The notes under the pieces are model-generated. The model did no database searches and had not been told where the DNA came from. It saw nothing but the letters and a program-made list of their open reading frames with translations. A DNA stretch of 64,000 nt from Betaproteobacteria bacterium CG2_30_68_42 (GTDB lineage: Bacteria > Pseudomonadota > Gammaproteobacteria > Burkholderiales > Rhodocyclaceae), in the NCBI GenBank assembly GCA_001872285.1, contig MNXU01000076.1, forward strand, positions 1-64,000, in the 5' to 3' direction. The position numbers and the translations under genes were made by a program. Below, in pieces: positions 1 to 64,000 of the stretch. Each line of letters starts with the position of its first letter. Within the stretch, counting starts at the first letter, position 1.

Positions 1-39
1 CGGGGTCGGCGACTGGACGGCGTTCGCGGGCGGTCGCAT
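1..39 (-). CDS. possible 5' end of the next gene of the Rnf operon (rnfD?), cut by window edge
   Basis: An ATG (complement of 37-39) opens a frame that stays open to the left edge and reads MRPPANAVQSPTP. It lies 29 bases after the rnfC stop, on the same strand. In canonical Rnf operons rnfD follows rnfC, so this could be its start, but 13 residues cannot identify it. The leader is purine-rich (GGGAG near 66-62, GGGG directly before the ATG). The assignment is inference from gene order only. Confidence 0.25.
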   Translation of the reverse strand, partial: MRPPANAVQSPTP

Positions 40-68
40 CCCCGCTGCGCGGGGCCCCTGCTCCCTGC

Positions 69-1409
69 TCACGCCGTCGCCCGCTCGCGCAGCACCTGCT
101 TGGCCACGCGGAAGCTCTGTACCAGCGGAATGCCCGACGGGCACGCGTAGCTGCAGCAGCCGCACTCGAAGCAGTCGCCGAGGTGGAACTCGGACGCCAT
201 GCGCTTGTACTCGCGCCGCGCCGCAAGCATCCCCAGTGCGGAAGGGTTGAGTCCCATCGGACAGGACTCGACGCACTCCCCGCACTTGATGCACGGATAC
301 ACGCGCCGCCGCCCGGACGCCAGATCTTCGGCGCGCAGCACCAGCACGCCCGAGACACCCTTGGTCACCGGCGCATCCAGCGAGGCCACCGCCTGCCCCA
401 TCATCGGCCCGCCCAGCACGAGCTCGCACACGCAGCCGCGCGCGCCGGCGCACTCGAGCACGAAGGCGAGCGGCGTGCCGAGCGGCACGAGGTAGTTGCC
501 CGGCCGCTCGACGCCAGCCCCGGCGACGGTCACCACGCGCTCGATCAGCCCTTCGCCGGCCGGAAGCAGCCGCCCCAGCGCGACGAGCGTACCGACGTTG
601 TTCACGACCAGGCCGAGCGAGATCGGCAGCGCGCCGGAGGGTACCTCGACCCCGAACAAAGCGATGATGAGCATCTTCTCGGAGCCCTGCGGATACTTGG
701 TCGGCACCTGCTCAACCGCAATGCTCCCGTCATCCGGCAGGACGGCGCGGATCGCCTCGGCGGCATCCGGCTTGTTGTCCTCGACACCGATCACCGCGAG
801 CGGCGCCCCGCAGGCGCGCATCGCGGTGCGGGTGCCGGCGATGAGATCCGCGGCCCGCTCGACCATCAGGCGATGGTCGCAGGTGAGATAGGGCTCGCAC
901 TCGCAGCCGTTCACCACCAGCGCCTGGACCGTCGCGCCCTTCGGCACGGCGAGCTTGGCGTGGCTGGGGAAGGCGGCGCCCCCCAGGCCGACCATGCCGG
1001 TGTCGCGGATGGCGGCCACGAGCTCGGCCGGCGCCAGGGCGTCGGGGTCGCGCGGATTTCGCCACAGCACCTCCTGGCCCGAACCCTCGTGCACACGGAG
1101 GACGATGGATTGCATCCACGGGCCGCGCGCGGAGGGGCGCAGCTCGATCGCCTCGACCACGCCGGTGGCAGGCGCATGCTGCGGCACCGAGAGCCAGCCG
1201 TCGGCCTCGGCGATCGGCTGGCCGCGCACCACCTCCTCGCCGGCGCGCACCAGCGGCTTCGAGGGCTTGCCGATGTGCTGCGAGAGCGGCACCACCAGGC
1301 GCGGCGCGAAGGACAGCCTGCGGATCGGCCGGCTCGCCATCTCCTTGTGCGCGGCGGGATGGATGCCGCGCGCGAAGGTCTCGCCGCGAAAATACGACAG
1401 CAGCTTCAT
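69..1409 (-). CDS. rnfC: RnfC-like electron transport complex subunit
   Basis: Encodes 446 residues from the start MKLLSYFRGE. In Rnf complexes RnfC is the peripheral subunit that binds NAD(H) and FMN and carries two [4Fe-4S] clusters, linking NADH to ferredoxin-level carriers. Visible motifs are the nucleotide-binding GLGGAAFP (residues 141-148), NGCECEPYLTCD (about 167-178) and two ferredoxin motifs, CIKCGECVESCP (373-384) and CFECGCCSYACP (413-424). The length matches compact RnfC proteins without the long Ala/Lys-rich tail of gammaproteobacterial RsxC. An ATG at 1544 is also in frame, but it would overlap the upstream oxidoreductase by about 94 bases and adds a low-complexity stretch, so the start at 1409 is preferred. 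The gene follows the PFOR-like gene by 41 bases and belongs to the same operon. Confidence 0.9.
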   Translation of the reverse strand: MKLLSYFRGETFARGIHPAAHKEMASRPIRRLSFAPRLVVPLSQHIGKPSKPLVRAGEEVVRGQPIAEADGWLSVPQHAPATGVVEAIELRPSARGPWMQSIVLRVHEGSGQEVLWRNPRDPDALAPAELVAAIRDTGMVGLGGAAFPSHAKLAVPKGATVQALVVNGCECEPYLTCDHRLMVERAADLIAGTRTAMRACGAPLAVIGVEDNKPDAAEAIRAVLPDDGSIAVEQVPTKYPQGSEKMLIIALFGVEVPSGALPISLGLVVNNVGTLVALGRLLPAGEGLIERVVTVAGAGVERPGNYLVPLGTPLAFVLECAGARGCVCELVLGGPMMGQAVASLDAPVTKGVSGVLVLRAEDLASGRRRVYPCIKCGECVESCPMGLNPSALGMLAARREYKRMASEFHLGDCFECGCCSYACPSGIPLVQSFRVAKQVLRERATA

Positions 1410-1450
1410 CCGCGCGGGCCGGGACAGGCGGACACGGTCTTCGCCCCCAT

Positions 1451-4400
1451 TCAGTGATACTTCGCCGCGCGGACGACGAGCTTGTCCAGTCCCGGCTCGG
1501 ATGGATTCCAGGGTGTGCCCGGATGGATGCAGCCCGCGGTGCACTTCTCCGCCGCCTTGACGATGTCGGCATAGCGCCCGCCCTTCGGGTCGATCACCCG
1601 CGCGTGCTTGCTTTCGTCATAGGCGAAGACCTTCGGAGCCAGCGCGGTGCACTCGTCGCAGGCGGTGCACTCGGGCGAGTCCACCCAGGCCGGCTCGAAA
1701 TCGGCGGCCGCAGCACCCGCAGCCGCGGCCGGCGCCACAGGCGCAGCCACAGGCAAGCCGGCGCCCCCGATCCGGGCCAGGGTGGAGGCGAGTTCCTCGA
1801 CCACCTGTGCGCGCGCGCGGCTCGCGATTCCCTCCTCGTCCAGGCCGGTGCGGTCCAGCCCGGCGAGCCCCTTGAGCTGCCGCCACAGCCGCAGCCGCTC
1901 CTCGGTCGCGCGCACCATCTCCGGGCTCACCAGCAGCCGGACGAGCCGGTTTCTGGCATCAACCGCCCAGAGGAAGGGAACCCGGCCCTCGCGCGCATCC
2001 TCGGACAGCTCGAGGAAATCGGCCAGCGCGATCATGTCGTCGTTCCAGGTCTCGGGAGGCGCGGGCCGGAACTGCTTGGCGAAGCGCGCCTCGCCCGCGG
2101 CGAAATCGGCGAAGGTCATCGCCACTTCGAGCGCACCCTCGGAGCCGTCCTCGTTCCGATACGCGAGGCGCAGCCGCGGCCAGTCCGAATCCGGCGACGG
2201 ATTGCCCTCCAGGCTCACGCACTCCTGGAAGCGAACGCCGGCATCGGGGTCGTAGCGGAACAGCGGATAGGCGCGCGATTCGACCGCGATGCGCGAGCGC
2301 TCCACCGCCTGATCATCCGCCACGCCGTGCTCGGGCGGACACACGGCATAGAGGTTGAACAGCGCCGGCCGGCGGCTGTTCAGCCCGTCGATGAAGCCCT
2401 CGATGAGATGGGTGGGGTGCGCGACCGACCCCTGGAGCACGAATGCGGTGCGGTGCGCCGCGGCCACCAGGCTGATCTCCTTGCGCGTCTCCTGCTTGCC
2501 GTGCTTCGCCGCGCCCCAGGGCGCCATGTCGGAGACCTGGCCGATGAACCCCGAGGTGCATGCCTGGCCGCCGGTGTTCGAATACACCTGGGTGTCGAGC
2601 ACCACCACCTTGATCGGCATCCCGGAGATGAGCGCCCGCGACAGGTTCTGGAATCCGATGTCATACATCGCGCCGTCGCCCCCCAGCGACACCACCGGCG
2701 GGCACAGCCGCCATTCCTCCTCGCTGAATGCGTGCCAGTCGTAGGCGCGGAAGAAGGTGTCGTGAATCGCCGGGTCGTACTCTCCGGAGAGCTCCAGCTC
2801 GGCGCGTCGCACCACCTTGAACGCCTCCGCCATCTTGGCCATGTGACCCTCGAACACGCCCATCGCCACAGAGGGCGAATCCTGGAACAGATGGCTGGTC
2901 CACGGGAAGGGGTAGGGATTGTACGGGTAGGTCGAACCCCACACCGAGGTGCAGCCGGTCGAGTTGACCATCCCCATCTCGGCGCGCGCACTCCCGCCCT
3001 TGCCTTCGCGATAGCGGGCGCGCAGCTCGCGCAGCGCATCGAGCAGGCTCCCGGCAGAGCGCACCCATTGCGGATCCAGCATGGCCTCCGCCTTGCCTTC
3101 GGCGAGCCGGGCGGAGAGGCTGGCAAGGGTGAGATCGCCGCCGCGCGCTGCCGCCTCCGCCAGCGCGGAAGGCTGCGAGAGGTCGAGCGACTCGGTGAGC
3201 TTCATGCGAATGTGCTTCTCCAGCCGCTCGATGAGCTCGTCCAGCCGGGCGACGAAGGCCCTCACGCGCGGCTGCATCAGCGCGCGCACGGTGGCCGTGA
3301 ACAGATGGATCGCGGTCTTTTCCCCGCAGCCCAGGCAGGCGCCGTCTCCGCATACCATTGCGGTGTAGTTGCGCTTGTCGAGCAGCAGCGTCTCCAGCGC
3401 ACCGATCTTCTCGTCCAGGCTGTCGATGCGGATGTACTCGGGCGGCGTCGTCGGCAGGTCGAGCCAGAAGCGCCAGTCGCGGCGCAGCCGCTCCACGCTC
3501 GCGCTCGTCTGCGGCACCATCTCGAGCGCGTCGTCCTCGCACACCTCGACGCACAGGGCGCAGCCCTTGCACGTGTAGGGATTGATGCCGATGTTGAACA
3601 GCGCGCCGCTGCCCGGCGCCTTCTTCTCGCGCGTCGTGTAGTACGGCTTGGTGACCGCGAACCCGAACTCGCCCAACTGCGCGCGCAGCAACTCGAACTC
3701 GGCGGAGAGCTTGTCGCGTTCCTCTCCGGCGCGCCCGATCACGCCCTCGATTGCCGCATCCAGCAGTGCGCGCACATCCGGCGCCGGCCCGGCCATGATC
3801 GCGGCGCGCAGGTCCTTCTCGACCGCGCGCAGCGCGCGGCGCAGGTGACGGGTGGGGCGCCCGCCGGTCTCGACCCGTCTCAACGCAGTGTCCAGCACAT
3901 CGCCCACCGTGCTCACCAGCCCCGGCATGGCGGAGTCGGGGCAGGCAACGTAGCAGTTGCCGCAGGCGGTGCACTTCTCCGGCTTCCATGCCGGATGCTC
4001 GAAGCGGATCTGCGTGAGGTCGCGCAGCGCACCGGTGGCCGCCGGGATCACGGAAACGCCCACGAACGGGTCGGCGAGGATGTCGCCGCCCTTGCCTCCG
4101 GCATAGAAGCTGCCGGTCTCGGCCCAGAAGCGCTGCACGTCCGCCACTCCGCCGTCGCCCTCGGGCAGCCGCGCGAGCATCAGCGGCAGCCCGGCGCCGG
4201 CTTGCAGCGGCTGTTTCGCCGCAGCCGCTTCCTCCGGCTTCGCGCCGAGCTCGCGCAGCTCGCGGAAGCCGCGCTCCACCACCCGCAGGTTGTCCTCGAC
4301 CACACGCGCGCCCTTGCCCCCGAACTTGGCCTCCATCTGCGCCCGGATCGCGGTGAACAGCCGCTCCTCGGTCAGGCCGGCCTGCGCCATCACCGGCGAG

Positions 4401-6382
4401 GCGGCGAAGAACGCGCCCTGGAAGGCGTTGCCCTGCATGCGCAACTGCAGTTCCGGGTTGCTCGCCTCCTCGCGCGCGATGCGGAAGGCGTCCAGCCAGA
4501 ACACCCGGATGTCATGCTCTCGGATGTAGGCGCGGGCACGCTGCGGGAAGCTCGCCCAGACCTCGGACGCGCTCTCGTGCACGCTCTGGACGATGAACAC
4601 GCCCCCGCGTTTCAGCCCGGCGAGCGGATCGGAATGCTCGAACACGTTCGGGTCGGGCGAGATGGCCACATCGACGAAGCGGTACTCGCAGTTGATGCGG
4701 ATGCGCTCCGGCGCCGCCGACAGGTAATAGGTCGTGGGCTGACCCTTCTTCTCGGAGCCGTACTTTGGGTTGGCCCGGACCTCGTAGCCGAGCAGGTCGA
4801 ACAGGGTCACCGCGAGGTTCTTGCCGGTGGTGATCGCGCCCCAGCCGCCGACCGAATGGATGCGCACCGTGATCGCGCCCTTCGGCATCAGGTCCGGATT
4901 CTCGCTCCCATGCACGGAGAGCGCGGCGATGTGCGGGTAGGCATCGATGAGCCTCTGCTGGCGGATCTCTTCCTTCGGATTGGCCGGATGCGCGCGCACG
5001 AAATCGACCGACAGGTAGAAGAATCTGCGCTTCGCACCGCCGGGCAGCATGTTCTCGACCGCCCCGATCAGCGCCTCGGGCTGGAGATCGCGCGAACCGA
5101 GTCCGTAGCAGCCCGAATACAGCGCCGGCAGGTCGGCGATGCGGGCGAGGACCGGGTAGTCTGGATAGGGCGGTTCGGCGCCGCCGGCGGCACCGTTCTC
5201 CATACACTTGCCGAGCGCCGCGCGCAGCTCGCGCATGAGCGGCAGATCCTCGGCGAGCGGCTGGTCGGTGCGCTCCAGCACCGTCACCGCCTTGCGCCCG
5301 CACAGCAGGTGCGCGAGCCGGTCGCCGGGGAAGGGCCGGTACATGGTGAGATTCACCACGCCCACCCGGATCCCGCGCCGCTCGCGCAGCCAGTCGGCAA
5401 CCGCCTGGGCCTGCACGATCATGCTGCCCATGCCGACCAGCAGATATTCGGCGTCCTCCGTCCGGTAGCCGCTCACACGCGCGTAGCGCCGGCCGGTGAG
5501 CTCGAAGTACTCGTCCATGCACCGTTCGGCCAGCGCTGCGACATGATCGAAGAAGTACGGCCGCTGCGCCGCGACCGCCTGCATGTAGGCATCCTGGTTC
5601 TGCACCACGCCGGACTGCATGACGTTGTCGACGTCCCAGAGCGCCGGCACGCGCCGGCGCCGCTCGCCGTAGAGCAGCCGCTGGGCCTCCGTGGGCGGTT
5701 CGATCGAATCCTCCGGCCGCCCGAGATATTCGGCGATCAGCTCGCGCTCGGGCAGGCGCACCGATTCGATCAGGTGGGTGGTGAGGAACCCGTCCTGGGC
5801 GACGATCGCGGGCGTGAGCGAGAGTTCCGCGGTCTTGCGCGCGATGAGGTTGAGGTCGGCCGCCTCCTGGGCATCGGCGGCCATCACCTGGATGAAGCCG
5901 GTGTCATCGACGCAGTGATAGTCGTCGTGCGCGCAATGCACGTTGAGGCTCGCCTTGGTGATTGCCCGGCAGCCCATGTTGAGCACGTACGGCAGCCGCT
6001 TGCCCGCGGCCGCGTAGAGCGACTCGTGCATGAAGGCCACCCCCTGCGCGGAGGAGAAATTGGTCGCGCGCAGCCCGGTCATCGCCATGCCCGCCGTCAC
6101 CCCGGCGGCGGCATGCTCGCTCTCGGGCTCGACGAACATCAGCTTGCGCCCGGACACGTTGATGTGGCCGCGCGCCGCCGCCTCGGCCCAGTATTCCCCC
6201 ATCTGGGTCGAAGGCGTGATCGGATAGGCGCCTGCCGCATCGGAGGCCTCGCGTTCGCAGGCGATGACCGCGGCGTTGCCATCGACGGCCTCGCGCACCC
6301 CGGGGTAGCGGAAGGTTCTGGCCCCGGCGCGGCCGCCGGCCGAGCGCTCGAGCAGCTTGAACTCGCGCAGCTTCCTCAGCAT
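1451..6382 (-). CDS. giant pyruvate:ferredoxin (2-oxoacid) oxidoreductase-like protein with extra C-terminal ferredoxin-like domain
   Basis: Encodes about 1,643 residues; typical NifJ/PFOR is about 1,170-1,200. The family oxidises pyruvate and CoA to acetyl-CoA and CO2 using TPP and passes electrons through Fe-S clusters to ferredoxin or flavodoxin. Visible in order: pyrimidine domain YPITPSTQMGEYW (about 53-65), gamma domain with HSVGGWGAITTGKN (about 500), [4Fe-4S] motif CTACGNCYVACP (about 801), second motif CKGCALCVEVC (about 935), TPP-domain CLGCGEKTAIH (about 1012), GGDGAMYDIGF (about 1231) and DTQVYSNTGGQ (about 1267). The two ferredoxin motifs are 134 residues apart, against about 56 in DvPFOR as I recall it, and about 100 helical residues interrupt the TPP domain. 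After an Ala/Pro-rich linker, a ferredoxin-like module (CTACDEC about 1569, CTAGC about 1611) ends the protein. The ATG at 6382 is preferred over 6397 because GGGAG sits 7 bases upstream. The substrate is inferred, not shown. Confidence 0.85.
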   Translation of the reverse strand: MLRKLREFKLLERSAGGRAGARTFRYPGVREAVDGNAAVIACEREASDAAGAYPITPSTQMGEYWAEAAARGHINVSGRKLMFVEPESEHAAAGVTAGMAMTGLRATNFSSAQGVAFMHESLYAAAGKRLPYVLNMGCRAITKASLNVHCAHDDYHCVDDTGFIQVMAADAQEAADLNLIARKTAELSLTPAIVAQDGFLTTHLIESVRLPERELIAEYLGRPEDSIEPPTEAQRLLYGERRRRVPALWDVDNVMQSGVVQNQDAYMQAVAAQRPYFFDHVAALAERCMDEYFELTGRRYARVSGYRTEDAEYLLVGMGSMIVQAQAVADWLRERRGIRVGVVNLTMYRPFPGDRLAHLLCGRKAVTVLERTDQPLAEDLPLMRELRAALGKCMENGAAGGAEPPYPDYPVLARIADLPALYSGCYGLGSRDLQPEALIGAVENMLPGGAKRRFFYLSVDFVRAHPANPKEEIRQQRLIDAYPHIAALSVHGSENPDLMPKGAITVRIHSVGGWGAITTGKNLAVTLFDLLGYEVRANPKYGSEKKGQPTTYYLSAAPERIRINCEYRFVDVAISPDPNVFEHSDPLAGLKRGGVFIVQSVHESASEVWASFPQRARAYIREHDIRVFWLDAFRIAREEASNPELQLRMQGNAFQGAFFAASPVMAQAGLTEERLFTAIRAQMEAKFGGKGARVVEDNLRVVERGFRELRELGAKPEEAAAAKQPLQAGAGLPLMLARLPEGDGGVADVQRFWAETGSFYAGGKGGDILADPFVGVSVIPAATGALRDLTQIRFEHPAWKPEKCTACGNCYVACPDSAMPGLVSTVGDVLDTALRRVETGGRPTRHLRRALRAVEKDLRAAIMAGPAPDVRALLDAAIEGVIGRAGEERDKLSAEFELLRAQLGEFGFAVTKPYYTTREKKAPGSGALFNIGINPYTCKGCALCVEVCEDDALEMVPQTSASVERLRRDWRFWLDLPTTPPEYIRIDSLDEKIGALETLLLDKRNYTAMVCGDGACLGCGEKTAIHLFTATVRALMQPRVRAFVARLDELIERLEKHIRMKLTESLDLSQPSALAEAAARGGDLTLASLSARLAEGKAEAMLDPQWVRSAGSLLDALRELRARYREGKGGSARAEMGMVNSTGCTSVWGSTYPYNPYPFPWTSHLFQDSPSVAMGVFEGHMAKMAEAFKVVRRAELELSGEYDPAIHDTFFRAYDWHAFSEEEWRLCPPVVSLGGDGAMYDIGFQNLSRALISGMPIKVVVLDTQVYSNTGGQACTSGFIGQVSDMAPWGAAKHGKQETRKEISLVAAAHRTAFVLQGSVAHPTHLIEGFIDGLNSRRPALFNLYAVCPPEHGVADDQAVERSRIAVESRAYPLFRYDPDAGVRFQECVSLEGNPSPDSDWPRLRLAYRNEDGSEGALEVAMTFADFAAGEARFAKQFRPAPPETWNDDMIALADFLELSEDAREGRVPFLWAVDARNRLVRLLVSPEMVRATEERLRLWRQLKGLAGLDRTGLDEEGIASRARAQVVEELASTLARIGGAGLPVAAPVAPAAAAGAAAADFEPAWVDSPECTACDECTALAPKVFAYDESKHARVIDPKGGRYADIVKAAEKCTAGCIHPGTPWNPSEPGLDKLVVRAAKYH

Positions 6383-6393
6383 CGCTATCTCCC

Positions 6394-7272
6394 TCATGGT
6401 CGTCCCGCGAGCGGCAGGTCGCTCACCCGCAGGATCTTCTTCGCCGCGGCACCGCGTGCAACGCGATCGCCGTCCTCGATCCAGACGATGGCTCCGGTCG
6501 GACAGCGCTCGATGGCCTTGCGTTGCGCCAGATCGTTGCGCGCGTAATCGATGACGGCCAGATTATTGGCCAGCGCCACCAAACCCGGTGCCGAATCGCT
6601 CACGCACTTGCCGCAGGCGGTGCAGGCCACTTCGCACTGCGCCTCGGCGGTATCGCCGTCGGCGAGATTCCGGCACGCGACCCACAGCTCGCGGCTCACC
6701 GGCTCCAGCGAGAACAGGCCCTTGGGGCAGACCTCGACGCAGTCGTTGCAGGCGGTGCAGCGGTCGGGATCGACCACCGGCAGGTCGTGTCGATCCATCC
6801 GGATGGCATCGAAGGTGCAAACCTCCGCGCAGTCGCCCAGGCCCAGGCATCCCCACGGGCATGCCTTGCCTCCGCCGGCAACCGCCGCCGCGGCCCGGCA
6901 GCTCGCCAGCCCGTCATAGCGGGCATTGCGCCAGGCGACGTTGCGCCCCCCGGCGCAGGAAAGGCGCGCCAGCCGTTGTTCCTGCTCGCCCACCGCCACG
7001 CCCAACCGGTCCGCGATGAGCGCCCGCTGCTCGGGCGCGGCTACCGTACATTGCACGGGCTGGGCGGCGCCGCCCACCAGCTTCTCGGCGAACACGCGAC
7101 AGCCGGGAGCGCCACACGCGCCGCAGTTCGACTTCGGCAGCATGGCCTCGACCTCGTCGATGCGCGGATCCTCGACCACCCGCAGCCGCCGGTTCGCCAC
7201 CGCGAGAGCCACCGCCAGACCGAGGCCGAGCACCGCCATGAAGCTGCCGGCCAGCGCGACACCCTGCAACAT
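6394..7272 (-). CDS. rnfB: RnfB-like multi-cluster ferredoxin subunit
   Basis: Encodes 292 residues with one N-terminal membrane anchor (about 5-26). RnfB is the membrane-anchored Fe-S subunit that receives electrons from ferredoxin. The RnfB-specific motif SNCGACGAPGC with a later Cys (C50, C53, C58, C75) is present, followed by CPWGCLGLGDCAEVC (138-152), CTACNDCVEVC (172-182) and further cysteines at 200, 213, 217, 220, 223 and 257. In all there are 20 cysteines, enough for several [4Fe-4S] clusters. This resembles the long RnfB of anaerobes rather than the roughly 190-residue RsxB of enterobacteria. The start at 7272 has AGGGGGG five to six bases upstream. The stop lies just before the oxidoreductase start, so the two genes are probably translationally coupled. 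Confidence 0.9.
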   Translation of the reverse strand: MLQGVALAGSFMAVLGLGLAVALAVANRRLRVVEDPRIDEVEAMLPKSNCGACGAPGCRVFAEKLVGGAAQPVQCTVAAPEQRALIADRLGVAVGEQEQRLARLSCAGGRNVAWRNARYDGLASCRAAAAVAGGGKACPWGCLGLGDCAEVCTFDAIRMDRHDLPVVDPDRCTACNDCVEVCPKGLFSLEPVSRELWVACRNLADGDTAEAQCEVACTACGKCVSDSAPGLVALANNLAVIDYARNDLAQRKAIERCPTGAIVWIEDGDRVARGAAAKKILRVSDLPLAGRP

Positions 7273-7651
7273 GGAACCCCCCTGACGCATTCACGACGCC
7301 TACCCCGGTGTGCACCATTACGGACACGTCGGGCATTTCCTTGCGTACGGGGAACAGCCGCCCCGACACGAGCTGGCATCGGAGCCGAAGGTGCGCTGGG
7401 TGGGCACCACTCGGCTCCGAGCCAATGGGGGACAGGGGCTTTCCCCATCCCCTTCGCGGGGCGGCCAGAGATCGGATCTGGCAGACCTTCCGGGCCTTCG
7501 TCACGGACTCCGGCCGGCCCACCATCGCCGGCCAGAGGGTTGAAACGGCCGGAGACAGCGGACGATCGAACTATACCTTGCGGATGGCCATGCTCCACTG
7601 AGGTTGTTTATGGGAACACAAATTCTTCTTATCGTGGCCGGCGCCGTGCAG
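7273..7651. other. intergenic region between plsC and rnfB
   Basis: About 380 bases without a convincing gene. They hold a long hairpin (listed separately), an AT-richer patch at about 7600-7640 just past the plsC stop, and a TATAGT on the minus strand (complement of 7570-7575) that could be a -10 box for the rnf/PFOR operon. I see no matching -35, so the promoter is not fixed. Confidence 0.5.
7379..7420. repeat. long inverted repeat / hairpin upstream of rnfB
   Basis: TCGGAGCCGA (7379-7388) and TCGGCTCCGA (7411-7420) are perfect reverse complements. Inside them GGTGC (7390-7394) pairs with GCACC (7404-7408), giving a stem of about 15 base pairs with one small bulge and a 9-base loop. No T-run follows on either strand, so it is not a standard intrinsic terminator. 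It lies about 105 bases before rnfB, in its likely leader or at the end of the gmhB-plsC transcript. Confidence 0.6.
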
Positions 7652-8383
7652 TCAACGGGCCGGCTCCGGGTAATGGTGGGGAAACAGCCGTCGCATCTCG
7701 CCTTCGATCCAGTCCTGGGCGCGCCGGTTGATCTCGGCCGCGGTCAGCCCGGAAGGATCGATCGCCGGGCCGATGCTGACGGTCACGGTGCCGGGACGGA
7801 TCCGGAAGCTGCCCTTGCGCCAGAACTCCCCGGCATTGTGGGCGACCGGCACCACCGGCGCGCCGCTTGCCGCGGCCAGCGCCGCCCCGCCGCCCTTGTA
7901 GCGGCGGGTGGTTCCGGGCGCGCTGCGCGTGCCTTCGGGAAAGACGACGACCCAGAGGCCCTCGCGCAGCAGTGCGCCACCCTGCTCCAGCACCTGGGTC
8001 AGTGCGTCCTTCCCGGCGCCGCGATCGATCGAGATGTTGGGGAAACGAGCCAGTCCCCAGCCGAAGAAGGGCACGCGCAACAACTCCCGCTTGAGTACAT
8101 AGGCCTGCGGCGGAAAGATCTGCTGGAAAGCCATCGTCTCCCAAGCCGACTGATGTTTGGCCAGGATCACGGCCGAACGCTGCGGCAGGTTCCCGCTGCC
8201 CAGCACCCGGTAGTCCAGCCGGCACACGTGCCGCAGCACCCAGAGCACGATGTCGGCCCATCGTGCGATGACCCGGTAGCGCACGATGCGAGGCAGGGGC
8301 GCCGTGGCGATGGCGATGAGCGAAAAGGGCGGCGTGATCAGCGCGACCACCGCCATCAGCACGATCGCGCGAAGGACGATCAT
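7652..8383 (-). CDS. plsC: 1-acyl-sn-glycerol-3-phosphate acyltransferase
   Basis: Encodes 243 residues from MIVLRAIVLM. The enzyme transfers a second acyl chain to lysophosphatidic acid to make phosphatidic acid at the inner membrane. An N-terminal hydrophobic segment (about 3-27) anchors it. The acyltransferase motifs are HQSAWE (block I, in the H-x4-E form) and FPEGTRS (block III). The ATG overlaps the gmhB stop in an ATGA junction, showing coupling. The order glyQ-glyS-gmhB-plsC is a known betaproteobacterial arrangement and supports the assignment. Confidence 0.92.
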   Translation of the reverse strand: MIVLRAIVLMAVVALITPPFSLIAIATAPLPRIVRYRVIARWADIVLWVLRHVCRLDYRVLGSGNLPQRSAVILAKHQSAWETMAFQQIFPPQAYVLKRELLRVPFFGWGLARFPNISIDRGAGKDALTQVLEQGGALLREGLWVVVFPEGTRSAPGTTRRYKGGGAALAAASGAPVVPVAHNAGEFWRKGSFRIRPGTVTVSIGPAIDPSGLTAAEINRRAQDWIEGEMRRLFPHHYPEPAR

Positions 8384-8943
8384 CCGGTCCTGATTCCGGA
8401 GCCTTCCACCGCGTCGGTGAGTGCATCTGCAGCCGCCGCCAGATCGCGGAAAATCCGGGTCTGCGCGGGCAGCCGCGGATCGAGTCGGGTCTGCTCGCCC
8501 TTCCCGGTCAGCACCAGCAGCGGCTGCGCGCCCGCCGCGACGGCCGCCTCGATGTCGCGCAGGCCATCTCCGATCGCCGGCACGCCGTTGAGCGCGACAC
8601 CGTAGCGCGCCGCGATTTCGCGCAACATCCCGTCGCGCGGCTTGCGACACCGACATTCATCCTCATCCACGTGCGGACAGAAGAAGATCGCGTCGATGCG
8701 CCCTCCCGCCTGGTTCACCTCGCGCACCATCCTGTCATGGATCGCGCACAGGGTATCCATGTCGAACAGCCCCCGCGCGACACCGGACTGGTTGGTCGCC
8801 ACCACCACCCGGTAACCCCACTGGGTGAGCCGCGCGATCGCCTCCAGGCTGCCCGGAATGGGCTTCCACTCCTGCGGCGACTTGATGAATTCCGGCGAAT
8901 CCTCGTTGATCACGCCGTCGCGGTCGAGGATGACGAGTTTCAT
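8380..8943 (-). CDS. gmhB: D-glycero-beta-D-manno-heptose 1,7-bisphosphate 7-phosphatase
   Basis: Encodes 187 residues of the HAD superfamily. It removes the C7 phosphate of heptose bisphosphate in the ADP-heptose pathway for the lipopolysaccharide core. The nucleophile motif DRDGV (D7, D9) starts the protein. The zinc-binding loop typical of GmhB is seen as C89, H91, C97 and C99, and the GDGLRD motif near the C terminus holds the Mg-binding acid. The gene starts 11 bases after glyS ends and overlaps plsC, so it lies inside the glyQ-glyS-gmhB-plsC operon. Confidence 0.93.
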   Translation of the reverse strand: MKLVILDRDGVINEDSPEFIKSPQEWKPIPGSLEAIARLTQWGYRVVVATNQSGVARGLFDMDTLCAIHDRMVREVNQAGGRIDAIFFCPHVDEDECRCRKPRDGMLREIAARYGVALNGVPAIGDGLRDIEAAVAAGAQPLLVLTGKGEQTRLDPRLPAQTRIFRDLAAAADALTDAVEGSGIRTG

Positions 8944-8954
8944 CGTCTGGACCC

Positions 8955-11024
8955 TCAGAGTCTGGAGATGTCGGCGATCTGCCCCATCAGGCCCGCGAGC
9001 TCCCGCAGCATCGCCAGGCGGTTCGCCCGCGTGAGCGGCTCCTCGGCCATGACCAGGACATCGTCGAAAAAGGCATCGACCGCCGCGCGCAGGCCCGCCA
9101 GGTGCTTGAGCGCGCCGGCATAGTCCTCCGCAGCCACCAGCGAACGCACCAGCGGCGAGATCTCGTTCATCTCGCGGAACAGCCGGCGCTCCGCCGCCTC
9201 CTGGAACAGCGCCACGTCGATCCCGGCGGCGACCGCGTCCGCCTTCTTCAGGATATTGACGATGCGCTTGTTGGCGGCGGCGAGCGCGTCGGCTTCGGGG
9301 GCCGCGCGGAAGGCCGTCACCGCGGCGAGCCTGGCCGGCACCAGATCGACGCGCCCGGGCCGCAACGCCAGCACGGCCTCGATCACTTCCGATGCATGGC
9401 CAGCTTCGCGCAGCAGGTGACGCAGGCGCTCCAGCATGAAGTCGAACACTCGCACGCGGACCGCATCGCCGGTGTCGATGGCGGCCGGATAGCCGCTCGC
9501 GGCCGCAGCCACCAGCTCGCCGAGGTCGAGCGGCAGCGGCGTCTCGATGAGGATGCGCAACACGCCGAGCGCGGCGCGGCGCAGCCCGAAGGGATCGCGC
9601 TCTCCGGTGGGCACCTCGCCGATCGCGAACATCCCGATCAGCGCGTCGAGCTTGTCGGCGAGCGCCACCGCGCAGGCGATGTTGCCCTCCGGCAGGCGGT
9701 CGCCTGCGAAGCGCGGCCGATAGTGCTGTTCGATCGCGTCCGCGACTGGATCCGGCTCGCCGCCTGCGAGCGCGTAGTAGCGGCCCATGATGCCCTGCAG
9801 CTCGGGGAATTCCCCGACCATGCCGGTGACCAGATCAGCCTTGGCGAGCCGCGCGGCGCGCTCGATGCGCGCGAGGTCGGCGCCAACGCGCCGCCCGATG
9901 ACGGCGGCGAGCCTCGCCAGCCGCTCGACGCGGCTGCCCTGGCTGCCGAGGCGGTTGTGATAGACGACACCGGCCAGCCGGCGGGCGTGCTCGGCGAGCG
10001 GCGTCTTCTTGTCGATCTCGAAGAAGAACCTGGCATCGGCGAGCCGCGGCCTTACGACGCGGGCGTTGCCGGCCACGATGTTGACCGGATCGGCGACCTC
10101 CATGTTGGAGACGACCAGGAAACGGTTGGTGAGCCTTCCGGCCTTCATCAGCGGGAAGTATTTCTGGTTCGCCTTCATGGTCAGGATCAGGCATTCCTGC
10201 GGCACCGCGAGAAATGCTTCGTCGAAGCCCGCCTCGTAGACCGCCGGCCATTCCACCAGCGCGGTGACCTCGTCGAGCAGCGCCTCGTCCTGCAGCCATT
10301 CGGCCTCGCCCGCGGCCGCATCGAGCAGCGCTCGGATCCTCGCGCGACGCTCGTCGAACGAGGCGATGACCTTCCCCTGCGCGGCGAGCACGATGGCGTA
10401 GTCCTTCGCATGCGGCAGGACGATGTCGCCCGTGCTCATGAAGCGGTGGCCGCGCGTGAGGTTGCCGCTCGCATGCCCGAACACCGCGCCCGGCACCACA
10501 CGGGGGCCGTGCATCATGACCAGGCCATGCACGGGCCGCACGAACTGCGCCTCGCCCGCGCCCCAGCGCATGAGCTTCGCCACCGGCAGCTTCTTCAGCG
10601 CAGCCTCGACCATGGCGCCCAGGTACGCGTCGATGCGCTCGCCACGCTTCTCGATGCGCGCGACGAAATACTCGGCCTTGCCGTCGCGAATGCGCCCGAG
10701 CGCTCCGAAGGTGACGCCGGCCGAGCGCATGAAACCCTCCAGCGCCCTGGTCGGCCTGCCTGCCGTGTCGACCCCGGCAGCCACCGCCGGCCCCTTGCGC
10801 TCGATGACGCGGTCGGGCTGGGTGTCGAGGACATCGTCGAAGCGAACCGCCAGCCGCCTCGGAGTCGCAAAGAAGATCGGGTCGCGGCCGGCGGCTTCGG
10901 GGCTCAGAAATCCCGCCTCCAGAAGCGAATGCCGCATCTGGTTCGAGAACTCGGCCGCCAGTCGAACCAGCGACTTCGGCGGCAGTTCCTCGGTGAGCAG
11001 CTCGACCAGCAGGGTATCGCGCAT
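8955..11024 (-). CDS. glyS: glycine--tRNA ligase beta subunit
   Basis: Encodes 689 residues, the usual length for bacterial GlyS. It pairs with GlyQ in the alpha2-beta2 glycyl-tRNA synthetase; the beta subunit carries tRNA-binding and HD-like domains. The start [19 protein letters not shown] is the classic GlyS N terminus, and the ATG lies one base after the glyQ stop. An in-frame ATG at 11162 would add 46 low-complexity residues overlapping glyQ and is rejected. The C-terminal part ([20 protein letters not shown]) matches the anticodon-binding-like region of the family. Confidence 0.97.
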
Positions 11025-11025
11025 G

Positions 11026-11904
11026 TCAGGCCTTCGCCTTGCACATGGGGAAACCGAGCCGGCTGCGCGAGTCGTAGTAGGCCTGCGCGACCTCGCGCGA
11101 GAGCGCCCGCACGCGGCCGATGTAGGCGGCGCGCTCGGTGACCGAGATCGCGCCGCGCGCATCGAGCAGGTTGAAGGTGTGAGAGCACTTCATCAGCATC
11201 TCGTAGGCGGGAAGCGGCAGCGCCAGCCCCATCAGGCGCCCGGCTTCGGACTCGAAGCCGGAGAACTGTGCGAACAGCCAGTCGATGCCGGCGTGCTCGA
11301 AGTTGTACTTCGACTGCTCGACCTCGTTCTGATGGAACACGTCGCCGTAGGTCACGCCCGGCGCCCACACCAGGTCGAAGACGTTCTCCACGCCCTGCAG
11401 GTACATCGCCAGGCGCTCGAGCCCGTAGGTGATCTCGCCCAGCACCGGACGGCAGGCGAGCGAGCCGACCTCCTGGAAGTAGGTGAACTGCGTCACCTCC
11501 ATGCCGTCCAGCCACACCTCCCAGCCCAGCCCCCACGCGCCCAGGCTCGGAGACTCCCAGTCGTCCTCGACGAAGCGGATGTCGTGCGCGGAGGTGTCGA
11601 TGCCGAGCGCGCGCAGGCTGTCGAGATACAGCTCCTGGATGTCGTCGGGCGAGGGCTTGAGCACCACCTGGTACTGGTAATAGTGCTGGAGGCGGTTGGG
11701 ATTCTCGCCGTAGCGCCCGTCCTTGGGCCGCCGCGAGGGCTGGACATAGGCGGCCCGCCACGGCTCGGGCCCGATCGCGCGCAGGAAGGTCGCGGTGTGG
11801 AAGGTGCCCGCGCCGACCTCGATGTCATAGGGCTGGAGCAGCACGCAGCCGTGCCCGTTCCAGAACTCCTGCAGGCGGAGGATGATTTCCTGAAAGCTGG
11901 CCAT
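11026..11904 (-). CDS. glyQ: glycine--tRNA ligase alpha subunit
   Basis: Encodes 292 residues of the class II catalytic subunit of heterotetrameric glycyl-tRNA synthetase. Diagnostic stretches are [12 protein letters not shown] at the N terminus, [13 protein letters not shown], and [18 protein letters not shown], which contains the motif 2 region. An upstream ATG at 11988 would add 28 low-complexity residues and is not used. The gene heads the glyQ-glyS-gmhB-plsC operon. A TAAAAT box 29 bases upstream could be its -10 element. Confidence 0.97.
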
Positions 11905-11932
11905 GCGCACCGTGCGGGTCGAGGGGAGTGCG

Positions 11933-11938
11933 ATTTTA
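11933..11938 (-). promoter_or_regulatory. possible -10 box of glyQ
   Basis: TAAAAT on the minus strand lies 29 bases before the glyQ ATG in otherwise GC-rich DNA. No good -35 is seen 16-18 bases upstream, so this is only a candidate. Confidence 0.35.
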
Positions 11939-12144
11939 CTTGGTTTCGCGATTACGGCCCGGGGGGCGGGCCGGCGCTCTCGCGGCAATCACAAAATCCC
12001 TCTCCGACGCCTCGCGGACCTCGTCCGACCGGGCGGGGACGAGGTCGATTTCGAACGAGCGCGAGCGACACTCCTGGAGCCGTCGCAAGGACCCGTTGCC
12101 GAGCGGCCACGGTGCCGGGAGAGCCGGCCCGCCGGGACCGGCTG

Positions 12145-13296
12145 TCAGAAGCGGCGGTAGAGCCAGTACTTCTCGTACAGGAGCTTGCCCAGGTGCCAGA
12201 GCCGCCTCGGCTCCCGTATCACCACCCGGGGCAGCGGCTCGGCGTAGAAATCGCCCTTGCCGATGCCGGCGCGGCCCAGGCCAGTCTCGATGAAGCACAT
12301 GCCCTCGCCGGTGAACGTCCTCGCCTCGCCCCGGCCGGTCCAGGCGCGGGCGATGTTGTGCGCCACCGTCTCGGCCTGGGCATGGGCGAAGACACCGGCC
12401 TTGGGCAGCGGCTTTCCCATCGCGAGCGGAATTGCGACGATGTCCCCGATGGCGAAGACCCACTCGAACTTCGTCTGCATCGTGTGACGGTCAACAGGGA
12501 TCCAGCCGGCTTCATTGGTCAGGCCGGCTTCGCGCACGACCGCCGGCGCCCGGTGCGGCGGCACATAGAGCAGCAGGTCGTAGTCCGCCGTCACGCCGTT
12601 CGCGAAGGAAATGCGCCGGCTTGCGGGATCGATCTCCCTGACCTGATGTTGCGGGTGATAGGCGATGCCCCGCGCCTCGATCATGCCGCGCACCGCGGCG
12701 CCGCCCGCCGGGCCGATCACCGGCATCGGCTGGGGCTCGGCCGCGAAGAACTCGATCGTGGTCTTGTCGCGCAGGCCGCGCTTGTGCAGGAAGGCCTCCA
12801 CCAGCAGCGCCGCCTCGTAGGGCGCCGCCGGACACTTGTAGGCGGGTGTGGCGGTGAGCAACACGATGCGCCCGCCTGCGAATCGGGACAGGGCGTCGCG
12901 CACCTTCGTCGCACCTTCCATGGTGTAGAAGTCGAAACCCGCATCGGCCAGTCCGGGGACGGCCTCGGGCGCGTAGTCTGCACCGAGCGCGATCACCAGC
13001 GCATCGGCGGCGAGCGTCTGGCCGTGGAGCGTCACCTGGCGGCGTTGCGGCTCGATCCGGGTGATGTCGCCCTGGCGCAGTTCGACGCCGCGGGCCGCCA
13101 GGCGGCTCAGCGGGCGCGTGAAGTCTTCCGGTCGCCGCTCGCCGACCATCAGCCAGAGCAGCGACGGCGGGAAGAAATGGCGGTCATTGCGATCCACCGC
13201 GATCACGCGGTCCTGCGCGGGCAGGAGCTTGCGCAGCGTCCCGGCGGCGGCGAGCCCCCCGAGACCGGTGCCGAGTACGAGGACGCTATGCGCCAT
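12145..13296 (-). CDS. sulfide:quinone oxidoreductase-like FAD-dependent oxidoreductase
   Basis: Encodes 383 residues. The family oxidises sulfide and reduces quinone at the inner membrane. The FAD-binding GTGLGGLAAA (about 9-18) opens the protein, YKCPAAPYEAALL (C155) matches the conserved SQR cysteine region, AIGD (about 282-285) is the second FAD motif, and the C-terminal WHLGKLLYEKYWLY fits the membrane-binding helix. Only two cysteines are present, C155 and C334. Well-studied SQRs use three redox-relevant cysteines, so the first is missing. The ATG shares its first base with the stop of the DsrE-like gene upstream, so the two are co-translated. A role in sulfide or polysulfide handling is inferred. 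Confidence 0.8.
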   Translation of the reverse strand: MAHSVLVLGTGLGGLAAAGTLRKLLPAQDRVIAVDRNDRHFFPPSLLWLMVGERRPEDFTRPLSRLAARGVELRQGDITRIEPQRRQVTLHGQTLAADALVIALGADYAPEAVPGLADAGFDFYTMEGATKVRDALSRFAGGRIVLLTATPAYKCPAAPYEAALLVEAFLHKRGLRDKTTIEFFAAEPQPMPVIGPAGGAAVRGMIEARGIAYHPQHQVREIDPASRRISFANGVTADYDLLLYVPPHRAPAVVREAGLTNEAGWIPVDRHTMQTKFEWVFAIGDIVAIPLAMGKPLPKAGVFAHAQAETVAHNIARAWTGRGEARTFTGEGMCFIETGLGRAGIGKGDFYAEPLPRVVIREPRRLWHLGKLLYEKYWLYRRF

Positions 13297-13649
13297 CAGA
13301 ACACCAGCACCTTGTCGGCCCAGGCGCTCCAGGCGCCGAGGATCTCCATCGTGCCACGGGAAGCGCATTCCACGAGCTCGCCCTCGGCGATGCCGCGCGC
13401 ATCGATGCAGGTGCCGCACACGCCGATTTCGGCGCCTGCCCGAGCGACCCCGCCCAGCATGTCGCCTGCGTTGTAGTAGCCCTGCGGAACCTTCTGCCCG
13501 GCTTTGGTCGCGGACACGGCATCGCCCATGAGGAAGATCCTGAGCTCATGGCCGCCGGCCTTCAGCATCTGGCGCGCAAGGCGCAGCGCGTTGTAGGTGC
13601 GCTCGCCGCCGTAGGGTGCTTCGTTGAGGATGAAAAGGAACTTGCTCAT
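13296..13649 (-). CDS. DsrE-family sulfur-relay-like protein
   Basis: Encodes 117 residues of the DsrE/DsrF-like fold. The family carries persulfide sulfur between enzymes. FLFILNEAPYGGERTYNALR is the typical N-terminal strand and helix. Cysteines at 78 and 81 (GVCGTC) and 95 sit where persulfide-carrying cysteines occur in relatives. The gene is first in a two-gene operon with the SQR-like enzyme, which suggests it takes sulfane sulfur from it. GGGAGG precedes the ATG. Regulation is suggested by the palindrome overlapping its promoter. Confidence 0.85.
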   Translation of the reverse strand: MSKFLFILNEAPYGGERTYNALRLARQMLKAGGHELRIFLMGDAVSATKAGQKVPQGYYNAGDMLGGVARAGAEIGVCGTCIDARGIAEGELVECASRGTMEILGAWSAWADKVLVF

Positions 13650-13685
13650 GAGGTCGCCTCCCTGTGGATCGATAGAGTGTTCAAC

Positions 13686-13714
13686 AGACTAGTTGACTAG
13701 TCCGGGCGAGTCAA
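13686..13714 (-). promoter_or_regulatory. promoter with palindromic operator for the dsrE-sqr operon
   Basis: On the minus strand TTGACT (complement of 13709-13714) and TAGTCT (13686-13691) are 17 bases apart and read toward dsrE. The 16-base perfect inverted repeat GACTAGTTGACTAGTC (13687-13702) covers the -10 box and part of the spacer, which is where a repressor would act. The -35 is good and the -10 weak, as expected of a regulated promoter. The regulator is not in sight. Confidence 0.55.
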
Positions 13715-13760
13715 GCGCCCCGTTTCTGGATCGTGACCGGCGTGCAGGCGCACGTCTGAC

Positions 13761-13854
13761 TCAGGCGGCCCGCCTGTGGTGGCCGAGGATCGCCGCCAGT
13801 ACCGCGAGCCCGGCGAGCCCGTGCGCGGGCGTATCGCCCCAGCGCACACACGGG
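13761..13854 (-). pseudogene. fragment of a second lnt 3' end
   Basis: Bases 13781-13854 match the 3' end of lnt at 15755-15828 at 67 of 74 positions by eye, in the same orientation. The encoded peptide CVRWGDTPAHGLAGLAVL matches the Lnt tail YVRWGDAPAHALAGLAVL and still runs to a stop at 13761. Upstream of the match the reading frame is only loosely Lnt-like, and the catalytic part is absent. It is a remnant or partial duplication lying between the glycosyltransferase gene and the dsrE promoter. Confidence 0.65.
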
Positions 13855-14107
13855 CCGCGCGCGCCGCCGACGACAAGGACTGTGAAGAGGAAGCGGGACG
13901 CCGCGACCGACACGCCGCGCCGGTGATGTCCGGCGCGCCCTGCCGTCGCGTCGACTCCGCCGCCGGAATGGATGAGAATTGCCCGGAACGCCAGCCGGCG
14001 AGCCACGCGCACGGGTCACGCGCCGAAGTCATGCGGAGGCGAATTTGCGAAAGATCGAGCCGACCGCCGGCAGTCGCCAAGACCGTGGAAATGGAGCCGA
14101 TCACCCC

Positions 14108-15643
14108 GTGACCGCCCGTGCATCCGACGCAGCGGTGAGCGCCGCACCCAGGCCCAGCAGCACCATTGTGCTGCTGGCGGGACTCACCCTCCTGCTCTTC
14201 GCCCTGCGCGTATCCGGTCCGTCCGACCTGACGGACAACGACCAGGAACGGCCGGCCGCCTACGTGATGGACGTGGTGCTGCACGGCCACTGGTGGTGTC
14301 AGACGGACTGGACCGGAGAGGTCATGTCCAAGCCCCCGCTGTTTACCTGGATCGCAGCCCTGGCGACGCTTGCGGCCGGACACGCCAACCTCTGGTCACT
14401 CTATTTTCCCGGCCTCGTGGCCATCGCCCTGACGGTCGTGCTGCTGTTCTTGTTCGGGCGAAACCGTTTCGGATGGGCAGCCGGATTCCTCGCCGGTCTC
14501 CTGTATCTGGTCTCTCCGGCGGGCGCGAAGCACATCGCACTGGCGCGCACCGACGGGCTGTTCGCGGCCACCGTTGCGCTGACAGGACTGCTCGGCTTCC
14601 TCGCGTGGCAGCGCGGGCGTGGGTGGACGGGATTCTGGCTGGCCGCCGCACTCGCCACACTGACGAAAGGCCCGCTGGGTGTTCTGCTCGGGTCGATGGG
14701 AATGCTCGCGGTGATCTGGGAAAGGTTCGATCGCCGCAGCACCGGCCGCCGCCACGACACACGCACCGCGGACGTCGAGCGTGCGTCGCGTCTGGGGCCG
14801 GCGCACCTCATCGGGATCGCGCTGTTCCTGACCATCACCCTGGGTTGGTTCTGGCTGGCCTATCAGCAATGCGGGCAGGGATTCATCGCAAAGGTGGTGG
14901 GGCGCGAACTCGTCGCTCACGTGGTGAGTCCGGAGCACGGCAGCTTCGGCATCGGCTTCGTGAAAGCGCCCTTCTACTGGCTCACGCGGTTTCTTCCCTG
15001 GAGCATCGTGGCCCTCGTGGGCCTGTTGCGAGTGTGGATGCATCCCGCGGCAGACGAGATGGAGCGGCGCTTCGAGCGGTTCCTGTTCTGCTGGCTGCTT
15101 GGAGGACTCCTGATCTTCTCGCTGGCGACCCATCAGCGCGGCGATCTTCCGCTGCCCCTCGATCCCCCCGCCGCGCTGCTCGCCGGCCGGGAAATCGCCC
15201 GCTGGCTGAGGCACTGGACGTCGAAACAGCTCCTGCTGCGCGCTCTGGCGACGGCAGTTCTGGTGTTTGGCGCGTACGCGCCGTATCTGCATGTCGTCTT
15301 TGCTCGAACCTCCGAGGCAAGACGATCCGAAGGCATCCAGTCATTGGCCCGACGGCTGGCAGGCGATTCCAGCCTGCCACCGTTGCTGCACGTGGATGAC
15401 CCGTACGCCTTGCAGTTTCATCTCAACGCCATGAATCGGGCCGTCAGCTTCGAAGCCGCGGCGAGGGCCCTGGCCGCTGAACAGCCCCGCTCCGTTGCGC
15501 TCACCGATGTGGCGGCCCTGCGCAGCGCCGTGGGCGGGACGACGACGCTCTACCGGCTGAGCACCTGTTCCGCCAGTGAGAAAGATGCGTCGGTCACGAT
15601 CTTGTCCAATCGGCCCGCCGATGCGCTCCGGTGCCGCCGGTGA
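14108..15643 (+). CDS. ArnT/PMT-like membrane glycosyltransferase
   Basis: Encodes 511 residues from a GTG (VTARASDAAV). The protein is a multi-pass membrane enzyme of the ArnT/dolichyl-phosphate-mannose transferase type (GT-C fold), which uses polyprenyl-phosphate sugars in the periplasm. SGPSDLTDNDQER and the first loop carry the acidic residues expected for catalysis, WTGEVMSKPPLFTW matches the KPP motif of ArnT-like enzymes, and about ten hydrophobic segments follow. Donor and acceptor are unknown; lipid A or another cell-envelope target is possible. GGAG lies about 11 bases before the GTG. Longer starts (13979) run into the lnt fragment region and are less likely. It is the only plus-strand gene in a minus-strand block and is bracketed by two lnt 3' ends, which suggests insertion. 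Confidence 0.75.
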   Translation: MTARASDAAVSAAPRPSSTIVLLAGLTLLLFALRVSGPSDLTDNDQERPAAYVMDVVLHGHWWCQTDWTGEVMSKPPLFTWIAALATLAAGHANLWSLYFPGLVAIALTVVLLFLFGRNRFGWAAGFLAGLLYLVSPAGAKHIALARTDGLFAATVALTGLLGFLAWQRGRGWTGFWLAAALATLTKGPLGVLLGSMGMLAVIWERFDRRSTGRRHDTRTADVERASRLGPAHLIGIALFLTITLGWFWLAYQQCGQGFIAKVVGRELVAHVVSPEHGSFGIGFVKAPFYWLTRFLPWSIVALVGLLRVWMHPAADEMERRFERFLFCWLLGGLLIFSLATHQRGDLPLPLDPPAALLAGREIARWLRHWTSKQLLLRALATAVLVFGAYAPYLHVVFARTSEARRSEGIQSLARRLAGDSSLPPLLHVDDPYALQFHLNAMNRAVSFEAAARALAAEQPRSVALTDVAALRSAVGGTTTLYRLSTCSASEKDASVTILSNRPADALRCRR

Positions 15644-15725
15644 CCGCCACCGGCAACGTCCGGTCGGCGCCGGGACCGGCCGCCGAAAAAATCCCTGGTC
15701 CGAACCGGCAGGCCGTTCGCGCCGC

Positions 15726-17222
15726 TCAGAGCTTGCGCTGAAATCGTAGCGCGCGGCCCAGGATCGCCGCCAGCACCGCGAGCCCGGCGAGAGCGTGCGC
15801 GGGCGCATCACCCCAGCGCACATACGGGGTCGCACCCGCGTAGGCGCGCACCCGCGAGCGCAGCGCTCCGGCGGTGAATGGGGGAAGTGCGGCAGCGACC
15901 TCGCCGCGCGGGGTGACCACCGCGGTCATCCCGGTGTTGGTCGCGCGCAGCATGAAGCGCCCGGCCTCGAGGGCGCGCATGCGCGCGATCTGCAGGTGCT
16001 GGGCCTGCGCAAGGGAATCGCCGAACCAGGCGGTGTTGGACAGATTGACGAGCAGCCCCGCCTCGGGCAGCGCGCGCCGGATCCCGGTGCCGAAGATGTC
16101 CTCGTAGCAGATGTCGGGCGCGATCCTCTGCCCGGCCAGCGCCAGCGGGGCCTGGCGCGGCGCACCGGCGGAGAAGTCCGACATCGGGATGCGCAACAGG
16201 CCGAGCGTCCACGCGAAGAAGGGGGGGGTGAATTCTCCGAATGGCACCAGGTGCGACTTGTCGTAGCGCTGGAGCGCGGCGGCGGAAAGCCCCACCGCGC
16301 TGTTGAACGTGCGCCCGCGCTCGCGCACCACCGTGCCGAGCAGCACGTCGCCGCCGGCGGCCTGCGCGAGCCGCGCAAGATAACCTTCCGGGAGCTGGTC
16401 GAGTACGGCCGGGATCGCGGTCTCGGGCAGCACCACGAGTCGGGCCGGGTTGGCGCGAGCGAGTTCGAGGTAGCGGTCGAGGGAATCGCGGAAGCGTTCC
16501 GGCTGCCATTTCAGGCTCTGTTCGATGTTGCCCTGCAGGAGGCTGACGGTGAACTCCGCACCCTCCGGCCGCGTCCAGCCGACGGCCCCCAGCCCGGCGC
16601 CGAGCGCACCGAGGCTCAGGATCGCAACGGCCGCGGGCATGCGGGCCGTGCGCTCGCGCCACGCCACGCCCAGGCAGCCGGCGACGAGCAGCATCGCGAA
16701 GCTCACCCCATGCACGCCACTGACGGGCGCATAGCCGGCAAGCGGGCTGGGCGGGCTCTGGGAATAGCCCATCTCCAGCCAGGGGAAGCCGGTGAGCAGC
16801 AAGCCGCGCAGCGATTCGGCGAAGCTCCACAGCGCCGCCGCGAGCGGCACGTCGAGGAGCGCGCGGCCGCCGCGCAGGCGCGCGAACAGCCAACCGGCGA
16901 GCGCCGGGAACAGCGCGAGCCAGGCGCAGAAGAGCACGGTCGCCAGGGCCGCAGCCGCGGCCGGCATCCCGCCGTAGCGGTGCATGCTGACCCACACCCA
17001 CGATACCCCGGCGAGGAAGAAGCCGAGGCCGAACGCATAGCCGAGCGCCGCCGCGCGCGCCGGCCGATCGGCCTCCTGCCACCAGACGAACAGGATGGCC
17101 AGCGTCACGAACGGCAGCGGGAACAGCCCGAAGGGCGCGAAACCGCCCACGCTGAGCACTCCGAGCACGCAGGCGGCGATCAGGCGCAACGGCCGCGCGC
17201 GATGCCTGCGCGGGGAACTCAC
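15726..17222 (-). CDS. lnt: apolipoprotein N-acyltransferase
   Basis: Encodes 498 residues. Lnt adds the third acyl chain to the N-terminal cysteine of lipoproteins on the periplasmic side of the inner membrane. Six or so membrane helices occupy the N-terminal 200 residues, followed by a nitrilase-like domain. The catalytic triad is visible as E267 (LPETAIP), K322 (DKSHLVPFGE) and C372 (ICYEDIFG). A last helix (about 480) anchors the C terminus. It lies 40 bases after corC on the same strand, the usual betaproteobacterial neighbourhood. Its 3' end is duplicated upstream of dsrE. Confidence 0.96.
   Translation of the reverse strand: MSSPRRHRARPLRLIAACVLGVLSVGGFAPFGLFPLPFVTLAILFVWWQEADRPARAAALGYAFGLGFFLAGVSWVWVSMHRYGGMPAAAAALATVLFCAWLALFPALAGWLFARLRGGRALLDVPLAAALWSFAESLRGLLLTGFPWLEMGYSQSPPSPLAGYAPVSGVHGVSFAMLLVAGCLGVAWRERTARMPAAVAILSLGALGAGLGAVGWTRPEGAEFTVSLLQGNIEQSLKWQPERFRDSLDRYLELARANPARLVVLPETAIPAVLDQLPEGYLARLAQAAGGDVLLGTVVRERGRTFNSAVGLSAAALQRYDKSHLVPFGEFTPPFFAWTLGLLRIPMSDFSAGAPRQAPLALAGQRIAPDICYEDIFGTGIRRALPEAGLLVNLSNTAWFGDSLAQAQHLQIARMRALEAGRFMLRATNTGMTAVVTPRGEVAAALPPFTAGALRSRVRAYAGATPYVRWGDAPAHALAGLAVLAAILGRALRFQRKL
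15755..15828. repeat. lnt-proximal copy of the 74-base direct repeat
   Basis: This is the intact copy inside lnt of the segment repeated at 13781-13854. Seven differences were counted by eye. The two copies are about 1.97 kb apart and flank the glycosyltransferase gene. Confidence 0.75.
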
Positions 17223-17262
17223 GCCCGGCGTCTGCCCGGTCCGGCCGCCCGTTCGCCCGCGC

Positions 17263-18108
17263 TCACGCCTGGGGTTCCTGAGCGCCGCCGCGCGCCTCGC
17301 CCAGCAGCAGCGTATGAACGCGCCTCGAGTCGGCCCGCAGGACCTGCATGCGCAGGCCGTCGAGCACCATCGTCTCGCCGCGCTTGGGCAGCCGGCCCAA
17401 GTGATGGATGATCAGCCCGCCGATGGTATCGAAGTCCTCGTCGGGGAAACGGGTGCCGAAGGCCCGGTTGATGTCCGCGATCTCGGTGGTGGCCTTCACC
17501 CGGTAGCGGCCGCTACCGTCGAGCCGGATGTTGTCGCCTGCCTCGTCGAAATCGTATTCGTCCTCGATGTCGCCGACGATCTGCTCGAGCACGTCCTCGA
17601 TGGTGACGAGGCCCGCGATGCCGCCGTACTCGTCGACCACGATCGCCATGTGGTTGTGCGAGACGCGGAATTCGCGCAGCAGCACGTTCAGGCGCTTGGA
17701 CTCGGGGATGAACACCGCCGGGCGGAGCATCTCGCGCACGTTGAAATCCGGCCGTGCGAACCAGCGCAGCAGGTCCTTCGCGAGCAGAATGCCGATGACA
17801 TCATCGCGGTTCTCGCCGATCACCGGGAAGCGCGAGTGGGCGGTTTCGATCACCTTGCCGACGAACTTGTCTGGCGCCTCGTGGATGTCGATCACGTCCA
17901 TCTGCGCGCGCGGCACCATCACGTCGCGCACCTGCATGTCGGCCACCGTCAGGGCGCCCTCGATGATCGACAGGGCGTCGGCATCCAGCAGGTTGCGTTC
18001 GTAGGCGGCATGAAGCAGGCGCAAGAGCTGCTCGCGGTCTTCCGGCTCGCGCATCAGGAGCGTCGAGAGCCGCTCGATCCATCGGGGTCGACTCGGTGAA
18101 GGGTCCAT
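17263..18108 (-). CDS. corC: CorC/HlyC family CBS-domain transporter-associated protein
   Basis: Encodes 281 residues, cytosolic, with no DUF21 membrane part. Two CBS domains (VRDVMVPRAQMDVIDI and MAIVVDEYGGIAGLVTIEDVLEQIVGDIEDE regions) are followed by a CorC_HlyC C-terminal domain (DFDTIGGLI). Such proteins are linked to magnesium and cobalt efflux. The ATG at 18108 is chosen over a longer frame because MDPSPSRPRWIERL is the usual start. It sits between ybeY and lnt in the conserved phoH-ybeY-corC-lnt run. Confidence 0.92.
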   Translation of the reverse strand: MDPSPSRPRWIERLSTLLMREPEDREQLLRLLHAAYERNLLDADALSIIEGALTVADMQVRDVMVPRAQMDVIDIHEAPDKFVGKVIETAHSRFPVIGENRDDVIGILLAKDLLRWFARPDFNVREMLRPAVFIPESKRLNVLLREFRVSHNHMAIVVDEYGGIAGLVTIEDVLEQIVGDIEDEYDFDEAGDNIRLDGSGRYRVKATTEIADINRAFGTRFPDEDFDTIGGLIIHHLGRLPKRGETMVLDGLRMQVLRADSRRVHTLLLGEARGGAQEPQA

Positions 18109-18145
18109 GGTTCGAACGGTATCCGGACGGTGGGATGCGCGCGGA

Positions 18146-18589
18146 TCAGCGAAGCGGGAAACCCAGCCGCGCGAGCAGCTCGCGCTCGTGCGCTTCCATG
18201 CGCCCGGCATCCTCGTCGTTTTCGTGGTCGTAGCCGGCGAGATGCAGCATACCATGCACGATCAGGTGGGCGAGATGGGCCTCCAGCGTCTTGCCCCGCC
18301 GCGCGGCCTCGCGGCGCGCGAGGGGCACGCACACCGCCAGATCGCCGGCGAGCACGGGCTGCGTCTCGTAGCCGAAGGAAAGCACGTTGGTCGGGCGCGA
18401 GATGCCGCGGAAATGCGCGTTGAGCGCGCGGCTCTCGTCGGCATCGACGAAGCGCACCGTCACCCGCGCGGGCGCCGCCGCGGCGGCGCGCACCCAGCGC
18501 CGGATCCGCCGGCGATCGGGCAGCCCGGTGCGCCCGACCGCGTACTGCACGGCAAGCTCAAGCGCGGGCGCCGGCTGCGTGCTTCTCAT
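18146..18589 (-). CDS. ybeY: endoribonuclease YbeY (16S rRNA 3' end maturation)
   Basis: Encodes 147 residues. YbeY is a zinc-dependent single-strand RNase in rRNA processing and ribosome quality control. The zinc motif HGMLHLAGYDH near residue 111-121 is the family signature. NVLSFGYE matches the conserved region before it. The start overlaps the 3' end of phoH by 32 bases, so the genes are coupled. I see no better start downstream. Confidence 0.95.
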   Translation of the reverse strand: MRSTQPAPALELAVQYAVGRTGLPDRRRIRRWVRAAAAAPARVTVRFVDADESRALNAHFRGISRPTNVLSFGYETQPVLAGDLAVCVPLARREAARRGKTLEAHLAHLIVHGMLHLAGYDHENDEDAGRMEAHERELLARLGFPLR

Positions 18590-19511
18590 AGGCGGCGACG
18601 ATGCGTGCGACCAGCGGATGGCGCACCACGTCGGCGGTCCCGAACTCCGTGAAGGCGATGCCGCGAACCTCCTGCAGGATGCGGCTCGCCTCGATCAGCC
18701 CGCTCTTCTGGCCCTTCTGCAGGTCGATCTGGGTGATGTCGCCGGTGACCACCGCGCGGGCGCCGATGCCGATGCGGGTGAGGAACATCTTCATCTGTTC
18801 GGGCGTGGTGTTCTGCGCCTCGTCGAGGATGATGAAGGCATGATTGAGCGTGCGCCCGCGCATGTAGGCGAGCGGTGCGATCTCGATCGCCGCGCGCTCG
18901 AAGAGCTTCGCGACCTTGTCGAAGCCCATCAGGTCGTAGAGCGCATCGTAGAGCGGGCGCAGGTAGGGGTCGACCTTCTGCGCGAGATCGCCCGGCAGGA
19001 AGCCGAGCCGCTCGCCAGCCTCCACCGCCGGGCGGGTCAGCACGATGCGGCTGACCAGATCGCGCTCGAACGCATCCACCGCGGAGGCGACCGCGAGATA
19101 GGTCTTGCCGGTGCCGGCCGGCCCGATCGCGAAGGTGATGTCGTGCTCCTGGATCTGGCGCAGGTACTCGACCTGGCGCGGTGTGCGCCCGTGCAGATCG
19201 GCCTTGCGCGTGAGCAGCGCGGGTGCCGGCTGCTCGTCCTCGGCACGCGCCATGAGTTCGACCAGTCCGAGCTGGATGTCGTCGATGCTCAGGTGGGCGC
19301 CGGCGCGCGAATAGAAATGCTCCAGCGCTCGCGCGGCCCGGCTCGCCTGCGGAGCGTGCCCGCGCAGGCTGAAACGCTCGCCGCGCCGCGCGATCTCCAC
19401 GTCGAACGCGGCTTCGATCTGGCGCAGGTTCTCGTCGAGCGCGCCGCACAGGTTCGCCAGCCGGACGTTGTCGGCCGGCGCGAGTTCGAGCTCCGCGACC
19501 CGCGTTCTCAA
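18558..19511 (-). CDS. ybeZ: PhoH-like ATPase (YbeZ)
   Basis: Encodes 317 residues if it starts at the TTG (complement of 19509-19511) that overlaps the miaB stop as TTGA. No ATG or GTG is available before the conserved domain, so this start is the best choice. The Walker A motif GPAGTGKTY and the acidic [20 protein letters not shown] (Walker B) identify PhoH. GDITQIDL is also conserved. YbeZ works with YbeY in RNA metabolism. The gene lies between miaB and ybeY. Confidence 0.92.
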
Positions 19512-20839
19512 GATCCCGCCGCGAGTTCGCCGCGCAGGCTGTGGGGCGCGGCGCCGGTCACCCGCACATCGACGAAGCGGCCGGCGAGCGACGCGTCCCC
19601 GGCGAAGTTCACCACGCGGTTGTTTTCGGCACGCCCCGCCAGTTCTCCGGCGTGCCTGCGCGAGGGGCCCTCGACCAGCACGCGCTCGATTCCACCGACC
19701 ATGCCGTGCGCGATCGCGGCGGCCTGCGTATCGAGCGCGTGCTGCAGGCGTGCGAGCCGCTCGCGCTTCGCTTGCTGCGGCGTGTCGTCGCGAAGCTGCG
19801 CAGCGGGAGTGCCGGGCCGCGGGCTGTACAGGAAGCTGAACGAGGCGTCGAATCCGAGCTCCTCGACCAGCCGCAGGGTCCTCGCGAAATCCTCCTCGGT
19901 CTCGCCGGGGAAGCCGACGATGAAATCCGAGCTCACGGCGATGCCGGGGCGCGCCTCGCGCAGCCGGCGTACGATCGCCTTGTATTCGAGCACCGTGTAG
20001 CCGCGCTTCATTGCCGCCAGGATGCGATCGGAGCCGCACTGCACCGGCAGGTGCACGTGGCCGGCGAGCCTGGGCACGCGCGCGAACGCATCGACGAGCC
20101 GCGGGCCGAACTCGCGCGGATGCGAGGTGGTGAAGCGGATGCGTTCGATCTCCGGGAACACGGTGATCGCCTCGATCAGAGCCGCGAGATCGGCGCTCGC
20201 CCCGCCGTCCGCCTCGCCGCGCCAGGCGTTGACGTTCTGCCCGATCAGGGTCACTTCGCGTACCCCCCGGCCGGCGAGCCCTCGCACCTCGTCGAGAACA
20301 TCCCCGAGCGGCCGCGAGACCTCCTCGCCGCGGGTGTAGGGCACGATGCAGAAGCTGCAATACTTGCTGCATCCCTCCATGATCGAGACCAAGGCCGAGG
20401 CACCGGCGGTGCGCGGCGCCGGCAGCCGGTCGAACTTCTCGATCTCGGGGAAGGAGACATCCACCTGCGGGCACGCACCCGCCCGGCGCCGCTCGATCAT
20501 CGAGGGCAGCCGGTGCAGGGTCTGCGGGCCGAACACGACATCGACATAGGGCGCACGCGCGACGATGGCCTCGCCCTCCTGACTGGCGACGCAACCGCCG
20601 ACCCCGATCACGAGACCGGGCCGCTCGCGCTTGAGCCGGCGCACCCGGCCGAGGTCGTGGAAGACCCGTTCCTGGGCCTTCTCGCGCACCGAGCAGGTGT
20701 TGAAGACGATGACGTCGGCCTCTTCGGGACGCTCGGTGCGCTCCATGCCGTGCGCCTCCCGGAGCAGATCGGCGATGCGCGCCGAATCGTAGTCGTTCAT
20801 CTGGCAGCCGAAGCTGCGGATGTAGAACTTGCCCGCCAT
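19508..20839 (-). CDS. miaB: tRNA-2-methylthio-N6-dimethylallyladenosine synthase
   Basis: Encodes 443 residues. MiaB is a radical-SAM methylthiotransferase that converts i6A37 to ms2i6A37 in tRNA. The N-terminal auxiliary cluster cysteines lie in [15 protein letters not shown] and GVGGCVAS. The radical-SAM motif CSKYCSFC follows, and a TRAM domain closes the protein. The ATG lies two bases after the stop of the upstream small gene. An in-frame GTG at 20845 is an alternative start. Confidence 0.96.
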
Positions 20840-20841
20840 CG

Positions 20842-21159
20842 TCACTCGTCGTCGAGCGCGGCCTCTTCCTCGCTGAGGATCCAGATGCGGAACACGCGCC
20901 CGGCGGAATCGCGCTGAACGCGCACCGGCGCCGGTTCGCTCAGCATGGCGGGCATGACGATCCGGTTGCTGCGATCGCGGATCTGAGCGCCCGGCGCGAG
21001 CAGCAGCGTCTCGGAACCGATGCGCACCCTGCGCACCTCCTCCCCGCCGGGATGGAGAACGCCCTTCTTCGCGCCGGGCGGAAAGTTGCGCGGCTCGCCG
21101 AAGGCGGTGCCCGCCACGGCGGCGAAGAGAAGCAGGAAGGACCGGCGGACACGTTTCAT
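20842..21159 (-). CDS. small exported protein of unknown function
   Basis: Encodes 105 residues. The N terminus [21 protein letters not shown] is a signal peptide with a likely cleavage near residue 21. The mature part is basic with a β-rich pattern ([18 protein letters not shown]) and ends in an acidic tail, [10 protein letters not shown] do not recognise a domain. It lies directly before miaB on the same strand, with its stop two bases from the miaB ATG, so the two are co-transcribed. Confidence 0.75.
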
Positions 21160-21227
21160 CGTTCGGGAGCGGAGCCGGGGCGATGCGCCATTCTACCGAA
21201 ACGACCGAAGTGCGCGAGCCGCCGGCC

Positions 21228-21869
21228 TCATCGCCCGCCGCGCTCTCCGGACACGGCAGCAGCCATCCCCAAGCCGATCAGCACCGCTGCGGCCGCCACG
21301 CGGCCAGCGCGGCGCGCCGCGCCCCAAGCTGCCAGGCACGAACCGGCGCATCCTGCGGCGATCACGTATGCGCTGTCGGTCGCCGCGGCGATCAGCACGA
21401 ACACCGCGCCCAGTCCGAGACCGTGGTCGAGCACCGGTGCTCCCGGGTCGATGAACTGCGGCAGGAACGCCGCGAAGAACAGCGCCGTCTTGGGGTTGAG
21501 CGCTGCGACGAGGAATCCGTCGCGGAGCTCACCCGCGGTGCGGTCTCCGGCTGCCGACCTGTCCGGCCGCCCGATCCCGCGCAGCGCCCGGATGCCGAGC
21601 CAGATCAGGTAGCCCGCGCCCGCGAGCCTGATCGCGGTGAAGGCCGCCGCCGAGACCGCGAGCAGCGCCGCCAGCCCCAGCGAAGCGCCGGCGGCGAGGC
21701 ACAGGTTGCCGAGGACGACCCCGGCGACCGAACGCAGCCCGGCGCGACGGCCCCGGTCGAGCGTGCGCGCAATCAGGTACAGGACCACCGGACCGGGCGT
21801 GAGGGCGAGCACCAAGCTCGCGGCGAGGAAGGCCGGAAACGACGGCGCGCGAAGGACGGCCTCGATCAT
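21228..21869 (-). CDS. LysE/RhtB family exporter
   Basis: Encodes 213 residues with about six membrane helices. LysE/RhtB proteins export amino acids or related small molecules. [20 protein letters not shown] is the typical first-loop signature, and [17 protein letters not shown] is the second. GGAGG lies about six bases before the ATG. It is the third gene of a run TetR - TPR protein - exporter. The substrate cannot be told from the sequence. Confidence 0.9.
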
Positions 21870-21892
21870 CGTCGCCTCCTCGACGCCCGGGC

Positions 21893-22747
21893 CTATGCCT
21901 CGAGTTCCGCGCGTGCGGCCTCGACGTCGAGCCGCTCCATCGCGTCCGCGGGCGTGCAGCGCGCGGCTTCCGCGTAAAGCGTTTCCGCCTCCTTCATGCG
22001 CGCCTTGCCGAACAGCCGCACCAGGCTGTCGGCATACTCGATGCGGGCGATGGCCGACTCGGGGTTGAGCTCGATCGCCCTGCGGTGATGTTCGAGCGCG
22101 GCATCCTTCTTCGCCCCATAGGTGAGCCCTGCGACCATCGCCCCGACCTTTTCCACGACCTCCGCGTGCCAGGTGCCCAGCGCGATGTGGGCGTCGGCGT
22201 GCTCCGGTTCGAGCTCCAGCGTCCGGGTCAGGGCATCGCGGATCTTTCCCCCCAGCCCTTGCGCGAGCGCCTTCGCCACCGAGATGCGCTGCGAATAACG
22301 CCCGAGCGCGTAGGCGTACAGGTAGTGCGCGTTCGCCCAGCGCGGAGCTGCCGCGCGCTGTTCCTCGCAGCGCTGCGCCACCTGCTGGAACAGGTCGAGG
22401 CGGCGCGCCTCGTCGGTCTCCAGGGAATTCGCGTAGATCACCATGGCCTTGTTCGCCACCGTGTAGCCGGGCACCCCGAGCGCGAGCCCGGCCTGGGCCG
22501 CTTTTCCGAACTCGCCGCAGTGATACAGCCGCCAGGCCTCCTGGAGCGCGGAGGCCGCTTTCGCGCCATCGAAGCCCTTCTGCGCCAGCCCGGGATTGGC
22601 GGCGATGAGTGCCTCCAGCCCTTCCCGGTCCGGAAGCGGCTCGCGATCGCCGCGGTGCAGCCTCTCCCAGTTCTTCGCAAGCCGCGCGCCCGCATGGAGG
22701 TACGCCTTGTCGGGATAGGGAAACCCGACCCACACCGCCTTGCTCAT
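21893..22747 (-). CDS. TPR-like protein of unknown function
   Basis: Encodes 284 residues without a signal peptide. The helical repeats (for example AHYLYAYALGRYSQ, DAHIALGTWHAEV, AALEHHRRAIELNPESA, ARIEYADSLVRL) fit tetratricopeptide repeats. The ATG overlaps the stop of the TetR gene as ATGA, so it is coupled to it. Such TPR proteins often scaffold complexes, but no partner can be named here. Confidence 0.8.
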   Translation of the reverse strand: MSKAVWVGFPYPDKAYLHAGARLAKNWERLHRGDREPLPDREGLEALIAANPGLAQKGFDGAKAASALQEAWRLYHCGEFGKAAQAGLALGVPGYTVANKAMVIYANSLETDEARRLDLFQQVAQRCEEQRAAAPRWANAHYLYAYALGRYSQRISVAKALAQGLGGKIRDALTRTLELEPEHADAHIALGTWHAEVVEKVGAMVAGLTYGAKKDAALEHHRRAIELNPESAIARIEYADSLVRLFGKARMKEAETLYAEAARCTPADAMERLDVEAARAELEA

Positions 22748-23424
22748 CCGCCTTCTCCCGATCGAAGCTCCACGCCGCGATCCGAAATGTACTGCACCGC
22801 GAGCCGATCGAACAGCGCCCGGCCGCGCCCGATGAGCATGGGTGCGATGAGCGACATCACCTGGTAGATTCCGCGCGAAGCCGAGCGCGCCTCGTCGGGA
22901 TGGCGCGGATCGCGCACGTACTCGAACGACAGCCAGTAGGTCGCCACCACCACCATGTTGGTCGCGGCCGCCTCGATCTCGCGCGGGCCGGCTCGCATCT
23001 GGCCCTTGGCTTCCAGGGCTTCGCAGATCGCCCGCAGCGTGCGCAGCTCGTGTTCGAGGATCGCCTTCAAGCGCAGCTCCAACGTACGGTTGCGCGAAAT
23101 GAGGTCGTTCAGATCGCGGAACAGGAAGCGGTACTTCCAGGTCAGTTCGAACAGCAGGTGCAGGAACAGCCACAGATCCTCGACATCGGCCGCGGCACGC
23201 GCCGGCGCGGCCAGGGTCTCGTCGATCTGCCTCGCGAAACCGGCGAACAGGTCGTTGACGATCTCTTCCTTGTTGCGGAAATGGTAGTAGAGGTTCCCTG
23301 GACTGATGCCCAGCTCGTCGGCGATGCGCGCGGTGGTGACGTTGGGCTCGCCGAATTCGTTGAACAGCCGCAGTCCCGCTTCGAGGATGCGGGCGCGCGT
23401 GCGGCGGCGGGGCTTGCGCTCCAT
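22744..23424 (-). CDS. TetR family transcriptional regulator
   Basis: Encodes 226 residues. The N-terminal helix-turn-helix (TTARIADELGISPGNLYYHF) is a clear TetR DNA-binding domain. The C-terminal ligand domain (FLFRDLNDLISRN, TYWLSFEYV) resembles the TetR_C_33-type found near PHA and lipid genes. The next genes are the TPR protein and the exporter, which it may regulate. The patatin-like and phasin-like genes lie just upstream on the same strand. Confidence 0.92.
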   Translation of the reverse strand: MERKPRRRTRARILEAGLRLFNEFGEPNVTTARIADELGISPGNLYYHFRNKEEIVNDLFAGFARQIDETLAAPARAAADVEDLWLFLHLLFELTWKYRFLFRDLNDLISRNRTLELRLKAILEHELRTLRAICEALEAKGQMRAGPREIEAAATNMVVVATYWLSFEYVRDPRHPDEARSASRGIYQVMSLIAPMLIGRGRALFDRLAVQYISDRGVELRSGEGG

Positions 23425-23454
23425 GGGCCGGCGGTCGGGATTCGGAGCGATGGA

Positions 23455-24771
23455 TTATCGCGCAACGCGCCGCGCTTCGTCCCGGCGAGCGCCGTGCCCG
23501 GCGATCCAACGATCGAGAGCATCGAGCACCCGGCCGAGATCGCGCGCGAGCGGCACGGCGCGGCCGCGTCCCCCCGCAGGCGGTGCGCACAGAGCGCGCG
23601 TCGCATCGCGCAGCACGTCGAGCCGGATGCGGATGCCGTGCCTGGCGAGGATCGGCCCGAGCTCGTGCCGGCGGCGGAACAGATCGATGCGCGTCCTGCG
23701 CCAGGCGTGCTCGGCGAGCCGCTTGCGGCTGGCAGTGCTGAAGACATTGGTGAAGAACAGGACGGCGTCATCGCGCCCCGGTTCGAACAGCATGACATCG
23801 GCGTTGCGGTATTCGGAGCCGTACTTGGCCATGCCGACCTGCATGCGCGAATGGATGATCGCGCGGAAGGTCTGCGAGAGCACCATCGGCAGGCCGCCCT
23901 CGCTCAGGCTCGGCCGCAGCCGCTCGCCGCGCAGCCGCGCGAGCGCCGCGTCGTAGGGGACGAGCGGGTTTACGCACAGCACGAGCCGCGCGCCGTGCCT
24001 GAGCGCGATCGAGGCGTGCAGCGTCTTCCGGAGCGCCCCGTCGACGTAGTGGCGCCCGCCGATCTCGACCGGCGGGAACAACCCCGGCAGCGCGGCGCTC
24101 GCCCGGACCGCGGTCGAGATCGGAACGTCGTCGTGGCCGGCTTCGCCGAAGGCCACTGAGGCGCCGCTGTCCAGTTCGGTCGCCACCAGGAACAGCCGCG
24201 CGCGCAGGTCGCGGAAATCATTGCTGCGCCCGCGCCGGGAGAACAGGCCCCTGAGGTAATCGTCGATGCCCGCGCTGTCGAAGATTCCGGCGGGAATCGC
24301 CCGCCCGAGTCGCTGAAAGGAATCGAACAGGTTGCCGTGCAGCGGGTCGCGCAGGTAGTGGCGCAGGGCGCCCGCCAGCAGGCCGGGCACCGATCCGGCG
24401 CGCCTGCCGTATTCGGCGAATGCCGGGCGCAGCAGCGATTCCGGTTTCAGCGCGATGAGGCCATCTTCGCCCCGGTTCTCGATGAATTTGCTCACCATCT
24501 GCCCCGGCGTGATGCCGTTGGCAAGGCCGGCGGCGACGAAGCCGCCCGCGCTCACGCCGACGTAGATGTCGAGCGCGTTGAAGTCGATCCCCTCCAGCGT
24601 CTCGGACAGGGCGGCGATCGCCCCGATCTCGTAGATGCCTCCCAGCGTGCCCCCGCCGGCGAGCGCGAGCGCGATCCCGCCTTGCTCGTGGACAGCGCCG
24701 GTCCTCGCCGGTCCGGTACGCGAGGAGGTCGCACCGGGCCGGCGGCCCCGCGGGCGCGGGCGGTCGTCCAT
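23455..24771 (-). CDS. patatin-like phospholipase
   Basis: Encodes 438 residues. Patatin-like enzymes hydrolyse acyl esters with a Ser-Asp dyad. The oxyanion loop GGGTLGG, the nucleophile motif GVSAG and the aspartate motif YVDGAL are all present. The first 30 residues are basic and Pro-rich, without a signal peptide. The protein is longer than the core domain, with a C-terminal helical part. Neighbours (a phasin-like protein upstream, a TetR regulator downstream) hint at storage-polymer or lipid turnover. Confidence 0.88.
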   Translation of the reverse strand: MDDRPRPRGRRPGATSSRTGPARTGAVHEQGGIALALAGGGTLGGIYEIGAIAALSETLEGIDFNALDIYVGVSAGGFVAAGLANGITPGQMVSKFIENRGEDGLIALKPESLLRPAFAEYGRRAGSVPGLLAGALRHYLRDPLHGNLFDSFQRLGRAIPAGIFDSAGIDDYLRGLFSRRGRSNDFRDLRARLFLVATELDSGASVAFGEAGHDDVPISTAVRASAALPGLFPPVEIGGRHYVDGALRKTLHASIALRHGARLVLCVNPLVPYDAALARLRGERLRPSLSEGGLPMVLSQTFRAIIHSRMQVGMAKYGSEYRNADVMLFEPGRDDAVLFFTNVFSTASRKRLAEHAWRRTRIDLFRRRHELGPILARHGIRIRLDVLRDATRALCAPPAGGRGRAVPLARDLGRVLDALDRWIAGHGARRDEARRVAR

Positions 24772-24785
24772 GAGGCCGGCGCGGA

Positions 24786-25220
24786 CTACTGCGGCTTGCG
24801 TGCGGCGCGCGAGCGCGGCTTCGCGCCGGAGGGGGCTTCGCCTGCGGAGAGACGCTCGACCGCTTCGGTGAGCGCGGTGACGCGCTCGGTGAGGCTCGCG
24901 ATGTCCTGCCGGGTCGGTACGCCCATGCTGTGCAGCGCGCGGGCCACGCGGTCCTCGAACACCGTCTCCAGCTTGTCCCAGGTTCCACTCGCCTTGGCCG
25001 AGAGATCCACCACCTTGTCCTCGGCCACCTTGCGCGTCTTCGCCTGCACCGATTCGCCCTCCTTCACCAGCGCTTCGAACACCTTGCCGCCTTCGGCCTG
25101 CGCCTTGGCGAACGCGCCCAGTCCCGCCAGCCAGATCTGCTGGGTCGATGCGCGGACCATCGCCGCGAGCTGGTTCTCCGTAGCACCTTCCGCCATCTGC
25201 CTGAGTTTCCTGACCATCAT
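24786..25220 (-). CDS. phasin-like polyhydroxyalkanoate granule-associated protein (PhaI/PhaF type)
   Basis: Encodes 144 residues. The helical core (TQQIWLAGLGAFAKAQAEGGKVFEALVKEG) matches poly(hydroxyalkanoate) granule-associated proteins of the PhaI/PhaF family, which coat PHA granules. A short basic Ala/Lys/Arg-rich tail (AKPRSRAARKPQ) is reminiscent of the nucleoid-binding tail of PhaF, though much shorter. Two tandem ATGs at 25220 and 25217 follow GGGAG; either may be used. No PHA synthase gene is in the window. Confidence 0.85.
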   Translation of the reverse strand: MMVRKLRQMAEGATENQLAAMVRASTQQIWLAGLGAFAKAQAEGGKVFEALVKEGESVQAKTRKVAEDKVVDLSAKASGTWDKLETVFEDRVARALHSMGVPTRQDIASLTERVTALTEAVERLSAGEAPSGAKPRSRAARKPQ

Positions 25221-25361
25221 CGTCTCCCGAAAGTGAAATCCCGTCAAAGCCGCCCGCGGCCGAATTCTCGCGGCAGCGGACGGCATTCGCAGCCGTGACG
25301 CCTGCGGCAGCGAAATGTACGCGAACGAATTAGAGGGCACACACTAAAGACCACGCGCAGC

Positions 25362-27296
25362 TCATGCGCCGGCGCTCGCCCGCGCTTCGAGCGCCTCCCA
25401 GCGTTCGAGCAATTCCGTCAGCCCGGTTTCGATCTCCCCCAGTCGAAGCGCGGCGGCCCTCGCCTCCTGCGCACCGCCTGCATGCAGCTCGGGAGAACCG
25501 AGCGCCGCGAGCAGCGCCTTCTGTTCCTCCTCCAGCGCCGCGATTCGCGCGGGAAGCGCATCGAGCTCGCGGGCTTCCTTGAAGCTGAGCCGCTGCGCAC
25601 GGCGCACCGCGCGCCGCACGGCGCTCGCGCCGGGCTCGCGTGCCACCACGCGCTGCGCGCCGGAGGCATCGCGCTGCGCGGCAGAGGCATCGCGCTCGGC
25701 GCGATAGGCCATCCAGTCCGCGTAGCCGCCGGCGTTCTCGGTCCAGCGGCCGTCACCCTCGGCGGCGATCGTCTGGGTGACGACGTTGTCCAGGAAGGCG
25801 CGATCGTGGCTCACCAGGAACAGCGTGCCGCGATACTCCTGCAACAGCGCTTCGAGCAGCTCCAGCGTCTCGATGTCGAGATCGTTGGTCGGCTCGTCGA
25901 GCACCAGCACGTTGGCCGGCCGCGCGAACAGGCGTGCAAGCAGCAGCCGGTTGCGCTCGCCGCCCGACAGGCTCGCGACCGGCGAGCGCGCGCGCTGCGG
26001 AGGAAAGAGGAAGTCGCCGAGGTAGCCGATGACATGCTTGCGCACCCCGCCGACCACCACGGTTTCGGAGCCCGGCGAGATCACCTCGGCGAGGCTCGCC
26101 TGCGGATCGAGCGCTTCGCGGAACTGGTCGAAATAGGCGACCGATAGCCGCGTTCCCCTCCGCACCCGACCGGCATCGGGCTCCAGCTCGCCGAGGATGA
26201 GCCGCAGCAGCGTGGTCTTGCCGGCACCGTTCGGCCCGATCACGCCGACCCGGTCCCCGCGCAGGATGCGGCAGGAGAATGCGCGCACCACGCACCTGCC
26301 GCCGAACGACTTGCTCACCCGGTCGAGTTCCGCCACCAGTTCGCCGCTCTTCCCGCCGGCATCGAGCACGAGGCGCGCCTGCCCCAGCCGCTCGCGCCGT
26401 TGCTTGCGCGCCTCCCGCAGCCGATCGAGCCGCTGCACGCGATACAGCGCGCGGGTGCGGCGTGCCTCCACGCCCTGGCGGATCCACGCTTCCTCTTGCC
26501 TGAGCAGCTTGTCGGACTTGCGGGTCTGCACCGCTTCCTCGGCCAGCATGCGTTGGCTGCGGCGCTGGTACTCGGCGAATCCGCAGGCGAAGCTCGCCAG
26601 ATGCCCGCGGTCCAGCTCGACGATGCGGGTCGCCACCTTGTCGAGGAACCGCCGGTCATGCGTGACCAGCAGCAGCGCACGCCCGCGATCGACGAGGAAC
26701 TCCTCGAGCCAGGCGATCGCGTCGATGTCCAGGTGATTGGTCGGCTCGTCCAGCAGGAGCAGCTCGGGCGATACTGCCAGCGCGCGCGCAAGCGCGACCC
26801 GCTTCTTCTGCCCGCCCGAGAGCTCACCGAGGCGCGCCTGCGCATCCAGCCCGAAGCGCTGGATCGAGCGCTCGGCCTGCGAGGCGAAGGACCACGCGTC
26901 GCACGCTTCGAGCGCTTCCTGCAGCTCGTGCAGGCGGTCGAGCAGGGGGGCCGCCGGCGCAGCGGGATCGGCCAGCCGGCGCGAGACCTCGTGATATTGC
27001 GCGAGCAGCGCGGAAGCCTCGCCCATGCCGGCGACGATCGCGTCGAACACGCTCGCACCCGCATCGAACGCGGGCTCCTGCGGCACGTAGCCGAGCGTGA
27101 GTCCGGCCGAACGCCAGATCGCGCCGTCGTCGAGCGTCGCGGCGCCGGCGAGCGCCGCCAGCAGCGAGGACTTGCCGCTGCCGTTTCGCCCGATGAGCGC
27201 CACCCGCTCGCCGGCATCGAGCTGGAAATCGGCATGGTCGAGCAGCGGCACGTGGCCGTAGGCGAGGCAGCCGGCAGTGAGGGTGACGAGCGGCAT
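25362..27296 (-). CDS. uup: ABC-F family ATPase (Uup type)
   Basis: Encodes 644 residues from MPLVTLTAG. Soluble ABC-F proteins act on ribosomes or DNA structures and have no membrane domain. Two ATPase cassettes are seen, with Walker A GRNGSGKSS and GPNGAGKTT, signatures LSGGQKKR and LSGGERNR, and Walker B LLLLDEPTNHLD and VLVLDEPTNDLD. A linker lies between them. The C-terminal coiled coil (DALPARIAALEEEQKAL) is typical of Uup, which tolerates Holliday-like DNA. An ATG at 27305 is a possible alternative start. Confidence 0.93.
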   Translation of the reverse strand: MPLVTLTAGCLAYGHVPLLDHADFQLDAGERVALIGRNGSGKSSLLAALAGAATLDDGAIWRSAGLTLGYVPQEPAFDAGASVFDAIVAGMGEASALLAQYHEVSRRLADPAAPAAPLLDRLHELQEALEACDAWSFASQAERSIQRFGLDAQARLGELSGGQKKRVALARALAVSPELLLLDEPTNHLDIDAIAWLEEFLVDRGRALLLVTHDRRFLDKVATRIVELDRGHLASFACGFAEYQRRSQRMLAEEAVQTRKSDKLLRQEEAWIRQGVEARRTRALYRVQRLDRLREARKQRRERLGQARLVLDAGGKSGELVAELDRVSKSFGGRCVVRAFSCRILRGDRVGVIGPNGAGKTTLLRLILGELEPDAGRVRRGTRLSVAYFDQFREALDPQASLAEVISPGSETVVVGGVRKHVIGYLGDFLFPPQRARSPVASLSGGERNRLLLARLFARPANVLVLDEPTNDLDIETLELLEALLQEYRGTLFLVSHDRAFLDNVVTQTIAAEGDGRWTENAGGYADWMAYRAERDASAAQRDASGAQRVVAREPGASAVRRAVRRAQRLSFKEARELDALPARIAALEEEQKALLAALGSPELHAGGAQEARAAALRLGEIETGLTELLERWEALEARASAGA

Positions 27297-27369
27297 GCCC
27301 GGCATTATCCCCGAGCTATCCGCCGGGGCGCCGGAACCGTTAAGATGCGGCGCTTATCGGGGGCGAGGC

Positions 27370-27483
27370 GTGCGTTTCAAGTTCGAAGTTCCAGGTTTCA
27401 GGTTCGCACTTGCGATGCGTGTCGCCACGCGGCACCTGAAATCTGAAACTTGGAAGCTGAAACTTGAAATCTGGAACCTGAAG
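27370..27483. repeat. imperfect inverted repeat of AT-richer short units
   Basis: The segment is richer in A and T than its surroundings. The left arm (about 27372-27405) is built from units such as TTTCAAGTTCGAAGTTCCAG and GTTTCAGGTTCG. The right arm (about 27436-27483) repeats ACCTGAAATCTGAAACTTGG and GCTGAAACTTGAAATCTGG, the reverse complement with small changes. The arms flank a loop of about 30 bases. It can fold into a long hairpin and lies between the divergent uup and the MFS gene. Confidence 0.75.
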
Positions 27484-27539
27484 CTCCCGCATCACGGGGT
27501 TGGCGGGTCGCGTGCCGGGTCGGGCGCGCGGGGCGACGC

Positions 27540-28760
27540 GTGAACGGCGCCGGGGCGCCGCGGCGAGCCGCGTTGCCGGCGCCCGCGGTCCTGCTCGGGT
27601 TGATCGCAGCCTGCATGATGCTGCAGCCGCTGTCGACCGACATGTATCTCGCCTCGCTCCCGCATCTCGCCTCCTATTTTCAAGCCTCCCCGGCGATGGT
27701 CCAGCTCACGCTCTCCGGCTTCGTGATCGCCTTCGGCACGGCCCAGCTCATCGTCGGGCCGCTTTCGGACCGTTACGGGCGCCGGCCGGTGCTGCTCGGC
27801 GGCTTCGGCGTCTATATCGCCGCCAGCATCAGTTGTGCGGCTGCGCCCACGATGGCGATGCTGATCGCGGGCCGCTTCGTCCAGGCGCTGGGCGCCTGCT
27901 CGGCGGTGCTGATCGCGCGCGCCCTGGTGCGTGATGTCTACGCCCCCGCCGAGGGCGGACGGGTGCTGGCGCAGGTGAGTTCGCTGCTCGCCGCCGCGCC
28001 CATCCTCGGCCCCATCCTCGGCGGCTATCTGCAGGTCGCCTTCGGCTGGCGCGCCGCCTTCGTGGCGCTCACGCTCTTCGCCGTGCTGCTGGCCTTCGCC
28101 GTGTGGCGGCTGCTCGGCGAGACCAACGCCCACAAGGACCCGAATGCGCTGCGCCCCGCCGGGCTCGTGGCCAACTATGCCTTCATCCTGCGTTCGCCCA
28201 CCTTCTGGGCCTACGCGGCGCCGGGCGCGCTGTCCTACGGCTCGATCTTCGTGTTCATCTCGGGCTCCTCGGTGGTGCTGATCCGGGTGCTGGGCGTCGC
28301 CACCCAGTATTACGGCTACTGCTTCGCTTTCGGCGTGGTCGGTTACCTGCTGGGCACCATTGTCTGCCGCCGGCTGATCCGGCGCTTCGGAGTGGAACGC
28401 ACGCTGGGCTGGGGCGCGCCGGGTTCGGCCGCTGCGGGCGTGCTGTTCGCGCTCCTGATCGTGGCCGGGCTCAGCCACTGGACGACCGTGGTCGGCGCGC
28501 AGTTCCTCGTCATGTTCGCCCACGGCATCAACTTTCCCTGCGTGCAGACCGGAGCGATCGCACCCTTCCCGCGTCAGGCCGGCGCGGCGGCCGGACTGCT
28601 GGGTTTCCTGATGATGACGTTGGCTTTCGCGCTCGGCACCTGGGTCGGCGCGAGCCACGACGGCACCGTCCATCCGCTCGCCTTCACCTCGGCCGCCGTG
28701 GGTATCGCGCTCGCAGCTTCCGCGCGCGCACTCGCCCGCTTCCGCAGCCTGGCGCTATAG
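27540..28760 (+). CDS. Bcr/CflA-type multidrug efflux MFS transporter
   Basis: Encodes 406 residues with 12 predicted membrane helices, starting at a GTG. The family exports drugs by proton antiport. PLSTDMYLASLP in the first helix-loop is the Bcr/CflA signature, and GPLSDRYGRRPVLLGG is the MFS motif A. RALVRDVY and the proline-rich LLAAAPILGPILGGYL match motif C. It is divergent from uup across the repeat region. The substrate is unknown. Confidence 0.9.
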   Translation: MNGAGAPRRAALPAPAVLLGLIAACMMLQPLSTDMYLASLPHLASYFQASPAMVQLTLSGFVIAFGTAQLIVGPLSDRYGRRPVLLGGFGVYIAASISCAAAPTMAMLIAGRFVQALGACSAVLIARALVRDVYAPAEGGRVLAQVSSLLAAAPILGPILGGYLQVAFGWRAAFVALTLFAVLLAFAVWRLLGETNAHKDPNALRPAGLVANYAFILRSPTFWAYAAPGALSYGSIFVFISGSSVVLIRVLGVATQYYGYCFAFGVVGYLLGTIVCRRLIRRFGVERTLGWGAPGSAAAGVLFALLIVAGLSHWTTVVGAQFLVMFAHGINFPCVQTGAIAPFPRQAGAAAGLLGFLMMTLAFALGTWVGASHDGTVHPLAFTSAAVGIALAASARALARFRSLAL

Positions 28761-28763
28761 CCG

Positions 28764-28780
28764 GCGGGATAGAATCCCGC
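28764..28780. other. short perfect hairpin with a -10-like box
   Basis: GCGGGAT-AGA-ATCCCGC is a perfect 7-base-pair stem with a 3-base loop, just after the MFS stop. The same bases include TAGAAT (28770-28775), a -10-like box about 37 bases before the next gene. It may end the first transcript or start the second. No T-run follows. Confidence 0.35.
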
Positions 28781-28811
28781 GCGCGGATACTCATTACACG
28801 AGGACCAGAAC

Positions 28812-30116
28812 ATGAAGAACACCTCCCATCGGCACGGCGTGCTGCGCCTGAGCGCCTGCGCGCCGCTGTGCGCCGTCATCGCTGCGGGCGCTGCGGCCCA
28901 GGGCACGAAACAGGCGGTCTCGCCGCCGATCGCCCAGGCCTGGATCGACATCGCCACCTTCTCCGGCATGGGCATGCCGGGGATGGCCGCGGGCGGTGCG
29001 ATACCGGGGCTGGGTGCGCTGTTCGGCGGCGGCAGCGGCGGCAAGAACCACTTCGGCGCGACGCGCGAGGGCGCCCCCGGCCGCTGGATGGACGTGACCC
29101 TCGCCAGCCGCCGCAACCGGAATCTCGCGCAAGGCTTTCAGGCGGTTCCGGAAGGCAGCCGGCTCGCGCCCGAGCTCGACCTGCGCGTGCCGCCGGCGGC
29201 GAGGAGCGCTCCGTCGCGCGACGACGTGGAGGAACCGCAAGAGTTCGAACGGCCCAAGGGCAAGATCTACCTCTACTGGGGCTGCGGCGAGAGCGTGCGC
29301 CCGGGGCAACCGCGCATCCTCGACATGGCGAGCGCAGCGGCGGCCGATTTCGGCCGCTTCTTCGTCGCGCGGCGCGCCACCGGACGCGGCGCCCACAGCG
29401 CCGCGGGCCGCCCGGTGTGGCCGAACGAGCAGGACGCACGCATGGTGCCCGAGGATGCTTCCCTGGTGGGCAGCCATGCGTTTCGCGGCGAGGGTGTCCC
29501 CGGGGAGTTCCGCTTCCGCATTCCGCCCGAACAGAACCTGATGCCGCCCGTGGAAATCGCTCAGCGCAGGGCGGGTGGTGCGACGGCTCTCGAATGGAAA
29601 CCGATCGCGCAGGCGCGCGCCTGGTTCATCGCCGCGATGGGTGCGAAGTCCGGCGGCGCAGGCGAGGAGATGGTGCTGTGGAGCTCGAGCGAAGTGCCCG
29701 AGACCGGCATGGGACTGATCGACTACCAGACCAACCCCGCCGTCGACCGCTGGCTGAAGGAGAAGGTGCTCCTGCCGCCCGATCGAACCCGGTGCGAAGT
29801 GCCCGCGGGCATCTTCGGCGAGGAAGGCGGCGCGATGCTCCGGATGATCGCTTACGGGAGCGAGCTCGATCTCGCCCATCCGCCGCGGCCCGCCGATCCC
29901 CGCAAGCCCTGGAATCCGGTATGGGCGGTGAAGCTGCGGGTCAAGTCGGTCGCCAGTGCCATGCTGGGCATGGACATGGGCGCGACCTCAGGCGAGCGCT
30001 CCCGCAGGCCGGCCGCGAACGAGGCGGCCGCGCCGGAACCCGCCCGCGAAGCCCCCGCCGGGGGCGCAATCGTGCCGGGGGCGATCGAAGTGCTGAAGGG
30101 AATCCTCGGGCGCTGA
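28812..30116 (+). CDS. exported protein of unknown function
   Basis: Encodes 434 residues with an N-terminal export signal (ACAPLCAVIAAGAAAQG, cleavage near residue 30). A Gly/Met-rich segment (GMGMPGMAAGGAIPGLG) follows, then a β-rich body. I do not recognise a domain. KGKIYLYWGCGESVRPGQPR and repeated GEFRFRIP, LEWKPIAQARAWFIAAMG blocks suggest sheet repeats, and the C terminus is Ala/Pro-rich. It stands alone between the exporter and coq7. It is probably periplasmic or outer-membrane facing. Confidence 0.75.
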   Translation: MKNTSHRHGVLRLSACAPLCAVIAAGAAAQGTKQAVSPPIAQAWIDIATFSGMGMPGMAAGGAIPGLGALFGGGSGGKNHFGATREGAPGRWMDVTLASRRNRNLAQGFQAVPEGSRLAPELDLRVPPAARSAPSRDDVEEPQEFERPKGKIYLYWGCGESVRPGQPRILDMASAAAADFGRFFVARRATGRGAHSAAGRPVWPNEQDARMVPEDASLVGSHAFRGEGVPGEFRFRIPPEQNLMPPVEIAQRRAGGATALEWKPIAQARAWFIAAMGAKSGGAGEEMVLWSSSEVPETGMGLIDYQTNPAVDRWLKEKVLLPPDRTRCEVPAGIFGEEGGAMLRMIAYGSELDLAHPPRPADPRKPWNPVWAVKLRVKSVASAMLGMDMGATSGERSRRPAANEAAAPEPAREAPAGGAIVPGAIEVLKGILGR

Positions 30117-30132
30117 AGCCCGGCATTGCCGC

Positions 30133-30747
30133 TCAGATGTGGTAGGCGGTGCCGGTCATGATCCGCGAGGCGAGCTTCATGGCGAGCCGGATCGGAGCGG
30201 GCAGTTCGCGCGCCCCCAGTGCGCCGGCCATGCGGGCATGCCCGGCCTCCTCTGCGCGCATCTGCTCCAGGATCGCCCGCGACCTGAGATCGGAGGCGGG
30301 CAGCCGCTCGAGATGGCCGGCGAGGTGCGCTTCGACCTGACGCTCCGTTTCGACCAGAAAACCGAGGTTCCAGTCGCGGCCCGCCCGGCCGGCCAAGGCA
30401 CCGAGGGCGAACGCGCCCGAATACCAGAGCGGGTTGAGCAGGCTGGGCGTGCCCCCGAGTTCCGCGATGCGCCGCTCGGTCCAGGCGAGGTGATCGCCTT
30501 CCTCATCGGCCGCGCGCCGCAGCTCCGCGGCGAGTTCAGTGTCTCCCGCGGTCAGCGATTGTCCCTGGTAGAGCGCCTGCGCGCATACCTCGCCGGCGTG
30601 ATCCACGCGCATCAGCGCCGCGGCATGGCGGCGCTCGGCCTCGGGCATCGGGGTTTCGGGGATGTCCGGTGCGGGGCTGCGCTGCGTTCGGGCCGGCGCG
30701 AACAGCGTTCGCAGCACGCGATCGAACTGCCGGATCGCCTCGTCCAT
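30133..30747 (-). CDS. coq7: 3-demethoxyubiquinol 3-hydroxylase (COQ7 family)
   Basis: Encodes 204 residues. The diiron enzyme hydroxylates demethoxyubiquinol in ubiquinone synthesis. Metal ligands are seen in HAGEVCAQ, EEGDHLAWTE, VETERQVEAHL and EEAGHARM. The C-terminal hydrophobic helix fits membrane association. It is six bases after the CNP1-like gene on the same strand and may be the last gene of the rubrerythrin operon. Confidence 0.93.
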   Translation of the reverse strand: MDEAIRQFDRVLRTLFAPARTQRSPAPDIPETPMPEAERRHAAALMRVDHAGEVCAQALYQGQSLTAGDTELAAELRRAADEEGDHLAWTERRIAELGGTPSLLNPLWYSGAFALGALAGRAGRDWNLGFLVETERQVEAHLAGHLERLPASDLRSRAILEQMRAEEAGHARMAGALGARELPAPIRLAMKLASRIMTGTAYHI

Positions 30748-30753
30748 GTCCGA

Positions 30754-31242
30754 TCAGCGAAAATTCGATTCCTTGCGCGTCAATGCGCGACGCGCCTCGG
30801 CCGCATCGCGCACGCGATCGCCATCGGGACAGAAATAGCTTCGCAAGAGCGCCGCGTAGGGGCTGTTCGGTCCCGCGCTGCGCACCGCGATCCAGCGCAC
30901 CTCCTTCACCGGGTGCCAGCTTCGATCGTTGCGCCCGAGGGCGTAGATCCGGCGCTCCCGGGTCCCGCAGCGCATGCCCTCGAAGCTGACATTGGTCGCG
31001 CCCCCCGGCGTCTCGATCACGAGTGCGAAGCGAATGACGCCGTCCTCTCCGACCGAGAGCGAGGCGCCGTCGATCAGGAAGCGGGCGGTGGCAGTCGGCC
31101 CGACGTAGAACTCGAGCAGGTTCTCGCGCGCAGGATACGGCGGAGTGGCGACCGCCGCCTCCCGCCAGCCTTCGTCCGCAGGCTCCTGCGCGCCCGCCGC
31201 GGCGCTCAGGGCGAGAGCCGCCGCCGCGAGCGCTCGTCTCAT
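30754..31242 (-). CDS. CNP1-like family exported protein
   Basis: Encodes 162 residues with a signal peptide (MRRALAAAALALSAAAGAQE). The pattern ENLLEFYVGPTATARFLIDG and RYALVIETPGGATNVSFEGM-like region (here RFALVIETPGGATNVSFEG) and GPNSPYAALLRSYFCP match the CNP1-like family known from Neisseria and other Betaproteobacteria. Its function is unknown. The ATG overlaps the DUF3501 stop (ATGA), so it is coupled to the Fe-S/rubrerythrin operon. Confidence 0.8.
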   Translation of the reverse strand: MRRALAAAALALSAAAGAQEPADEGWREAAVATPPYPARENLLEFYVGPTATARFLIDGASLSVGEDGVIRFALVIETPGGATNVSFEGMRCGTRERRIYALGRNDRSWHPVKEVRWIAVRSAGPNSPYAALLRSYFCPDGDRVRDAAEARRALTRKESNFR

Positions 31243-31823
31243 GCCAGATCGCCCACCAGGGATTCGCGCAGCGCCGCGGGCACCGGATCGACGCTTGCCG
31301 AATACTCCGGATGGTCGACGCCGAGCGAGAGCGCAGCGCCCGCCTTGAGCGCGCGCTTCATCGCCTCCGACAGCTCGAAGCGGAGGAAATGCACGGCCGA
31401 GGTCTTCTCGGCGTTTTCGCGTTCGAGGTCCTCGTCCGCGATCGCCCGGACGGCCGGCGAACCCGCCACCCGCAGCCACACCCGGTCCTCGATGCCGATC
31501 AGGCGGGCGAGCCGTTCGCGGCGCAGTTCCGGATCGGGATATTCCAGCATCATCGTCGCCTTGAAGTTGGATCCGTCCGGCACCATCGGATCGTAGGCGG
31601 CGAGCTCGGCGAGGATGCCTTCCTCCTCGAAGATCCGCTCGATGCGCAGCATCTCCTGGATCTGGTAGCGCACCGTGATCTCGTCCTCGAACAGCAGGGT
31701 GAGGTCCTCGCCCAGACGAACGCTGCGCAGCTTCTTGTGCGCGATCGCCTCGGCGCGTAGCGCCTGCCGCTGCCTGGCATAGGCTTCCAGCGAAAGCAGG
31801 TCTTCCCGGCGCAGTGCGGGCAT
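31239..31823 (-). CDS. DUF3501 family protein
   Basis: Encodes 194 residues, soluble. The pattern of RREDLLSLEAYARQR, KKLRSVRLGEDLTLLFED and TVRYQIQEMLRIERI is that of DUF3501. Members are often found next to rubrerythrin and a GlpC/HdrD-like Fe-S protein, as here. Function is unknown. It starts nine bases after the Fe-S protein gene. Confidence 0.85.
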   Translation of the reverse strand: MPALRREDLLSLEAYARQRQALRAEAIAHKKLRSVRLGEDLTLLFEDEITVRYQIQEMLRIERIFEEEGILAELAAYDPMVPDGSNFKATMMLEYPDPELRRERLARLIGIEDRVWLRVAGSPAVRAIADEDLERENAEKTSAVHFLRFELSEAMKRALKAGAALSLGVDHPEYSASVDPVPAALRESLVGDLA

Positions 31824-31831
31824 CCTTCCTC

Positions 31832-33166
31832 CTATTCGATTCCGTAGGCCATGCGCAGCAGCGTCAGCGGATGCGCGCGCTGCATCCGCGCGTGCGCCGC
31901 CTCGCCCATGCCCTGTTCGATATGGCGCGCCGCGATCGGGCAGTCGGAGCTGAGGAAGTCCGGTTCGCCGCCGGCCATCTGCTTGAATACCGGCCTGCCG
32001 ATCTTCATCGACTGGTCGAAGAACTCCTCCTTGACGCCCCAGGTGCCGTCATGGCCCGCGCAGCGCTCGACGGTGGTGAGCACGGTTCCGGGAACGAGCT
32101 CGAGCAGCTCGCGCGTCTTCTGTCCGACGTTCTGCACCCGCGAATGACAGGGAATGTGATAGCTCACCCGCCCCAGCGGCCGCTTGAAGTCGGTGCGAAG
32201 CAGGCCGTCGCGATGGCGCAGCACGAAGTACTCGAACGGATCGAACATCGCCTCCGCGACGGCGATGACGTCATCATCGTCCGGAAAGAGCAGCGGCAGC
32301 TCCTTCTTGAACATCAGCGTGCACGAGGGGACGGGCGTCAGAATCGCGTGCCCCGCGCGGGCGAGCCGCGCGAGCCCCGGAACATTGATCTCCTTGAGCC
32401 GTTCCACCGCATCGAGATCGCCGAGTTCGAGCTTGGGCATCCCGCAGCAGGCCTCCCTGGACGCGAGCACCGCCGGGATGCCGTTGTGCTCGAGGAGGGC
32501 GAGCAGGTCGCGGCCGATCCCCGGCTCGTTGTAGTTGATGTAGCAGGTGGCGAACAGCGCGGCCTTGCCCGGCGTGCGCTCTCCGGTCTTTTCCGCGAAG
32601 TCCGCCCGGAGCTTCGCGTGCGGCCGGAACTTGCGTGCGGCATAGGGCGGCAGGCGGCGTTCGCGGTGAACACCGAGCACCTTCTGCATCAGCGCGCGCG
32701 CAGGGGCGTTCGCATTGACCGCATTGACGGTCTGCGCGATCACTGGAATCGCCGCGAGCCGCCCGATCGCGTCGGTGCTCGACAGCAGCCGGTCGCGCAC
32801 CCGTGTCCCGCCCTGCCGGAACTTGATCGCCTTGGCCCGCAGCATCAGGTGCGGGAAGTCGACGTTCCACTCATGCGGGGGGACATATGGGCACTTCGTC
32901 ATGAAGCAGAGGTCACAGAGATAACAGCGGTCGACGACCTCCCGATAGCTCGTGCGCGCGACGCCGTCCAGCTCGCCGCTCGGGGCCTCGTCGATGAGAT
33001 CGAAGAGCTTCGGAAACGCGGTGCAAAGACTCACGCAGCGGCGGCAACCGTGGCAGATGTCGAACACACGATGGAGCTCGCCGAACAGGCTCGCCTCGTC
33101 GTAATACCCCGGACGCTTCCAGTCGATCGGGTTGCGCTTCGGCGCTTCCAGGCTGCCTTCGGCCAA
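31832..33166 (-). CDS. HdrD/GlpC-like Fe-S oxidoreductase with CCG domains
   Basis: Encodes 444 residues from a TTG. That start is chosen because GGAGGA lies seven bases upstream and the frame upstream is low complexity. Two ferredoxin motifs are seen ([12 protein letters not shown] and [13 protein letters not shown]). Two cysteine-rich CCG-type regions follow ([11 protein letters not shown] with [11 protein letters not shown], and [10 protein letters not shown] with [10 protein letters not shown]). Such proteins pass electrons between a flavin partner and a quinone or thiol acceptor. Gene order rubrerythrin - this gene - DUF3501 suggests peroxide or redox stress handling. Partner and substrate are unknown. 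Confidence 0.85.
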
Positions 33167-33269
33167 GGGGAATCCTCCGGTGCGGTCAGGCCCGCGCAGC
33201 CGCACTCCAGACTTCGGGAAACTTGCCGCCGCCAGCCGCCGGAACGGCGCGCCCCGCGGCGGCCGGCAA

Positions 33270-33689
33270 TCAGTCGGACAGGTTGTCGAGCGCCTTCTTG
33301 AAGCGGTTCGCGTGCGAGCGTTCCGCCTTGCCGAGGGTTTCGAACCAGTCGGCAATCTCTTCGAAGCCCTCCTCGCGGGCCGCCCTGGCCATTCCCGGAT
33401 ACATGTCGGTGTACTCGTGGGTCTCGCCCGCGATCGCCGCGGCGAGGTTCAGGCGGGTACGCCCGATGGGGAGCCCGGTCGCGGGGTCGCCCACCGCCTC
33501 GAGGTACTCCAGGTGCCCGTGGGCATGGCCGGTCTCGCCCTCTGCGGTCGAGCGGAACACCGCGGCCACATCGTTCTGGCCCTCGACGTCGGCCTTGGCA
33601 GCAAAATACAGGTAACGCCGGTTCGCCTGCGATTCACCGGCAAACGCCGCCTTCAGATTGTCTTCGGTCTTCGATCCCTTCAGTTGCAT
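33270..33689 (-). CDS. rubrerythrin-like ferritin-fold diiron protein
   Basis: Encodes 139 residues. The diiron ferritin-like domain has [16 protein letters not shown] and [11 protein letters not shown] in the first half and [13 protein letters not shown] and [10 protein letters not shown] in the second, the paired E-x(n)-ExxH motifs of rubrerythrin. No rubredoxin domain is present. Rubrerythrins reduce hydrogen peroxide. It is the first gene of the operon and has a strong promoter with a palindrome at the -10 box. Confidence 0.92.
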
Positions 33690-33728
33690 GCTGGTCTCCT
33701 GAGTGAAGGTTGATTCGGTTTGTTTTTA

Positions 33729-33766
33729 TTTAGACTTAGTATAAACATACGTCACCGACTCGTCAA
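33729..33766 (-). promoter_or_regulatory. sigma-70-type promoter of the rubrerythrin operon with overlapping palindrome
   Basis: On the minus strand TTGACG (complement of 33761-33766) and TATACT (33738-33743) are 17 bases apart. A 17-base near-palindrome, TTTAGACTTAGTATAAA (33729-33745), with one mismatched pair, covers the -10 box and is a likely operator. The area is AT-rich against a GC-rich background. The regulator is unknown; a peroxide- or iron-sensing repressor would fit the genes. Confidence 0.75.
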
Positions 33767-33788
33767 CGACAATCGCAATTCACACCCT

Positions 33789-34316
33789 TCAGGACTCGCC
33801 TTGAACACTTACGCCGGCTGCCGCGTGGCCTCGCGCCTGGCGTGGGCCCCAGAGCAGGTGCTCGAGCTCACCCAGCGCCTGGCGATAGACCTCACGCTTG
33901 AACTCGATCACCGCATCGATCGGCGACCAGTACTCGCTCCAGCGCCAGGCATCGAATTCCGGATGATCGTTGGCGCGCAGGCACACATCGCACTCGCGCC
34001 CCACCAGCCGCAGCAGATACCAGATCTGTTTCTGGCCGCGGTAGTGTGTACGCCACTCGCGCCGGACCCAATCCGCGGGGACGTCGTAGCGCAGCCACTC
34101 GCGGGTGCGGCCGAGGACGCGAACATGCTCGGAACGCAAGCCGACTTCTTCCTGGAGCTCTCGGTACATCGCGACCAGCGGCGATTCGCCGTGCTTGATG
34201 CCGCCTTGCGGAAACTGCCAGGCGTGCTCGCGAACGCGTTTTGCCCAGAAGACTTCGTCCTTGCCGTTGACCAGAATGATGCCCACGTTCGGGCGATAGC
34301 CGTCACGGTCGAGCAT
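33789..34316 (-). CDS. rppH: RNA pyrophosphohydrolase
   Basis: Encodes 175 residues. RppH is a Nudix enzyme that removes pyrophosphate from 5' ends of mRNA and starts decay. The start [17 protein letters not shown] is the classic RppH N terminus. The Nudix box [22 protein letters not shown] is complete. It is divergent from proS across a short region that contains a good promoter. Confidence 0.96.
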
Positions 34317-34346
34317 GACAAACCCGGGGGAGATTCAACCAGCCGG

Positions 34347-34375
34347 ATTGTTCCACAATTCGCTCGTTCTGTTAA
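34347..34375 (-). promoter_or_regulatory. promoter of rppH
   Basis: On the minus strand TTAACA (complement of 34370-34375) and AACAAT (34347-34352) are 17 bases apart and point at rppH. The start site would be about 24 bases before the ATG. Confidence 0.5.
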
Positions 34376-34419
34376 GGCCGATCCGGCGCAGGCCGGCGTC
34401 CCGGCGACGGCGAGTGCAG

Positions 34420-34425
34420 TAGAAT
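34420..34425 (+). promoter_or_regulatory. possible -10 box of proS
   Basis: TAGAAT lies 29 bases before the proS ATG. The same box occurs before argB and the CcsA-like gene. No clear -35 is seen. Confidence 0.35.
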
Positions 34426-34454
34426 CGGGCAGCGATCATTCACGGCAGGCCGAC

Positions 34455-36161
34455 ATGCGTGCTTCGGCGTTCCATTTCTCGACCCTCAAGGAAGCTCCCG
34501 CCGACGCCGAGATCGTCAGTCACAAACTGATGATCCGCGCCGGCCTGATCAGGAGACTTGCCGGGGGCATCTACACCTGGATGCCGCTGGGATTGCGCGT
34601 GCTGCGCAAGGTCGAGCGCATCGTGCGCGAAGAGATGGACCGCGCCGGCGCGATCGAGCTGTCGATGCCGGCGGTGCAGCCCGCGGAGCTGTGGCAGGAA
34701 TCCGGACGCTGGCAGAAGTACGGCCCCGAGCTGCTGCGCATGCGCGACCGGCATCAGCGCGAGTTCTGTTTCGGGCCCACGCACGAGGAGGTGATCACCG
34801 ACATCGCGCGCCGCGAGATCCGCAGCTACCGGCAGTTGCCGCGCCACTTCTATCAGATCCAGACCAAGTTCCGCGACGAGATCCGACCGCGTTTCGGCGT
34901 CATGCGAGGGCGCGAGTTCCTGATGAAGGACGGCTATTCCTTCCATGCCGGTTTCGCGGACCTCGAGCGTGAATACCGGAACATGTACAACACCTACACG
35001 CGCATCTTCACCCGGCTCGGCTTGCGCTTCCGCGCGGTGGCCGCGGATACCGGCACCATCGGCGGCACCGGATCGCACGAATTCCACGTGCTGGCCGATT
35101 CCGGAGAGGATGCGATCGCCTGGTGCCCGGCGTCCGATTACGCCGCCAACGTCGAACTTGCGGAGGCGCTGCCTCCGGCGCTGCCGCGCGCCCATCCCGC
35201 CGAACCGATGCGCAGGCTGGCGACCCCCGGCAAGACGCGCTGCGAGGATGTCGCCGAGCATCTGGAAGTCGCGCTCACCCGCACCGTGAAGGCGATCGCG
35301 ATCATGCACGACGAGGACTTCCATCTCCTGCTGCTGCGCGGCGATCACGCCCTCAACGAGATCAAGGCGGCAAAGATCCCGTTCCTGTCGCCCTTCCGCT
35401 TCGCCAGCGAGGAGGAAATCGAGCGTCATCTCGGCTGCCGCCCTGGCTATATCGGACCGGTGGGCGCGGCGGTATCCGTCATCGCCGACCGCACGGTTGC
35501 GCAGATGAGCGATTTCGTGTGCGGCGCGAACGAGCCCGGCTATCACCTGGGGGGCGTGAACTGGGGCCGGGACGTGAAGGAGCCGGATTACGTCTTCGAC
35601 ATCCGCAACGTCGTGGCCGGAGATGCGAGCCCGGACGGCAAGGGGACGCTGGAGATCGTGCGCGGGATCGAGGTCGGCCACATCTTCCAGCTCCGCACCC
35701 GTTATTCCGAAGTCATGAAGGCCACCTTTCTCGACGAGTCCGGGCACGAACAGCCGATGGAGATGGGATGCTACGGGATCGGCGTGTCGCGCATCGTCGG
35801 CGCCGCCATCGAGCAGAATCACGACGATCGCGGGATCCTCTTCCCCGAGCCGATCGCACCGTTCGCGGTCGCGTTGGTGCCGGTCGGCTATCGCAAGAGC
35901 GACGCGGTGCGCGCCGAGGCCGACCGCCTGTATGCGGCGCTCGCGCAGGCCGGCGTCGACGTGCTGATCGACGACCGCGACGAGCGCCCGGGCGTATTGT
36001 TCGCCGACGCCGAACTGATCGGCATCCCGCACCGCGTCGTGATCGGGGAGCGCGGACTCAGGGACGGCGTGGCCGAGTACCAGGCGCGCCGCGATGGCGA
36101 ACCGCGCCGCATTCCCCTCGCCGAAGCCGCGCGGTTCGTGCGCACGCAACTATGCGCATAG
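34455..36161 (+). CDS. proS: proline--tRNA ligase
   Basis: Encodes 568 residues, the bacterial ProS length with the editing domain between motifs 2 and 3. The start [19 protein letters not shown] is typical. Motif 2 ([21 protein letters not shown] region) and motif 3 ([20 protein letters not shown]) are complete. The editing (INS) domain spans about residues 225-400. An upstream open frame from 33720 is not used because it would cross rppH. It overlaps the next gene by 10 bases. Confidence 0.97.
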
Positions 36162-36757
36162 CATTGCTCCTGCTCGCCGTACTCCTCGGCCCGAAGCTCG
36201 CGTGGGCGGGGGCGCAGCGCTACGAGCCTCTGGCGGCGAGCGTCCAGGCAGCGCTTCACGCGGCCGTGGCGGACCGCGCAGCGCCCGAGCCCCGCTTCGC
36301 CAGCCTCGCCGAGAAGCTCGCCTGGATCGCGGACATGTCGCGTCGGCTCGAGTCCCGCGTGCCGGATCGTGGCTACCGGCTGGAACTGCTCAAGACCGTG
36401 CACTACGAGGCGAGCCGGGCCGGGCTCGACCCGCAGCTCGTGCTCGCGCTGATCCAGGTCGAGAGCAACTTCCGCAAGTACGCGGTCTCCGGCGCCGGAG
36501 CGCGCGGCTACATGCAGGTGATGCCGTTCTGGGTCGGACTGATCGGGCGCAAGGATCACAACCTCTTCCACCTGCGCACCAACCTGCGCTACGGCTGCAC
36601 CATCCTGCGCCATTATCTGGACCTGGAGAAGGGCGATCTGTTCCGCGCGCTCGGCCGCTACAACGGCAGCCTCGGCCGGCCCGAATATCCGAATCTCGTG
36701 CGTGCCGCCTGGGACCGGCAGTGGCACTACGCCGGGCAGAAAATCGCGAACCGTTAG
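36152..36757 (+). CDS. lytic transglycosylase (SLT domain)
   Basis: Encodes 201 residues with a signal peptide ([20 protein letters not shown]). The SLT-fold catalytic Glu is in [16 protein letters not shown], followed by [18 protein letters not shown] and [10 protein letters not shown]. The family cleaves peptidoglycan glycan strands to make 1,6-anhydro-muramyl ends. Its start overlaps the proS 3' end by 10 bases, so the two are coupled. Confidence 0.92.
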
Positions 36758-36807
36758 CGTGAAAGTCGCGTCAGCGACTCACAATGCTCCCCTCTCCCGC
36801 TTGCGGT

Positions 36808-36832
36808 GGGGAGCCGGGGGTGGGGGTGGGGG
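36808..36832 (+). other. G-quadruplex-forming motif between converging genes
   Basis: Four guanine runs (GGGG 36808-36811, GGGGG 36816-36820, 36822-36826 and 36828-36832) are separated by loops of 4, 1 and 1 bases. It follows CTCCCCTCTCCCGC (36787-36800), a complementary pyrimidine run. The segment lies between the transglycosylase and ffh, which converge. Confidence 0.7.
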
Positions 36833-36900
36833 AACGCAATGGCGGCGTTCGTCGGCTGGCACGCCGCCAGGTCCGTCAGGGGGCCGACGCCGCCCGCTGG

Positions 36901-38256
36901 TCAGTGCATCCGCGGAAGCATGCCCCTCATGCCGCGCATCATCTTCTGCATGCCACCGCGCGAAAACTGTTTCATCACCTTCTGCACCTGCTCGAACTGG
37001 TTGAGCAGGCGATTGACTTCCTGAACGCTGACCCCGGCGCCGGTGGCGATGCGCCGCTTGCGGCTCGCCTTGAGCAGTTCCGGGCGCGCGCGCTCCAGCG
37101 GGGTCATGGCGTCGATGATGCCCTCGATGCGGCGCACCGCCGTGTCCTCCAGCGCGCCCCCCGCCTGCTGCGCCATCTGTCCGAACTGCGCGGGCAGCTT
37201 GTCGAGCATCGCCGCCAAGCCGCCCATCTTGCGCATCTGGCTCATCTGCTCCCTGAAGTCTGAGAGATCGAAGCCCTTGCCGGTCTTGATCTTGCGGGCG
37301 AACTCGCGCGCCTTGTCCTGATCGACGCTCTTCTGCGCCTCCTCGACCAGGCCGAGGATATCGCCCATCCCCAGGATGCGGGAGGCCATCCGCTCGGGAT
37401 GAAACTCCTCCAGTCCGTCGAGCTTCTCGCCAGTGCCGGCGAACTTCAGCGGCTTGCCCGTGACATGCCGGACGGATAGCGCCGCGCCGCCGCGCGCGTC
37501 CCCGTCGAGCTTGGTCAGGATGATGCCGGTGAGCGGCAGCGCCTCGTTGAACGCGCGTGCGGTGTTGACCGCATCCTGCCCCTGCATCGCATCGACCACG
37601 AACAGCGTCTCGATCGGCGAGAGCACACGGCTGAGCTCCGCGATCTCCTCCATCATCGGCTGGTCGATGTGCAGCCGGCCTGCCGTATCCACGATCAGGA
37701 CATCGTAATAATGGCTCTTCGCGTACTGTAAGGCGCCGGACGCGATGTCGCTCGGCCTCTCGCCGGCCGCGGAGGGAAAGAAATCCGCGCCGGCCTGTGC
37801 GGCCACCGTTCGGAGCTGCTCGATGGCCGCCGGACGATAGACGTCGGTGCTCACTGTGAGCACCTTCTTCTTCTGCCGGCTGCGCAGCATCCGCGCGAGC
37901 TTGGCCACCGTGGTCGTCTTGCCCGCCCCCTGGAGTCCGGCCATCAGGATCACCGCGGGCGGCTGGGTGGCGAGATCGAGCGCGGCGTTGTGCGTGCCCA
38001 TCAGGGCGGCGAGTTCGCGGTGGACGACGCCGACCAGCGCCTGCCCCGGTGTGAGGCTTCCGACGACCTCCTGCCCGAGCGCCGCCTTGCGCACCTCCTC
38101 GATGAAGTCCCTGACCACGGGCAGCGCGACGTCGGCTTCCAGCAGCGCGACGCGCACTTCGCGCAATGCCTGTCCGATGTTATCTTCGGTCAGGCGGGCC
38201 TGGCCGCGCAGCGTCTTGACCACGCGCGCAAGCCGCGCAGTGAGATTGTCCAACAT
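36901..38256 (-). CDS. ffh: signal recognition particle protein Ffh
   Basis: Encodes 451 residues from MLDNLTARLARVVK. Ffh binds 4.5S RNA and signal sequences of proteins to be inserted in the membrane. The N domain is followed by the G domain with GLQGAGKTTT, DVYRPAAIEQL, DTAGRL and TKLDGDARGG. The methionine-rich M domain ends in GMQKMMRGMRGMLPRM. The in-frame extension to 38682 is low complexity and rejected. The gene is divergent from the CcsA-like gene. Confidence 0.97.
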   Translation of the reverse strand: MLDNLTARLARVVKTLRGQARLTEDNIGQALREVRVALLEADVALPVVRDFIEEVRKAALGQEVVGSLTPGQALVGVVHRELAALMGTHNAALDLATQPPAVILMAGLQGAGKTTTVAKLARMLRSRQKKKVLTVSTDVYRPAAIEQLRTVAAQAGADFFPSAAGERPSDIASGALQYAKSHYYDVLIVDTAGRLHIDQPMMEEIAELSRVLSPIETLFVVDAMQGQDAVNTARAFNEALPLTGIILTKLDGDARGGAALSVRHVTGKPLKFAGTGEKLDGLEEFHPERMASRILGMGDILGLVEEAQKSVDQDKAREFARKIKTGKGFDLSDFREQMSQMRKMGGLAAMLDKLPAQFGQMAQQAGGALEDTAVRRIEGIIDAMTPLERARPELLKASRKRRIATGAGVSVQEVNRLLNQFEQVQKVMKQFSRGGMQKMMRGMRGMLPRMH

Positions 38257-38291
38257 GGGCGGGGACGGGCCTGCCGGGCAGGCCGCTGGGG

Positions 38292-38297
38292 TAGAAT
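38292..38297 (+). promoter_or_regulatory. -10-like box directly before the CcsA-like gene
   Basis: TAGAAT ends seven bases before the ATG at 38304. If it is used, transcription would start at or near the A of the start codon, giving a leaderless message. No clear -35 is seen. Confidence 0.4.
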
Positions 38298-38303
38298 TTC
38301 GCG

Positions 38304-39125
38304 ATGCCGCCGATTTTACTTCATCTGCTTTCCGCAGCCCTGTACGCGGCTCTTGCGGTGTATTTCTGGCGCTGCCGCTGGCAGGATGCATCCACGTCGT
38401 CGGACGGCACGCGAATCGGGGACAAGGTGGCGCTCGCCATCGTCCTCGGCATCCAGGGCCTCGGCCTGTACGGCGAGATGTTCTCCGGCGCGGGCATGCG
38501 CTTCGGCTTCGCGCTCGCGCTCTCTCTGGTGCTCTGGCTGGCGCTCGTGTTCTATTGGGTGCAGAGCTGGTTCGCGCGGCTCGATGGCCTCCAGATGCTC
38601 GTACTCCCGGTCGCGGCGGCGTGCGCGGCGTTGCCGGCGGTCTTCCCCGAGCAGCGCGAGCTGGTCCGGGCGGGACTGCCACTGTTCCAGGCGCATTTCC
38701 TGGTGGCCATGCTGGCCTACGGCCTGTTTGCGCTCGCCGCCCTTCATGCCATGCTCATGGCGGTGGCCGAACGGCGGCTGCACCGGGGACGGCTGTCGCG
38801 CGCGTTCGCCAACCTACCGCCGCTGCTCACCATGGAGACGCTGCTGTTCCGGCTGATCTGGATCGCGTTTGCCCTGCTCACCCTGACCGTGGGCTCCGGC
38901 ATCGTGTTTTCCGAGGAACTGTTCGGCCGGCCGTTGCAGTTCGACCACAAGACGATCTTCGCGCTCGCCTCGTGGATCATCTTCGCCGGCCTGCTGGCGG
39001 GACGCGCCGCGTACGGCTGGCGCGGGCGCACCGCGTTGAAATGGACCATCGCCGGGTTCGCCACCCTGCTGCTCGCCTATGTGGGCAGCCGTTTCGTGCT
39101 CGAAGTGATCCTCGGCCGCGCCTGA
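38304..39125 (+). CDS. CcsA/YpjD-like cytochrome c assembly family membrane protein
   Basis: Encodes 273 residues with about eight membrane helices. The pattern HFLVAMLAYGLFALAALHAMLM and VGSGIVFSEELFGRPLQFDHKTIFALASW, with histidines in helices, matches the CcsA/YpjD group, which handles heme for cytochrome c assembly. Its exact role in this organism is unknown. It is divergent from ffh and stands before a CorB-like gene. Confidence 0.88.
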   Translation: MPPILLHLLSAALYAALAVYFWRCRWQDASTSSDGTRIGDKVALAIVLGIQGLGLYGEMFSGAGMRFGFALALSLVLWLALVFYWVQSWFARLDGLQMLVLPVAAACAALPAVFPEQRELVRAGLPLFQAHFLVAMLAYGLFALAALHAMLMAVAERRLHRGRLSRAFANLPPLLTMETLLFRLIWIAFALLTLTVGSGIVFSEELFGRPLQFDHKTIFALASWIIFAGLLAGRAAYGWRGRTALKWTIAGFATLLLAYVGSRFVLEVILGRA

Positions 39126-39171
39126 CCGGGCCGCGGCCTCGCGAGCCAGTCCGCTCCCGCCCCTTCCGACC

Positions 39172-40443
39172 TTGTACGACTATCCGTTCTCTGCGCTGGG
39201 CATCGCCCTCGCCTGCCTGCTGATCCTCTCCGGGTTTTTCTCGATGGCCGAAACGGCCATGATGGCGGCCAACCGCTACCGGCTCAAGGCGCGCGCGGCG
39301 GACGGCGTGATCGGAGCCCGGCTCGCGGTCGAACTGCTCGCCAAGACCGACCGGCTGCTCGGCGTCATCCTGCTGTTCAACAATCTGATCAATGCGGGCG
39401 CCGCCACGCTTGCGAGCGTCATCGCGATCGAGCTGTTCGGGGACGACAAATGGGCGCTGGGCGGCGGCACGCTGGCGGTCACCTTCCTCATCCTCGTCTT
39501 CTCGGAGATCACGCCCAAGGTCATCGGCGCAGCCTATGCAGACCGGATCGCGCCGACGATCAGCTTCGCGCTGACGCCGCTGCTCAAGGCATTCAACTGG
39601 GTGGTCGGCTTCGTCAATCTGTTCGTTTCCGCGCTGCTGGCACTGATGCACCTGAGGTCCGCAACGGCGGAAACCGCACCGCGGCTGTCGGCCGAGGAAC
39701 TGCGCGTGATCCTGCTCGAATCCGGGCAGTTCATTCCCCAGAAGCACAAGAGCATTCTGCTCAACCTGTTCGAGCTCGAAGACATCACGATCGAAGACGT
39801 GATGACGCCGCGCGGGAAGATCGAGGCGATCGACATCCAGGCGCCGATCGCACAGATCCGGGAACAGCTCGCGACGAGCTACCACCGGCGGATTCCGGTC
39901 TACGACGGCGACCCGAACAATGTCATCGGAATCCTGCATCAGCGGCGCGTGCTCGACGCCCTGGCGGGCGGCGAATTCACCGTAGAATCGCTCCGCGAAC
40001 GGCTCGCGCAGCCTTATTTCGTCCCCGGCAACACCCCGGTCTACACGCAGCTCCAGTATTTCCAGGAAAATCGCCAACGCGCGGCACTGGTGGTCGATGA
40101 ATACGGCGAGATCCAGGGCCTCGTGACGCTGGAGGACCTGATCGAGGAGATGATCGGGAAGTTCACCACCGATCTGCCGGGGGGGGTGGCGAGACTCCAG
40201 TGGGACGATGCCGGAAGCATTCTCGTGGAGGGCGGCCGCAGCCTGCGGGAGCTCAACCACGAGCTCGGACTCGATCTGCCCCTCGACGGGCCCAAGACGC
40301 TCAACGGTCTCATTCTGGAACATTTTCAGGACATCCCCGAATCCGGCATGAGCCTCAAGATCGCCGACGTGCAGATGGAAGTCGTACACACGCAGGACCG
40401 CCGGGTCAAGTCGGTGCGCCTCTATCGCACACCTGCGCCGTGA
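39172..40443 (+). CDS. CorB/HlyC-CorC family membrane protein with CBS domains
   Basis: Encodes 423 residues from a TTG. The N-terminal DUF21 membrane domain (LILSGFFSMAETAMMAAN) is typical, so the start must lie before it. Two CBS domains (IEDVMTPRGKIEAIDI and AALVVDEYGEIQGLVTLEDLIEEMIGKFTTD regions) and a CorC_HlyC domain follow. Related to CNNM/CorB Mg transporters. It differs from the corC gene at 17.3-18.1 kb by having the membrane part. Confidence 0.9.
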   Translation: MYDYPFSALGIALACLLILSGFFSMAETAMMAANRYRLKARAADGVIGARLAVELLAKTDRLLGVILLFNNLINAGAATLASVIAIELFGDDKWALGGGTLAVTFLILVFSEITPKVIGAAYADRIAPTISFALTPLLKAFNWVVGFVNLFVSALLALMHLRSATAETAPRLSAEELRVILLESGQFIPQKHKSILLNLFELEDITIEDVMTPRGKIEAIDIQAPIAQIREQLATSYHRRIPVYDGDPNNVIGILHQRRVLDALAGGEFTVESLRERLAQPYFVPGNTPVYTQLQYFQENRQRAALVVDEYGEIQGLVTLEDLIEEMIGKFTTDLPGGVARLQWDDAGSILVEGGRSLRELNHELGLDLPLDGPKTLNGLILEHFQDIPESGMSLKIADVQMEVVHTQDRRVKSVRLYRTPAP

Positions 40444-40549
40444 GGGCTCAAGTCGCCCCCCGCGGATGCCGTCTTTACAAAATGATGTCGGGCGGGCATG
40501 ATGGACGGCGAGTCTGGTACAAGTTTATGCAAATCAACGGGCTATAAGG

Positions 40550-42256
40550 GTGACCGATCAAAATGCATTAACCGGCTTGGCCCGCGCCCTGATCCAGTAC
40601 GGCCGGCTGAAGGAGGGGCAGGCCGAGAACTGTGCCGCCCAGGCCGCCGGAAACAGCCACGGCTTCGTCTCCCAGGTCGCCACGGCCGGGCTGATGAAAT
40701 ATCGCGACATCGCGGCGTTCGCGTCGGACACCTTTGGTTATCCGCTGCTCGATCTCGCCGCGGTCGATGAGCTGCAACTGCCGCGCGATGCCGTCGACCG
40801 CAAGCTGATCCACTCCCATCAGGTCATTCCGCTCGCCAGGCGCGGAAACCGGCTTGCCATCGCGCTGGCCGATCCGACCGATTCGCGCGCCCTCGAGGAG
40901 ATCCGTTTCCAAACCGGGCTGGTGGTCGACCCGGTGGTGGTGGAGGCGGACAAGCTCGCCAGCCTCGTCGCCAAGCTCTCGGAGTCGACCGAGGACACGC
41001 TCAAGGACCTGACCGGCGACGATCTCAGCGACATCGACCTCTCCACCGAGGATGCCGAAGCGACGCAGACCGATGCCGCGGCCGAAGTCGATGATGCGCC
41101 GGTCGTGAAATTCATTCACAAGGTCCTGCTCGATGCGATCAACGAGGGCGCCTCCGACATCCACTTCGAGCCCTACGAAAAGTTCTACCGGATTCGTTTC
41201 CGCACCGACGGCGTGCTGCGCGAAATCGCTCAGCCGCCGCTGGTACTGCGGGAAAAGATCGCCTCGCGCATCAAGGTGGTGTCGCGCCTGGACATCGCCG
41301 AAAAACGCGTGCCGCAGGACGGGCGGCTCAAGCTGGTGCTCTCCAAGACCCGGGCGATCGACTTCCGCGTCAGCACGCTGCCGACCGTGCATGGCGAGAA
41401 GATCGTCATGCGCATCCTCGATCCTTCGAGCGCGATGCTCGGCATCGAGGCGCTCGGCTATGAACCCGAGCAGAAACAGGCTCTGGTCGACGCCATCCGG
41501 CGCCCCTATGGCATGATCCTGGTCACCGGGCCGACCGGAAGCGGCAAGACGGTGTCGCTCTACACCTGCCTCAACCTGCTCAACGAGCCGGGCGTTAACA
41601 TTTCCACCGCCGAGGATCCCGCCGAAATCAACCTGGCCGGCATCAATCAGGTCAACGTCAATGAAAAGGCCGGTCTCACCTTTTCCGCGGCACTGCGCTC
41701 CTTCCTGCGCCAGGATCCGGACGTGATCATGGTAGGCGAGATTCGCGACCTGGAAACGGCGGAGATCGCCATCAAGGCCGCGCAGACCGGGCACATGGTG
41801 CTCTCGACCCTGCACACCAACGATGCGCCGAGCACCCTGACGCGTCTGGCGAACATGGGGATCGCCTCGTTCAACATCGCCTCCAGCGTGATCCTGATCA
41901 GCGCCCAGCGGCTCGCGCGCCGCCTGTGCAGCTGCAAGAAGCCGATCTCGGTGCCGGCCGAAGCGCTGCTGCAGGCCGGGTTCAGCGAAGAGGATCTGGA
42001 CGGCGAGTGGCAGCTTTTCGGGCCCGTGGGGTGCGAGCGCTGCAAGAATTCCGGCTACAAGGGACGCGTCGGCATCTATCAGGTGATGCCGGTCTCCGAA
42101 GAGACCGCCCGCATCATCATGACCAACGGCAATGCGATCGACATCGCCGACCAGGCACGGCGCGAAAGCGTTCGCGACCTGCGTCGATCGGGACTGCTGA
42201 AGGTCAAGCAGGGGGTGACTTCGCTCGAGGAAGTCCTCGCTACCACCAACGACTGA
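40550..42256 (+). CDS. pilB: type IV pilus assembly ATPase PilB
   Basis: Encodes 568 residues from a GTG. PilB powers pilus extension. The GspE N-terminal domain is at residues 1-130, then the ATPase with GPTGSGKT (Walker A), VGEIRDLETAEIAI (Walker B region), HTNDAPST and the His box. The zinc cysteines CSCKKP and CERCKNSGYKGR are present. It lies 12 bases before pilC in the usual pilB-pilC-pilD order. No pilA is in the window. Confidence 0.96.
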   Translation: MTDQNALTGLARALIQYGRLKEGQAENCAAQAAGNSHGFVSQVATAGLMKYRDIAAFASDTFGYPLLDLAAVDELQLPRDAVDRKLIHSHQVIPLARRGNRLAIALADPTDSRALEEIRFQTGLVVDPVVVEADKLASLVAKLSESTEDTLKDLTGDDLSDIDLSTEDAEATQTDAAAEVDDAPVVKFIHKVLLDAINEGASDIHFEPYEKFYRIRFRTDGVLREIAQPPLVLREKIASRIKVVSRLDIAEKRVPQDGRLKLVLSKTRAIDFRVSTLPTVHGEKIVMRILDPSSAMLGIEALGYEPEQKQALVDAIRRPYGMILVTGPTGSGKTVSLYTCLNLLNEPGVNISTAEDPAEINLAGINQVNVNEKAGLTFSAALRSFLRQDPDVIMVGEIRDLETAEIAIKAAQTGHMVLSTLHTNDAPSTLTRLANMGIASFNIASSVILISAQRLARRLCSCKKPISVPAEALLQAGFSEEDLDGEWQLFGPVGCERCKNSGYKGRVGIYQVMPVSEETARIIMTNGNAIDIADQARRESVRDLRRSGLLKVKQGVTSLEEVLATTND

Positions 42257-42268
42257 TCAGAGGTACGC

Positions 42269-43507
42269 ATGGCAACCGCAGCGACGACGAAGGCGGCAAG
42301 GAAGGTAGCCGCGGCGAAGGAAGCCATCTTCCAGTGGGAAGGCAAGGACAAGAACGGCAAGCTGGTGCGCGGAGAGATGCGCGCAGCCGGCGAGGCGCTG
42401 GTTCAGATGACCCTGCGCCGCCAGGGTATCGTGGTTGCCAAGGTCAAGAAGCGGACTTTCCGCCGCGGCAGCACCGTCAAGGAAAAGGACATCGTCCTGT
42501 TCACCCGCCAGTTGGCGACGATGATGAAGGCCGGCGTGCCGCTGCTCCAGTCCTTCGACATCGTTGCAAAGGGCGCCGCCAATCCGGCGGTGGGCCGCAT
42601 GCTCACCGACATCCGCAACGACGTGGAGACCGGCAGCAGCCTGAGCCAGGCCTTCCGCGCGCACCCCGCCCAGTTCGACAGCCTGTACTGCAATCTGGTC
42701 GCCGCGGGCGAGCAGGCAGGCATCCTCGACGCCCTCCTCGACCGGCTGGCGACCTACAAGGAAAAGATCCTCGCCATCAAGGGCAAGATCAAGTCCGCGA
42801 TGTTCTATCCGGTCTCGGTGGTCGTCGTGGCGATCATCGTCACCGCGGTGATCATGATCTTCGTGATCCCGCAGTTCAAGAGCATCTTCAAAAGCTTCGG
42901 GGCGGACCTGCCCGCGCCCACCGTCATGGTGATCGCCATGTCGGACTTCTTCGTCGCCTGGTGGTACGTGATCTTCGGCGCGATCGGCGCAGGGATCTAC
43001 GGCCTGCTCGCGGCATGGAAGCGCTCCGAGAAGGTGCAGATCGTCATGGACCGCCTGCTGCTCAAGGCGCCGGTGTTCGGCGACCTGGTGCGCAAGGCCA
43101 CGATCGCCCGCTGGACGCGCACGCTCTCGACCATGTTCGCCGCCGGCGTACCGCTGGTGGAAGCGCTCGAATCGGTCGGGGGCGCGGCCGGCAATCACGT
43201 CTACAAGATCGCCACGCGGCAGATCCAGGGCGAAGTGAGCACGGGCACCAGCCTCACCGTGGCGATGCAGAACGCGAACGTGTTCCCGACCATGGTGCTC
43301 CAGATGGTGTCGATTGGCGAAGAGTCCGGGCAACTCGACACCATGCTGAGCAAGGTCGCCGACTTCTTCGAGCGCGAGGTCGATGACTCGGTCGATGCCC
43401 TGTCCAGCCTGCTCGAGCCGCTGATCATGGTGTTCCTGGGCACGCTCATCGGCGGGCTCGTGATCGCGATGTATCTGCCGATCTTCAAGCTCGGCGCGGT
43501 CGTCTGA
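42269..43507 (+). CDS. pilC: type IV pilus inner-membrane platform protein PilC
   Basis: Encodes 412 residues with two GspF domains. Membrane helices occur near residues 180-210, 225-250 and 380-405. PilC links the ATPase to the pilus rod in the inner membrane. QLATMMKAGVPLLQSFDIVA and TMFAAGVPLVEALESV are the repeated domain signatures. GAGG lies about six bases before the ATG. Confidence 0.96.
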   Translation: MATAATTKAARKVAAAKEAIFQWEGKDKNGKLVRGEMRAAGEALVQMTLRRQGIVVAKVKKRTFRRGSTVKEKDIVLFTRQLATMMKAGVPLLQSFDIVAKGAANPAVGRMLTDIRNDVETGSSLSQAFRAHPAQFDSLYCNLVAAGEQAGILDALLDRLATYKEKILAIKGKIKSAMFYPVSVVVVAIIVTAVIMIFVIPQFKSIFKSFGADLPAPTVMVIAMSDFFVAWWYVIFGAIGAGIYGLLAAWKRSEKVQIVMDRLLLKAPVFGDLVRKATIARWTRTLSTMFAAGVPLVEALESVGGAAGNHVYKIATRQIQGEVSTGTSLTVAMQNANVFPTMVLQMVSIGEESGQLDTMLSKVADFFEREVDDSVDALSSLLEPLIMVFLGTLIGGLVIAMYLPIFKLGAVV

Positions 43508-43601
43508 ACGCCGTACCCATGCTTCGCGGCGCGTTGCGGGCACGAATCGCGCGCGCGCGGCCGGAATGCCGGCGCTCGGCCGGCTAGCCCGGGAGTCGCA
43601 G

Positions 43602-44453
43602 GTGCTCGAAAGCTTCTCCGATCCCCGAACCTTCCTGGCGGCGGCGGCGATCGTCGGCCTGGTGGTCGGAAGCTTCCTCAACGTCGTCATCCACCGCGTT
43701 CCGAAGATGATGGAACGCGAATGGCGCGCCCAGTGCGCGGAGTTCGCAGGCGAGGCGGTGCCGGTCGAGCAGGCCCTCGGCCTGGCCTTTCCGGCTTCGC
43801 ACTGCCCGCGCTGCGGCGCGCCCATCCGCGCCCTCGACAACATCCCGGTGCTGAGCTACCTGTGGCTTCGCGGGCGCTGCCGCCAGTGCCGGCGCGCGAT
43901 CAGCCCTCGCTATCCGGTGGTCGAGGCGCTCGCCGCGGGACTGACGTTCTGGTCGGCCTGGAGCTTCGGTTTCGGCATTCAGGCGGTCGCGGCCTCGATC
44001 CTGATCTGGACGCTGATCGCACTGGCCTTCATCGACGCCGACACCCAGCTCCTGCCCGATTCGATCACCCTGCCGCTGCTGTGGGCGGGGCTCGTCGCCA
44101 ATCTGTGGGGCACGTTCGCCGACCTGAAGAGCGCCGTGATCGGGGCGATCGCCGGATACCTGTCGCTGTGGACGATCTACTGGCTGTTCAAGCTCGCGAC
44201 CGGAAAAGAGGGCATGGGCCACGGCGATTTCAAGCTGCTCGCAGCGCTGGGCGGCTGGCTGGGCTGGCAGATGCTTCCCGCCATCATCTTCCTCGCGTCG
44301 GTGGTCGGTGCGGCGGTGGGAATCGCGCTGATCGGCCTCGCGCGACACGGACGCAACGTTCCGATCCCGTTCGGACCTTATCTGGCCGCCGCCGGCGCGC
44401 TGGCCGTCTTCTGGGGACCTTCGCTCTCGAGCATCTACCTGCGAGGCCCGTGA
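43602..44453 (+). CDS. pilD: prepilin peptidase PilD
   Basis: Encodes 283 residues from a GTG (VLESFSDPRTF) chosen because GGGAG lies six bases upstream; an ATG at 43566 is an alternative. The enzyme cleaves and N-methylates type IV prepilins in the inner membrane. The cysteine tetrad HCPRCG and CRQCRRAI is present. The catalytic aspartates are in FIDADTQLLPD and GMGHGDFKLLAALG. The protein has about eight helices. Confidence 0.95.
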   Translation: MLESFSDPRTFLAAAAIVGLVVGSFLNVVIHRVPKMMEREWRAQCAEFAGEAVPVEQALGLAFPASHCPRCGAPIRALDNIPVLSYLWLRGRCRQCRRAISPRYPVVEALAAGLTFWSAWSFGFGIQAVAASILIWTLIALAFIDADTQLLPDSITLPLLWAGLVANLWGTFADLKSAVIGAIAGYLSLWTIYWLFKLATGKEGMGHGDFKLLAALGGWLGWQMLPAIIFLASVVGAAVGIALIGLARHGRNVPIPFGPYLAAAGALAVFWGPSLSSIYLRGP

Positions 44454-44475
44454 GCGGGCGCATCCGGCCTCACGC

Positions 44476-44499
44476 GGATGCGCACTTGGATGCGCACTT
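44476..44499. repeat. two tandem copies of a 12-base unit
   Basis: GGATGCGCACTT occurs twice in a row just after pilD. It is probably a small slippage duplication. Confidence 0.6.
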
Positions 44500-44600
44500 G
44501 ATTCGCGCGAGTCGCGCACTCATATTCTTTCGGTGCCGCGAAGCGCCCCGGCCGGGCGCCCGCCGCCCCGGATAAGCGCTTTCGCCGCAATCACTTAGAG

Positions 44601-44606
44601 TATAAT
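44601..44606 (+). promoter_or_regulatory. -10 box of the fmdB-DUF502 operon
   Basis: A consensus TATAAT lies 21 bases before the fmdB ATG in an AT-richer stretch. GGAGG precedes the ATG. The -35 is weak at 17 bases. Confidence 0.5.
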
Positions 44607-44627
44607 TCGCGATCTCGGAGGACCGCC

Positions 44628-44900
44628 ATGCCCATCTACGAATATCGCTGCAACGCCTGCGGGTTCCAGAAGGAATACCTGCGCAAGCGCACCGATGCCC
44701 CGCTCACCGACTGCCCGGAATGCGGCGGGGCCACATTGGAAAAGATGCTCTCTGCGGGCAGCTTCCAGCTCAAGGGCAAGGGCTGGTACGCCACCGATTT
44801 CAAGGGTTGCGGCAAGGACCCGGCGAAGGCTGGGGCGAAGCCCGAGACCAAGGCGGCGCCGGCTTGCGGCTCGGGAGGGTGCCCCGCCTGCTCCACATGA
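44628..44900 (+). CDS. FmdB-family zinc-ribbon protein
   Basis: Encodes 90 residues. The start MPIYEYRCNACGFQKEYLRK and CPECGG form the FmdB/CxxC zinc ribbon, and GSFQLKGKGWYATDFK is also family-typical. Function is not established; FmdB was linked to formamidase regulation. The C-terminal CGSGGCPAC adds more cysteines. Its stop overlaps the ATG of the next gene (ATGA). Confidence 0.9.
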   Translation: MPIYEYRCNACGFQKEYLRKRTDAPLTDCPECGGATLEKMLSAGSFQLKGKGWYATDFKGCGKDPAKAGAKPETKAAPACGSGGCPACST

Positions 44901-45523
44901 AGAAATACTTCATCACCGGCCTGCTCATCTGGATCCCGCTGGCGATCACGATCTGGGTGCTGTATCTGATCGTCAGCACCATGGATCGGTCCCTCCTGCT
45001 GTTTCCGGCGGTCCTGCAACCGGAACATGTGCTCGGCTTCTACATTCCCGGCCTGGGCGCGATCCTCACCGTCGTCGTGATCTTTCTGACCGGTGTGGTC
45101 ACGACGAACATCGCCGGCCAGCGGCTGGTGCGCTTCTGGGAAGGCGTGCTATCGCGCATTCCGATCGTCAAGTCGGTCTATTACTCGGTCAAGCAGGTCT
45201 CGGACACGCTCTTCTCGAGCAGCGGTGAGGCGTTCCGGAAGGCCTTGCTGATCGAGTACCCGAGGCCGGGGATCTGGACGATCGCGTTCATGACCGGGCA
45301 GCCGGGCGGGGACGTGGTTCGCCACCTGCGGGGGGAATATGTCAGCGTGTATGTGCCGACCACGCCCAACCCGACCTCGGGATTCTTTCTGATGCTTCCG
45401 CGCGCCGAAGTCGTCGAGCTGGACATGAGCGTCGACGAGGCCCTCAAGTACATCATCTCGATGGGGGTGGTGGCACCGCCCAGGCGCCCGGCCGTTGCGG
45501 CGCCCGCGGCGCTCGAACAATGA
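44897..45523 (+). CDS. DUF502 family membrane protein
   Basis: Encodes 208 residues with two N-terminal membrane helices (about 5-25 and 45-70). [39 protein letters not shown] and [14 protein letters not shown] are the DUF502 pattern. Function unknown. It lies between fmdB and aspS; fmdB-DUF502-aspS is a common betaproteobacterial order. Confidence 0.92.
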
Positions 45524-45560
45524 CCGCGGCGCAGCCGCGCCCGCCTGCCTGGAAAAGCCG

Positions 45561-47348
<1,788 letters not shown>

Positions 47349-47361
47349 AGACGGGTGCCGC

Positions 47362-47718
47362 ATGGGCGCGCGCCTCCTCGTGCTGCTCGCCGCGGTCCTG
47401 CTCGGGACCCTGGCCACGGGATGCGCCGCCGGGCCCGGGCAGGCCGAACCGATCCACCTGAGCGCGCTTCCCGCGGAAGCGGCGGCCACGCTGGAACTCA
47501 TCCGGCGCGCGGGTCCGTTTCCGTACCGGCAGGACGGCAGCCCGTTCCATAACCGCGAAGGCAGGTTGCCGCCGCGGCACGCCGGCTACTACCGCGAGTA
47601 CACCGTTCCGACTCCGGGAGCGCGCGACCGCGGCGGCCGCCGCATCGTCGCCGGAACCCGGGGCGAGTACTACTACAGCGGCGACCATTACCGCACCTTT
47701 AGGAGGATCCTGGAATGA
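47362..47718 (+). CDS. secreted guanyl-preferring ribonuclease (barnase/RNase Sa family)
   Basis: Encodes 118 residues with an N-terminal signal sequence. LATGC near residue 21 could be a lipobox or a simple cleavage site. The mature part FPYRQDG, FHNREGRLP, GYYREYTVPTPGARDRG, RRIVAG and DHYRTFRRI matches the bacterial N1/T1-type RNase fold. E79, R94 and H109 align with the catalytic Glu, Arg and His of RNase Sa. Two tyrosines (Y76, Y77) fit the substrate site. Its stop overlaps the inhibitor gene. Confidence 0.9.
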   Translation: MGARLLVLLAAVLLGTLATGCAAGPGQAEPIHLSALPAEAAATLELIRRAGPFPYRQDGSPFHNREGRLPPRHAGYYREYTVPTPGARDRGGRRIVAGTRGEYYYSGDHYRTFRRILE

Positions 47719-48161
47719 CACCTCCGCCATGCCGGGAGCTACTCGCCGACCGCTCGCGCGCCGGAGTCTACCGGCTCGCGCCGGAAGGGGCGCGCAAGCT
47801 GCGCGCGGCCGCCCGCGATCTCGGTTTCGCCACGCGCACTGCAAGCATGCGTGGTGTGCGCGGCAAGGCGGATTTCCTCGCAGCGCTCGCCTCTGCGCTC
47901 GCCTTTCCCGACTGGTTCGGCTTCAACTGGGACGCGCTCGAGGACTGCCTGGGCGATCTGTCGTGGATGCAGGCGGCGGGATACGTGACCGTGCTCGAAC
48001 ACTGCGAAGAATTCCGGGCGTGCGCGCATGCGGACTTCGACAGGGCGATCGCGGTATTCGAGGCGGCGGCAGGTTTCTGGCGCGGCCGGGGCACGGCCTT
48101 CTGGGTCTTCATCGACGTACACGACGGCGGCATCGCCCCGGCGCCCAGGTGTGCGCGATGA
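47715..48161 (+). CDS. barstar-family ribonuclease inhibitor
   Basis: Encodes 148 residues, cytosolic. FPDWFGFNWDALEDCLGDLS matches the barstar helix that fills the RNase active site: the aspartates of WDALEDC correspond to D35 and D39 of barstar, with C40. The protein is longer at both ends than barstar (90 residues). The ATG overlaps the RNase stop (ATGA) and its own stop overlaps nudB, so the three genes are coupled. It would protect the cytoplasm from the RNase before export. Confidence 0.9.
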   Translation: MTPPPCRELLADRSRAGVYRLAPEGARKLRAAARDLGFATRTASMRGVRGKADFLAALASALAFPDWFGFNWDALEDCLGDLSWMQAAGYVTVLEHCEEFRACAHADFDRAIAVFEAAAGFWRGRGTAFWVFIDVHDGGIAPAPRCAR

Positions 48162-48604
48162 CGTTCAAGCAGCCGGTCTCGGTGCTGGTCGTACTCTACA
48201 CGCCCCGGCTCGATGTCCTGCTGATCGAGCGCGCCGCACATCCCGGTTTCTGGCAATCGGTCACCGGCAGCCGCGAAGACGAGGAGACGCTGCGCGAGAC
48301 CGCAGTCCGCGAAGTGGCCGAGGAGACGGGCATCGACGCCACCGCGCACCGTCTGACCGACTGGAACATCGTCAATCGTTTCGAGATCTATCGCGAATGG
48401 CGCAGCCGCTACGCACCCGGCGTCACACACAATACCGAACATGTGTTCGGACTCGAACTCCCGCAGCCGCTGCCGGTCACGCTCGCGCCCGACGAGCATC
48501 GTGCCCACCTGTGGCTGCCCTGGCGCGAGGCGGCGCAAAAAGTGTTCTCCTGGAGCAACCGCGACGCCATCCTCGTCCTGCCGCGGCGCACCCGGGCGGC
48601 CTGA
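48158..48604 (+). CDS. nudB: dihydroneopterin triphosphate diphosphatase
   Basis: Encodes 148 residues. NudB removes pyrophosphate from dihydroneopterin triphosphate in folate synthesis. The Nudix box GSREDEETLRETAVREVAEETG is complete, and FKQPVSVLVVLYTPRLDVLL and LPWREAAQKVFSWSNRDAI match NudB. The start overlaps the barstar stop. Confidence 0.93.
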   Translation: MTFKQPVSVLVVLYTPRLDVLLIERAAHPGFWQSVTGSREDEETLRETAVREVAEETGIDATAHRLTDWNIVNRFEIYREWRSRYAPGVTHNTEHVFGLELPQPLPVTLAPDEHRAHLWLPWREAAQKVFSWSNRDAILVLPRRTRAA

Positions 48605-48722
48605 TCCGTTCCGCCCGGAGCGGTACGCCTTGCATCCATTCGGTTGAAACGCGTCCGGTGCGGGAAAATGCGACAGGCCGTTCGATGGGCGGTTGAACCG
48701 GGCCACCGCGAAACGCAGCGAC

Positions 48723-49340
48723 TCAGCGCGCGCCGCGTGTGTTGTCGCCCGCCGGCCCGCCGCTCGCCGGATCCCATCCGAAACCGGCGATCCGAAACAC
48801 ATCACGGTAATCGTAATCCGTCTGCACCGCGAGATTCAGCCGGTTGTAGGAGGCAAAATCGCTGACGAGATGGATGAGCTGAACGATGCCCTTGTCGGTC
48901 AGCCCGCATTCCATCGGCACCGCGAAATCCGTATCCGCCAGGCCGGCAGGGTTGGCATTGACCTTCAATGCGAAGTCGACGATGGCACGAAGCCGCGAGT
49001 CGCTCAGGGCGCCAGTGCCTCGCGCGAGGAAATCAGTGACGTCGCTTTCGGGCACGCCGAGTCCGTAAGTCAGAAGGGTACAGAACGCCGACGTGCAATA
49101 CATGCAGTCGTTCGCCTGGGACACCGCGATGCCTACGTGCTGGATTTCCGGCAAAGACAGCTCTCCGCATTGCCACAGCACTTTGGTTGCCCCCAACTTG
49201 GCTTTGAAGAACTCGGGGAAGTTCATCTCGACGCGGAAGTGGTTGGGCACCGCACCCTCCATTTCCGTCACCCAGGCACAGATTTCCTGGACGGCCGGGT
49301 CGTTCGATCCGGCGGGGTCCACCAGTTTGACTCGGGTCAC
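48723..49340 (-). CDS. carboxymuconolactone decarboxylase/AhpD-like family protein
   Basis: Encodes 205 residues from a GTG with AAGGAGG seven bases upstream. The AhpD-like motif ANDCMYCTSAFC holds the redox CxxC pair, and the helical pattern NFPEFFKAKLGATKVLW fits the CMD fold. Such proteins act as decarboxylases or as thiol peroxidase partners. It lies 64 bases downstream of the exported hydrolase on the same strand. Function is not known. Confidence 0.85.
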   Translation of the reverse strand: MTRVKLVDPAGSNDPAVQEICAWVTEMEGAVPNHFRVEMNFPEFFKAKLGATKVLWQCGELSLPEIQHVGIAVSQANDCMYCTSAFCTLLTYGLGVPESDVTDFLARGTGALSDSRLRAIVDFALKVNANPAGLADTDFAVPMECGLTDKGIVQLIHLVSDFASYNRLNLAVQTDYDYRDVFRIAGFGWDPASGGPAGDNTRGAR

Positions 49341-49404
49341 GATCTTTCCTCCTTCACGCCTTGCGGCATTGTCTGTCGGCGGCCACCGGGAGCCGCCGCG
49401 GGAT

Positions 49405-50439
49405 TCATCCGCGGTAGACCGGCGCGGGCTGACTGTAGAACGCATGCAGCGCCGAATACACGTTCCTGTGATTCTTCTCCTGAAGGCTGGAGTGCGCAAT
49501 GCCGGGAAGGACGATCAGCTGCTTGTCCGGGTTTGGCAACCTGGAGAAGAAGTTCGTGAGGTCCTCGAAGGCGGCGATCTTGTCGTACTGTCCACGCAGA
49601 ATGAGCGTCGATGCCGTGATCCGTTCCGGATCGCAGAGCGGAAGGTTCCTGGACATGTCGACATAAGTCCCGGTGGGCACCTCCGAATCGAGCGCCAGTA
49701 TGGCATCCGCGAAAGCCTCGACCACCACCGGATCGGCGCTTCCCGCGTGATCGCGGGTGAAGATGCTGCGAATGTGGTCGCGGCTGATCTTGCGGCGATT
49801 GGATGCCATGTATTCGGCCAGCCGCTGGCGCCGCTTGGCCAGCGTCACGCTACCCTCCCCGGTCCATACGAAGGCATCGAGCGCAAGGCGCGCCACCTGC
49901 TCCGGATGGCGCTGTGCGAACAGCGCCGCCCGTAGCGAACCCGACGAGATGCCATACAGAAGAAACTGCCGCGTCCCGGTCAGCTCCTGAATGTATTCGG
50001 CCGTGGCCGCGATATCGTCGGCGCCGGTGGCCACATCCGCGTTGATGGGGCGGTGCTTGTCGGACCGGCCGTAGCCTTCCATGTCGACACACCAGGTGTC
50101 ATAGCCCAGCCGCGCGAACCAGTCCATGACCGAGTATTGGGGCTGGCCGGGCACCTGCAGATCGAACACCGGCGTGGATGCCATGGAGGAGCCGTGAACG
50201 AAGAGGATCGTTCCCGCGGCGGGTACGCCGGACGCCTGCTTGCGCCACAGAAACAGCCGGATGCGGGTTCCGCCGGCGTGCTTGTAAGCCCAGTGCACCG
50301 TTCCCGTCGTGGACGGCGGCGCGCTCGCCGCGGCAACCGGGACGTCCGGCAGCAGGGCAGTGGCAGCAGCGGCCACACCACCCAGCACCACGTCACGCCG
50401 GGTCCGGGATACGAACCGAGAACCGCGATCCTCACTCAT
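49405..50439 (-). CDS. Tat-exported alpha/beta hydrolase
   Basis: Encodes 344 residues. The N-terminal SRTRRDVVLGG with a hydrophobic stretch is a twin-arginine signal. The hydrolase body has FVHGSS, GISSGS (the nucleophile elbow GxSxG) and the late His in LPGIAHSS. The likely catalytic acid is in LRGQYDKIAAFED. The substrate is unknown. The AraC-type gene 610 bases upstream in the divergent direction may regulate it. Confidence 0.9.
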   Translation of the reverse strand: MSEDRGSRFVSRTRRDVVLGGVAAAATALLPDVPVAAASAPPSTTGTVHWAYKHAGGTRIRLFLWRKQASGVPAAGTILFVHGSSMASTPVFDLQVPGQPQYSVMDWFARLGYDTWCVDMEGYGRSDKHRPINADVATGADDIAATAEYIQELTGTRQFLLYGISSGSLRAALFAQRHPEQVARLALDAFVWTGEGSVTLAKRRQRLAEYMASNRRKISRDHIRSIFTRDHAGSADPVVVEAFADAILALDSEVPTGTYVDMSRNLPLCDPERITASTLILRGQYDKIAAFEDLTNFFSRLPNPDKQLIVLPGIAHSSLQEKNHRNVYSALHAFYSQPAPVYRG

Positions 50440-51049
50440 CGCTCGCTCCGGTCACCGGTTCTCGGGCCGGCCTGCGAGCGGCAGCGCGAGCCCCCGACCT
50501 TTGCGCCCCTCCCCACGCAAAGCCAACTGCGTTTCCTGAGACCCAACCGGCCGCCGGCGGCGCTCCCGTCCGGATCCGGATGGCGGGCGGGCGAAGCATC
50601 GTTCAGCGCTTGCTCCCGTCGACGACGACCGACAGTCACACGATTTCGCCTCGCTCGAATCCATGCCCACACCAACGCCGATCACCGCCGTCACCCGCGA
50701 GCCCTCCAGCAACATGTTGAACATGGAAACCTCAGTTCGATGCGTCCGGGTGTGACGGGCTGTCAGACGAGGCGCGAGGCCGCCGCATGGCGTTTCCGTG
50801 CAAGCAGGGGCAGCCAGGCGATCCGGGAACCGTGCGATCGGACGCGGCGCGAACTCGCCCTTTCGGTAAGCGTCTGCGAAGGCAGAAAATCCAGGTTTCA
50901 TGCGGCATTCCTGAGAGCGGATGGCGGTCAACCGAGGGTTCTGGCTTCCTTGCTGAAATTCGCGTCGACGCCCCCTTGAAACATATCCGGGCAACCAGCG
51001 CTTATGGGTATCATAAGCACACGGTTCATAACCTTTCGCACATTCCACG
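50440..51049. other. divergent intergenic region between hydrolase and AraC gene
   Basis: The 610 bases hold no gene I can support. An open minus-strand frame (about 50452-50724, MFNMLLEGSR) has no family pattern and an odd composition. A 10-base palindrome CAACATGTTG (50710-50719) and the larger palindrome at 51000-51018 are the visible signals. Part of this may be a decayed gene. Confidence 0.5.
51000..51018. promoter_or_regulatory. palindrome before the AraC-type regulator gene
   Basis: GCTTATG-GGTAT-CATAAGC is a perfect 7-base inverted repeat with a 5-base spacer, 32 bases before the regulator ATG and in an AT-richer stretch. It could be an operator for self-control or for the divergent hydrolase. 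Confidence 0.5.
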
Positions 51050-51886
51050 ATGGCTGCACCGGACAGCATTTCCCGTCTCCTCGACCGGGTCGGAATGCGG
51101 GCGAAGACCTTCCATACCGGCACGCTCTGCGGTTTGCATATGTTCGCTGCCGACGAGGGTGTCGGACACCTGCACGTGATTCGCGAAGGGGTGTTGCGGG
51201 CGCTGCAGACCGGCCATCCAGCCATGGCGTTGCGCGCACCGGCGTTGGTCTTCTACCCCCGCCCGCTTGATCATCGCCTGGAGATCGAGGAGCCGGCCGG
51301 CGCGCACCTCCTGTGTGCCAGCGTCCAGTACGGTGCCGGTATGGAGAACGCGATCACCCGCTCATTCCCTTCCGTGATGGTGATCCCGTTCGACGCCCAG
51401 CGCAGCGTCGGGCTCACACTGACACTGCTGTTCGAGGAGGCGGCGCAGGCGCACACCGGGCGGCAGGTGATGCTGGATCGCCTGTGTGATGTCCTGCTCA
51501 TCCAGATCGTGCGTTTCGCCATCGAGCGCAAACTGGTGGCGCGCGGCATACTCGCCGGCCTCGCGCATCCGCGCCTGGCACGCGTGCTGGGGGAAGTTCT
51601 GGACGCCCCCGGCCACCCATGGACCATCGGTCAGATGGCAATGCGCGCGCATCTGTCACGCAACGGCTTCGCATGCCAATTTCGCGAGGTGATCGGAATG
51701 ACGCCCGGCGGCTTTGTGGGAGCACTCCGTGTCGCGCATGCGCAGCGCCTGCTGCGCCAGGGGCGCCCCATAGGTTTGGTAAGCCAGGACGTCGGCTACA
51801 GCGGCCAGCCGGCGTTTTCCAGGGCCTTCCTTCGCGAAACGGGCGTGAGTCCCTCGGCGTGGGCGCGCCGGGCCATGGCTGATTGA
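51050..51886 (+). CDS. AraC family transcriptional regulator
   Basis: Encodes 278 residues. The C-terminal double helix-turn-helix (TIGQMAMRAHLSRNGFACQF and PIGLVSQDVGYSGQPAFSRAF) is the AraC domain, with TPGGFVGALRVAHAQRLL between. The N-terminal half is a cupin-type sensor (LHVIREGVLRALQTG, LVFYPRPLDHRLE) of the AraC_binding_2/cupin_6 sort. It probably regulates the divergent hydrolase and CMD-like genes. Confidence 0.93.
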   Translation: MAAPDSISRLLDRVGMRAKTFHTGTLCGLHMFAADEGVGHLHVIREGVLRALQTGHPAMALRAPALVFYPRPLDHRLEIEEPAGAHLLCASVQYGAGMENAITRSFPSVMVIPFDAQRSVGLTLTLLFEEAAQAHTGRQVMLDRLCDVLLIQIVRFAIERKLVARGILAGLAHPRLARVLGEVLDAPGHPWTIGQMAMRAHLSRNGFACQFREVIGMTPGGFVGALRVAHAQRLLRQGRPIGLVSQDVGYSGQPAFSRAFLRETGVSPSAWARRAMAD

Positions 51887-52048
51887 CACTGGCGGCCCGC
51901 CGGAACCACGCCTGATCGACCGCGCCGCCGGGACAGCGGCATTCCGATCCTGATCGTCGAATCGCTGCCGCCATCCTCCGCACTCGACCGGAAAACCGGA
52001 CCGGCGTTCCCACCGCGTTCGCCCTAATCACCCAAGCCCGAAGCGCTG

Positions 52049-52261
52049 TCATCCGCGCTGACCGACTCCAGCCGGGCAGGACTGCACCGCGATCAGTTCC
52101 GCGAGACAGTTCGGGCACAGACAGCCTTCGTGGCCGGCAGGCAGGCGCCGAAGCGCGGGCAGGCTCGCGCACCAGCAGGGGCTGCGCGCCCGCAGCCCGC
52201 ACACGAAGCTGGACCCGCATCGCCCGCACACCGAGGCGCCGGGCTCGGCCCCGCCATTCAT
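52049..52261 (-). CDS. cysteine-rich CWC family protein
   Basis: Encodes 70 residues. VCGRCGSSFVCG, PCWCASLPALRR and GCLCPNCLAELIA show the cysteine pattern of the CWC family, which gives it its name. The spacing suggests a zinc ribbon. Function unknown. It is divergent from hsp20; its ATG is 30 bases from the -35 of the heat-shock promoter. Confidence 0.8.
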   Translation of the reverse strand: MNGGAEPGASVCGRCGSSFVCGLRARSPCWCASLPALRRLPAGHEGCLCPNCLAELIAVQSCPAGVGQRG

Positions 52262-52290
52262 CGAGTGCCCCCCGAACCGCGTGCGCGCCT

Positions 52291-52319
52291 CTTGAAAGCG
52301 GCGCCGCGCTTCCCAATAT
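52291..52319 (+). promoter_or_regulatory. sigma-32 (heat-shock) promoter of hsp20
   Basis: CTTGAAA (52291-52297) matches the sigma-32 -35 consensus exactly. CCCAATAT (52312-52319) matches seven of eight positions of the CCCCATNT -10. The spacer is 14 bases. It points to hsp20, with a predicted leader of about 48 bases. Confidence 0.8.
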
Positions 52320-52328
52320 TAAGAATCG

Positions 52329-52342
52329 ACCGGGCGCCCGGT
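52329..52342. repeat. perfect 14-base palindrome in the hsp20 leader
   Basis: ACCGGGCGCCCGGT is a perfect palindrome in the hsp20 5' leader, before the AAGGAG ribosome-binding site. It could be an RNA structure or a protein-binding site. Confidence 0.6.
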
Positions 52343-52372
52343 TCCGCGCCCTTCACAGTAAAGGAGACAGCC

Positions 52373-52786
52373 ATGACCAGCATCACCCGCTATGACCCCT
52401 TGGACGATTTCTTCCGCGGTTTCTTCGTGCGGCCGGTGGAGTTGGGGACGCCCGCGGAAGCTCCGCACGTGAAAGTCGATGTCGTCGAAGACGCCGACAA
52501 ATATACCGTACATGCCGAATTGCCGGGCATCAACAAGGACGACATCCACGTGAGCATCGACGGCGCGATGATCTCGATCAGCGCGGAGCGCAAGTCGCAG
52601 AAGGAAGTGAAGGAAGGCGACCGCATCCTGCGCAGCGAGCGTTATTTCGGCAAGGTCTCGCGCAGCTTCGAGCTCGGCCAGGATGTCGACGAAAGCCGTG
52701 CCGCGGCGAAGTTCAGCGACGGCGTACTCGAACTGTCGCTGCCGAAGAAGGCGGTCACCAGCGCCAGGCGTCTGGAAATCTCGTAA
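52373..52786 (+). CDS. small heat-shock protein (Hsp20 family)
   Basis: Encodes 137 residues. The alpha-crystallin domain is complete: VDVVEDADKYTVHAELPGI, DDIHVSIDGAMISISAERK, RYFGKVSRSFELGQDVDES and FSDGVLELSLPKK. The protein keeps unfolding proteins soluble. AAGGAGACAGCC-ATG fixes the start. The upstream sigma-32 box supports heat-shock control. Confidence 0.95.
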   Translation: MTSITRYDPLDDFFRGFFVRPVELGTPAEAPHVKVDVVEDADKYTVHAELPGINKDDIHVSIDGAMISISAERKSQKEVKEGDRILRSERYFGKVSRSFELGQDVDESRAAAKFSDGVLELSLPKKAVTSARRLEIS

Positions 52787-52869
52787 CCGCGCCGTCCATC
52801 CCGGCCACGCGGGCGCTCGCATCGAAAAGGGGCGCCTGCGCGCTCTGCGCGGCGGGCGCGATACGCCGG

Positions 52870-53807
<938 letters not shown>

Positions 53808-53814
53808 GGAACCG

Positions 53815-54333
53815 TCACTTCGGGCAGGACGTGCTCTCCGAACTCACCTTGCCGACGAGCAGCAGGAAGTTCTCGAACGGTGGCATGTTCCGCATCGCTT
53901 CCAGCTTGGGACCTTCGAACTGCAGGCGGCCGAACATCATCGCGCGCATCGGACCGTACTCGCCGTTGCCCATCTCGAGCCAGCGCGCGGTATCGGCATG
54001 CATGAGGTAATCGACGTCCCCGTCGAGCGCGGCATTTTCGATTTCGCCCGCATACACACACATGGCCTTGCCGTCCTTCAGGGCGATGCGCATCTCGACC
54101 GGCTTGGCTGGCGTGCAGTCGGTGCGGTAGACGTGCATCACCTTGTATCCGCGCTTCTTGTCGTTGCCCACCCATTCCGACTCGACCAGCTTCTCGGTCA
54201 GCACCGGGTCCTGGTTCCATGCCGCGCACGCCTGCTTCGCCCACTCGGCCGACATCAGCACTGGTGCGGCCGAAGCGCCCGCGGCTGCAAGACCGAATGC
54301 AACGCCCAGCACAGCTCTCGAAATCGCCTTCAT
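53815..54333 (-). CDS. exported SCP2-like sterol/lipid-transfer domain protein
   Basis: Encodes 172 residues with a signal peptide (MKAISRAVLGVAFGLAAAGASA, cleaved near 22). WAKQACAAWNQDPVL, MRIALKDGKAMCVYAG and LMHADTARWLEMGNGEYGPM with the final FGRLQFEGPKLEAMRNMPPF match the SCP2 sterol-binding pattern. Cysteines may form a disulfide in the periplasm. It converges with argB. Confidence 0.8.
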   Translation of the reverse strand: MKAISRAVLGVAFGLAAAGASAAPVLMSAEWAKQACAAWNQDPVLTEKLVESEWVGNDKKRGYKVMHVYRTDCTPAKPVEMRIALKDGKAMCVYAGEIENAALDGDVDYLMHADTARWLEMGNGEYGPMRAMMFGRLQFEGPKLEAMRNMPPFENFLLLVGKVSSESTSCPK

Positions 54334-54423
54334 CGACTCCTCCTCCGTCAATCGAAAGGTGCAGGTTAGCGCAGGCCGCGGGGGGCGGCCAATCAGTCCT
54401 GTTTCTGCCGCCATCGCCCGAAC

Positions 54424-56049
54424 TCAGCGAAGCGCCGCGATGCGCCGAACGCCGCCCACGAAGCGCTCCAGCGTCGCCGAGAGCACACCGCGCGGGATCA
54501 TCGCCTCGATGAGCTGGAACCTGCCCCTCTTCCCGGCCGCGCGCGACAGCGCCTGCTGCAGTTCGCGACGGGTGCTCACCCGCACCCCGTCCCCGCCCAT
54601 CCCGGCCGCCATGTCCGCGAAACGCCAGTCCGAGAGGTCGTTGAAGGCCGACTCGGGCTGGAAGGTGCGCAGCATCTCCCAGCTCGCATTGTTGAACACC
54701 ACCACGATCGGGTCCCAGCCGTAGCGGCGGCAATTGCCCAGTTCCCAGCCGGTCATCTGGAACGCCCCGTCGCCCACCAGCACCAGGGGGCGTCGCCCCG
54801 ATGCGGCCTGCAAGCCCAGGCCCGCCGGCACGCCGAATCCCATGGTCGCGTAATAGCCCGGCGCGACCAGTGCGGTGTGCTCGATGTCCATCGCGGTAAA
54901 CAGGCAGTCCCCCATGTCCGCGGCGATGGGGAAGCGGCCGAACTCCGCCATCAGGTCGTTGATCGCGGTGGCGATGTCGTCCGGATGGATCGGCGCATCG
55001 TCGGCTACGAGACCGCGCGGATAGGCCTTGGCCGGCCTCCTCGCCGCGACCGCGCCTTCCGGGGCACGTTCCAGCATCTTCCCGACCAGCGCGCCGAGGG
55101 GGATGTCCGGATAGACGTGATGGCCGAGGATGACGCGCTCGTCGAGTGCGCGGATCGTGCGCCGCAGATCGATTCTCCGCACCGACACGCCGAAGTTCGT
55201 GTCGGAAATGATCACCCCGAGCAGCAGCAGGGCATCGGAGCGCTCGACCAGCTCCGTCACCTCGGGATCGCCGGCCACGCCCAGATAGGTTCCGAGCGGC
55301 GGCGTGTCGGTGCCGGCCAGCAGCCCGCGTCCCAGCATGCTGGTCACCACCGGCAGCCCCAGCCTGCGCGCGAGCTGCGCCACTTCGGCCTCGAGTCCGT
55401 AGCGCCTGACCTCGACTCCAACCATCAGCACCGGGGATCGCGCCGCGGTCAACCGGCCGAGGATCTCGTCCACACAGGCCGCCAGCGCTTCGGCATCGAA
55501 GGCCCGCTGCGGGCTCGCGGGAACCGGCCCGCACGGCGCGCCCACCTGGTCGCGCGGCAGCTCCAGGTAGACCGGCTGGCTGCGCGTGAGGCAGTTACCG
55601 AGCACGCGGGCGATGTCGGAGCCGGCGCGCGCGGGGTCGTCGAGTCTCGCCTGGTCGCAGGTGATCTCCGCGTAGATCCGGTACTGCGAATCGAGCGTCT
55701 TCGCCTGGTGATGGAGCAGAAGCCCGGTGTGCGCCTCGCCCGCCCCCGGCGCCCCGGAGATCACCACCACCGGGGATTTTTCGGCGAACGCGGCCGCGAC
55801 CGCGTTGACCATGTTGAGAGCGCCCGCACCGTAGGTCACGGCCGCCACGCCGAGCCTGCTGCGCAGGCGCGCGGCCGCATCGGCCGCGAAGCCCACGGCC
55901 GGCTCGTGCGACAGGGTGTAGAGCGGAAGGATGCCGGATTCCTCCACCACCTTGAAGAACGGCAGGGCGAAATCTCCGGGGATGCCGAAGATTTCTCCCG
56001 CGCCCCGCTCCCTCAACGCATGCAGCAGGGCGCGGGCGAGCGTGCTCAC
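54424..56049 (-). CDS. indolepyruvate/phenylpyruvate decarboxylase-like TPP enzyme
   Basis: Encodes 541 residues from a GTG that overlaps the sco1 stop (GTGA). TPP-dependent decarboxylases of the IpdC/PpdC type turn aromatic 2-oxoacids into aldehydes, a step to indole-3- or phenyl-acetate. LSHEPAVGFAAD holds the catalytic Glu, and the TPP motif runs from GDGAFQMTG to VVVFNNASW. The length matches Azospirillum PpdC/IpdC. Substrate is inferred; pyruvate or benzoylformate decarboxylase are alternatives. Its position after sco1 and ctaB is odd. Confidence 0.8.
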   Translation of the reverse strand: MSTLARALLHALRERGAGEIFGIPGDFALPFFKVVEESGILPLYTLSHEPAVGFAADAAARLRSRLGVAAVTYGAGALNMVNAVAAAFAEKSPVVVISGAPGAGEAHTGLLLHHQAKTLDSQYRIYAEITCDQARLDDPARAGSDIARVLGNCLTRSQPVYLELPRDQVGAPCGPVPASPQRAFDAEALAACVDEILGRLTAARSPVLMVGVEVRRYGLEAEVAQLARRLGLPVVTSMLGRGLLAGTDTPPLGTYLGVAGDPEVTELVERSDALLLLGVIISDTNFGVSVRRIDLRRTIRALDERVILGHHVYPDIPLGALVGKMLERAPEGAVAARRPAKAYPRGLVADDAPIHPDDIATAINDLMAEFGRFPIAADMGDCLFTAMDIEHTALVAPGYYATMGFGVPAGLGLQAASGRRPLVLVGDGAFQMTGWELGNCRRYGWDPIVVVFNNASWEMLRTFQPESAFNDLSDWRFADMAAGMGGDGVRVSTRRELQQALSRAAGKRGRFQLIEAMIPRGVLSATLERFVGGVRRIAALR

Positions 56050-56735
56050 TCGCCCTCCAGCAGGCGCTGGATGTCGTGGGCGATCGCCTCCGCGGTCTCG
56101 CCGTGGCGCACGTACAGGCGCAGCCGGCCCTGGGGATCGTAGACGTAGGTGCCGGCGGAGTGATCCACGGTATAGGTCTGGGGGGTGGCGCCCGGCTGTT
56201 TCTGGTAGAACACCTTGAACTGCTTCGCGGTCTCTGCGGTGCGCGCCGGGTCGGCATACAGCCCGACGAAGGACGGGTGGAACGCGGGCACATACTGGGC
56301 GAGCAGCTCCCGCGTGTCGCGTTCCGGATCCACGGTGATGAACAGCACCTGCACCCGCGCCGCCTGCGGGCCCAGGATCTCGAGCACCCGCTTCATGGTC
56401 GAGAGGTTGGTCGGACAGACATCCGGGCACTGCGTGTAGCCGAAGAACACGCTCACCACCTTGCCCCGGTAGTCGGCGAGCGTGCGCGGCCTGCCGGAAT
56501 GGTCGGTGAGCGCGAAATCCCGCGCGTAGTCGGCGCCGGTGAGATCCGTCGCATGGAACTTCGGCGCCGCGGGCCCGCACGCGGCCAGCGTAGCCGCGGC
56601 GCAGGCGAGCGCCAGGTTCCTAAAGGTAGTGGTCGACCAGCAGCGCCGCGAAAAGCGCCGCCAGATAGAGGATCGAGAAGCGGAACGTGCGCCGGGCGAG
56701 GCCGTCGCTGTAGCGGAAGTAGAGGCCGATGGCAT
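56046..56735 (-). CDS. SCO1/SenC copper chaperone lipoprotein (start unresolved)
   Basis: Encodes a thioredoxin-fold copper protein that helps build the CuA centre of cytochrome oxidase. CPDVCPTNL holds the CxxxC copper ligands, and [12 protein letters not shown] holds the His. A lipobox LAAC sits 40 or so residues before the first motif (nucleotides about 56577-56588). The expected start near it lacks ATG, GTG or TTG: the frame reads [14 protein letters not shown]. The only start is an ATG at 56735, which overlaps ctaB by 116 bases. A CTG start, a rare codon or a sequence error could explain this. Confidence 0.85.
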
Positions 56736-57513
56736 GAGCGAGAAAGATGCTGTTCAGGACGAGTGCGCAGGCGAGGTAGAACCGGCCGCCCATCCCGGTG
56801 GCGAACGGCAGCAGGGCGACGCCGAACAGGATGCAAGTGTAGACGAGGATGGTGAGCCGCGTATAGGCCGCTCCGTGGGTCACCGGCAGCATCGGGACTC
56901 CGGCCTTCGCGTAGTCCGCGGTGCGGTACAGGGCGAGCGACCAGAAGTGCGGCGGGGTCCACGTGAAGATGATCATGAACAGCACCCACGCATCCATCGA
57001 CACTTCGCCGGTCGCCGCCGCCCACCCCAGCACCGGCGGCATCGCCCCCGAGGCCCCGCCGATGACGATGTTCTGCGGCGTGCGCGGCTTGAGGAACAGC
57101 GTATAGACGATGGCATAGCCGAGGAAGGTCGCCAGCGTCAGGCCCATCGTGAGCGGATTGACGAAGCGGTACAGGATCATGAGCCCGATGCCGCCGAGCA
57201 CACCCGAGAACAGCAGCGCGTCGCGCACCGCGATTTCGCCCCGCGGCAGGGGGCGGGAGCGGGTGCGCGCCATGAGCGCGTCGAGGTGGCTCTCGACGAT
57301 GCAGTTGACCGCGGCCGCCGCTCCCGCGACGAGCGCAATGCCGAGTGTCGCGGCCAGCACGACGGCCGGATCCGGGCGGCCGTCGGGAACCGCGAGGAAC
57401 ATGCCGATCACCGCGCAGAAGACGATGAGCGAATTCACGCGCGGTTTGGTCAGCAGCGCGTAGCGCTGAACGCGCAGCGCCGTGCCTTGCCATCCGAGCA
57501 GCAGCGTCTTCAT
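56620..57513 (-). CDS. ctaB: protoheme IX farnesyltransferase
   Basis: Encodes 297 residues. CtaB/CyoE makes heme O from protoheme in the inner membrane. The UbiA-type motif [20 protein letters not shown] is the first prenyl-diphosphate-binding region, and [20 protein letters not shown] and [17 protein letters not shown] match the second. About nine helices are seen. It precedes sco1, as in many heme-copper oxidase clusters. Confidence 0.94.
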
Positions 57514-57671
57514 CCAACCTCCTCCGGGTTACTGCGCGGCACCCTTCGTTCGGGACGCCTTCCGGTTCGAAGTCTACCACGCGGCCCGCGCGTCCATCGA
57601 AGGCGGCTGGCCGGTTTGCCGGAGCTGTCGGCAGGCGGCACAATGGGCGCCCCCGACCGATCCGCCCGCAC

Positions 57672-59048
57672 ATGGACGCAATGCGCTACGACCTGCCCGC
57701 CGCCGAGGAACTGCCACGCCGGCTCGCCGCCGCCTGGCTCGTTCTCGGGGTGATCGCCCTGATCGGCTCCGGACTGCTGGCGATCCTGCTGGTGGGTTCG
57801 CGCACGCCGGCACTCCAGCAGGTGATCTTCTGGCGGGACTTCTTCCATACCGCGCTGGTGATCCACGTCGATCTCTCCGTGCTGATCTGGTTTCTCGCCT
57901 TCGCCGGCGTGCTCTGGAGCCTCGCCGGGAGCGCGCGTGCCGCCGCCGCGGGCTGGACCGCATGGGCGCTGTCGCTCGCCGGCACGCTCGCGCTCGCCGC
58001 CGCGCCGTTCGCGGCCGACGGCAATCCGCTCATGAACAACTACGTGCCGGTGCTTCGCCAGGACTTGTTCTTCGGCGCCCTGATCGTGGTCGCGAGCGGC
58101 TTCGGCCTGCTCGTCCTGAGAGCGATCTTCACGATCCCCTTCACGCTCCGCCCGCGAGACGGAGCGGAAGCGTTGCGCGCGGCCGCCTTCCTCGCCGCGC
58201 TGATCGCCGCCATCGCGCTGGCGGCATTCGCGTGGTCCTGGCTCGCGCTACCCATGAGCGGCGGGCAGAGCTACTACGAGATGCTGTTCTGGAGCGGCGG
58301 CCATGTGCTGCAATTCACCCATGCGCTGCTCGCCGCGGCGGCCTGGATCGTGCTCGCCGATGCCTGCGGTGCGCCGATCGCGGCATCCCCGCGCACCACC
58401 GCATGGATGTTCGCTCTCGCGGCCGCGCCGGCGCTGGCCGCGCCGCTGCTGGCCGTCTGGTTTCCGCCCGGCGGCGCCGGCCATGTGATCGCCTTCAGCC
58501 AGCTCATGAAGTGGGGTCACCTTGCGGGCCTGCCGCTCGGCGTCCTCGTGGCTGCCGCCCTGTGGCGCGGGCGCGGCCGGATGGACCGCGGCGGGCCGCT
58601 CGCGGCCAGCCTGCTGTGCTCGCTGGCGCTGTTCGCCGCGGGCGGCGTCCTCGGCTTCCTGATCCAGGGGGTGAATGTGGTCATCCCGGCGCACTACCAC
58701 GGCTCGATCGTGGGCGTCACCCTGGCCTTCATGGGGCTGACCTACCGTCTGCTGCCGCGCCTGGGATTCGCGGCGCCCATGCGCAAGCTCGCCCGCTGGC
58801 AGGCCTACATCTACGCCTTCGGCCAGTTCCTGCACATCAGCGGGCTCGCCTGGTCGGGGGGATACGGCGTTCAGCGCAAGGTGGCGGGCGCGGGCCAGGT
58901 GCTGAAGAGCATGCCGGAAGTGATCGGCATGGGAATGATGGGCGCGGGCGGGCTGATCGCCATCATCGGTGGCATCCTGTTCCTCGTCGTGTGCCTGCGC
59001 AGCATGTGGCCACGCCGCGCGGGCCCGCAGGGGCTCAGCGCCCGATGA
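57672..59048 (+). CDS. heme-copper oxidase subunit I-like membrane protein with altered CuB site
   Basis: Encodes 458 residues with about 12 membrane helices. The fold is that of subunit I of heme-copper oxidases, closest by eye to the ba3-like B family. Heme ligands are present: H65 in [12 protein letters not shown] and the HxH pair H341/H343 in [17 protein letters not shown]. At the CuB site GHVLQF gives H211 but Phe215 where the cross-linked Tyr should be. The HH pair of the next helix appears as GH (H271). So the site lacks one His and the Tyr. It may be a NO-reductase-like or heme-sensing relative, or inactive. It lies beside ctaB and sco1. Confidence 0.8.
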
Positions 59049-59472
59049 CGAGCCGTTCGAGGCAGGTACGAAGCGCGGGCGGGATCGCCACCGGTTTCTG
59101 GCTGGCGCGCTCGACGAAGACATGGACGAAATGCCCGGTCGCGGCCGGCTTCGCTTCGTCCTTGCGGAACAGCCCGATCTCGTAGCGCACCGAGGAGTTT
59201 CCCAGGTGCCCGACGCGCAGGCCCACATCGACCACCTCGGGAAAACTGAGCGACCGATGAAAGCGGCAGAAGGTCTCGACCGCCACGCCGATCACCGCGC
59301 CGTCGTGGATGTCGAGCCCGCCCTCACGGATCAGGTACTCGTTGATGACGGTGTCGAAGTAGGCGTAATAGACGACGTTATTGACGTGCCCGTAGCAGTC
59401 GTTGTCGAGCCAGCGGGTGGGGACGGCGAGGAAGTGCTTGTAGCCGGCCCGCGTGTTGAGGATGTTGGTCAA
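59035..59472 (-). CDS. acyl-CoA thioesterase (4HBT hotdog family)
   Basis: Encodes 145 residues. [21 protein letters not shown] is the 4HBT signature with the catalytic Asp, and [18 protein letters not shown]-like strands (here [18 protein letters not shown]) follow. The family hydrolyses acyl-CoA thioesters. It overlaps the 3' end of the oxidase-like gene by 14 bases, convergently. Substrate unknown. Confidence 0.9.
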
Positions 59473-59523
59473 TCGAGCGCCCCCGGAAGACTCCAGAAGG
59501 GCGCCGATGATAGCAGAGGGGAC

Positions 59524-59730
59524 CTACTCCTGAGACAGATAGACGCGGCGCAGGAACGCCTCGGCTTCCGCTTCCGCAGGCTCGCGCACCGCGACCGCGC
59601 GCCGTGCGCCCGCCACGCTCTGGAGGCCGAGGCCGGGTTGCGGCAGCCAGCCTGCCGACATCACCTCGTCCTCCCATGCACCGAATTCGTCCAGCCTCTT
59701 TCCGTCGCTCGAATCCATCACGATCACCAT
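59524..59730 (-). CDS. small protein of unknown function
   Basis: Encodes 68 residues with GAAGAAGGGTC before the ATG. It is acidic, with a tail EAEAEAFLRRVYLSQE. I do not recognise a family. It stands alone between the thioesterase and an alpha/beta hydrolase, on the same strand. Confidence 0.45.
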   Translation of the reverse strand: MVIVMDSSDGKRLDEFGAWEDEVMSAGWLPQPGLGLQSVAGARRAVAVREPAEAEAEAFLRRVYLSQE

Positions 59731-59914
59731 GACCCTTCTTCCTCGCCCGGCCGGACCTCTATCCAGATTACGGCGGGATTCATAGTTACTGAACGTCCGC
59801 CGCGTTCCACAAGTTGACGGCGACTGTAGGACAACGATTACATCATCGCGGAAAGCGACCGGCGGCACGAGGAAGAAGATCACGGCGCGGGCCGATCGGC
59901 CGCGCGCCGCAGGC

Positions 59915-60718
59915 TCACCGTTCGAGCCCGGAGAGCCAGCCCTGGATGCGCGAGGCCGGTTCGCGCCAGCCCGCTTCCAGCATCATGCCGTGGCCGATGC
60001 GGGGAACGATGCAGGCCTCGACCCCGTAGGCCGTGGCGGTCATCTCCACCAGCGCGGGGGGGATCAGGGGATCGTGCTCGGCACCCAGCACCAGCAGCGG
60101 CGGCCGGCGCATGCGGGCGGGTCGCGCGAGATCGAACAGCGTCATGTCCCAGATCGCCCGGCTCGATTCCGGCTGCATCCGATGGGCGTACTCGCGCAGC
60201 CGGTCCTCGTCGATCGGCTGGTGGAACATCGCGGTTCGCAGCGACTCCATCGCCACTCGGCCCCCGGTCATCAGGCGGTTCAGCTCGGCGAGCAGGTTCG
60301 GCCGACTGAAGGCGAGTCCCATCGCCGAGCCCCACAAGCCCTGCGGCGGCACCGAAGCCATCAGCACGGCCGCGGGTGCGTCCCACTGCTCCAGGTATTT
60401 CTGCACGACCATGCCGCCCATGGAGTGTCCGATCAGCACCGGCTCCTCGCCGAGGACGGCGACCGCCTCGCGCACGTCGCGCACGTAATCGGCGATCGCG
60501 AGCGAATCCAGGTGACGCCTTCCGCGGCTGCGACCGTGGCCGCTCAGGGATAGCGCAGCCGCGTCGTAGCCGCACTGCGCAAAAAACGGCAGGAAATGCT
60601 CGTCCCAGCACCAGGCCGCGGTGTAGGCCCCATGCACGAACAGCAGGGGCGCCGGATGGCTGCGCGCGCTCGCCCTGCGCAGCAGGATCTCCAGTCCGGT
60701 ATCATGCGGCCGGTTCAT
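59915..60718 (-). CDS. alpha/beta hydrolase
   Basis: Encodes 267 residues, cytosolic. LLFVHGAYTAAWCWDEHF is the oxyanion region, GHSMGGMVVQ is the nucleophile elbow, LVLGAEHDPLIP holds the acid, and IGHGMMLE the His. The substrate is unknown. It is divergent from the DUF2905 gene. Confidence 0.92.
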   Translation of the reverse strand: MNRPHDTGLEILLRRASARSHPAPLLFVHGAYTAAWCWDEHFLPFFAQCGYDAAALSLSGHGRSRGRRHLDSLAIADYVRDVREAVAVLGEEPVLIGHSMGGMVVQKYLEQWDAPAAVLMASVPPQGLWGSAMGLAFSRPNLLAELNRLMTGGRVAMESLRTAMFHQPIDEDRLREYAHRMQPESSRAIWDMTLFDLARPARMRRPPLLVLGAEHDPLIPPALVEMTATAYGVEACIVPRIGHGMMLEAGWREPASRIQGWLSGLER

Positions 60719-60833
60719 CGGAAAACCTTCCGGCCGCGACCCGTCCTGCCGTCCGCAAGTCGATGTCGTCTCCCCACCATTGGCGACCCCATCCGTTTGG
60801 CCGCAATCCTACACGGGCGATCCCGCAGCGACC

Positions 60834-61028
60834 ATGAAATGGATCATGACGCTGGTGATCACGGTGGTGGTCGCCGGCCTGTACTTGCCGCGGCTCACCG
60901 CCTGGCTGGGCCTCACCCGGCTGCCTGGCGACATCTCGGTGCGGGTGGGCGGACGCGAGCTCCGCTTCCCGTTCGGCAGCGTCGTGCTGCTCTCGCTCCT
61001 GGCGACCGCGCTGTTCAGGTGGCTGTAG
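60834..61028 (+). CDS. DUF2905 family small membrane protein
   Basis: Encodes 64 residues. Two hydrophobic segments flank LTRLPGDISVRVGGRELRFP, the DUF2905 core. Function unknown. Start MKWIMTLV is typical; a GTG or ATG further upstream gives no family match. Its end overlaps the 3' end of cca by 14 bases, convergently. Confidence 0.8.
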   Translation: MKWIMTLVITVVVAGLYLPRLTAWLGLTRLPGDISVRVGGRELRFPFGSVVLLSLLATALFRWL

Positions 61029-62256
61029 TCCGGGCCGGACGCCTGCCGGTCAGAACCGACTTGACCGCAGCCACACGCTCCTGGTGGATGCACGCCGCGA
61101 TTCCCGCCGGATCGGACAGGCCCTCGGCGAGCGCCCCCGCATCGACCGACCGCAGCGCGCCGAGCGCTTCGAGAAGGAAAGCCTCGGACCGATACGGTCG
61201 ATCCGCCAGGCCCGCACGGCCGCGGAAGTCGCAGCGGCAGGCCGCCAGCAGGCGCTGGAAGCGCTCGGGCCGGCGCAGCCCGTCGCAGCGCTCGATGAGA
61301 CGCACCAGCGTGCCCGGGCGCAGCATCTCCGCGCGATGGATCAGGCTGTGGTTGCGTGCCGCGAGCAGCGCCAGGTCGCGACAAGAGGCGGGAGCGCGCA
61401 GGCGCCGGCACACATCGCGCACCAGAGCCGCACCCTGCTCCTCGTGCCCCGGATGATGGGGCCAGCGGGCGCGCGGTGTCAGCCCCTTGCCGAGGTCGTG
61501 GACGAGCACCGCGAAGCGCACCTCGAGGCACTGCGCTTCGGTCGCGGCCCGGTCGATGGCGAGCAGCACATGCTCCCCGGTGTCGACCTCGGGATGATGC
61601 TGCGCCGGCTGCGGCACGCCGAACAGGCGGTCGAGCTCCGGCAGCACGCGCTCGAGCGCAGCGCACGCGCGCAGCACCGCGATCATGCGCGAGGGCCGCG
61701 ATTCCATCAGTCCCTGCGACAGTTCCTGCCACACCCGCTCGGCGACCAGGTGGTCGGCCTCCCCGCTCTTCACCATCGCGCCCATGAGTTCCATCGTCTC
61801 GGGGGCGACCGAGAAGTCCGCGAAACGCGCCGCGAAACGCGCGACCCGCAGGATGCGGACGGGATCCTCCGCGAACGCTGGCCCGACGTGGCGCAGCACC
61901 CGCGCGTCGAGGTCGTGCGCCCCCCCGTACGGATCGACCAGGCTGCCGTCCTCGGCCCTCGCGATCGCGTTGATGGTGAGGTCGCGCCGCGCGAGATCCT
62001 CTTCCAGGCTGACGTCCGGATCGGCGTGGAAGACGAAGCCCTTGTAGCCGGGCGCGGTCTTGCGTTCGGTGCGCGCGAGGGCGTACTCCTCGTGCGTGAC
62101 CGGATGCAGGAACACCGGGAAGTCCTTGCCCACCGGCCGGTAGCCGAGCTCTGCCATGCACTCGGCGCTCGCGCCGACCACGACGTAATCGCGGTCGCGC
62201 ACCGGCAGGCCGAGCAGTTCGTCGCGAACCGCGCCGCCGACCGCGTAGACCCTCAT
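61015..62256 (-). CDS. cca: CCA-adding tRNA nucleotidyltransferase (HD-domain type)
   Basis: Encodes 413 residues. The enzyme adds and repairs the 3' CCA of tRNA. The start MRVYAVGGAVRDELLGLPV and RDRDYVVVG hold the nucleotidyltransferase motif, and RRDLTINAIA is conserved. The C-terminal HD domain (RFAVLVHDLGKGLTP, HPGHEEQG) fits the E. coli type. The ATG overlaps the upstream epimerase stop (ATGA). Confidence 0.95.
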   Translation of the reverse strand: MRVYAVGGAVRDELLGLPVRDRDYVVVGASAECMAELGYRPVGKDFPVFLHPVTHEEYALARTERKTAPGYKGFVFHADPDVSLEEDLARRDLTINAIARAEDGSLVDPYGGAHDLDARVLRHVGPAFAEDPVRILRVARFAARFADFSVAPETMELMGAMVKSGEADHLVAERVWQELSQGLMESRPSRMIAVLRACAALERVLPELDRLFGVPQPAQHHPEVDTGEHVLLAIDRAATEAQCLEVRFAVLVHDLGKGLTPRARWPHHPGHEEQGAALVRDVCRRLRAPASCRDLALLAARNHSLIHRAEMLRPGTLVRLIERCDGLRRPERFQRLLAACRCDFRGRAGLADRPYRSEAFLLEALGALRSVDAGALAEGLSDPAGIAACIHQERVAAVKSVLTGRRPARTTAT

Positions 62257-63164
62257 CGGTGCGCGGGCGCGAGCCAGGTCGCGGCGATCGCCTCGATCGA
62301 CGCGGGCGTCCTGCCGAAGGGCAGCGCGCATCCGGCACACACCGAGTCGACCCGCATCGAGGCCAGGTTGTCGCGCGTCATCAGTTGTCCGGGCAGCCGT
62401 TCGAGCAGCGCCGCCTGCACACGCGAAAGCGCATCCGGCAGACCGATCACCGGCCGGGGATGGCCGCTCAGCGCCGCCGCCATCCTCACCAACTCGCGCA
62501 GCGAGTAGGCCGCCGGACCGCACAGCTCGTAGGTCTGCCCGGCGCTCTCCGGGCGCGCGAGCGCTTCCGCGATGACCGCGGCGACGTCCCCGACCCACAC
62601 CGGCTGGAATCGCGCCTGCGGGCAGGCGAGCGGCAGCAGCGGCAAGCGGCGGGCGAGGCCGGCGAACAGGTTGAGGAAGCTGTCGCCGGGGCCGAAAACC
62701 ACCGAGGGGCGCAGGATCGTCGGCGCGATTCTGCCTTCGCCGATCGCCTCCTCGCCGGCCGCCTTCGAACGAAGGTAGGCCGAAGGGGCATCGCGCGAGG
62801 CCTTGAGCGCGCTGACATGCAGCAGCCGCGCGACCCCCGCCCCGTCGCAGGCGCGGGCGATCGCGCGCGGCAGCTCGACGTGGGCGCGCGCGAAGTCCGG
62901 CCCCCAGGGCGAGCCCGGCCGGCTGTGCAGGATTCCGACCAGATTGACGACCGCATCGTGCCCGCGCACGAGCCGCGCAGCCGCTCCGTCCTCATGCACG
63001 TCGGCGCGCACGATCTCGACGGTGGGCAGCACCAGCAGGTGCTGCGCATGCGCGAGCCGCCGGGTCGGCACCGTGACGCACACGCCTTCGGCGACGAGCC
63101 GCCGGACGACGGCGGTGCCGATGAAACCGGTCCCGCCGACGACCAGCACCCTGCGAATCTTCAT
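62253..63164 (-). CDS. NAD-dependent epimerase/dehydratase-like (NDUFA9-type) protein
   Basis: Encodes 303 residues. VLVVGGTGFIGTAVVRRLV is the Rossmann NAD(P)-binding motif of the short-chain extended family. NLVGILH and RLLHVSALKA match the complex I NDUFA9-like subfamily, which lacks the standard Tyr-Lys site. The real substrate is unknown. It overlaps cca by four bases and follows the slt gene. Confidence 0.88.
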   Translation of the reverse strand: MKIRRVLVVGGTGFIGTAVVRRLVAEGVCVTVPTRRLAHAQHLLVLPTVEIVRADVHEDGAAARLVRGHDAVVNLVGILHSRPGSPWGPDFARAHVELPRAIARACDGAGVARLLHVSALKASRDAPSAYLRSKAAGEEAIGEGRIAPTILRPSVVFGPGDSFLNLFAGLARRLPLLPLACPQARFQPVWVGDVAAVIAEALARPESAGQTYELCGPAAYSLRELVRMAAALSGHPRPVIGLPDALSRVQAALLERLPGQLMTRDNLASMRVDSVCAGCALPFGRTPASIEAIAATWLAPAHR

Positions 63165-63207
63165 GCTGCTTTCACCTCCGTGGCAGACCACGCGGGCGCG
63201 CTGCCGC

Positions 63208-64000
<793 letters not shown>

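Follow-up and report, generated by a model that had tools for sequence, protein, structure and literature searches.

The window, the whole 64,000-nucleotide stretch of DNA analysed here from Betaproteobacteria bacterium CG2_30_68_42, opens with three minus-strand genes encoding, in transcriptional order, an RnfB-like protein, a 2-oxoacid oxidoreductase-like protein, referred to here as PFORx, and an RnfC-like protein (Table 1). A preliminary description of the sequence had given this order, with overlaps or gaps of at most 41 bases, and both are confirmed: with the first ATG (6397) taken as its start codon, PFORx shares 4 bp with rnfB, and it is separated from rnfC by 41 bp. As six of eight class I homologues begin at the sixth residue of PFORx as called from 6397, the true start may be at 6382, in which case the overlap disappears. 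A simple scan upstream of rnfB found neither a promoter nor a terminator. The genes had also been described as running off the left edge, which does not hold, since the rnfC stop codon is at position 69 and base 1 of the window is base 1 of contig C3, that is, a contig end. The genes expected beyond it, rnfD, rnfG, rnfE and rnfA, are all present on a second contig of the same genome, C5, which begins with the 111-bp repeat unit also found at the left end of the window and continues with rnfD-G-E-A. The two contigs are joined here on the basis of this common tandem repeat, with no exact overlap found between their ends. In a relative (G010), the complete seven-gene operon rnfB-PFORx-rnfCDGEA is located on one contig, and it is likewise complete in other relatives.

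Table 1. Features of the rnfB-PFORx-rnfC locus, with positions in the window
Feature	Position	Strand	Remark
Start of the 111-bp tandem repeat that terminates contig C3	1..69	-	Same unit begins contig C5
rnfC, 446 aa: FMN/NADH (Nuo51-like) domain, SLBB, two CxxCxxCxxxC motifs	69..1409	-	
PFORx, single-chain pyruvate:ferredoxin-oxidoreductase-like, 1648 aa, C-terminal ferredoxin fused on	1451..6397	-	
PFORx residues 1570-1648: C-terminal single-cluster ferredoxin tail, C1577, C1580, C1583, C1619	1454..1690	-	Fer4_13
PFORx residues 1543-1564: Ala/Pro-rich low-confidence linker	1706..1771	-	AF2 model residues 754-775, pLDDT <50
PFORx residues 1140-1400: TPP-binding domain, GDG and YSNTGGQ motifs	2198..2980	-	
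PFORx residues 802-960: CxxCxxCxxxC at 809-819 and 943-953, two predicted [4Fe-4S] clusters	3518..3994	-	
PFORx residues 517-711: POR (gamma) domain	4265..4849	-	
PFORx residues 51-281: POR_N thiamine-diphosphate/substrate domain with T61, E94, R144	5555..6247	-	
rnfB, long type (292 aa, 20 cysteines)	6394..7272	-	Acetobacterium/Clostridium-like by sequence

All six Rnf subunits (A, B, C, D, E and G) are encoded by the window together with C5, and jointly in G010. RnfC, RnfD, RnfE and RnfA pass their NCBIfam cut-offs (RnfC with 476 bits against TIGR01945, cut-off 246), RnfB falls narrowly short of that of TIGR01944 (68.1 bits, cut-off 68.7) and RnfG stays below its family cut-off (78.7 bits, cut-off 102); the profile scans of rnfB and rnfC used slightly longer upstream starts than those listed in Table 1. 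The nearest solved relatives of RnfB are 9eri_B (E 2.2e-53) and 7zc6_B (3.3e-47), with 8ahx_B reaching only 3e-9. Across the 56 loci in which all seven genes keep a single reading frame for over 80% of their length, the 20 cysteines of RnfB and both CxxCxxCxxxC motifs of RnfC are invariant, as are two cysteines each in RnfA and RnfE. A search for flavinylation-type motifs located AGATVTS in RnfG and TGAT in RnfD of the window's genome; the S/T-first pattern, which is ill-suited to RnfD, occurs in 50/56 RnfG and 0/56 RnfD rows. The Rnf complexes of Acetobacterium woodii and Clostridium tetanomorphum (9eri, 7zc6) have the six subunits, the long RnfB and the RnfC motifs in common with the system described here. 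In contrast to these, a seventh gene, PFORx, is placed here between rnfB and rnfC, and an FNR-like flavoprotein gene follows rnfA in 33/52 named loci, so that electrons may also leave to NADP. The window's genome contains in addition a second, classical Rnf (rnfA-B-C on contig C23 and rnfD-G-E on C58).

PFORx matches the Pfam families POR_N (1.6e-48), POR (1.3e-27), PFOR_II (4.6e-13) and Fer4_13 (3.1e-8). Its conservation was assessed in an alignment of 86 rows, covering 78 of 80 named loci (L114 and L118 were left out as incomplete) and eight further rows; two rows are copies of named loci, leaving 84 distinct ones. Residues T61, E94, R144, L151, V153 and N1274 are identical in 86/86 rows. 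The first five align with T31, E64, R114, L121 and I123 of the Desulfovibrio africanus enzyme and N1274, matched via the YSNTGGQ motif, presumably with N996, positions which we take to be substrate-contacting or catalytic residues of PFOR. Equally kept in all 86 rows are the GDG motif for TPP and the 12 cysteines of three predicted [4Fe-4S] clusters, namely the two four-cysteine motifs and a proximal set composed of C1149 and C1353 with C1021 and C1024. The solved PFOR/NifJ enzymes (Moorella thermoacetica 6cin, D. africanus 1b0p/7plm) share the domain order, the TPP/substrate residues and the three cysteine sets, and a model of PFORx residues 790-1648 matches PFOR/NifJ structures with a Z of 29.8 and an rmsd of 4.1 over 439 residues. 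PFORx differs from them in being 416-477 residues longer, with sequence apparently inserted between the two ferredoxin motifs and ahead of C1149 (alignment numbering) in addition to the tail, and in its location within an rnf operon. In the tree, it forms its own clade on a long branch, separate from classical PFOR; four PorA rows were too short to be included, and the tool cautions that class II and class III join through their long branches. Against TIGR02176 (pyruvate:ferredoxin oxidoreductase), PFORx scores 388 bits and does not reach the cut-off of 911, so that it is best regarded as a divergent relative; identity with plain NifJ is rejected by the tree position, this score and the ferredoxin tail.

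The tail, which the preliminary description overlooked, is predicted to add a fourth cluster site to the three of the PFOR body, and each of its four cysteines is found in 85 or 86 of the 86 rows. Its modelled fold is that of D. africanus ferredoxin I (1fxr; TMt 0.86, rmsd 0.7 and 38% identity over 58 columns), with a weak Foldseek E-value of 0.028 at rank 33, the difference being that the tail is covalently part of the oxidoreductase. Among the matches listed by VIA-align there was no row for the tail, all having matched the enzyme body. The linker in front of it is, judging by the model, probably flexible. Enzymes of class II, a sister class to that of PFORx, also end in a similar tail (L057 by Pfam, L174 by motif only), and their next gene encodes an NfnAB-like flavoprotein in 4/4 loci inspected (the L056 copy is cut by a contig end). 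This neighbour, which adjoins class II and not the window's class I, resembles NfnAB transhydrogenase and carries Fer4_20, Pyr_redox_2, NAD_binding_1 and DHODB Fe-S domains in one chain. No tail is present in the three beta chains of split class III enzymes that were inspected, nor in the one PFORx copy unlinked to Rnf (L114), which may be a broken gene. From these sequences, we propose a class of PFOR with a built-in single-cluster C-terminal ferredoxin, and in our view the tail is the strongest sequence sign of hard-wiring.

The gene order recurs in other genomes, as the preliminary description had proposed to check. Within the 80 named loci, rnfC lies no more than 1 kb downstream of PFORx in 66/67 where at least 1.5 kb of sequence follows, and the full set rnfC-D-G-E-A is present in 53/54 where at least 6 kb follows; rnfB is found no more than 1 kb upstream in 64/75 where at least 1 kb precedes. 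Among the 11 loci lacking an adjacent upstream rnfB, five from Bacteroidota have the gene after rnfA, and the other six showed none in the sequence examined. With the order recurring in 66 of 67 loci, a chance arrangement is not an issue. Gene calling in the lower-G+C loci was done by self-training, and neighbour counts for KorA were discarded because the query cross-matches PFORx itself. By record titles, the hosts belong to six phyla and include the isolates Thiocapsa roseopersicina, Marichromatium gracile, Sulfurisoma sediminicola, Shewanella atlantica and Algoriphagus kandeliae. Over 56 loci, PFORx distances correlate with those of each Rnf subunit (r 0.66-0.89; maximum of 200 permutations 0.16), and part of this correlation is plain descent.

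Taken together, PFORx is very probably coupled functionally to the adjoining Rnf, in one direction or the other. The dedicated electron path from a 2-oxoacid via Fe-S carriers to NAD(H) put forward in the preliminary description gains support from rnfDGEA, the recurring order and the kept residues and cysteines. We put the probability of our full reading at about 0.5: a dedicated redox module in which electrons pass from pyruvate via the tail and RnfB to NAD+, building an ion gradient and working mainly in the oxidative direction. In the proposed model, PFORx would use TPP and CoA to decarboxylate a small 2-oxoacid, for which pyruvate is the likeliest candidate, and two electrons would travel through three internal [4Fe-4S] clusters, represented here by their conserved cysteines. 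The fourth cluster, in the linker-tethered ferredoxin domain, would swing from the enzyme body to RnfB and replace a diffusing ferredoxin. RnfB would pass the electrons on across the Rnf core and, by way of the FMN in RnfC, to NAD+, and Na+ or H+ would be pumped outward, as is established for the Rnf family. The net reaction would be that of pyruvate dehydrogenase, with the energy drop (approximately 180 mV between pyruvate/acetyl-CoA and NAD+ at standard potentials) kept as an ion gradient and not lost. The path should be reversible, and we regard the oxidative direction as probably the main one. The operon thus suggests a hard-wired pyruvate-to-NADH link that would also charge the membrane, for which we infer the substrate, the direction and the physical contact. 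We count in its favour the complete operons, the near-exclusive linkage, the correlated distances, the kept PFOR residues, the ferredoxin fold behind a linker, the pattern of the tail across the classes and the Rnf hallmarks; against it, coexisting aceE and other 2-oxoacid oxidoreductases, the frame of the tail in the Solemya velum symbiont, the FNR-like gene, the low RnfG and RnfB scores, the lack of a promoter in the simple scan and the weak Foldseek E-value of the tail. Somewhat short of even odds, in our estimate, is a bolder joint proposal, in which PFORx belongs, as a genuine seventh subunit, to a distinct, ion-pumping and reversible pyruvate:NAD+ Rnf whose electrons are always carrier-bound. 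The relatives of PFORx would then form a plug-in family, combining a tethered ferredoxin with Rnf (class I) or an NfnAB-like flavoprotein (class II) and, in one lineage, using a separate adapter made of a dead beta domain and the tail.

The main alternative, which we consider unlikely but serious, is that the same hard-wired module runs mainly in reverse, with NADH and the ion gradient driving electrons via RnfB and the tail to PFORx for the carboxylation of acetyl-CoA, as a pyruvate synthase. In a set of 101 relatives, 13 genomes carry PFORx. An aceE-type pyruvate dehydrogenase is encoded in 12/13 of these, compared with 78/88 without PFORx; PFORx is therefore not needed to replace pyruvate dehydrogenase, and a role as its substitute is rejected. 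In the reverse reading, this dehydrogenase would serve the oxidative step. The window's genome itself has no match to the aceE-type family, with other E1-type matches present. It has, in addition, genes for a PorABC-like enzyme of the split type and for another 2-oxoacid oxidoreductase, made of two subunits. RuBisCO, likewise in line with the reverse direction, is present in 12/13 PFORx-bearing genomes versus 29/88 without at >300 bits (p 6e-5) or 36/88 with all matches counted (p 6e-4), and in 11/12 versus 17/49 within the same family. Several named hosts are, moreover, sulfur lithotrophs or purple sulfur bacteria, which are not known to have ready access to reduced ferredoxin. On the other hand, carbon in a Calvin-cycle autotroph flows from pyruvate to acetyl-CoA, and the hosts include Algoriphagus and Cecembia, which are aerobic heterotrophs. 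An isocitrate-lyase-family match (isocitrate and methylisocitrate lyase pooled) is found in 12/13 PFORx-bearing genomes, one of them weak, so that PFORx is not obviously required for assimilating acetate, and a role for it as a replacement of the glyoxylate shunt is not supported. In line with the reverse direction, Rnf is able to run backwards (PMC12174285), and highly expressed PFOR genes of Kentron symbionts, which may or may not belong to the class described here, were interpreted as carboxylating (PMC6593406).

A looser association, in which the genes are merely co-regulated, appears improbable to us. PFORx would then reduce a soluble ferredoxin pool that Rnf serves (e.g. for nitrogenase or ferredoxin-dependent reductases), and the tail would be an extra electron store. 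Classical PFORs do use diffusing ferredoxin, co-transcription would be no proof of contact, and the second Rnf of the window's genome indicates that Rnf is not always tied to PFORx there; yet the linkage is near-exclusive in six phyla (by title), the tail is found in both partner-linked classes, and the single unlinked copy, possibly a broken gene, is also without it. Another substrate (2-oxobutyrate, an aryl pyruvate, oxaloacetate or 2-oxoglutarate), to which the low TIGR02176 score and the long branch away from classical PFOR could point, is least probable of all, given that the substrate-contacting positions of PFOR are kept and that the solved structures closest to PFORx in sequence are those of pyruvate enzymes.

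The locus had been put forward as an undescribed system, which is too strong as worded. In the portion available, PMC4287430 (2014) reports that the Solemya velum gill symbiont has, as here, PFOR genes flanked by rnfB2 and rnfC2 in its rnf2 operon, and infers in one sentence that pyruvate may be an Rnf donor; a locus of this symbiont in our set (L112) has the same arrangement, with its tail, unlike that of the window, in a different frame. In the open-access literature, outside which most subscription papers lie, we found no dedicated study of the PFORx enzyme, its tail or its distribution, and as far as found only PMC4287430 mentions a PFOR between rnfB and rnfC, with no description in the available portions of PMC6593406, PMC11636981, PMC6315080, PMC3534657, PMC12174285 and PMC4014512. 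In the pyruvate dehydrogenase reaction, the energy available between pyruvate and NADH is lost; a membrane-coupled enzyme would save it. If true, in either direction, such a module would alter the energy balance assumed for sulfur lithotrophs, purple sulfur bacteria and symbionts of animals, and make their handling of low-potential electrons testable, and it would offer, with isolates among the hosts, a clean case for channelled electron transfer.

The preliminary description had reported three minus-strand genes at the left edge of the window, and rnfB, the gene for a 1648-residue pyruvate:ferredoxin oxidoreductase (PFOR)-like protein (PFORx) and rnfC are all found there as described. Because the window begins at base 1 of its contig (C3), the assembly (3.1 Mb in 95 contigs) cuts through the operon. 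The genes sought beyond that edge are present in the same genome: a family search for RnfA/RnfE gave four matches, two of them at the start of contig C5 in an rnfD-G-E-A run, whose RnfG, at 78.7 of 102 bits, falls short of the family cut-off. The assembly breaks between rnfC and rnfD at a 111-bp tandem repeat that opens C5 and includes a 46-base stretch of the window (24-69), of which no second copy occurs elsewhere in the window, allowing up to 3 mismatches. The ends of C3 and C5 show no exact overlap; since the repeat is common to both, they most likely lie next to each other in the genome, rnfC and rnfD being separated by a short tandem array. The other two matches come from a second Rnf of the classical kind, for which C23 carries rnfA, the gene for a short RnfB (183 residues) and rnfC, and C58 carries rnfD-G-E. 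Elsewhere in the window, a sulfide:quinone-reductase-like flavoprotein gene adjoins a DsrE-family gene.

Coordinates of the operon and of compared features (L, loci; G000, genome of the window)
Feature	Location	Strand	Remarks
rnfB	window 6394-7272	-	
PFORx	window 1451-6397	-	
rnfC	window 69-1409	-	
111-bp tandem repeat	window 1-69; G000:C5 1-229 (L041)		2.1 copies at C5 start, 98% matches
rnfD-G-E-A	G000:C5 233-3318		
Sulfide:quinone-reductase-like gene and DsrE-family gene	window 12145-13649	-	
PFORx cysteine sets	residues 809/812/815/819; 943/946/949/953; 1021/1024/1149/1353; 1577/1580/1583/1619		
FNR-like flavoprotein gene	L089 19878-20738; L138 19386-20243; L048 17752-18600		after rnfA
Small gene	L129 9599-9958		
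Kor-like alpha-gamma gene	L129 21217-23109		
722-residue protein of G007	L059 7079-9247	-	
Tailless PFORx	L114 2247-6647		
PFORx tail; part of rnfB	L112 14566-14906; 9337-9955		in other frames

A search of other genomes for the same order recovered it repeatedly among the named loci and, without interruption (rnfB-PFORx-rnfC-rnfD-rnfG-rnfE-rnfA), in G010, a relative whose genome is a single contig. PFORx of the window's class (class I) is carried by 13 of 101 relatives, the window's own genome counted, and its main pieces are 66-70% identical in the other carriers; it is read in pieces in G001, G025 and G043 and with an internal stop in G001 and G050, and rnfB lies upstream in all 11 regions inspected (11 of the 12 other carriers; G025 left out). 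A family-alignment search of a sequence collection confirmed 566 relatives, of which the best 80 were used. By record title, these 80 include members of the Pseudomonadota, Bacteroidota, Acidobacteriota, Myxococcota, Verrucomicrobiota and Hydrogenedentota; a large share are metagenome bins, whose labels may be wrong. Among them, rnfC is next after PFORx at 66 of 67 loci with 1.5 kb of downstream room, C-D-G-E-A is complete at 53 of 54 with 6 kb, and rnfB lies within 1 kb upstream at 64 of 75. At five of the remaining 11, all Bacteroidota, rnfB is placed after rnfA, and in the locus DNA of the other six (L099, L114 and, Bacteroidota by title, L123, L131, L135 and L136) none was seen. The sole downstream exception is L114, where no rnf genes were found and PFORx ends before its C-terminal ferredoxin domain (the tail), reflecting either natural unlinking or a broken gene. 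At L112, from the Solemya velum gill symbiont, frame shifts in PFORx and rnfB are due to either decay or sequencing error. Pairwise distances of PFORx correlate with those of each Rnf subunit (0.66 to 0.89; 56 loci with all seven genes readable), owing in part to plain descent. Class I is widespread yet not common, as only three of 398 genomes drawn evenly from the phylum carry it, the window's own among them.

PFORx has the domain order of PFOR, and its closest solved relatives are PFORs (E 1e-78), but against the curated family it reaches 388 bits of the 911 demanded. In a tree of the N-terminal region (50 rows: 25 class I, seven class II, nine split class III, nine classical PFOR), each group is set apart from the others by a branch, and the one leading to classical PFOR is very long. 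The equivalents of Desulfovibrio africanus T31, E64, R114, L121, I123 and N996 and the GDG motif are identical in 86 of 86 aligned rows. Sixteen cysteines form four sets, the first twelve conserved in all 86 rows and the last four in 85 or 86. For residues 790-1648, an AlphaFold2 model (mean pLDDT 79, pTM 0.79) matches Moorella PFOR (Z 29.8, rmsd 4.1, 439 residues) and ends in a low-confidence linker followed by the tail, predicted to adopt a ferredoxin fold like that of ferredoxin I from D. africanus (TMt 0.86, rmsd 0.7, 58 columns, E 0.028).

RnfB most resembles the long form found in Acetobacterium and Clostridium (9eri, E 2e-53; 7zc6, E 3e-47) and is far from 8ahx_B, the Azotobacter structure (E 3e-9). 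All 20 of its cysteines, and the cluster cysteines of RnfC, RnfA and RnfE, are kept in 56 of 56 loci. Gene order and its conservation, catalytic residues, cluster cysteines and Rnf hallmarks are established for the operon. An FNR-like flavoprotein gene, an assignment backed by Pfam on three examples, follows rnfA at 33 of the 52 named loci with enough DNA downstream (best 80 of 566) and is a possible NADP exit for electrons; none was found in the C5 stretch. Four Bacteroidota loci (L129, L132, L135, L138) carry a gene of about 120 codons directly upstream of PFORx, its L129 product matching no Pfam family at E 0.01; at L129 (Algoriphagus kandeliae), a Kor-like 2-oxoacid oxidoreductase alpha-gamma gene follows rnfB.

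Relatives of PFORx occur with other partners. Class II enzymes have a ferredoxin-like tail (L057 by Pfam, L174 by cysteine motif only) and are followed by an NfnAB-like flavoprotein gene at all four loci inspected (932-956 residues at L055, L057 and L174; cut by the contig end at L056). Class III comprises two-chain split relatives, and no tail motif was found in three inspected beta chains (L170, L173, L177); recR-like and, in some, sucCD-like genes lie near loci L168-L177, judged by eye from first residues only. In G007, a 722-residue protein with a homologue in L058 resembles the C-terminal half of PFORx with TPP motifs lost and tail kept; encoded together with Kor-like chains (alpha-gamma and beta) and with split Nfn-like genes for two proteins, it looks, from sequence, like an electron adapter. 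Since the tail, in this small sample, tends to occur where the enzyme has a constant partner, either a flavoprotein or a membrane complex, we read it as a plug to a dedicated acceptor, of which this pairing is the main sign.

Two directions are considered for the reaction. Pyruvate oxidation is favoured by energy saving and by carbon flow in a Calvin-cycle autotroph, which runs from pyruvate to acetyl-CoA. Reduction is favoured by pyruvate dehydrogenase, already present in 12 of the 13 PFORx-bearing genomes, and by a link to RuBisCO, found in 12 of 13 genomes with PFORx versus 29 of 88 without (matches above 300 bits, a line chosen after the matches were seen; p = 6e-5) or 36 of 88 (all matches; p = 6e-4), both p-values overstating the link because the genomes are related. 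In the Riftia symbiont, one PFOR isoform, which may or may not be the Rnf-linked one, is reported to go up under oxygen limitation, its direction being left open by the authors (PMC11636981).

The arrangement is already published for one organism, the Solemya velum symbiont, in an article that states it and suggests that pyruvate is a donor for Rnf (PMC4287430); the consulted parts of a 2025 Rnf review (PMC12174285) and of an article on the organisation of rnf operons (PMC4014512) make no mention of it. Searches of an open-access library, which lacks most subscription papers, turned up no account of the fused ferredoxin or of the distribution. That the operon encodes a new ion-pumping pyruvate:NAD+ complex is a tentative reading, to which we give a probability of about 40%. 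PFORx would act on pyruvate, its tail would pass electrons to RnfB, NAD+ would be the terminal acceptor and Rnf would pump ions; judged by what is known of these families, the overall conversion would be pyruvate + CoA + NAD+ -> acetyl-CoA + CO2 + NADH, with ions exported.
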